Shown here piece after piece: positions 1-64,000 of a DNA stretch of 64,000 bases. A program made the translations under genes and the position numbers. Source of the DNA: Echinarachnius parma (taxonomy: Eukaryota > Echinodermata > Echinoidea > Clypeasteroida > Echinarachniidae); NCBI GenBank assembly GCA_037951105.1, contig JBAMJV010007773.1:1-64000 (forward strand), in the 5' to 3' direction. The stretch's first letter is position 1. Every line of letters begins with the position of its first letter. The notes under the pieces are model-generated. The model was not told where the DNA came from. It ran no database searches and saw only the letters and a program-made list of their open reading frames with translations.

Positions 1-17
1 AGTTCCTGTGTCGGCTG

Positions 18-395
18 CAGTTGCGGATCTACGGGGGAGGGGGGGGGGGGGGGGGTTAGGGGGTTTAAACCCCCCCCCCCCCCCCCACCCTTGGGCTGCC
101 AAGTGAAAAATAATGTGCACAAAACAAATCGCCGCTTCGCGGCTATCAATGAAAGAAGTGAACACAAAGCACTTACGGGGGTTCAAAAGAGCAAAAAAAT
201 TCGCCGCTTCGCAGCTATCAGTGAAAACAGTGAACAAAAGTCACTGACGGGGGTTCAAAATAGCAACAAATTCGCAGCTATCAGTAAAAAAAAGTGAACA
301 AAAATCACTTACGGGGGTTCAAAATAGCAAAACAAACTTCGTAACGTCATTGATGGGTTGAACACCCCCTTAGCAAAAAGCTAGATCCGCCCCTG
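18..395. mobile_element. Probable hAT-type MITE with internal tandem repeat
   Basis: Ends CAGTTGCGGATCTAC and TAGATCCGCCCCTG are imperfect inverted repeats. Inside is G17-TTAGGGGGTTTAAA-C17, able to form a hairpin, then three units of 64-72 bases each ending near ACGGGGGTTCAAAA. The element at 4968-5140 shares the G/C head but has one unit. No clear target duplication. Confidence 0.5.
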
Positions 396-420
396 GGCTG
401 TTATTGCTCTGGCTGCTTGT

Positions 421-1010
421 GTGACGTGCACCAAATTACACTATTTCAAGTATATAAATGCAAAATCTTCCCCTTGGGAGGGGGATGCCCCCTCCCAAAC
501 CCTCCCCCCTCTGGATCTGCCCGAGCCCTCGGTAGCTTCGCTCCCTAGGGACTCATTTTTGGTTGTAAGCTATGATGTTGAATCATACATATGTGGCATT
601 TAAATTTTTTTTTTATGCACCAGATTGACCATTTCAAGTATATAAATGCTAAATCTTCCACGAGGGAGGGGGATACCCCCTCCCAACCCTCCCCCTCTGG
701 CTCTGCCCCAGCCCTCGGTCGCTTCGCTCCCTCAGGACTCATTTTTTGGCTGTAAGCTATGATGTTGGATCATACAAATGTGGCATATGGTCCATATTTG
801 TATCCACCAGACTGCACCATTTCAAGTATATAAATGCAAAATCTTCTCCTTGGGAGGGGATACCCCCTCCCAAACCCTCCCCAACTGGCTCTGCCCCAGC
901 CCTTGGTCGCTTCGCTCCCTCCGGACTCATTTTTGGCTGTACGCTATGTTGTTTGATCATATTTGTATGCACCCGATTGCACAATTTCAAGTCCAAAAAT
1001 GCAAAAACAC
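421..1010. repeat. Tandem repeat (165-190 bp units) with CCCTCCC palindromes
   Basis: Units begin CACCA-ATT..TTTCAAGTATATAAATGC (at 447, 636, 823 and, diverged, 988). Each holds a GGGAGGGGGAT-CCCCCTCCC palindrome, then CTCGGTCGCTTCGCTCCCT and GGACTCATTTTTGGCTGTA. The same family recurs at about 31790-34290. Confidence 0.7.
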
Positions 1011-1047
1011 ATTTTATTTATTTATTTTGTTTAATGTATTATTATCC

Positions 1048-1081
<34 letters not shown>

Positions 1082-1160
1082 TTTTTTTATTTATTTTTTT
1101 TTTTTTTTTTATTTATTTATTTTTTTTTTTTTTTTTTTTGGGGGGGGGGGGGGGTCACAC
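1011..1160. repeat. ATT microsatellite followed by poly-T/poly-G
   Basis: (ATT)n passes into T-rich sequence and then a long T run joined directly to about 15 G. Similar T-to-G or C-to-A homopolymer junctions occur at 12541-12576, 17341-17373, 17665-17692 and 27357-27396. Open frames here are only simple-sequence artefacts. Confidence 0.8.
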
Positions 1161-1297
1161 CTTATGTATTTCTTTGGTTTTCCAAATTATTGGGGTAGGG
1201 GGCTACGCCATTGCCTGTGAGTGCGGTTGGGCATGAGCCCCTATAAAGACATAAATCGTGAGCCCCCTGCTTCCAAAACTGTTTCCGGCGCGCATGT

Positions 1298-1551
1298 GAT
1301 TGAATTATTCAGATAAGAAAAACTCCGGGCGAGTTTTTCATCCCTGTACAAAGTGAATGCAGTGAGTTAGTGAATATCACCCAATATCACTTTGCATTTT
1401 CGCTCATTACTTGGCCATGCAATGTCCATTTGACTTGAAATTTTCACACAATACCCTGTGGATATATGAGATAACAACACTATACATTGAATCAACCATT
1501 CATCATTTTTTGCACATGTCAACAAAGTTACTAGATCCCTTTAAAATTGTA
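1298..1551 (-). mobile_element. MITE family A fragment (TTAAAGGGATCTAGTAAC ends)
   Basis: Nearly identical, inverted, to 45115-45360: both contain the complement of AAAAACTCCGGGCGAGTTTTT and end in CTAGATCCCTTTAA. It is truncated on its left side. The high identity implies recent movement or conversion. Confidence 0.6.
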
Positions 1552-1635
1552 TACTTTTTCGAATTTGACACTCATTATCTCATAACAAAATTGTGTTGTG
1601 TAGCGCCCTCCATACCAAAACTCAACTATTCCTTT

Positions 1636-3540
1636 AAAGGGATCTAGTAACAGTGTTTAATTACGTCCACTAAACTTACTTAGAGCTCTGGTGGTCTCTA
1701 AATACCTGGTTGTTGTCATATTACCAATAAGAAGCATAAAGCAGGGCTTGTTTTTTCGAATTTCCCTTTCGTTAAAAAGATATATTTGTATCCGCTAGAA
1801 AGTCATAACCGTGTACATAGTGCAAACAGTTAGCGAATATCACTTTGCATTTTCGCTATTACTCAGCCATATAACATCAATTTAAAATAGTTTTTCAAAC
1901 ATTACTTATTATACACAATTTTTATCAGCTCGCACAAATATAAACGTTATCACTTTTTGCACATGTCAACAAAGTTATTAACTTTCTTTGCTCGTACCAA
2001 TTCGAAAAGGAACATAATTATTGCTTTTCAAAATGATTCGCATACCAGTTGATTTAGAATATAAGCATAAATAGTAATTGTTAACTAATCAATTTGCCGT
2101 ACAACTTTAACAATGTAGAAGTTTAGAAAGTAAATGTACACTATTAAAAACATGTGAACATACAGTATCGCGAATGTACATAATATACATTATTAAGATG
2201 CAACTTTAAGTAACCATGATAATATCATTGTAATCAAGAGATAAATGAAATGTGAGGAAACATTAAGTTAAAGTTAAAGTCCTTCCCGTGCCAATTTTTA
2301 CACATAAGGCGGCGCCTATCTCCGATTCATTAGCCCTATAGGCCACACGTCTACTAAAATGTAGCAAACGCTACAGAAGGGGCCAGTCCTCTGATAACTA
2401 ATCCAACAAAAACATATTAATTCAATACACAAAATAATAAATGCAGTCTGATAATTATTCCTGTCACCCCGGCCTCTGACGGGCCGGGGTCCATGGGGCG
2501 GAGCCACCAGAAGCTTTGAAATTTCAGCTAATCAGAGCCCGTTTATCAAAGCTAACTAGCAAGCCACACAAAAGCCCGGGAGAGGTGGTTGAAAACAGAC
2601 TGGTGCCCCCTTTCTTTCTATGCCAGTATTATAGGGAAATCCATATTTGATATTATAGCAACAATAACGACAATAGTTAAAAAAAAAATCATCTGACAAG
2701 AAATAACATAGACAGGAATTTTCATCTCTTAAATCAGATTTTTCACTCTACCCCAATATATGGCCGCGAGCCGACCGTCCAGCTATATAGCGGAATATTA
2801 TAAAGAACGATGTTTTTGTATAATGTATGAATATGTTCAGCTATGCACATTACAATATTAACATATCTAGATTAATTGTGCAAACAAGTTTTGCTTAGCC
2901 TTAAATCATTCTTTACCATTCTTTCGGAGTGATCAAACTTCATCCCAGCAAAGTAAGGTTCAAGCTAAATAACAGTGAACTACAGAATTTTGGAGTAAAG
3001 GACAAAAGGACCGCAAATAAATTGTCAGCACCGAGTATGGAGCTGTGTACCATTATTATGACAAATATAAACACACAACTGCTATTTAATAGAGCACGAA
3101 TACTATACTACGTTCTTAACGCATGTCGTTTGCTACGGTGAAATGCTAGTCCATACACATCCAAAAACGCCCCCATCGCCGTATCACAGTTTTAAAGGAT
3201 CTTCATTAGTATACCGTTCTGCTATCAAATCTGATTTCTTTCCCCAAATGTTGTTGTCTGAAATGAGATGATATATTTGCTCCAATGAAAGGTCACTGGG
3301 TTTAAAAACATGAGTGTCCTTTGCCCGAATAGTATTATAATTATATTTTGAGGTGTTTATCAAAGCTACTGGAAGAGGTGTGCAGCACCGTCACCCCCTC
3401 CCCCACCCCCCCCCCCCTCCCTCCAAAGCTTAGATCTCAGTATGCCTTCGAGCGCCGGCTCATATTTTCAAGGTGCTGCGTTTTCGTCAGTGCTCCCCGC
3501 ACAGCCCGACAATAGTTCTCGCGGCACACCACAAGCATTT
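1636..3540 (-). repeat. Gene 1 downstream flank, homologous to gene 2 downstream flank
   Basis: From about 1636 to 2260 it matches 34877-35540, from about 2450 to 3130 it matches 36784-37560, and from about 3140 to 3540 it matches 39290-39633. These matches continue the exon homology beyond the stop codons, so the duplication included flanking DNA. No gene is seen. 2268-2400 matches the body of the SINE at 42035-42330. Confidence 0.7.
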
Positions 3541-29127
<25,587 letters not shown>

Positions 29128-29558
29128 GTCGCTTTTCAGTCCATATTCTCGTCGAGCAATTTACGCAGAGATATACTTCGCGATGTTCAGGATTATGTCC
29201 TTCTGTTGCTACAGTCTGAACGTTTATTTCAATTAGATGTCCATATCCAACAACTCCAATTATTATAATCGTATTAAATTGTCCGTGTTGGGCGATTCAT
29301 GTCTATCATGCTTCATGCACAAATATCAGACAACAAACAATGCTTAAACTCGCCACACTGCACACGTAGTCCATCGCGAATCAGAATTCTATCAAGTATT
29401 AGTTTAATAACCGCATATTCATAGTTGCATTGTTATTGTTATACCGATGTATGCGAACTGGGTGTGTTTTATCGTACTGCCCTAGTATACATAAGCAGGC
29501 AAAGTGTACTTAGTGAGTCGTGTATAGCCAATGTAGTCATGGAAGTGGTATACGTAAA

Positions 29559-29612
29559 GGAATTCCCCAAATGCTGACGTAAGGGGAATTCCCTCGGAAT
29601 CCACGTGACGCG
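29559..29612 (-). promoter_or_regulatory. Gene 1 upstream block: two kB-like sites, ATF/CRE-like site, E-box
   Basis: Lies about 430-490 bases upstream of the gene 1 ATG. GGAATTCCCC (29559-29568, reverse GGGGAATTCC) and GGGGAATTCCC (29583-29593) fit the NF-kB consensus GGGRNWYYCC. TGACGTAA (29575-29582) fits ATF/CREB/bZIP sites, and CACGTG (29602-29607) is an E-box. The block is repeated upstream of gene 2 and in intron 1. Occupancy is inference; the consensus matches and conservation are seen directly. Confidence 0.5.
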
Positions 29613-29929
29613 CGCAGAGATTTTTGATAATAAATTACTCAATGCAGTGGAAAACGGATTGTATACTTATTAATTGCTGCAGCAGGTTTGTTTGTACGGT
29701 TGAGAATTTGGCTGCCGGGTGGCGGGAGGGGGGGGGGGGGGGGGGTCGATTCATGTTTTCTAAATTTATTTTGAGTGTTTTAAACAAAATATAGGATGTC
29801 TACGGGAATATAATAATTGCTCGCCTCGTCTCTTCATTGTCCTACTGCATGTACTGCATGTAGGATTATTATAACCTCCTAACCACTTAACACAGCCATA
29901 ATCATGACGACCAATACGACCAACGCCAC

Positions 29930-30165
29930 AACACCCATCACAACCACAACCACAACGATAACCATCACTACCAAAGCCAATACCATCACCACACCATCAT
30001 CACTACTAATACAACCACCACCACTGTCACCATCTCGAACCCCCCCCCCCCCCCGCCCTCAGGTACGCCTATGATCATCATCAACATCATCATCATCATC
30101 ATCATTCACCACAAATCACCACCGCTACGACCATCATCATCTCTACCAACACCACCACAACAATG
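29930..30165. repeat. ACC/ATC-rich microsatellite region
   Basis: Irregular (CAC)n, (CAT)n and (ACAACC)n sequence upstream of gene 1, with a poly-C run at about 30039-30052. 30170-30450 is AT-rich with no recognisable feature. Confidence 0.8.
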
Positions 30166-30780
30166 CAATGCTCAAAATGTTCCATCTGATGATTCCACCA
30201 CCCAAGGTATAGATAAAGGAAAGTAATATTATTTGATATAAAAAACGGACACGCATACTTTTAAACTTCAAATCCAGGTGGATTGGAGGAATACAAGTTG
30301 AGAGCAAGTTATGTAACATGACCACACCCAAATAAAAAGTACACATTTTAGCTATCTTCTGCTTCAATATGGATATAATTCATTGATACTTTTTAAATTA
30401 TTTACAATCAAAAGTGTCAATAGTTGTATTCAACACACAGTATAATGAACGCACATATAATGTTTTTTTGGCATAGAGGGCGCTGCACGATTTTTTTTGT
30501 GGGGTAATGCAAAACTGAGTGTCAAATTTGAAAGAGCATACAATTTTAATGACATGATAAACTTTATTTGATCAAATAATCCATAAATATGTATTACCAT
30601 TTGTAATTATTGTGGAGTCCCGCAATAATTCAATAATGTTGGACCAGTCGTTGAAAACAAAACAAATGGTTACACTTTAGAAAATGTACAATAAATTTTT
30701 GTTTTAAATTGTTGATGATATCTCTATTTTTATAATTATTTCATCAAAACATTACATGCACAATTTTCCATTAAAAATGG

Positions 30781-31321
30781 TTAAAGGGGTAGTTTAGTTT
30801 TGGTAGAGAGGGCGCTGCACATCACAATTTTTGTGTGAGGTAATGAAAAACTGAGTGTCGAATTTGAGAGAATGTGCAATTTTAATGGCAGAATAAACTT
30901 TATTTGGTCAAAATAGACCCAGAAACGGCTGAAATATCAATAAATATATCTGATCTTATAATTATTTGGGGCCCAAATAATTAGATAATTTTTTCAAAAA
31001 ATTTAAAAAATGCTTGCACTTTTTCAAAAAATTTCAAAAGCGTTTTTAAATAGTTATTGATGATCTCTCTATTTAATCATTATTTCAATAAAACATCACA
31101 TGCATAATTTTGTATGAAAAATGGTTGAAACCAATGCCTTTTTAGAAAGCACCCTCTTGTGTTTTAATGGCTCTTTTGAATGATAACAGGCTTTTTACTT
31201 AGTCGTTTGTAATTTTGTATACCTTTCGAGCATGGTAGAGTTATAACTATTAGTTTATAATGTTACTGTCCAGGTTTGGTTACTAAAGTTCAGCCTTACC
31301 AAAACTGTACTACCCCTTTAA
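30781..31321. mobile_element. TTAA MITE family B
   Basis: Left end TTAAAGGGGTAGTTTAGTTT, right end AACTGTACTACCCCTTTAA, with TTAA at both ends. A truncated copy precedes it (about 30460-30780) and a right-end fragment follows (31322-31460). Confidence 0.72.
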
Positions 31322-31455
31322 AGCCGACGAGTTTTTAGAGAGCGCACTATTGTATTTTACCGGCTTATTTTGAATGATAACAGGCTTTTTACTTAGTCGT
31401 TTCTAATGTGTTAATTTATTTCGAGCATAGTGGAGTTATAACTATTAGTTTGTAA

Positions 31456-34400
31456 CAGTGGCGTAGACAGGTTCTTACACCTGGGGGGGGGGGGGGGTGA
31501 TTTGCCGTTCACCGGACCAAGACCAATTTGTTCGTGGCCTAGAGCACCTGCCGAAATATTTCGACACCAAGACAATTGGCTGAAAGTCCTCTCATTGGGG
31601 GGGGGGGGGGGGGGGGGGGGGTCCGTCGCCAAATTTGTTCGCGCCCGAGACCGCCTGCCCAAAAATGTCAAGACCAAGGAAATTGCTTCAAAGTCCTCTC
31701 AGTTGGAGGGGGGGGGGGGGGGGGGGTTAGATGTTAAGATGGTCGTGACCAGGCTGGCGGAAGCAGTTTTGGATGGGGGGGGGGGGGGGGCACAACCTAT
31801 GGGGGCTCACGATGTTACAGTGCTGCCAACTTTGAGCCCGATGTGAGAGTGAGACATTGCAAGGAGCGAAGCGACCAAGCCCGAAGGAGCGAAGTGACTG
31901 AGCGGGGGGAGTGTGTGGGAGGGGGGTGTCCCCCCTCCCACGGTAGGGAGCTTTTGCATTTTTGGACTTGAAATTGTGCAATCTGGTGCTTACCTATTAG
32001 ATAGAAAATTCGGGCTTAACATTGACTGTATCTGGGAAAGCGTGTTATGATTTGATCGACCAGAAATTTTAAATATATTTTCACGAAGAAAACAAATAAT
32101 TGACACACTAATAAATACGCACCCCAACACACACACAAATATTGTACTTATATTGAGCATCATACACTGTTCCAACATCACCATATGCCACATTATGTAT
32201 GATCCAACAACATATTTGCCAATAATGAGTCCCGAGGGGCGAAGCTACCGAGGGCTGGGGCAGAGCCAAATAGGGAGGGTTTGGGAGGGGGTATCCCTCT
32301 CCCACGTAGAAGATTTTGCGTGCAATTTGGTGCACGTCACACAAGCAGCCAGAGCAATGCCAGTCTACACTGGAACATAGGCGCCGGAAGTGGGGGGGCA
32401 GGGGGGCGGCCGCCCCCCCCCCCCCCCAATCCAAAAAGTTGGGGGGCAAAACGCAATTTTGCCCCCCCAAAAAAGCCCCCCCCCCCCTCAAAATAAAAAA
32501 AAAGTTGGAAAGACACAATCAAATGTATGAGCTAACGTTTAAAAACTAGTTTATACATCCATTTTCAATTTTTGCTGCGCGCTTCGCGCGCGAACAGATT
32601 ATCTCAGTTTGTTGTAAACATCTGATGAGAACATAGACATTTTTTTTTTTTTTAACACGGATTCTAAATTTGCTTCACAGGTATGGCATGCAGTGCACCA
32701 AATTGCACCATTTCAAGTATATAAATGCAAAATCTTCCCCGTGGGAGGGGGATACCCCCTCCCAAACCCTCCCCCTCTGGCTCTGCCCAAGCCCTCGGTC
32801 GCTTCGCTCCCTCGGGATTCATTATTGGCTGTAGGCCATGTTGTTGGATCATACATGCGCCATATGGTTTATGTTGGAACTGTGTATGACACTAAATACA
32901 ATATTTATGTGTGAGTTTGGGTGCATATTTATTAGTGCGTCAATTATTTGTTTACTTCGTGAAAAAATATATCAAATCATAACCCTTTCCCAGATACAGT
33001 TAATCTTAACCCTAATAAGGCCGGGCTATTTGAGGTCTTCAGCAGGCCGTGGGGCCATTATGCCCCCCCCCCCCCCCCACCCTAAGATCTCGGCCGCGGA
33101 GCTGCCGATCGCCGTGAAAATTTGCACGCATGATAAGTGAAGTGTATAGAATACAATTATAGTAATTTTAATTTTTTTTGTATTCATTAATTTGCATATT
33201 TATGGTAATTTATGCAAATAAGGTCATAAAATTCATATTTTTGCCCATAAATCATATATTCTTCATAATTAAACATTGGTTTTCACTACATATATTCTTT
33301 AGAGCATTTAGAATAATAATGCGACAAAATGTTTGGAAGAGCCAGGTTCTTCCTTATGTTTTCTATTGTTTTTATAATTTCTTATGTATTTCTTTGTTTT
33401 TTTGAACTTATGTATTTTATTGTTTTTGTTGTTTATTTTATTTCTAACTATAATTCATCTATTTTGAACCCCAAAACAAACATATAAAATGTAAACAAGA
33501 CCAAATAACCAATGATATACTTCCTTTTACAAAAACTGATATTTCCATATGTGTTGTACACAAATCACGAAATTGAGCGATTTTCGGGCTGACATGCATA
33601 GACAAAAGGTCACGTGACTTCGTAACGGTAGGTCCGATTTTCAAGTTTTTTGTTTTAAAATATGCGCAAGACCCAAAAGAAAAACGTCACCAAGCAGCGG
33701 CGCGTCATCTTACAGCGTTTTGGAGCAATAACAAAAAATGCGGAGAGGAGGGGCCATTATGCCCCCCCCCCCGGCCTTATTAGGGTTAAGCCCGAATTTC
33801 CTATCTAGGTATGCACCAGATTCCACAATTTCAAGTCCATAAATGCAAAATCTTTCTTACCGTGGGAGGGGGATACCCCCTCCCAAACACTCCCCCTCCC
33901 TCCCTGCCCCAGCCCTCAGGCGCTTCGCTCATTCGGGACTCATTATTGGCTGTGTGTTGTTGGATCATACATAATGTTGCAGAATTATGGATTATGTTGT
34001 TGTGTGTGTGTTTTGGGGTACATACTTATTAGTGTGTCATTTATTTGTTTTCTACGTGAAAAATATATTAAAACTTCCTGGTCGATCAAATCATATCACA
34101 CTTTCCCAAATACAGCCGATTTTCCTATCTAGGTATGCACCAGAATGCACAATTTCAAGTCCAAAAATGCAAAAAACACCCTCCCCCCGCCCAGTCGCTT
34201 CGATCCCTCGCAATGTCTCACTCTCACATCTGGCTCAAAGTTGGCAATCCAGAGTGTGGTTGGGCATGAGCCCCTACACACACAAATTGTGAGCCCCCTT
34301 GGGGTTTTGCTCCCCCCCCCCCCCCCCAATCCAAAACTGCTTCCGGCGCGCCTGCACTGGAACTACGTGGCCCGGTATACCAAAAAAAATACTCACCCCA

Positions 34401-34860
34401 GACCATACGCAAGTTACTCAACAAACTAAGATAATATGTTCGTGCGCGAAGCGCGCAGCGAAAATTGAAAAGTGGATGTATAAATTACTTTTTGAACGTT
34501 AGAATTAACAAGTCTTAGCTCATACAACTAATGTTTTCTTTCCCACTCGTATACAGATACACACAAAAAATATATATATCCTTCCCTAAAACCTGGGGGG
34601 ATGATTGTACATGTCATCCCCCCCCCCCCCCCCCACCTTGTGAGGTGGGGGGATGCATCCCCCTTATCCCCCCGTTGTCTACGCCCCTGGTTTGTAATGT
34701 AATAGTGCAGCTTTTGTTTACTAAAATCCAGCTTGACCGTACTCGCTGTACCAGAACTCAACAATCCTTTTGATAAGATTTATTTGAACGAAATTACCTT
34801 CTTTTTTTTGGCACAAACATGCAGCCGTGGCAGTACTGATTGTATGATGGAAGCATCAAA
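31456..34860. repeat. Cluster of G/C-run and hairpin repeats between the two genes
   Basis: Contains a CAGTGGCGTAGACAGG start (31456) with four poly-G runs to 31790; copies of the CTCGGTCGCTTCGCTCC / GGGAGGGGGATACCCCCTCCC family at about 31800-31990 and 32100-32330 (minus) and 32690-32930, 33800-34060 and 34125-34290 (plus); poly-C runs; CCCTAATAAGGCCGGG and its inverse at 33011 and 33771 bounding a segment; and an AT-rich stretch 33130-33480. No gene is recognised. Confidence 0.6.
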
Positions 34861-35615
34861 GTTCGCGCACCTGCATTTAAAGGGATCTAGTAGTAACAGT
34901 GTCTAAATCCACAAAACTTAATTAGAACTCTAGTGGTAGTTTAATTCTCTGTTGTATACATATTACCAATTAGAAGCATGGAGCAGGTTTTGCTTTTTTC
35001 GAATTTCCCTTTCGTTAAAAAGATATTTACGATTGAAGTGTTCAGATGTTAAACCATCCACTAGATAGTCGTAACCGTGTACAAAGTCAGTGCAATCAGT
35101 TAGATAATATCACTTTGCATTTTCGCTATTACTCAGCCATATAACATCAATTTAACCTGGACTTTTTACACATTACTTATTGGACATACTTCTTATCAGC
35201 TCACACAAAATTAATATAAATGTTACTATTTTGCACATGTCAACACTGTTACTAAATTCCTTTACTCGTACTATTTAGAAAAGAAATATATTGTTTTTCG
35301 GAATGATTCGCATACCAGTTGATTCAGAATATAAGCATATAATCATTGTTAACTAATCAATTTGCTGTGCAAAATGAACAATTTTGACATAATATAGATC
35401 ATTCACTTGTCACACTGTCAGTAAATGCACAATATCCAAACATGACGAACGTACTGTATCGCGAACACTAATATGTACATAATGAACATTGTAACCATGG
35501 TAATATCATGGTAATCAAGAGATTAAATAAATGTGAGGAAACATTAGTGACAATAATCATCCCCCCAAAAAGGTCAGTCAAAAATAACAATGTTATGACC
35601 GTTTGAAATTCTATT

Positions 35616-36022
35616 TATAGGTTTTCCCGCTCAATTTCGCGATTGTGTCAATCGAATTGATAATAGGAGCAAACGAATTCGCGCGATTTGCGATCGCCGT
35701 ACCAAAGCAGCATTCGAATTCGTAAATAGTCGTTCAAAATCACGTAGGAGCAAGTGAATTTGCACAAAGTGCATACCTTTTCATCAATGGTCATTCGAAT
35801 TCGCGAAAGGCCGTTGACAGTTGGCTGCACATTCGCGAAATCGAATGCCCATAAATGAACTTCTGTGTCTATTCACGAAAGCGTGTGTGTATGCATGAAT
35901 TCGCATGCACTTATTCGGAATTTGGAAGACCGATACCAACGATTACGCGGCAACGCGCGAATTCGAATGACCCTAAATGAATTCGATTGAAAAAAGTGCA
36001 AAATTGAGCGGGAAAACCTATA
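35616..36022. mobile_element. Palindromic MITE, GGTTTTCCCGCTCAATTT ends
   Basis: TATAGGTTTTCCCGCTCAAT and ATTGAGCGGGAAAACCTATA form long inverted ends. Interior is rich in GAATTCG/CGAATTC. A second partial copy lies at about 51600-51880 (ends CAAATTGAGCGGGAAAA). Confidence 0.78.
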
Positions 36023-38096
36023 CTAAGCAGTTTTCAAAATTGCCGTCACTTGTTACATAACTTACGAGAAAACTCAATTTATGTTTTCTGCAGAAAACCA
36101 AAATAACAATTAATTTTACATAAACGTACAAATATAATGTGCTAACAATTTATTAAACAATCGATCAATCCACGTACTACATTGAAAGCAAACAAAGAAT
36201 AAAAGTGTTTTATCCTTAGATGGGATGACTAATATACAACACATATCAGCCAAATGACTGTACTCGTAAATGTTGTCACAAATGACAGGTCTGGAACATT
36301 AAAGGCAAGCTAACTCCTTCATGCAGTAAACAATAATGGTAATAACGTTTTCATTTCTTGGCCGATCTTGCTCAAATTTACCCCCTGACGATTATTTCTA
36401 CGCAAGGTGGACCTCCCCTTTAAGTAAATAACAAAAGACAGTGGCGTATTTATAGCCGGGAAGGGTATGTACTTGTAAGTGCGATCCGCTTTGTGCGGCA
36501 TGGTCATGCCGATGTGACAGTGATAAGTGTCCAGTTAGGAATAATTGGCAGTGACGTCATTCGGACAGTTTTAAAATCCTATTTTTGTCCGTTTTCGAGC
36601 CTTCATACAGACGCAGACATACATACCCACACAAACACAAGCAAACAGACATTCACACATGCATACGCCTTACGGACAATCAAACAAACAGTAATTTACT
36701 CATGTCGTCACACTGACGCGTTAGACGTCACTAATCCAACATACACATTTTTGCGTGGTAATTCAATCATTTGAAATGTTATACAGTCTGACAATTATTC
36801 CTGTCACACCGGGCTCTGACGGACCGGGGTCCACGGGGCGGAGCCACCAGAAGCTTTTAGATCATTCAGCTAATCAGAGCCCCTTCATCAAAGCTAACTA
36901 GCAAGCCACACAAAAGCCCCCCCCCCCCGGGGGGGGGGGGGGGTGGTGGGTGAAAACATGAGCCCCCTAATTTCTTCGCCAGTATTACAGGAAATCCATA
37001 TTTGATATTATAACAACAGAAACAATAATTTCATCTGACAAGAAATAACATATAAACAAATGAAATAGATCACGAGATCACAAGCAACCAGAGAGGACAG
37101 TTACATGGAAGACAGAAAATACAGACACATCAGGGAAATGCTGTGATAAACATGGTTACGTATGATTTAGACAGGAATTTCCATCTCTTACATCATTCTG
37201 ATTTTTCACTCTACCCCATTATATGGCCGTGATCCGACCGTCCAGCTATATAGCGGAATATAAAAGAGCGATTTTTCGGTATATGTATGGTTATGCTCAG
37301 CTATATGCGCATTAGAATAGAACAACACATCTAGATTAATGGTGCAATAGCCTTAAGTATTGCGTAAATCAGTCTTTACCATTCTTTGCGGAGTGATCAA
37401 ATTATTTTCATCCCAGCAAAGTACTATATATTCAAGTTTAATAACTCTGAACTACAGTGTTTTGGAGAAAAGGAGAACAAAAAATACATTTTCAGCACCA
37501 TTGTTATGTCAAATATCAACAACTAATGTCAACAAAGCTAGAGCACGAATAATGTAATTCGTTTTTAAAGGTGAATGACAGTAGTGGGAAACGCCCCATC
37601 CCCTAAAAATGAAATGTACACTCTTATTACCAACCATGTGAAAGAATATAATGTTACTAATATGGAATTATACATATTTGGCCAAGAAACCGCCTACTAA
37701 TTGATTTATTTGCAAAATTATAAATTGATCCACTGTACCATTTGATATCGCCAACGCGGAATCGCGCATACGCTACGTGCAAATAACCTCGTGCGTTACA
37801 CGACCATGACGACGTCTTCGCTAACGGGCTTGTCCCCAGCTTGTCGATATCTCCAGCCCAGCGCTAGCGGCGCGGACAGGTGCAAACGGGCGGTGGATTT
37901 TTAAATTTCACGGGTGGGTATTAGATTTCTTCCGATATTTCTGTATTTAACGATGCTTAGGTTCGGATTTCACCACACAAGCACTATTTAAATAATTATT
38001 CAACAATATTGATTAATATAGATGTTTACGGCTACTTTCCCAAAACTGGTATTGGGCTTTAAACGCATGTTGTTTGATACAGTGAAATGCTGGTCC

Positions 38097-39291
38097 TTAA
38101 AGGGACAGTCCCTCTTTTACAAAACGTCTGAACAGTTTCCAGTTGACGGATGGGGATGAATGTAACACACACACACAAAAAATCAGCTCGAACAGCCCTA
38201 TCATTTGGATTCTACGAATGAAAAACGAATGCGTCCCTCCATCAGCCTATCGGTCAATAAAAGAGTTTAGCTGATTTAGCATAATATTACAACTACATTG
38301 TCCTTATTCTTGTAAAGGTATTGTGAAGCCGTCATTTGTAAAGGTATGTCACGGAAAATATCTCAAAAATGAAGAATATGTAATTACATGTAGTCAGTTT
38401 AAAGGAATAGTTGAGTTTTGGTAGAGGGGGCGCTAGACTACTTATTTTTTTTGTGAGGTAATGAAAAACTGAGTGTAAAATTTGAAAGAGCATAATATTT
38501 AAATAATAAAATCATCTTTGTTTGATCAAAATCGGTTCAGAGACGGCTGAAATATCCATAAATATAACAATTTGTAATAAACCTGGAGCCCCAGGTTTAT
38601 TAGAGAATTTTGAACCAGCCGTTAAAATTTTTTTTAAATGCTTCCTCTTTTCAAAAAGTTACAAAATATGTATTTAAATAGTTGTTGGTTATTTCTCTAT
38701 CTATTAACTATTTCAACAAAGCATCACATGCACAATATTTTATTCAAAATGGTTGAAACCGATGAGTGTTTAGAGAGCGCCCTCTTACGTTTTAACGGCT
38801 CTTTTTGAATGATAACATGATCTTTACTACGTCATTTGTAATTTTGTGTTCCTTTCTAGTTATAACTATTAGTTTGTAATGTAATGATGCAGGTTTTGGT
38901 TACTAAAATTCAGTTTCACCAAAATTGTTCTCTCCTTACCAGAACTCAACTATCCCTTTAAGCGAGGTTTGGTTATTTTGCCTAGTGTGTGGTCATGCTA
39001 TTCTTATTTGTGTGCGGGTCACGCAGCTAGCGCGGGTCACGTAGGGGTCACGCATAGCGTTGTGGTACTTCGTGGAATCCGCTTACGAACTTCCTCACTG
39101 GGTGAATATACGTATAATTCACAATTAAAATTGGACGACGGTTTATTAGTTTTAGGTCTATAACTCCATGAAAAAGAGATTCCAAGCCCTAATTTGTTCA
39201 GGCATGCTATTAAATGACATTTTCTTTAATATAAGACAATAACCTCGCAACTTTTGAAATTTGGCTTGCAAGAGAGGGAATTTCCCTTTAA
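38097..39291. mobile_element. TTAA element family C, interrupted by a family B MITE
   Basis: Outer ends TTAAAGGGACAGTCCCTC and TTTCCCTTTAA with TTAA boundaries; inverted homologue of 9680-10317. It is split at a TTAA by a family B element (38399-38961, ends TTAAAGGAATAGTTGAGTTT and CTCAACTATCCCTTTAA). Family C was therefore present before this family B insertion. Confidence 0.72.
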
Positions 39292-39633
39292 ACATCCAAA
39301 AACGCAACCATCGCCCAATCACAGTTTTAAAGGATCTTCATTATTATACTGGTCTGCAAATCTGAATTCTTCCCCCAAATGATGCTGTCTGAAATGGGAT
39401 GATTATTTTTGCTCCGATGAAAGGTCGCTGGGTTTAAACATGAGTGTCCTTTGCCCGAATATTACTATTATTATATTGGTGGCACCACACCCCCCCCCCC
39501 CCCCCCCCCCCCCTCCAAAGCTCACATCTTAGTACGCCTTCGAGCGCCGGCTCATATTTTCAAGGTGCTGCGTTTTCGTCAGTGTTCCCCGCACAGCTCG
39601 ACTAATAGTTCTCGCGACGCACCGTTAGCATTT

Positions 39634-39943
39634 CTACACGTCCGCTGCGCGCAAGAAGCGGTCCCTGATGTCCAGCAGCCGCGCTTTAGTCAGCGCTTCT
39701 CGCAGCGCCGGCCTCTGGTTCCCGCGGGGCTCTGTTTGACGCCAGTCGAGCATCATATTGACCGTCCCTCTCGCCGTGACCCGGCCAGTCAGCCGGTTGG
39801 TCTCCACGTAGCGTTTCATGTGGGCTTCGTTGAAGCCCAGGATCTCCCCAAGTCTCGCCATCTGATCATCAGTCTCGATTGATTCGGCTATTTTTCTCAA
39901 GAGCGGCTCGAGGTCTTCGTCTGTTTCCTTGGAAGGGGCACTC
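39634..39943 (-). CDS. Gene 2 exon 10: Death domain and stop
   Basis: 310 bases after acceptor CATGCCAG|G. 102-residue Death domain with LEPLLRKIAESIETDDQMA, LGEILGFNEAHMKRYVE, MLDWRQTEPRG and ALREALTKARLLDIRDRFL. Ends in a TAG at 39634-39636, the same codon as gene 1. Confidence 0.88.
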
Positions 39944-42900
39944 CTGGCATGAACAAAGTATATTATGTATGTATGTAAACTAAACAAATATACCATGCAC
40001 TGAGAGCCTGTTATATCCTTCCAATACTAAAAATTGTTTTTACTTACCATAAATGTCATTTTAAGTCGATGATTCAGACCGGTCGAAGTCACAGAATGCC
40101 TTCAATGCACACACACGGCCGTACACGTATACACACACTGAATATGCACCGGCGTAACACTAGTGCATGCACAGTGCACCGCTAGCGCTGCAATTTAATT
40201 GTTGAATGTCGAATTACTGTCACAACCTCGGAAGGACAACGATGCAAAATGTGCACCATTTTTTGAATTGTTTTATTCGAATACCGCCATGTTATACATG
40301 AAATGCATCTCTGGAATATTCTTTGGAACTTTGATATTCAAGGGTGAAAATATCCTGTATTTCTTTTTAAAATACTCTTTGGGAAATCTCGTCGAGCATC
40401 TTTCGCAAGCTAAAGCAAGACCTCCGCTCGCAGAACGGTTTTATTACACGCATCTCTATGCTCATGGAGAAAATGTGCTATACCGTGACATCATTCATGG
40501 TATAGTGCATTATATTCCACATACTAAGAATCTTGCTCTACGATTGGTCAAAAGTTAATCACGTGATGAAGCATAGTTTCGCCCATCATTGATGGGAGAA
40601 GAAAACTTCGTTACACTCTGTAGATATCTTTGGTGAAAGTGTGTTGCACTCACTAGATAAAAAGTACTATCTAGTGAGTGCAACGCACTTTCACTGCAGT
40701 TGCATTGACTTGACTGTGGAGCTCGTGTGTGGCTAGTCAAATTCCGTACCCAAATGATGTGGCGGGGTTCTCTATGCGCGCGAATTACAAATGTAATTGT
40801 ATTCGTTGTGCATACAGTACACGTACGTAGCACACTGTTCAAGCTCATACGCTATGCATGCACTGTGTATGCATACGTATCGTACATAGTATAACAGTAC
40901 ACGGTTTGCTGCGTTGTTATTGTTTAATTGCTTGTTCTGTTCGACGTAAGATTTGAGTTCTAACGGAGATGAAATGGAACTTTTTTTGCTTGAGAGTGAA
41001 AGTAAAGTGTTCCAAGATTATTGCAAATGCTGGAAACAACATACACATTGGAAATTGGAATAACATTGATGTTGGTAAGTAGATCAAACCTAGTACTAAG
41101 TAGTAACAGCTGTAATTAAGACTTGCGTTAGACTAGGCCTGCTTAGATCTACCATTCAATGTGGAATATAAAGCAAATAATCACCTTTTGGTTTCAGGCA
41201 ATGGCAAACTATCACTTCCTCGGCGATCTGAATGTATACGCTATCTTTCCTCAGCTTCGCTTCGGAAAGATAGCTACATCCAGATCGCCTTGGAAGTGAT
41301 AGATTGTCCCATCACCTTCACCAACGGTAATTATTTGCTTACTATACCATGAATGATGTCACGGTATAGCACACTTTTTCCATGGGCATTACTATGTTTG
41401 GTCACACGACGCTATGTAGACCAATCACTGAACAGGATTTCATGAATGAAGGATATGAATATGTCTATATTATCTATAAATCTGTCTAACTCTCTATCTA
41501 TCTATATATCCATCTTTCTATTATGTTATCAATTACTCACTAAATCAAACAAATACTCACTCAAACATATTTGTTTATCTATCCATCTTTGAAGGTTGTC
41601 TACCAATCTGTATATCGTTCTAATTTGTTCATAGCTTCAAAACTAACCTTAAATATTATTTACACAAAATATTGATTAATTTATCAACCAGTCGTACCAG
41701 TGTATAGTGCACACCCAGGGAAGAAAATGTCATTGGCCATTGTAGAAAGGTGACTTAGACAGGTTTAATATCATTTTTTTGTATAACTCTGCAGGGGATC
41801 ATTTTTGGTAGCCATCATATTCAGGTTGGCTGTAACTGAAAATGTTTGAATTTACATCTATATGACTGTATAGTAGCCTCCTATCACCCCCCTCCTCCCC
41901 CTTCTCTTTCCCCCCTCTCTCCCTATTTCTGTAATGTGTCCTTTTTAAAAATTAATAATATCGCACTTTAGATAGTTTACACTTTTGAAACATTTTTATT
42001 CGGTTGGATTGATCGTAATATTCTTGTATTAAGTTAGTTAAAGTCCTTCCCGTGCCAAATTTGGCACATAAGGCGGCGCCTATCTCCGATGCATTAGCCC
42101 TTGGCCACACGTCTACTAAATGTAGCGAAAGCTACAGAAGGGGGCCAGGCCTCTGGTAACTCGTGTGATTAACTTTTCCTTATCCATTCTATAAATGCTG
42201 AGCGCCTGGCTAGAAAGCAGAAGGTACCATTTTTTAAGTCTTTGGTATGACCCGGTCTGGGTTCGAACCCGGGAGCTCCCGTGCATGAGGCGGACACTCT
42301 AACCGCTAAGCCACCAAACATGCTCGGTATATATTCTTGTATACAGCACTGGTTTAAACATCATTGTTTCTGGCATGGCACCTTCTCCTCGTTATTTCTT
42401 AACTTGTTTATTGTATTGTTTTTCTTTCAGTTTCGAGAAGGCACAATTACATCACGGTACAAAATGTTTTACAAGCTTTGCTTCTTTTTAGTTCCCTCAT
42501 TTGTCACGTTATGTTACAAACAAATTATTGATTGATTACATATTTAAGGTTAATCCTTTTGTTTGTATTTAATATATATCATATTTCGTTTGTGAATGTA
42601 TTGTTTGTTTGTATATTATAATTGTTTAAAAAAAATATAACTTGTGAATATGGAAATAAATTCAATTCAATGTAGCTTTCTTTCCATGCTTATCATTTTG
42701 CTTACTAGACTAACTTACCCACAGGGAATGATACATTCCATCTGAACTCGTTCATCATGAAAATCTGCGAAACAGAATTGAATCATGAATTATATTAAAT
42801 ATGATATTTAGTAAGCCATTGATGCTTACTACACTCATTATAACTTTCTAAGAAGAGGTGATCACTCATTGCAATTAGAGCTTTTCTGTTACTTAGCCAT

Positions 42901-45900
42901 ATTTTTTAAATAGATGTAAAATTGCTGGATCGCAACAAAAATATTTGTGAATCAGACATGGGGAGGGGATAGCAATTTATTTCTTGATTCTCACCAAAGT
43001 AGTCGGTCCAGAAGAGAAAGTTCATCTCCATCGCGCGTTGGAGCGACAGGTCCAAGAGTTTGTTCGCAAATGGAGTCCCCGAAAGGTCGACGGAAAAGCA
43101 GATAGTCTTCTGAACCAGTCGTTTTAGACATTTGTGTGATACCATCTTTAGGAAAAGAAAAAAGAAAAGAGGCATATATAGTTAGTATTAGTATGGCAAC
43201 GATAGTTATGTTTACCGTATGCACGTTGACTCACAAAATCATGAAAACATGACCAATTATTACAATTATGTCACCCTGTGCATACCATCTTGAAGTAGCA
43301 TTTTAAATTCCAGATACTTCGTGTACAACAACAATATTGGAGTTTCATAGTAACCTTGGCCCTGTAACATAAAGATTCGCGATTCATTGTTCGATCAATC
43401 AATTGATCGTATGATTAATCGTGAATCTTTATAAAACGGGGACCTGACCAGAAGGTTCGTCATGAAAAAAGTAGGTCGTGTGTCCGATGCCCACCGGGTG
43501 CCAACCCCTGCAAGGTGTTCGTCCTTCACTGAACGCTCTCAACCCAGATCAACCCAGACCCTCGAATCGAAAGCGCCGCCAACAAGAGAGATCTGCTCAA
43601 CAGCAGTGATCTGCATAACATCACCGATCTACACCACGATGCAAAACATCAGTGATCGCTGTCAGACCTCTCTCGTTGTGCAGATTTCTCTCGTTAGTGG
43701 CGCGCTATATATTGTTGGTGGTAGGAGTTCAGCATGCGATCGAGGGACTCGATCCTAGTCTACACAAAGAGATGCAATCGATTCTAAAGTTGCAATTGAT
43801 TGAAAGTAAGAAAATATGCGCATTTGAACCAATCAGATTTACGCATTTAGTCACATGGTCTGACTTATGGTCAATAGACCGCTTCTGTAATGTATGCAAA
43901 TAATATGCGTATGACGTAAGACTCTCCGTTGGCAAGCTGAACAATAGTAACTAGGTCCGGCAAGCTAAGTTTGCCGGAGCTTGCCGGACATAGTTACTAT
44001 TGTTAAGCTTGCCAACGGGGAGTCTGACGTCCTACGCATAATATTTGCATACATTACAGAAGCGGTCTATTGGAACTGTAAAATCTATTGTAAATCCTTC
44101 TGCCCTATAATGCAGTAAAATCAATACCTTTTTTTAGGAATCTATTCCTCGGAATAACATGTGATGCTTAGTTGTTTATTTAATGTTTAGACAAATTACA
44201 CATTTTGTCCAATGCTGCTGGCTAATTTTGTTTCCTTAAAAAGAAAACACGTTGGATTAGTATCTTTTAAAAAATAAATAAGGATTAGGGTAGTTGAAGT
44301 GTAATACCTGCACTTTTGGTTCTGTTTCGTGTTGTGCTTTGCAGCTGATGCTGAGGTCAACTCTTCTGATGTCAATGTCAATTATCTGCTCTGGCGCCAT
44401 CATGCGGTGGCCCAAGCCAATCTCAGCACTGCCGATTCTCTGTAGCAGATATGATGGTAGATATGAGAAGGGTTACCCGGAACTGAAGTATATACATGTG
44501 TAATGTACTTTCAAGTTTTTAAATTTCATGTTGTTGTTTTTTTCAGCAGAACAGGTACAAATAATATATATTTTTGTAATTGAAATTTAATATTAAAGGG
44601 ACAGTTGAGTTTGGTATAGAGGGCGCTACAAAACAATTTTTTGTTGTGAAATAATGAAAAACTGAGGGTCAAATTCGAAGGAGCATACAATTTTAATAAC
44701 ATAATAAACTTTATTTGAACAAAATCGGTTCAGAAATGGCTGAAATATCCATAAACATTGATACTAATTGTGAGGCCCCACAATTATTCGATTATATTAT
44801 GAACCAGCCGTTAAACAAATGTTTAAAATGTTTCCTCTTTTCAAAAATTTATGATAGAGATTTTCAAATAGTTGTTGATTATCTCTCTTTCGAATCACTA
44901 TTTCAACAATACTTAACATGCAAAATATTTTATTTAAACTGGTTGATACCAATTAGTTTTTTAGCGAGCGCCCTCTTGAGTTTGAGGCGTTTTACTTAGT
45001 CATTTGTAATTTTGTATATTCATTTCGGGCATGGTGGAGTTATAAATATTAGTTTGTAATGTGATGGTGCAGGTTGTGATCACTAAAATTATGTTTGACC
45101 AAAACGGTACTCTCTTAAAGGGATCTAGTAACTTTGTTGACATGTGCAAAAAGTGATGAATGGTTGATGAAATGTATAGTGTTGTTATCTCATATGTCCA
45201 CAGGGTATTGTGTGAAAATTTCAAGTCAAATGGACATTGCATGGCCAAGTAACGAGCGAAAATGCAAAGTGATATTGGGTGATATTCACTAACTCACTGC
45301 ATTCACTTTGTACAGGGATGAAAAACTCGCCCGGAGTTTTTCTTATCTGAATACTTCATTCATACATATCTTTGTAACGAAAGGGAAATTTGAAAAACCG
45401 AAACCTGTCCCATGATTTTTTTGTTAATACGAATACAACAAGGTATAAGTTAACCGATAGAATTACAATTTTATTTTGAGGATTTGGACAATGTTACTAA
45501 GTCCCTTTAACCAAAACCCAACTATCCCGTTAACGAAGCATTCTACAAGTAATTTTACTGTACATAATTAAACATTAAGCAGAAAATAAAATATGTAGTA
45601 CAACAAAATAAAAATTCGGAAAGCCGAAATCTGTTTCATGCCCAATCGAGAACCGCTAGGGTTCTATAAAGTTTTTATGAATTTTGACAATGTAACTCTA
45701 TCCCTTTAATAGCGGGCCGGGTTAAGGGGTAAGAAATGGCTTACCTCTACTGTACTTGGCGTCGTACCGAGATCCGATGCCGTGATCATGAAAAGATGGA
45801 CACGCAAGATTGGCACCTTCTCCTGCGGGAGCGCCTGTGGCATGAATGGTACGCAGCCGATGCGTTTTCCCCGCACACCGCCGCGGTTTATGAGCGCCGT

Positions 45901-48900
45901 CAGCCAGCCCCACGAGAAGTGGTCGATGCGCAGCTCCATCACGTGATCTCTTATGGCGCACCATGGCGCGCCCTGTGAATCGTCACGCCTGTGTGCCATC
46001 AGATTTCGCTCTACGTCGGTATCGTCTGTGGAAATATCATATTGTATTGTTTATTGAAGACAGCGATTGACATTATTTTTTCATTGAAGAAATCATAGGT
46101 ATATTATAAATTGTACGCAGCCGATGCATTTTCCCCGCACATCGTCCCGGATCTATACATCAAAGGAATGTTAGACCTAAGGGAATGCTTTGAAGAAAAA
46201 CAATCCGCGGGGAATAAGAAAACGTATAATAATTCACCCGTTATAAATTGTGTGCACACTTGACTTTCAAAGCCGAACACTTCAATCATAATTATCTTTA
46301 TAAAAAGAAAAAAACCATCGGACAAAACATATTCCATGATTATTATTGGTAATACGTATATGAGGTATGTGACAACCACTATAGGTCTCTAAATAACTTT
46401 AGGGGGTTTTGACAATGTTATTTGATACCGTATACATGTACCTTTCTTGTATGTGCCACGGCCTGAGTAAAGCACCATTTCAACGTTCCCGGCGTCGTAG
46501 AATGAACCGGCATGGGGGATGATGATCGTGACGGGTTTCTTGAAGTGAAGTCCAGATGGAGAGCACTCGTATCCCAGGGATACGATCATTTCGTCGTCTC
46601 GATCGCAAACGTCTGGCGGATCGGTAAGAGCTGGGGTAGAAAGAAATGGAAGAGGGGTACATATAACATGTAGAAAGGGGAAGAACAACATAATAGGGTG
46701 ATTATACATAAATTAACATTTAATTTGATGAGGTGAGGGGGTGAACTAAGAAATCAGGTTACAATTAGGGTGCAAAACTGCTACAACAGCTGCTATAACA
46801 GTAGCACCCTTAAGGGTACATTTATGCACCTCAAAATGGGGTATCGGCACCATAACGGTGTAACCCTTCTATTCACCCCATATGATAGGGTGCAGACCCC
46901 ACTTTGTGGTGCAAAATTGCACCCTTAAATGAGCTGATATTGTTGTAGCGTTTTGCTGCAAATTTGAACCTTTATTTCTTAGTGTGTGAGACGGTCGGAT
47001 AGAACAGCTAGACATGCTAGACGAGGGTGCTTGACAACACAGGCATAATTGGAGACTTGAGCTTTTACCCGTGAATGAATTAGTGGCAGCACACTCTATG
47101 TATTTTGTATTCATTTTGTTTTTGTAAACGTATTTGTAGTACGTGCATCCCCCCGTAGCAGCTACGCCACTGCATAGCATGGATCATTGGGATCATGGGC
47201 GTCGATCTGTCATTGATACCGATTCATTAGGGGGATGATCTATTCATTCATCCCCCCCCCCTGATGAATAGGTATTACGTAAGTATCGACGCCCATGATT
47301 GGGATCATAGTATCATAAACTAATCACATTCCATCAGTCATTATTGAATTGATATTACGTACCCTTGATCGTGATGTACTGTTCGGATTCCAATGCTCCT
47401 TCGGGTACTACCATTTGTATCCCATATGCCTTCAGCTCCAGAGTACCGCCCGATGAACCGATACATGTTCCAACCATATCGTCAACGGCAGCTGCAACGT
47501 CGGGTTGGGTATTGCACTCGGCTTCTGAAGAAAACAAAAATACATTTAAAAAAAGTTTGTCGTGTAACATGTGAACAAATAATTATATTAATTTAGGCCA
47601 GTATCTATCATGTTTAACAGAACGTAGTGGCGTGGCTATGTACATTACACGAACAAGCGTGTGTGCGTGGGTGGTGGGGGTGAGATAGGAATGTAATAGA
47701 CGGGCCATCCCTAGGTGTATGACCCCCTCCCCAATTTAGTTCGTCAATGCTTTGCTACTGGTACAACGCATATCTTTAGCCATATTGGACATTTCAGTCT
47801 ACTCTTCGTTTAACAAAAGTACACGATATTTTGACCTGTTTGATTGGCATATAGACTCTGCACATTCTTCATAATTAGTTTCCTCACTGACTTATCATGA
47901 GCTGCTAGATGATTATAAATGTGTGCATACAATTTGTAGTAACTAATCCTGCCTTCATTTTAGAAGTATTTGCATTATTTTCGACAACATAACTTTAGGG
48001 GGTTATCTCCCTTTTATAATTACCAGTCACCATGGCCACGGTTTGACCCCTGGAGGACGATGCATCACAGTGCTCATCTCGTCGGTTATCCTGGTCTTCG
48101 GATGACGTGGGCGTCATGTGGGTAACCATGGTAAGGGATGTCTCTTTGCTCTCTGATTCTGTGGTCGTTGACCCGGATGTGGATGAAACGTCGGATTCCT
48201 CCCGAAACATAGTACGCAGCGGCGGCGACAAAGCCGTACTAGGCCTATCAGCGGATGGCAGATCCGATGAAGCATCGTCGGATGATGAAATACGGGATTT
48301 TGCCTTAGGCAAGTTTGGCATTGTGATATCATCCTATAAAAGAAGTTTTAGGAAATGGCATGATCATTGGGCCAAATGCATAGAAAGTAGCAAGTACTTA
48401 CAAGCTATATTTTTTCAAGCACTGACAATGCTTACATTCGTAAGCATACTCTTGTACTTGTGCTTAAAACCCTGTCCTTGCCTTACCGTTTAAATTGCTC
48501 ACGAGTTTTACAAAATAATCATTCCAGTTGTACGAACATCGCTCGATAGCATATAACACAGATGAGCTCACATTCTTATAGTGTTATTTGTTCAGACAAA
48601 TGTCTCGAACCCTTTTCATAGCTTGCGTCTTGTATTTTCTCAACTGGCAGAAAAACAAATTCCCAACATGAAAATAGAAAAGAAAAAACAACGTAATTAC
48701 AAAATATGTTAAATATGCCCTGGCACATACACGATGATAATCCTGTTGGTGAATGCAGTAGGAAATGAAAATATAATTAGCTTGATTAAAAAAAATAATA
48801 ACAATGTAAATTGTACAATATGGCGTCCTATTATAAACAAATAAAAAACAAACAAGTTCAAAGGGAGCATCATTATGATGAATGGGTTCCCAGTGTTGAT

Positions 48901-50010
48901 TTAAACATAGACAAGGCTGCCAGCTGCGGCAAGTAAAAGCTACCTTAGAAAATATGGACAAAACAAATCATAAAATGTCTAAAAAGCAGGAACTATAATT
49001 CATCATCGTCAAGTGGGAAGAAAACTTATTTCTAATAAGCATGATCATGATGCTAAATCGTTAATGTCCTGGGGTAAGCAAGAGCTCAAGCTGGTCTGGA
49101 GAAGCTATAGAAAAAAACGCAAGCAATTGCTTATCATACAAAAATAAGTAAAAGTTTTGTTGTAGGTATACAGTTTTAAGCAATTCCTTGCTTGATAAGC
49201 AATTGCTTGTGCTTGTAATCACTATTATTATTGTTTTTTAGCAATATATCGTTTTGTATTGTGATACTAATTCCTCTATTGTAACTGGAAGTTGCAGCCA
49301 AATGACTACCTCCTCTGCATGTTCTAACTGAATGATATCGTGTGCCATCCAAGGCCATGGGTGATTATAGGATCAGTAGTAGAACATAACAAAACAAGAT
49401 GGAGAAATTCGTTCTTACTGCATTGTTCTTCTTCAGAGATCTCTTTCTTGTGCAGAACAGCCCCAAAGAGATGATGATGACGATGATGAACATGATCACC
49501 GAGATGAGTACCGGTAGACTTAGGATCGCCAACGGGGCCCCAGATGATACAACTGGACAGTCTCCCTGTGATGTACACCGTCCAGGTATTCGCGTGCGGG
49601 GATGGGTAGGAGGCATCTCCTCAATATCGATGTTTGCCGACGTTGTGGACGCACTTCCGGGCGGGAAGAGGTGAGGCACGGTCTGAATTAATATCGTGGT
49701 CGTGTCCGTCGTGGTCGTGGTTGCGCTCATCGTGGCTTGGTGAATCTCTTCGACGTCGTCGTTGAAATCCGTCCCTATATCGCCATCGAACCTTGGCCCG
49801 GAGGACACAGTGGAAGGGTGCGATGGGATCGCGTCTGTGGCAGTGGTAGCTGACAAATCATCTTGCCATATAGCCCCACTGGCCTGCATGAGAAAGGAAG
49901 AGGGATAATGTGTGTAATACATCAAAATATTTATGTGTATTAGTACAGTACCGTATCAGAAGTAGTAGTAGAAGTAGTAGTAGGGGTAGTAGTAGTAGCA
50001 GTGGTAGTAA

Positions 50011-50064
<54 letters not shown>

Positions 50065-50080
50065 AAGTAGTAGCAGTAGC

Positions 50081-50120
<40 letters not shown>

Positions 50121-50151
50121 TCAGTATAGTAGTATCAGTAGTAATAGTATC

Positions 50152-50192
<41 letters not shown>

Positions 50193-50217
50193 CAGTAGCA
50201 GTAGCAGTAGCAGTAGC

Positions 50218-50297
<80 letters not shown>

Positions 50298-51482
50298 TAG
50301 TAGTAGTAGGGGGGGAGACCGGGGCTAAAAGTAACAGGGGTACGTTGTAACACAGCCTGTTACTCCACCGTAGATGACGTACCTACGTTAAAACCAAATC
50401 TGCTATGTTCACCCGTACCGATCTTGCTTTACATGAGAAATCGCGAGGAGTGAGTGCAGGAGAGTAAAATTATCTCAAAATCACGCTTTTGAGCCTGGAA
50501 AGTAAAATATGAATTTTGCAATATTTTTGTCATAATGGGTAGAGATTGTGAAATTATACAAGTTGGCAGGTATGATGTGAAATGATGTTGTTTCAAGCAC
50601 ATTTGGCATGTTAAAAAGTGATGGCACGTGGCTTTGTTTTTGAGAAAAAAAAGATTTTTGTACACACTGACACACCGGAGCACGTTGTAACGGGAGACGT
50701 TGTGACGGGATGTTACAACGTGCCCCGGTGTGTCAGTGTGTACAAACATGTTCATTTCTGAGTACCTACACATTCGTGCACCATGTTAATGTTTGAAATA
50801 TTAATTGCTATAACGAACCTTCGGAATAACGAACCTTCGGAATAACGAACCTTCGGAATAACGAACCTTCGGAATAACGAACCTTCGGAATAACGAACCT
50901 TCGGAATAACGAACCTTCGGAATAACTGAACCTTCGGAATAACGAACCTTCGGAATAACGGACTGTAACCATAGTTATAACTCCACCATGCTATTACGGT
51001 ATAGAAAATTACAAACGACTAAGTAAAACAGCATGTTTCAATCAAAAAGAGCCATTAAAACACAAAAGGGCTCTCTCAACAAAAAAACATTGGTTTCAAC
51101 CATTTTTCATACAAAATTATGCATGTGATGTTTTGTTGAAATAATGATTAAATAGAGATCATCAGCAACTATATAAAAACCTCTTTTGAAAATTTTTAAA
51201 AAAGTGTAAGCATTTTTTCAATAAAAAAAAATATCATCGAATAAATCTGGACTCCAGATTTATTCCGATCCGATATATTTATTGATATTTTAGCCGTTTC
51301 GGAACCGATTTTGAACAAATAAAGTTTATTCTGTCATTGAAATTGTATGCTCTTTCAAATGTTACACTGAGTTTATTCATCATCTCACAAAAAAAATATT
51401 TTCGTGCAGCGCCCTCTGTTATGACTTAGTGTGTAGTATGGGTGATTACTGTTCGTTTGATTGTCCATACGTGTGTGCATGT

Positions 51483-51519
<37 letters not shown>

Positions 51520-52896
51520 TGTGTGTGTGTACTGTGTATGTGTATAATGTGCCCTCGAGTGTGCTAGCATCCTACGTTATCTAAAATGAATGACAACATG
51601 TTCAAATTGATTGCCCAAAAATGAAATCGAATTCTCCAAACGTGCTCATCAGGCATGACCAGGCATGATGCATTCATTTGTATGCACATTCGCGAATTCG
51701 ATTGCCCATAAATGCACTCCTGTGTCTATTCACGATAGCTTATGCGTATGCATGAATTTGCTTGCACTTGCTCGGAATTTGAAATGCCGATCACAACGAT
51801 TACGTGGCAATGCGTTAATTTGAATGACCCGTAATGAATTTGATTGAAAAAAAAGTGTCAAATTGAGCGGGAAAATGGAAAATGGAAAGCGGCCCTTTGT
51901 CCCAATTCCTAAGATGAACTAGAGGGATTGAATGGATAATGAAAGGAACCAATAAGAATATATCCGGTGGCAAATGGCAACCATCAATGGGTCCACATGT
52001 GCAAATGGTTTAACTGGTTACGTAACTGTTAGTTTATGTCTTTTTAGCCCAGACTAAAGTTGTGCCACTGATGAGAATTCGGGCCAATATGTTCCCTTAT
52101 AAACCGCATGTATGTTGAGAGAGTGCTAAACTACTGAGCACGCTAAAATCCACACGTTTCCGGGTGGCTCTGTCCTTGGATCCCGTCAAGGTATATTAAG
52201 GGGACTCACAATATTAATCAATCCAGCTAAAATATGTTTTGTTTTAATATTCATTACGGCAAAGATTGCTTAAGGATCTAATAATGTTGTTGACATGAGC
52301 AAAAAGTGAAGAATGGTTGATATAATGTGTATTTGTGTGATCTGATAATGTCCACTGAGTATTGTGTGAACATTTCGCGTTAAATATATATTATATGACA
52401 GAGTAATGAGCGAAACTGCAAATTGATATTCACTAACTTATTGCACTGACGTTGTACACGATTACCACTATCTAGTGGATAGTTTAATATATGAACACTT
52501 CAATCGTAAATATCTTTTTTAACGAATGGGAAATTCGAAAAACCGACACCTGTCCCATGCTACAACAAGGTATGAGAGTCACCTCTAGAGTTCCAAGTTT
52601 GTAGGATTTGGGCAATGTTACTATATCCCTTTAAGGATAGTATCGCCCTTTTGCAAGCGAAGATACTTAATTTGCGAGATTATTGCATAATAATGAAAAC
52701 GAAAATACCATTTATAAGAGTAGTGTGATAATACTGGGTCGGGAAATGGAGAACCTCCGAATAAAAAAATATAAAAAATCATTAGACTTACCAACCAAAG
52801 GATCAAACTCAGGGCCAGGAAGAGTATCAACAGGAGAAGCATTATGTTGCAAATGTGTCGGCATTTCTTTTTGCTCGATTTTGAATGATCCGCCAT
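39634..52896 (-). CDS. Gene 2: transmembrane ZU5-UPA-Death domain protein, 10 exons, 716 aa
   Basis: Ten exons with GT-AG junctions and consistent phases total 2151 coding bases (716 residues plus stop). Same plan as gene 1: hydrophobic N-terminus, Thr/Ser-rich ectodomain, transmembrane helix (about 151-178), Ser-rich cytoplasmic stretch, ZU5 (about 305-440), UPA-like region (about 450-600), Death domain (615-716). It lacks the Tyr/Pro-rich segment of gene 1 and a counterpart of its 15-residue exon. Exons 5-10 match gene 1 exons 6-11 in length (189, 281, 132, 151, 46, 310). By family knowledge, UNC5CL-like proteins signal through the Death domain to NF-kB; that role here is inference. The gene lies downstream-to-upstream in tandem with gene 1, same strand, after about 10.5 kb of repeats and flank. 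No transcript evidence is available. Confidence 0.82.
40463..41384. mobile_element. Foldback element with nested hairpins
   Basis: Inverted ends, about 44 bases each: 40463-40506 and 41341-41384 share TGCTATACCGTGACATCATT and CATGGTATAG. Inside are a hairpin around 40630-40700 (CACTCACTAGATA / TATCTAGTGAGTG) and one at 41200-41310 (CTATCACTTCC-GGCGATCTG / CAGATCGCC-GGAAGTGATAG). In the gene 2 intron before exon 10. Confidence 0.7.
41385..42034. other. Intron 9 of gene 2: AT-rich, no recognised feature
   Basis: Contains (TCTA)n-type simple sequence near 41460-41520 and a C/T-rich patch near 41880-41930. No coding or RNA feature is seen. Confidence 0.6.
42035..42330 (-). mobile_element. tRNA-derived SINE
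   Basis: On the minus strand: GGTGGCTTAGCGGTTAGAG (box A), CGCCTCATGCACGGGAGC (CAT in the anticodon position), GGGTTCGAACCC (box B), then a body with TAGTAGACGTGTGGCC, GGAGATAGGCGCCGCC and GGGAAGGACTTTAACT. Its body and tail match 2268-2400, a second, head-less copy. Confidence 0.78.
42719..42764 (-). CDS. Gene 2 exon 9: 46-base linker exon
   Basis: 46 bases, phase 1 to 2; acceptor TTTCGCAG|AT, donor TGTGG|GTAAGT; encodes FHDERVQMECIIPC. Same size and phases as the gene 1 linker exon but strongly diverged. Confidence 0.75.
42995..43145 (-). CDS. Gene 2 exon 8: end of UPA-like region
   Basis: 151 bases, phase 0 to 1; acceptor TTCCTAAAG|ATG, donor TACTTTG|GTGAGA. Differs from gene 1 exon 9 by two conservative residues (SVDLSGTPF versus SIDLSGSPF). 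Confidence 0.85.
43545..43752. mobile_element. Hairpin insertion present only in gene 2
   Basis: Compared with gene 1 (6705-6735, GAACGCTCTCAACC..CACAAAGAGATG), gene 2 has about 200 extra bases whose halves are inverted (GCGCC-CCAAC-AGAGAGATCTGC versus GCAGATTTCTCTCGTTAG-GGCGC). Reads as an insertion after the gene duplication, or a loss from gene 1. Confidence 0.5.
43875..44069. mobile_element. Hairpin MITE (TAGACCGCTTC ends), intact pairing
   Basis: 195 bases, almost perfectly palindromic: arms start TAGACCGCTTCTGTAATGTA and end TACATTACAGAAGCGGTCTA, with the loop near 43969. Absent at the matching site of gene 1 (about 6832, GGTCAATTGG). A diverged relative is at 61981-62174. Confidence 0.85.
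44308..44439 (-). CDS. Gene 2 exon 7: UPA-like region
   Basis: 132 bases, phase 0-0; acceptor TGCTACAG|AGA, donor GTGCAG|GTATTA. The protein sequence is identical to gene 1 exon 8 (44 of 44 residues). Confidence 0.85.
44593..45533. mobile_element. TTAA MITE family B with family A inserted near its right end
   Basis: Family B ends TTAAAGGGACAGTTGAGTTT (44593) and CCCAACTATCCCGTTAA (to 45533). Family A (TTAAAGGGATCTAGTAAC to GTTACTAAGTCCCTTTAA, 45115-45510) sits inside at a TTAA. The matching gene 1 sequence (about 7362-7395, GAAATTAACATCAACGAAACATTC) is an empty site for B. Confidence 0.75.
45745..46025 (-). CDS. Gene 2 exon 6: end of ZU5 and start of UPA-like region
   Basis: 281 bases, phase 1 to 0; acceptor TTTCCACAG|AC, donor GTAGAG|GTAAGC. 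Identical to gene 1 exon 7 over its 3' two-thirds; differences cluster in the first ~25 residues (VERNLMAHRRDDSQ here). Confidence 0.86.
46442..46630 (-). CDS. Gene 2 exon 5: ZU5 core
   Basis: 189 bases, phase 1-1; acceptor CTACCCCAG|CT, donor AAAG|GTACAT. Encodes LTDPPDVCDRDDEMIVSLGY, SPSGLHFKKPVTIIIPHAG and YSGRGTYKK. Almost identical to gene 1 exon 6. Confidence 0.86.
46737..46990. mobile_element. Palindromic MITE with CTAAGAAATNNNGGTT ends
   Basis: Left ACTAAGAAATCAGGTTACAA and right TTTGAACCTTTATTTCTTAGTGTG are inverted; interior repeats GGGTGCA..AACTGCTACAACA and its complement. Located in the gene 2 intron between exons 4 and 5. Confidence 0.6.
47194..47297. mobile_element. hAT-type MITE, 104 bp, with perfect 8-bp target duplication
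   Basis: Inverted ends CATGGGCGTCGAT and ATCGACGCCCATG; flanking duplication ATTGGGAT at 47186-47193 and 47298-47305. The matching sequence in gene 1 (about 11504-11511, ATCATTGGTATCATAG) is a clean empty site. Confidence 0.88.
47363..47524 (-). CDS. Gene 2 exon 4: start of ZU5
   Basis: 162 bases, phase 1-1; acceptor TTTCTTCAG|AA, donor AAGG|GTACGT. Contains DDMVGTCIGSSGGTLELKAY and VVPEGALESEQYITI, the ZU5 opening. Equivalent to the last ~45 codons of gene 1 exon 5. Confidence 0.84.
47525..48023. other. Gene 2 intron 3, no recognised feature
   Basis: About 500 bases of ordinary intronic sequence. No repeat or exon recognised. Similarly 48334-49418 (intron 2) shows only a short AAGCAATTGCTTATCA inverted motif near 49120-49210. 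Confidence 0.5.
48024..48333 (-). CDS. Gene 2 exon 3: Ser-rich cytoplasmic region
   Basis: 310 bases, phase 0 to 1; acceptor CTTTTATAG|GAT, donor ACTG|GTAATT. Ser/Thr/Asp-rich with no tyrosine: for example SRISSSDDASSDLPSADR and SDVSSTSGSTTTESESKE, resembling acidophilic (casein kinase-like) Ser sites. Counterpart by position and phase of gene 1 exon 4. Confidence 0.75.
49419..49883 (-). CDS. Gene 2 exon 2: ectodomain and transmembrane helix
   Basis: 155 residues, phase 0-0; acceptor TCATGCAG|GCC, donor AATGCA|GTAAGA. Longer ectodomain than gene 1, with acidic and Thr-rich parts (SATTTTTDTTTILIQT) and two Cys near the membrane (GRCTSQGDC), then a helix of about 27 residues and CTRKRSLKKNNA as stop-transfer. 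Little residue identity with gene 1 exon 2 despite the same phases. Confidence 0.8.
49965..50310. repeat. (AGT)n trinucleotide microsatellite
   Basis: About 345 bases of AGT with AGC and AGT-ATC interruptions in gene 2 intron 1. Poly-Ser, poly-Val and poly-Tyr frames are artefacts. Confidence 0.95.
50315..50745. mobile_element. Foldback sequence with ACGTTGTAAC motifs
   Basis: GTACACACTGACACACCGG and CCGGTGTGTCAGTGTGTAC (about 50660-50743) are inverted and surround GCACGTTGTAACGGGAGACGT. The left part has GGGGCTAAAAGTAACAGGGG and TACGTTGTAACACAG. Probable MITE. Confidence 0.55.
50813..50963. repeat. 16-bp minisatellite, about 9 copies
   Basis: Unit AACGAACCTTCGGAAT, with one unit carrying an inserted T. 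Each unit contains the palindrome TTCGAA-like CCTTCGG. No spacer pattern, so not CRISPR. Confidence 0.93.
50975..51415. mobile_element. TTAA MITE family B, inverted and truncated
   Basis: Inverted homologue of the family B interior (AGCCGTTTC-GAACCGATTTTGA, GCGCCCTCT at its right edge). Terminal TTAA ends are missing. Followed by (TG)n at about 51480-51535. Confidence 0.6.
52265..52636. mobile_element. MITE family A
   Basis: AAGGATCTAATAATGTTGTTGACATG at the left and CAATGTTACTATATCCCTTTAA at the right; about 370 bases. Located between 51890-52090 (a piece of the foldback family of 19930-20865) and gene 2 exon 1. Confidence 0.6.
52792..52896 (-). CDS. Gene 2 exon 1: start codon and hydrophobic N-terminus
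   Basis: 35 residues beginning MADHSKSSKKKCRHIC, then IMLLLLILFLALSLILWL; donor TTG|GTAAGT, phase 0. A at -3 and G at +4 give a good start context. Homologous to gene 1 exon 1 but more Lys-rich before the hydrophobic segment. Confidence 0.82.
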
Positions 52897-53723
52897 TTTG
52901 ATTTTCAGTCCTGGAAATTCGTCGAGCAATGAACGCCGAGGATGAGTAGTGATAGATGCAGCTGTTAGCTATGGACGCTTCGCGATATGAATGATTATCC
53001 CCCTATGCAATCCGAAATTCTGATTATCGAATAATTATAATACATTATTAACGAACAAGAAATTGCAATACGGAAGCCTGACCAGGAAACGATTCAAATT
53101 TAAATGGTATTTTTCTTCGTTGGGCTAACGGTTATACCGAACTGAAGAAAAACTAGACAACTAACAATAATTATTAATATTCGTAAACTCGCCGCTGAGT
53201 CATACACATTGCACAGAGAGTGAATTTAGTCCGTTGCGAATCCAGATTTAATGTAGTTTTTCTTTATGATCGTTAATTTATATTTATATTTATCACGGTA
53301 AACCGATGTTTGCAAACTTGGTACGCTCTTTGTCGATGGCTTCACTCTGTATTACTAAGGAGCAGGGACGTGTGAGCTGGTATATAATGAATATTGCACA
53401 ATGCATCATGTTGATATTGTCAACAGTGAAGGCTCCCTTTTGGGCGAGGATTGGTGTCTTTGTGTTGAGGCGGTCATGCATGAATGTCAATAGCGTATGA
53501 TCCTTTTCTTATTGGAAATTGTGCAACATTTCATTTTTGACTTGGCCCCATATTCAGGTGAAGTGCGCAGTCCATAATAATACAATCATTAAAAACAATG
53601 CATCAATGTAAAGATGAATACACAGGCTTTCCAGCGGTACCAATATCATTTAGGATAGTCAAGTAACAAGGAAGATATGACCGCTCAAAATTAATTTCGG
53701 AACTTATTTTGAGGGGCATATTA
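52897..53723. other. Gene 2 5' flank
   Basis: Between exon 1 and the kB/CRE block. Shares scattered sequence with 29128-29560 (for example the CGTCGAGCAAT stretch just upstream of the ATG and AAACCGATGTTTGCAAACT-GGT near 53297). No TATA box can be assigned with confidence; the transcription start is unknown. Confidence 0.5.
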
Positions 53724-53782
53724 GGGGAATCCCCAAATTCTGACGTAATGGGAAAACCCTTGGAATCCGCGTGACGTGCGCA
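53724..53782 (-). promoter_or_regulatory. Gene 2 upstream block: kB-like and ATF/CRE-like sites
   Basis: GGGGAATCCCC (53724-53734) and TGACGTAA (53741-53748) lie in the same order and spacing as upstream of gene 1, followed by a GGGAAAACCC sequence where gene 1 has its second kB-like site, and by GTGACGTGCGCAG. It lies about 830-890 bases upstream of the gene 2 ATG. The second kB site is imperfect here. Confidence 0.45.
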
Positions 53783-53825
53783 GCAAACAGTGGAAGAGGG
53801 ATTGTATACTCCAGGGTCCATGTTC

Positions 53826-54400
53826 ATAAGATCCGCTAGCTTCAGGGGCGTCGACCACGGGGGGGGGGGGGGGGGGGGATATATCCCCCCCCCCCCAATA
53901 TTTCAGGTGGGGGGGGGGGGGATGGCCTGTATTATCATCCCCCCCCCCCCCCCAATATTTGGGGATGAAAAATATATAATAACATTAAAATTAAGGAGCA
54001 TTGCCCCCTCTCATGAATGGAAGTTGTTACTATAGTCTTCTTTAAACCACTTTTTGATAATTCTAAACTGCCCAAATCCAAAATCTTCCGGGGCTGCGCC
54101 CCTGGAACCCCCATTAAGGTTATTTGACCCAGTACCAGCCATGTACTCATTAAATATTTGTATTCAGGACTTTTCTCTTGGCAAACTTTCAGGCGATCCT
54201 GGCCCACTGTGCGTTTGCGCTTCGCTCACAAAAATTGAGCTAACTACCGTATTCAATACTTAATTGTATTTCTGGATATTACAAATCCCAAAGCTTCCGG
54301 GGGCTTCGCCCCCTAGACCCCCAATAGCCTTTCCAATGTGGGTATCCCTTGACTTATTCTATTCAGGGTTCCATCAGGATGATTGCAATCAACAGTATTT
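53826..54400. repeat. G/C-run repeats upstream of gene 2
   Basis: Poly-G and poly-C runs at 53861-53953 separated by CAATATTT(C/G)GG, then two diverged units of CCAAA-CTTCCGGGG(G)CT-CGCCCC(T)-GACCCCC near 54080 and 54290. No gene. Confidence 0.55.
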
Positions 54401-55440
54401 ATCTATCAGGCTAGAATTCATCCATACTTGGACAGTGCCCTCATCATAACAGGATGCTTGCAATGTGCACTTAATAATCTCTAAACAGCTAATTGAAAAT
54501 CCAACTAGACATGAAATTCGTCATAGACGAATTAGGTGATACGTACCCATTTGAAAATGTATCTTTTGAACCTTTCCACAACAAGCTTAAACCGATTTGA
54601 TTTGCAGGAAATCTTAATAAGGAAAAATTATTCAGAGGTCTATCAGTAAAGATTTGTTGTGAACACCTCAAAATCCAAGATGGTGTCCAATAAAGCAGCT
54701 GTTTTGATTTGTTATAGATAATTGGTGAAATGTACCAAACGACACCTGTAATCAGCATGATTTTGCAGTTATATTAAAGACAATAGACGTTTCTATAATC
54801 TGATAATAATCATTATTGGGTTCAAGATATGTTACATGGTTACTAGTAGTTGTAGTCCCAAACTTAAATTTTAGGCATTTTCCCCCAACAATAGAAAATT
54901 ATTGATTTACATAATTTGGTGTAGATCAATAATTATATTAGTAGTTGGATTAATACTTTTTGAAGAACTGCCAAGTTATATTAGCAATACTATGTGAAAG
55001 TTTTAAGTGTGTACCATATCTGAACAAAAAGTTATAATATCTGGAAGTCAACATTTAATATCGACAAAAAAGGCAGTTTTGCACCATTTATCATGCTGAA
55101 CAGGGTGTCTACAAAATTTGTAATCGTGATTACAGGATTTGTGTAGTCAATAGTTGCGTTAATCTTGGGACATCTTCATTTCTAGTTATGAACAAAACCA
55201 ACTTTTTCTGTAATATGACGAATATTCCACCATCATTTTGTAATCCGCGTAGATGTTGTGTTTGTCTTGTATTAGTTTATGAATTTATCAATACTCAAGC
55301 GCTAGAAATGAACTTAGTTCCACTCCCCATGGAGCATTCAAATCAGCTGGATAATAACGCGCCTGCCAGGCCTATTGTGAATTTGAATCATACTGGGTGT
55401 TGCCCATGATGTTTTTAAAGCATTGTCAAGATCATATTCC
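54401..55440. other. AT-rich intergenic sequence, nothing recognised
   Basis: Short open frames (for example 54489-54758 minus and 55188-55409 plus) have no recognisable motif, and their composition matches the surroundings. No repeat ends or RNA features were identified. Confidence 0.55.
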
Positions 55441-55925
55441 CAGATAACAATGCTACGTTGGCCCATCGTTGGCCCAATGTAGGCGGTCATGTTGGGCCAA
55501 CGTCAAAACGTGACGTCTAGCCCACGTCATTCTTGCCGCTGGGCCCTCGTTGGCCCAACCCCCATACGCCAACGTCAATTGCCAATGTTGAACCAACGTT
55601 TGCCCAACCATTTATTTTGCTATTTCTGACGTCAAGCCAACATTGAGCCGACTAAACCCCAACGTTAATACGACTATATAAGTCAATGTCGGGCCAACGT
55701 TAAAACGTGACGTTTTGCCCACGTCATTCTTGCCGCTGGGCCCTCGTTGGCCCAACCCAACAAGCCAACGTCGTACAAGTGTTGGGCCAACGTTTTCCCA
55801 ACCCTTGCCCAACCTTTCAGTTGGCTAATTATGACATCGGGCCAACGTTTAGCCAACCTTGGGCCAACCTTGAGCCAACCTTGAGCCAACGTTGAGCCAA
55901 CGTTGAGCCAACCTTTAGCCAACAA
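55440..55925. repeat. GTTGGGCCAACG-type palindromic repeat array
   Basis: Many copies of GTTGGCCCAAC / GTTGGGCCAAC / TTGAGCCAACGTT, and two longer related units (AAACGTGACGT-TGCCCACGTCATT at about 55507 and 55705). Similar arrays are known as repeats in several marine invertebrate genomes. Open frames here are artefacts. Confidence 0.8.
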
Positions 55926-56591
55926 TACGAACAATTAAAAAAAATGATTAATAGGCTTGCATGGTGTTACAAATTTTACACTTCCGTCTTCCAACCACTA
56001 AATCCTACATCCTTATCCTACACCTAATCCTATACCTATCATTCTATCCTTAACAATATACTATGCAATCGACTTAGTATATATATACCTATACATACTA
56101 TGTACATTTGTTAATAGTTAGTAATTGCCGAGAGTAGTTTCTAAAATAATCAGCCTTTGAATCATATTCATAAGACTATTACTCAGGTGTCATTTATAGT
56201 TTTATAAATTATATAGAAAAACAAGGACATGATAACACTGTTTTCAATACAAATAATAGCAAAAATAGGAATTTTTCTGTTCACTATTATTTTTATTTTG
56301 TTTTTTGTAATAGTATTTTATTTTCTCTCAAACAAATTTACAACGTAAATTTACAATACAAATCATTCATATAAGTACAACAAACTAATTGTGTACAGCA
56401 TTACATATACATATACAATCTGTTCTTATACATATAATGATAATCATAGTGTTTGAGAAAAAAAGAAATCTATAGTAAAACAGAGAAACAATAGCGAACT
56501 AACAGAAGAAAGATAAAAAGAAAAAGAAAAAAAAAAAGGGGGGGGGGAGGCGGTAGTAAGAACTCTGTACATGGTGTCTCTGTGTCATACC

Positions 56592-59500
56592 CTAGTCAGA
56601 GAGTGTGTCCAATTTTCTATAATGAATTTGCAATGTTCCTCTCTGTTCAGCTATCTTTCTTTCTTCCTCTTTATTTTTCAATAATGTATCTTTAATATCT
56701 TTTATAGTTGGAGGATAATCTTTCGTTCTACTATTAACAAATATCATACTTTTTATCAACAATATAACATGATTTAATAATTGATCTTTTCCTACATTAC
56801 TAACCTTGATTCCTACATGGACCCCTTTCCAATCTATATTTATTAATTCTTCTAAATCAAACTCGTTACCGCAGTCTACCCAGATCATTCTTACTTTTTC
56901 ACAAAAGTAAAACAAATGTTCATATGTTTCCTGCATTTTATGACAAAAAGAGCATAAATTACTATCCCCCATATGAAAAGTAAACATGTGTTTCTTTGTA
57001 TAAATAAGATTGTATAGTAATTTAAATTGAAATTCCCTTAGTGAACTATTTAGCGTGGATTTTCGGGAGCGTACAAAAATATTTTCATTATCTTTTCCAA
57101 AGACATTATATAAGTGTTCTATGTTGCGAACTGCAAAAGACTTCTCTAATCTTAAATTTAACAAATGATCATATATATATTTTGAAGTTATATCACACAA
57201 TGAATAATCTTTTCCACTCAATCGAAACTCCAAATTCAGTGCAGTATCTTCCATCACATTATAATCTCTACTTAACAATTGTTTCCATATAAATGGTATA
57301 TTTTCAAAAATCTGTTTCACTATGTCAATTTCTGACCTATCTAATCCTAGTCTCATAAATTCCTTGACAGATTTTATTCTTCCTTTGCTATCGACTATAT
57401 GATGTATTTTATAAACATTTTTCAAAAATAATGTTTCATTATAATAAATTTGTCCATTAATTCGAATATATCTATTATTAAAAACAATTTGATTCCTGCT
57501 TCCAGTTTCTTTTAACAAAAAATCTTTTGAACCTATCCAAGCTTCTAACATTTCCCTGTAAAAACCCGGAAGTGACAAATTCAATAAATCAAATGAAACA
57601 TTACAAAAGAAAACCAACAAACCTCCTGCTTGTCTAGTCAAGAATTTAAAAACTCTTTTCCATCCCATCATTGATTCCCCCTCAAAAAGTCTCTTAATCC
57701 ACATTATTCTCTGTGTCCGAATAAATAATTGAAAATCAATCATTTTTAGACCCCCTTTTTCGTAATTCAAAAAAGTAACTTCCCGTTTAATTTTATCTTT
57801 TCCATGCCACAAAAAATCAAATGTTAATCTATTCAAATCTTCTATTACACCTTGCGGAATTGGAGTGAGTGAAGATACAAATATTAATTTAGAAATCACA
57901 AACGTCTTTATCAATTGAATTTTTCCCATCAGGGTCAAGTCCCGCTGTTTCCACCATATTAATAAATGTTTAATTTTACTTAAAATTTCTTTATAATTCA
58001 TTCTTTCTCGAACTTCAGGGTCCATAGAAAAATATACACCTAATATTGTAATCATCCCAACTTTTGTACCAAAAGGAGTTACAATTTCTTTTCCATGAAG
58101 AGGGCCTAATAACAAAACATATGTTTTGTCTCGATTAATTTGTAATCCCGATATTATAGCAAAAGTTTCAAATTTTTCCTTTAATTTTATCAACGAATCT
58201 TTATCTTTTACAAAAAGCGTCATATCGTCTGCGTATAATACTTGTTTAATATGTGCATTTCCCAAAATAAACCCTGAAATTTCATTGTCGGTCCTAATCG
58301 AGCGTGCTAAAGTTTCTATACATAATATAAATAAATAGGGTGATAAGGGGTCTCCCTGCCTTACCCCTTTCATAATATTAAAATAACCAGTCGATACATT
58401 GCCGTTAAATACACAACTCTGAGCGCCCTTGTAGAGTGTACGAACCCATTTACAAAATGAAGTCCCAAAACCAAACGTCTTTAACACATTTTGCAAAAAA
58501 TCATGAGAAACAGTATCAAAAGCCTTTTTAAAGTCAATGGCTAATAAAAACCCTGGTATATTATTTGTTTTAGTATAGAAAATCATATCGTCTATCAATC
58601 TTATAGCCTCACCGATATTTCTCCCTTTTAAATATCCTACCTGATCTATACTAATAAGTTCCCCTAATACTTTTTTAATCCGAACAGACAATATCTTAGC
58701 TAAAATTTTGTAATCTACATTTAATAATGATATAGGCCTGTAATTTGTTATTTGTAAGGGGTCTTTATCTTCCTTTTGAATCAATATTATAATAGCTTGT
58801 TTTTGTGAAGAAGATAATTCTTCTTTAACAAATGCTTCATTTAAAGCCCTTACCACAATATCACCAATAACAGGCCAAAATAATTCATAAAACTCTACAC
58901 TAAGACCATCGTTTCCGGGTGACTTATTACCTTTCATTTCTTTTAAAACCGCTATACATTCCCCTTGAGTTATATTACCTTCGCAAATTTCCTTTGATTC
59001 TAAACCTAATTTTGGCAAACCTTTAAAAAATAAACTTTCATTAAATAATTCTACATCAACAACAAATTTGGAATATAATCCAGCATAAAACCTTTGTATT
59101 TCCCGAATAATAATATCCATATCAAAACTTATTTTTCCTCCATCTACTAATAATTTACTTATAATTGTCTTCTTTTTATTTGCTTCCATTAGTTGCACAA
59201 AATATTTAGTATTTTGTTCCCCTCTCTCATAAAATGATGCTCGAGATCGAACTTTCAAACCCTCATTAATATATTCATAAAAAAATTTTAACTCCATTCT
59301 TTTATTTTCCAACAAATCAACCTTTTCCTTTTCTACCTTTTCTATCAATTCTTTTTCAATTACACTTATATCATTTTCAAGATTTTGAACTTTTTCTTTC
59401 CTTTTTCTAGATTTTTCTTTAGAAAATTTCCTAATAAAATTGCTAATTTTCATTTTCAAAAAATCCCAATACACTCTTACATCTTTAATTTCTTTTTCAT

Positions 59501-60374
59501 ATATATTTCTTAATCTCCCTATTTCCACTTCCATCTGTCTAATAAATTCCCCATCTCCACATAAACTATTATTGAACTTCCAGTAACTACCTTTACCTTT
59601 AATTGAAAAATTAGGCAAATTATAAAATTGTAACTGAACAGCAAAATGATCTGGTGCAATTGATGGTATTATATTACATTTTAAGACAATTTGTTCTAAA
59701 CTATATGAAATAAAAAAATAATCTAAACGACTTTGGACAAAGGGGTTAATTTGTTTAAACGTATATTGTTTTTTTAAACCATTTTTCCCCCGCCAAATAT
59801 CTAATAAAGTCCATTTATCCTTATAATTATCAAAGTGTTTAAGAAATATCGACTGTACCTCTTTTTTATTACTTCCCAAATAATCTAAATCAACATTATA
59901 AATCATATTAAAATCCCCTCCCATAATTATTGGGTTACCATTACCATTTATTGTATCCAAACTGTTATCAATACTATTCAAAAACTCAATCTGCTCCATT
60001 GATTTCCCTCTTACTGGAAAATACGCGTTTATTAATATTAATCTTAATCCCTGAATAATACAGTCTAAAATAATAAATCTCCCTGCATTATCATTGCGCA
60101 CTTGAAGAACCTGGATATCTAATTTAGAATCTATCAATACCGCCACCCCTCTACTGTGATTTGTCCTATGGCTATAATAAATTGTTCCATCCCACAAAGA
60201 ACCCCATACATCTTCAACATCATTAGTGCTGTAAGTCTCCTGCAAAAAAGCTACTTCTACTCGTTTATCTCGTAACCAAAATAAAATACCACCCCTTTTT
60301 GTTCTTTCCCTTATTCCCTTAACATTCAAGGATACAAAATTACAATTAAACGATATATTATCAAAGTCCGTCAT
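56592..60374 (-). CDS. L1/Tx1-type LINE ORF2: endonuclease and reverse transcriptase, 1260 aa
   Basis: Uninterrupted ORF of the usual length for L1 ORF2. N-terminal AP-endonuclease: SLNVKGIRE, FLQETYST, IMGGDFN, RLDYFF, PDHFAV. Reverse transcriptase about residues 470-760: NYRPISLLNVDYKILAKIL, DQVGYLKGRNI, AIDFKKAFDTVSHDFL, GVRQGDPLSPYLFILC and catalytic YADD (LYADDMTLF). C-terminal CxxC-H-C zinc-knuckle-like sequence (LCSFCHKMQETYEHLFYFC). AT-rich codon use unlike the GC-richer Death domain exons. No ORF1 was found upstream, so the copy may be ORF1-less or have a decayed ORF1. Clade (Tx1 or L1) is inferred from motifs. Confidence 0.9.
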   Translation of the reverse strand: MTDFDNISFNCNFVSLNVKGIRERTKRGGILFWLRDKRVEVAFLQETYSTNDVEDVWGSLWDGTIYYSHRTNHSRGVAVLIDSKLDIQVLQVRNDNAGRFIILDCIIQGLRLILINAYFPVRGKSMEQIEFLNSIDNSLDTINGNGNPIIMGGDFNMIYNVDLDYLGSNKKEVQSIFLKHFDNYKDKWTLLDIWRGKNGLKKQYTFKQINPFVQSRLDYFFISYSLEQIVLKCNIIPSIAPDHFAVQLQFYNLPNFSIKGKGSYWKFNNSLCGDGEFIRQMEVEIGRLRNIYEKEIKDVRVYWDFLKMKISNFIRKFSKEKSRKRKEKVQNLENDISVIEKELIEKVEKEKVDLLENKRMELKFFYEYINEGLKVRSRASFYERGEQNTKYFVQLMEANKKKTIISKLLVDGGKISFDMDIIIREIQRFYAGLYSKFVVDVELFNESLFFKGLPKLGLESKEICEGNITQGECIAVLKEMKGNKSPGNDGLSVEFYELFWPVIGDIVVRALNEAFVKEELSSSQKQAIIILIQKEDKDPLQITNYRPISLLNVDYKILAKILSVRIKKVLGELISIDQVGYLKGRNIGEAIRLIDDMIFYTKTNNIPGFLLAIDFKKAFDTVSHDFLQNVLKTFGFGTSFCKWVRTLYKGAQSCVFNGNVSTGYFNIMKGVRQGDPLSPYLFILCIETLARSIRTDNEISGFILGNAHIKQVLYADDMTLFVKDKDSLIKLKEKFETFAIISGLQINRDKTYVLLLGPLHGKEIVTPFGTKVGMITILGVYFSMDPEVRERMNYKEILSKIKHLLIWWKQRDLTLMGKIQLIKTFVISKLIFVSSLTPIPQGVIEDLNRLTFDFLWHGKDKIKREVTFLNYEKGGLKMIDFQLFIRTQRIMWIKRLFEGESMMGWKRVFKFLTRQAGGLLVFFCNVSFDLLNLSLPGFYREMLEAWIGSKDFLLKETGSRNQIVFNNRYIRINGQIYYNETLFLKNVYKIHHIVDSKGRIKSVKEFMRLGLDRSEIDIVKQIFENIPFIWKQLLSRDYNVMEDTALNLEFRLSGKDYSLCDITSKYIYDHLLNLRLEKSFAVRNIEHLYNVFGKDNENIFVRSRKSTLNSSLREFQFKLLYNLIYTKKHMFTFHMGDSNLCSFCHKMQETYEHLFYFCEKVRMIWVDCGNEFDLEELINIDWKGVHVGIKVSNVGKDQLLNHVILLIKSMIFVNSRTKDYPPTIKDIKDTLLKNKEEERKIAEQRGTLQIHYRKLDTLSD

Positions 60375-62339
60375 TATATATCAATATCAATACATATAAA
60401 CTTTATCATCATTTCTATTTAAATATAACCTGAGTAATGAGAAGGGGACACACACTTCTTTAGAGTAACCCTCATAATTCTGACTGTTACCACAAAAATA
60501 TGAAAAAAGAGGAACTACCGCCATACCCCTTGGAAAAGAAATTAAAAAAGTTAAACAGTCACAAGAATAACAATACATAGAAGAAAAAAGAAGAACAAAA
60601 CAAATAAATCGAATCGAACCACCAAGTGCGAAAAAAGAATAATAATAAACTACCGTCCGAATGAGCCGCCACCCATCCCCTTCACTACACAAAAATAAGA
60701 ATAAACAATAGACAAAACACGTCACTACTGAATTTTGCCTTTCTTTAACATCCTTCAGTCTTGACCGAGATCAGACTGCACCAATCTATAGGGGCTTATA
60801 ATAGGTAGCCAAACCCCAAATGCCTCGGGATTGCGAGGGTAATCACTGCATTTCCAGCTAGAAGGAACCCTTTCGTCAAGCACTGAACCCTTTTCTCCAT
60901 CACTTCGCATTCATTATACTCCAAACAAAAGTATTTACCAATTCCATGTATTTCTTTTAAAATAACTCATACGAATCGCTTTTGTTTCAATACCCCCTTA
61001 TATCGGAAGCCCAAAACACTATCTAAAAAGAAATCTACTTTTGCTTTTTTTTAAGCATTCTATTAAAACAAAAACCGGAAAGGAATCAAAAAGAAAAAAA
61101 ACCCTCAATCCTGAATAACCAATAACAGACATGATGTCTCAACAAGTAGACAACCTTCTACGACTGTAAACAAAATTACATAATCAAAAGAGAAACCAAA
61201 TACATTGTCTCATAAAAAAAAAAAAAAAAAAAAAAACAATGACGTGTTTACACTTGATAATACTTCATATCCCCTTGTATGAGACTTCTATCCGGCGTTC
61301 AATTACCCGCCGACTTTAACCATTTCCATTAGATTTCCCGCCTTTTACACAAAATCAAAAAGAAATTCCTTGTCTCTTCAAGCATTCAATGACAATACTC
61401 CATTTAAGGGATTTTATAAGTACGACCCTCTATCCCATTTTGTGAGAGCATTAAATGACATTCAATTACTCTCGTATACCCTCTGTTACATCTATATAAA
61501 TAAAAACAACTTTACAATACATTGGACTTTCGAATAGTCTCATAGAAAGAAGTACAAAACACTCGCTATTCTTGTATTTCATCACTTATAAGAATGTCAA
61601 AACTCCAATGTGACAACAACAATTCAGACTCAAGTAATACATTTTTTCAAAAAATCAAAAAGAAACAATGAACAAAAGTTTCTCCTTTTTCTTCTTTTTC
61701 CTTCATTTTTTTCCCTTTTTCAATTACAAAAACCCTTTCCGAAATCCCTCAATTCTGGCCTAGTAGCAAACTGGCTTGACATGTGTCAAAAAACACCAAC
61801 AATTAAAACGGCTACTCCACACTTCTAATACCTCTCTAAAAAAAATAAGCATGACTAAGCCAGCTCTTTCATCAATTTCGAAACCCTTTTTAGAGATCAC
61901 TCAGTCATGACGTGGTGTCACTAGATTGGCTTTTCAAACATTCAATAAAAGGATTCCCCTAAAGAGACTTCATCAGATAATAGACCGCCTCCGCAATGCA
62001 TGCAAACAATACGCGTATGACGTAATACTCCCCGCTGGCAAGCCCAACAATGGCAACTAGGTCCGGCAAGCTAGATTACCCTGAGCTTGCCGGACCCAGT
62101 CACCACTGTCAAGCCCGCCAACGGGGACCCCGACGTCAACGCATACCACCTACACACACTGCAGAAGCGGTCTATTGACTTGTTTAAGTACCGTTCTTTA
62201 TCCCATTTAAAAAAAAACAATTTACAATACATTAAGATGCTGAACCGTCTCACTAAACCCGCTATTCTTCTAATACATCACTTATAAGAATGTCACAATT
62301 CAGAGTCATTTTTAACTAATACCTAAGGAACAATAAAGG
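60375..62339 (-). repeat. Degenerate 5' region between L1-type ORF and monomer array
   Basis: No ORF above 112 codons. 61480-61610 and 62180-62300 share ACAATTTACAATACATT-, CGCTATTCTT- and CATCACTTATAAGAATGTCA-type sequence, and 61850-61970 resembles a monomer. A poly-A run lies at 61208-61235. Contains the hairpin at 61981-62174. Confidence 0.6.
61981..62174. mobile_element. Hairpin MITE copy with one-directional T-to-C changes
   Basis: 194 bases with the same TAGACCGC...GCGGTCTA ends as 43875-44069. Base-by-base comparison shows 24 T-to-C and no C-to-T on the plus strand, in both arms; the loop is also changed. The arms no longer pair perfectly: mismatches read C-A on the plus strand and G-U on the minus strand. 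Confidence 0.85.
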
Positions 62340-64000
62340 AACCTTTGTATCCAAAACCTTTTTCACAAACTCAGAATGAGTGAGCTCTCTTATCCCTTTT
62401 AAAACCTTTTTACAAGATTATTCAGTCCAGACGCGGTAGTCAACTGGCTTTAAAAAAATGCTAATCAATTAAAGAAAATATTCCACAAGGTCTTTACCAA
62501 CCAGAATCTTTTCTCTCCATTTCCACCTGCACGTTATTTTGACCAAACACCCTGACATATCTTTAACTAATCCCTAAGGAACAGTGAAGGAACATTTTTA
62601 TCCAGAACCTTTTTCACAAACTCAGTCTTGACCCAAATAACAGATTGGCTTTTCATCGCCAATAATAGTGTCTAAACACCAATATAAAACAAGTTCATAC
62701 AAACTCATATAATGCCTCTCTAAAAACAAAAACAAAAACCTGAATAAGTGAGCTCTTTTTATCCCTTTTAAAACCTTTTTGCGCGATTTTTTAGTCCAGA
62801 TGCGGTATTCAACTGGCTTTTAAAACATGCCAATCAATTAAAGAAAATATTCCACAAGGTCTTTACCAACCAGAATCTTTTCTCTCCATTTCCACCTGCA
62901 CGTTATTCTGACCAAACACCCTGACATATCTTTAACTAATCCCTAAGGAACAGTGAAGGAACATTTTTATCCAGAACCTTTTTCACAAACTCAGTCTTGA
63001 CCCAAATAACAGATTGGCTTTTCATCGCCAATAATAGTGTCTAAACACCGATATAAAACAAGTTCATACAAACTCATATAATGCCTCTCTAAAAACAAAA
63101 ACCTAAATAAGTGAGCTCTTTTATCCCTTTTAAAACCTTTTTGCGAGATTTTTCAGTCCAGATGCGGTAGTCAACTGGCTTTAAAAAAAAAAAAAAAAAA
63201 AAGCCAATCAATTAAAGAAAAGATTTCACAAGGTTTTTACCAACCAGAATCTTTTCTCTCCATTTCCACCTGCACGTTATTTTGACCAAACACCATGACA
63301 TATCTTTAACTAATCCCTAAGGAACAATGAAGGAACATGTTTATCCAGAACCTTTTTCACAAACTCAGTTCTGACCCAAATAACAGATTGGCTTTTCATC
63401 GCCAATAATAGTGTCTAAACACCAATATAAAACAAGTTCATACAAACTCATATAATGCCTCTCTGAAAACAAAAACCTAAATAAGTGAGCTCTTTGTATC
63501 CCTTTTAAAACCTTTTTGCGCGATTTTTTAGTCCAGATGCGGTATTCAACTGGCTTTTAAAACATGCCAATCAATTAAAGAAAAGATTCCACAAGGTGTA
63601 TACCAACCAAAATCTTTTCTCTCCATTTCCACCTGCACGTTATTTTAACCAAACACCATGGCATATCTTTAACTAATCCCGAATTAGGAACAGTGAAAGA
63701 ACATATTTATCCAAAACCTTTTTCACAAACTCAGTCCTGACCCAAATAACAGATTGGCTTTTCATCGCCAATAATAGTGTCTAAACACCGATATAAAACA
63801 AGTTCATACAAACTCATATAATGCCTCTCTAAAAACAAAAACCTAAATAAGTGAGCTCTTTTATCCCTTTTAAAACCTTTTTGCGAGATTTTTCAGTCCA
63901 GATGCGGTAGTCAACTGGCTTTAAAAAAAAAAAAAAAAAAAGCCAATCAATTAAAGAAAAGATTTCACAAGGTTTTTACCAACCAGAATCTTTTCTCTCC
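62340..64000 (-). repeat. Tandem array, ~370-bp monomers, about 4.5 copies
   Basis: CCAGAATCTTTTCTCTCC recurs at 62501, 62870, 63244, 63607 (one change) and 63983: periods 369, 374, 363 and 376. Each monomer also has GTGAGCTCTTTTATCCC, CAGTCCAGATGCGGTA and AACAGATTGGCTTTTCATCG; an A-run of variable length (up to about 20) alternates. Diverged relatives continue toward 60700 (for example about 61850-61970). Confidence 0.9.

What the first reader, a model, noticed from the sequence alone, without database searches (positions are those of the whole stretch)
61981..62174. Hairpin MITE in the L1-type 5' region carries an A-to-I editing-like mutation pattern
Aligned by eye with the well-paired copy at 43875-44069, this copy has 24 T-to-C differences and no C-to-T on the plus strand. 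They lie in both arms of the palindrome. A germline mutation process such as CpG deamination would give C-to-T/G-to-A. In the L1 sense (minus) strand all 24 are A-to-G, and the arm mismatches become G-U wobbles, as left by ADAR on double-stranded RNA. The hairpin lies between the monomer array and ORF2, so it would be in the L1 transcript. Inference: the hairpin RNA was edited, then reverse-transcribed and inserted, leaving an editing fossil in DNA. The L1 ORF is intact, which fits editing confined to the hairpin.
Basis: partly seen in the sequence, partly recalled or inferred. Interest (0 to 1): 0.86.

Follow-up and report, generated by a model that had tools for sequence, protein, structure and literature searches.

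The report
RNA-editing fossil inherited by a retrotransposon
A small hairpin element inside a jumping gene carries the mark of having been edited as RNA (A read as G, on one strand only, in the double-stranded part) and then copied back into DNA and passed on to many copies, so a normally short-lived RNA edit appears to have become part of a genome.

Summary
Polarised on the four palindrome arms, this hairpin changed A>G at 21 of 48 ancestral A, with T>C 0, G>A 0, C>T 2. All 25 wobble-type mismatches between its arms are G.U on the minus strand; flanks show no comparable excess. Genome searches changed the picture: the pattern is not peculiar to this copy. All 40 scored copies carry G at all 24 sites and lie in the same L1-like context; a genome-wide pattern finds 43 places. 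The 23 MITE copies fetched outside L1 lack it. A putative ORF1 and an 85-bp terminal duplication place the array and hairpin between ORF1 and ORF2, not in the 5' region. Best reading: a MITE that inserted as DNA into an L1-like element was ADAR-hyperedited in the transcript, reverse-transcribed, and the edited version founded a family. No ADAR gene, RNA data or unedited L1 progenitor was seen.

The parts
61979..62178 (-). MITE-derived hairpin with the A-to-G pattern on the L1-sense (minus) strand
   Evidence: 40 of 40 scored genomic copies carry G at all 24 sites
43874..44070 (.). Unedited-type copy of the same MITE, outside L1
   Evidence: near-identical copies elsewhere
6831..6842 (.). Empty counterpart of the MITE insertion at 43874 in a duplicated segment (junction at 6835/6836)
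56592..60380 (-). ORF2 of the L1-like element, 1262 aa open frame with endonuclease and reverse transcriptase domains
   Evidence: 92% identical to P0001
60381..61978 (-). Spacer between hairpin and ORF2, partly monomer-like
62375..64000 (-). Monomer array (about 369-bp unit); continues to about C7761:64409 beyond the window
56206..56290 (.). 3'-side copy of the 85-bp terminal duplication; partner at C7761:67338-67421, 97.6% identical

Best explanation
A palindromic MITE inserted as DNA (target A-AT-T) into an L1-like retrotransposon between its ORF1 and ORF2. In the L1 sense transcript the MITE folded into a stem of about 95 bp and was hyperedited by an ADAR, which turned about 44% of its adenosines, in both arms, into inosine. 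The edited transcript was reverse-transcribed, so inosines were written as G. That edited copy, or the last of a few edited generations, founded the present family, and the edits are now inherited DNA in about 40 near-identical copies. Shown: strand, direction, polarity and hairpin confinement of the changes; their fixation in the L1 family; their absence from the 23 free MITEs fetched; insertion of the MITE family as DNA; position between two open frames of one duplication-bounded element. Inferred: that the enzyme was an ADAR, that the edited RNA was the L1 transcript, and whether it took one round or several.
For: Polarised changes A>G 21 of 48 A, T>C 0 of 48 T, G>A 0. 25 vs 0 one-sided wobble mismatches. 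Minus-strand fold kept, plus-strand fold lost. Monomers and flanks symmetric, ORF2 not biased. Same 24 changes in 40 of 40 scored copies, all in L1 context, two of them 5'-truncated 77 and 30 nt upstream of the hairpin as target-primed reverse transcription leaves them. Free MITEs unedited. The hairpin is bounded by ORF2, a putative ORF1 and an 85-bp terminal duplication. Edited A somewhat scarcer near the stem ends, p 0.048 with bins chosen after seeing the data. Edited share is like the nearly 50% that a review reports for an inverted-repeat region of avian retroviruses (PMC12925331, passages).
Against: Neighbour preferences not significant. No unedited or partly edited L1 copy and no empty L1 site was found, so the order of events is not observed. 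The search for an ADAR gene did not complete and there are no RNA data. No target duplication was found for the two truncated copies. Later changes among the copies (5 distinct A>G of 17 distinct changes) give no clear sign of continued editing, although the stem is still in every transcript.
Confidence: 0.82

Rival explanations
1. Selection to keep the stem in the sense RNA: ordinary mutations accumulated and only those that keep pairing (A>G at A:U, C>T at G:C, both giving G.U) survived.
For: Both kinds keep the minus-strand stem, which is nearly intact.
Against: C>T should then be at least as common: 21 A>G vs 2 C>T, p 0.0002 at equal rates. No similar pattern in the free MITEs. Flanking L1 sequence shows no long, separate history.
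Confidence: 0.06
2. A DNA-level, strand-specific process (for example deamination of adenine in an extruded hairpin or in a DNA:RNA hybrid) changed the hairpin in one L1 copy, which then spread.
For: Deamination of deoxyadenosine in DNA:RNA hybrids by ADARs is reported in a review (PMC12925331, passages).
Against: Editing of the cDNA or template strand would appear as T>C on the sense strand, of which polarised changes show none; a hybrid would not confine changes to the palindrome.
Confidence: 0.06
3. A diverged MITE subfamily already had this sequence and inserted into L1 later, so the changes have nothing to do with L1.
For: The hairpin keeps the MITE insertion flank pattern A-AT...AT-T.
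Against: No such MITE outside L1 among the 40 scored matches or the 23 fetched free MITEs; a strand-specific A>G pattern would still need an RNA stage; the strand coincides with L1 sense.
Confidence: 0.04
4. Sequencing or assembly artefact at a hairpin.
For: Hairpins are hard to sequence (general knowledge).
Against: The same 194 letters, or with one or two differences, recur in 40 places with distinct flanks.
Confidence: 0.02

Closest known systems
ADAR hyperediting of repeat-derived dsRNA in animals (PMC9989829, passages; PMC3197674, passages)
   Same: Clustered A-to-G in a stem formed by young repeats, one RNA strand, only A changed
   Different: There the edits are in RNA; here they are in genomic DNA and inherited by a family
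A-to-G hypermutated avian retroviruses, Rous-associated and avian leukosis virus (as told in PMC12925331, passages; original papers not read)
   Same: Nearly 50% of A changed in an inverted-repeat region, passed on by reverse transcription
   Different: Retroviruses; here a non-LTR element, a captured MITE, and spread through many genomic copies
APOBEC G-to-A editing of retrotransposons (PMC3880073, passages)
   Same: A deaminase mark left in retroelement DNA
   Different: Other base, acts on cDNA, not tied to a stem; G>A is 0 here
Mtv61 provirus of mouse with excess A>G (PMC12548423, passages)
   Same: A possible ADAR mark in inherited DNA
   Different: Weaker bias over a long stretch, and its authors report that the context does not fit ADAR

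Membership tests
ADAR hyperediting mark | Clustered A>G on one RNA strand, other changes rare | tested here: met
   A>G 21 of 25 polarised changes
ADAR hyperediting mark | Confined to double-stranded RNA | tested here: met
   Stem on the same strand; flanks symmetric, some of these alignments weak
ADAR hyperediting mark | 5' neighbour U/A favoured, G disfavoured | tested here: inconclusive
   U/A 17 of 24 edited vs 16 of 29 unedited, p 0.27; G p 0.44
ADAR hyperediting mark | ADAR gene in the genome | not tested
   Search not answered
ADAR hyperediting mark | Editing seen in RNA of this element | not testable with these tools
   No RNA reads available
L1-like non-LTR retrotransposon | ORF2 with endonuclease and reverse transcriptase | tested here: met
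   PF03372, PF00078
L1-like non-LTR retrotransposon | ORF1 upstream on the same strand | tested here: inconclusive
   379-aa frame at the right place, but no family above its cut-off
L1-like non-LTR retrotransposon | Target-site duplication | tested here: met
   85 bp, 97.6%; none found for two truncated copies
L1-like non-LTR retrotransposon | Placement in the L1 clade by a tree | not tested
MITE | Short, non-coding, terminal inverted repeats, many near-identical copies | tested here: met
MITE | Target duplication on insertion | tested here: met
   AT, filled against empty site; A-AT...AT-T in 15 of 15 fetched copies
Tc1/mariner-type MITE | TA target duplication | tested here: not met
   The empty site reads A-AT-T

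The most novel reading that the evidence does not exclude
The edits were not only preserved but favoured: a captured perfect hairpin exposes the transcript to dsRNA sensing or blocks reverse transcription, and hard-wiring ADAR edits as G.U pairs let the element live with it, so that the family that spread is the edited one. ADAR would then be a source of heritable, useful variation for a retrotransposon. The failure to find unedited or empty-site L1 copies fits this but does not show it.
Probability: 0.2. Interest if true: 0.88.

Novelty: new variant of a known kind. Interest (0 to 1): 0.76.

Why it matters
A-to-I editing is usually taken to leave the genome unchanged. Here its pattern stands in DNA, in about 40 copies, with an internal control (flanks of the same transcript) and an external one (the same MITE elsewhere). 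It suggests a genome-only screen: inverted repeats inside retroelements whose mismatches are G.U on the sense strand only. That would make testable how often RNA editing feeds back into germline DNA. In ten full-text searches of open PMC papers, judged from listings, abstract openings and passages of eight papers, I saw no report of an ADAR-edited hairpin fixed in a LINE family; most subscription papers and all preprints were not held.

Tried and rejected
Rejected: selection for stem pairing alone (21 A>G vs 2 C>T); old neutral divergence (flanks and ORF2 show no matching bias); the idea that this one copy was edited; the 5'-region placement. The 'intact ORF' argument was dropped because A>G never makes a stop from a sense codon. 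In one search the count of A:U pairs that became G.U (20) looks only at pairs kept in the fold, so I rest on the fold-free arm comparison instead.

Led nowhere: pattern scans for the MITE in viral contigs (21 and 3 stretches) and in prokaryote genomes (0); the best BLAST matches to the 24 stretches were only 17-27 nt. ORF2 relatives in viral contigs: none. ORF2 homologues gave no organism. ORF1 against solved structures gave only weak matches, E 0.29 or worse. The species is unknown to me; ZU5 and a sub-threshold Death-domain match only suggest an animal. mis-extracted four copies (L046, L048, L053, L054); its counts are not used, replace them.

Full report
Observation. The palindromic element at 61981-62174 was aligned with the copy at 43875-44069: 24 T>C and 0 C>T on the plus strand. 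On the minus strand, which is the sense strand of the L1-like element, this is A>G at 24 of 54 A, with G>A 0, C>T 2, T>C 3 and nine transversions in sum. The minus-strand RNA still folds into a nearly complete stem (-153.9 kcal/mol, 24 G.U pairs) while the plus strand does not (-93.8); the other copy folds about alike on both strands.

Polarity. A palindrome brings its own outgroup: each stem position is present four times (two arms in two copies). Where at least three agree, the hairpin in L1 changed A>G at 13 of 26 and 8 of 22 ancestral A in its two arms, with T>C 0, G>A 0, C>T 2, C>G 1 and C>A 1; the other copy has 3 changes, none A>G; 14 of 103 columns were set aside as gapped or ambiguous. 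Against strand symmetry, 21 A>G vs 0 T>C has p 1e-6; against selection for pairing, which would equally allow C>T, 21 vs 2 has p 0.0002. Between its own arms 25 mismatches are G.U on the minus strand and 0 on the plus strand; 17 other inverted repeats of the window (of 57 found, 25 listed, several overlapping) sum to 31 and 27.

Confinement. In five monomers of the adjacent array (one partial), changes from the majority are A>G 5, T>C 5, G>A 8, C>T 9. Three comparisons of hairpin flanks with related segments give A>G 1, 9, 4 against T>C 0, 7, 3; two of these alignments are weak. In ORF2, 26 window-lineage amino-acid changes are compatible with A>G in 3, G>A in 3, T>C in 4 and C>T in 1 case. 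Within the stem, edited A are scarcer near the ends (19 of 34 inner vs 5 of 19 outer A, p 0.048, bins chosen after seeing the data). ADAR neighbour preferences point the expected way but are not significant with 24 sites.

The carrier. ORF2 (56592-60380, minus) is open over 1262 aa with endonuclease and reverse transcriptase domains and is 92% identical to P0001, an unnamed protein. Past the window, in the same contig C7761, an 85-bp direct repeat (56206-56290 and 67338-67421, 97.6%) bounds the element, and a 379-aa open frame lies at 65728-66867 on the same strand. I call it ORF1 from its position; no Pfam family reached its cut-off and its six homologues are unnamed. So the monomer array (to about 64409) and the hairpin lie between ORF1 and ORF2 of an element of about 11 kb.

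The MITE. The copy at 43874 has an empty counterpart in a duplicated segment at 6835/6836: GGTCA-AT-TGG against GGTCAAT...ATTGG, i.e. insertion as DNA with an AT duplication. A genome search with it had 1771 first-look candidates; the 40 scored match at 99-100%. The 15 fetched differ from it by at most one base, have A-AT...AT-T flanks in 15 of 15, and match no L1 piece but the hairpin itself. These were found with an unedited query and so lean towards unedited copies. Eight more (L083-L090), found by other patterns, also lack L1 sequence. Against the 23 together, A>G to the L1 hairpin is 20-28 in 22 and 10 in one shorter alignment; no other substitution type exceeds 4; two alignments have 15 and 19 gap columns.

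The family. In the 1.2-Gb assembly the L1 hairpin matched 40 times at 99-100% (40 of 1185 candidates scored). All 40 have G at all 24 sites; 21 are identical over 194 nt (the window's own included), 15 differ by one base, 4 by two. All 40 have L1 sequence beside the hairpin: the upstream flank over at least 150 nt in 38, the downstream flank over at least 300 nt in 39, and the exceptions (L028, L048, L062) have the other flank in full. Two, at C9597 (L028) and C12084 (L048), are 5'-truncated 77 and 30 nt upstream of the hairpin. A pattern of the edited left arm with up to 3 mismatches finds 43 places, 38 exact, and includes all 40; so the scored 40 are nearly the whole set at that sensitivity. 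The number of independent insertions is smaller: L030/L031 and L029/L040 are identical over all 3194 fetched bases, and C7536 carries both hairpins about as far apart as the window, so it is probably a second assembly of the same locus.

No precursor. An unedited left end next to the L1 flank (up to 3 mismatches) gave 50 matches: one is an edited L1 copy, the other 49 differ from the L1 in the flank letters; I read 7 of those 49 in full and none has L1 sequence. An unedited right end next to the L1 flank gave one match, a free MITE. The joined empty site gave none. Precursors more diverged than these limits would be missed. Distinct later changes among the 40 copies are A>G 5, T>C 4 and 8 others, at most a weak hint of continued editing.

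Interpretation. A MITE inserted as DNA into an L1-like element, the sense transcript was edited in the stem, and an edited transcript was reverse-transcribed and founded the family. Direction, strand, confinement, polarity and fixation are shown; ADAR as the enzyme, the L1 transcript as substrate and the number of rounds are inferred. A review tells of nearly 50% of A changed to G in an inverted-repeat region of avian retroviruses (PMC12925331, passages), and a survey of 22 species finds that animal editing mainly targets dsRNA of young repeats (PMC9989829, passages). Reverse transcription of edited RNA thus has a retroviral precedent; inheritance by a LINE family through a captured MITE was not seen in my searches.

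Limits. The genome search was answered 6 times and otherwise unreachable, so the ADAR gene, older L1 relatives and the full MITE family were not examined. Three of the 43 pattern places (C1070, C10338, C3683) were not inspected.

Noticed in passing
62375-64000 and C7761 64001-67421 (L055): The monomer array, of the kind one expects at a promoter, sits in a stretch of about 5.3 kb between the putative ORF1 and ORF2; how ORF2 is expressed is unclear.
   Followed up: partly
   Followed up: partly
L064 and L066, hairpin positions 68 and 152; L059, L060 and L065, position 88: Further A>G changes shared by small groups of L1 copies: perhaps later editing, perhaps ordinary subfamily changes.
   Followed up: no
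5919-7912 and 43000-44986: Duplicated segments, 80-94% alike by pieces; ZU5-type frames occur near both, at 8947-9228 and 46389-46712.
   Followed up: no
44593-44983: A repeat with several further matches in the window, e.g. at 7506-7912, 10362-10675, 38399-38792, 30781-31164 and 51417-51058.
   Followed up: no
14113-17028, minus strand: A second open frame with endonuclease and reverse transcriptase domains, 971 aa, from another non-LTR element.
   Followed up: no
G000:C4630:67532-67727 and 67764-67959: Two MITE copies in opposite orientation 36 bases apart; if transcribed, a further dsRNA source.
   Followed up: no
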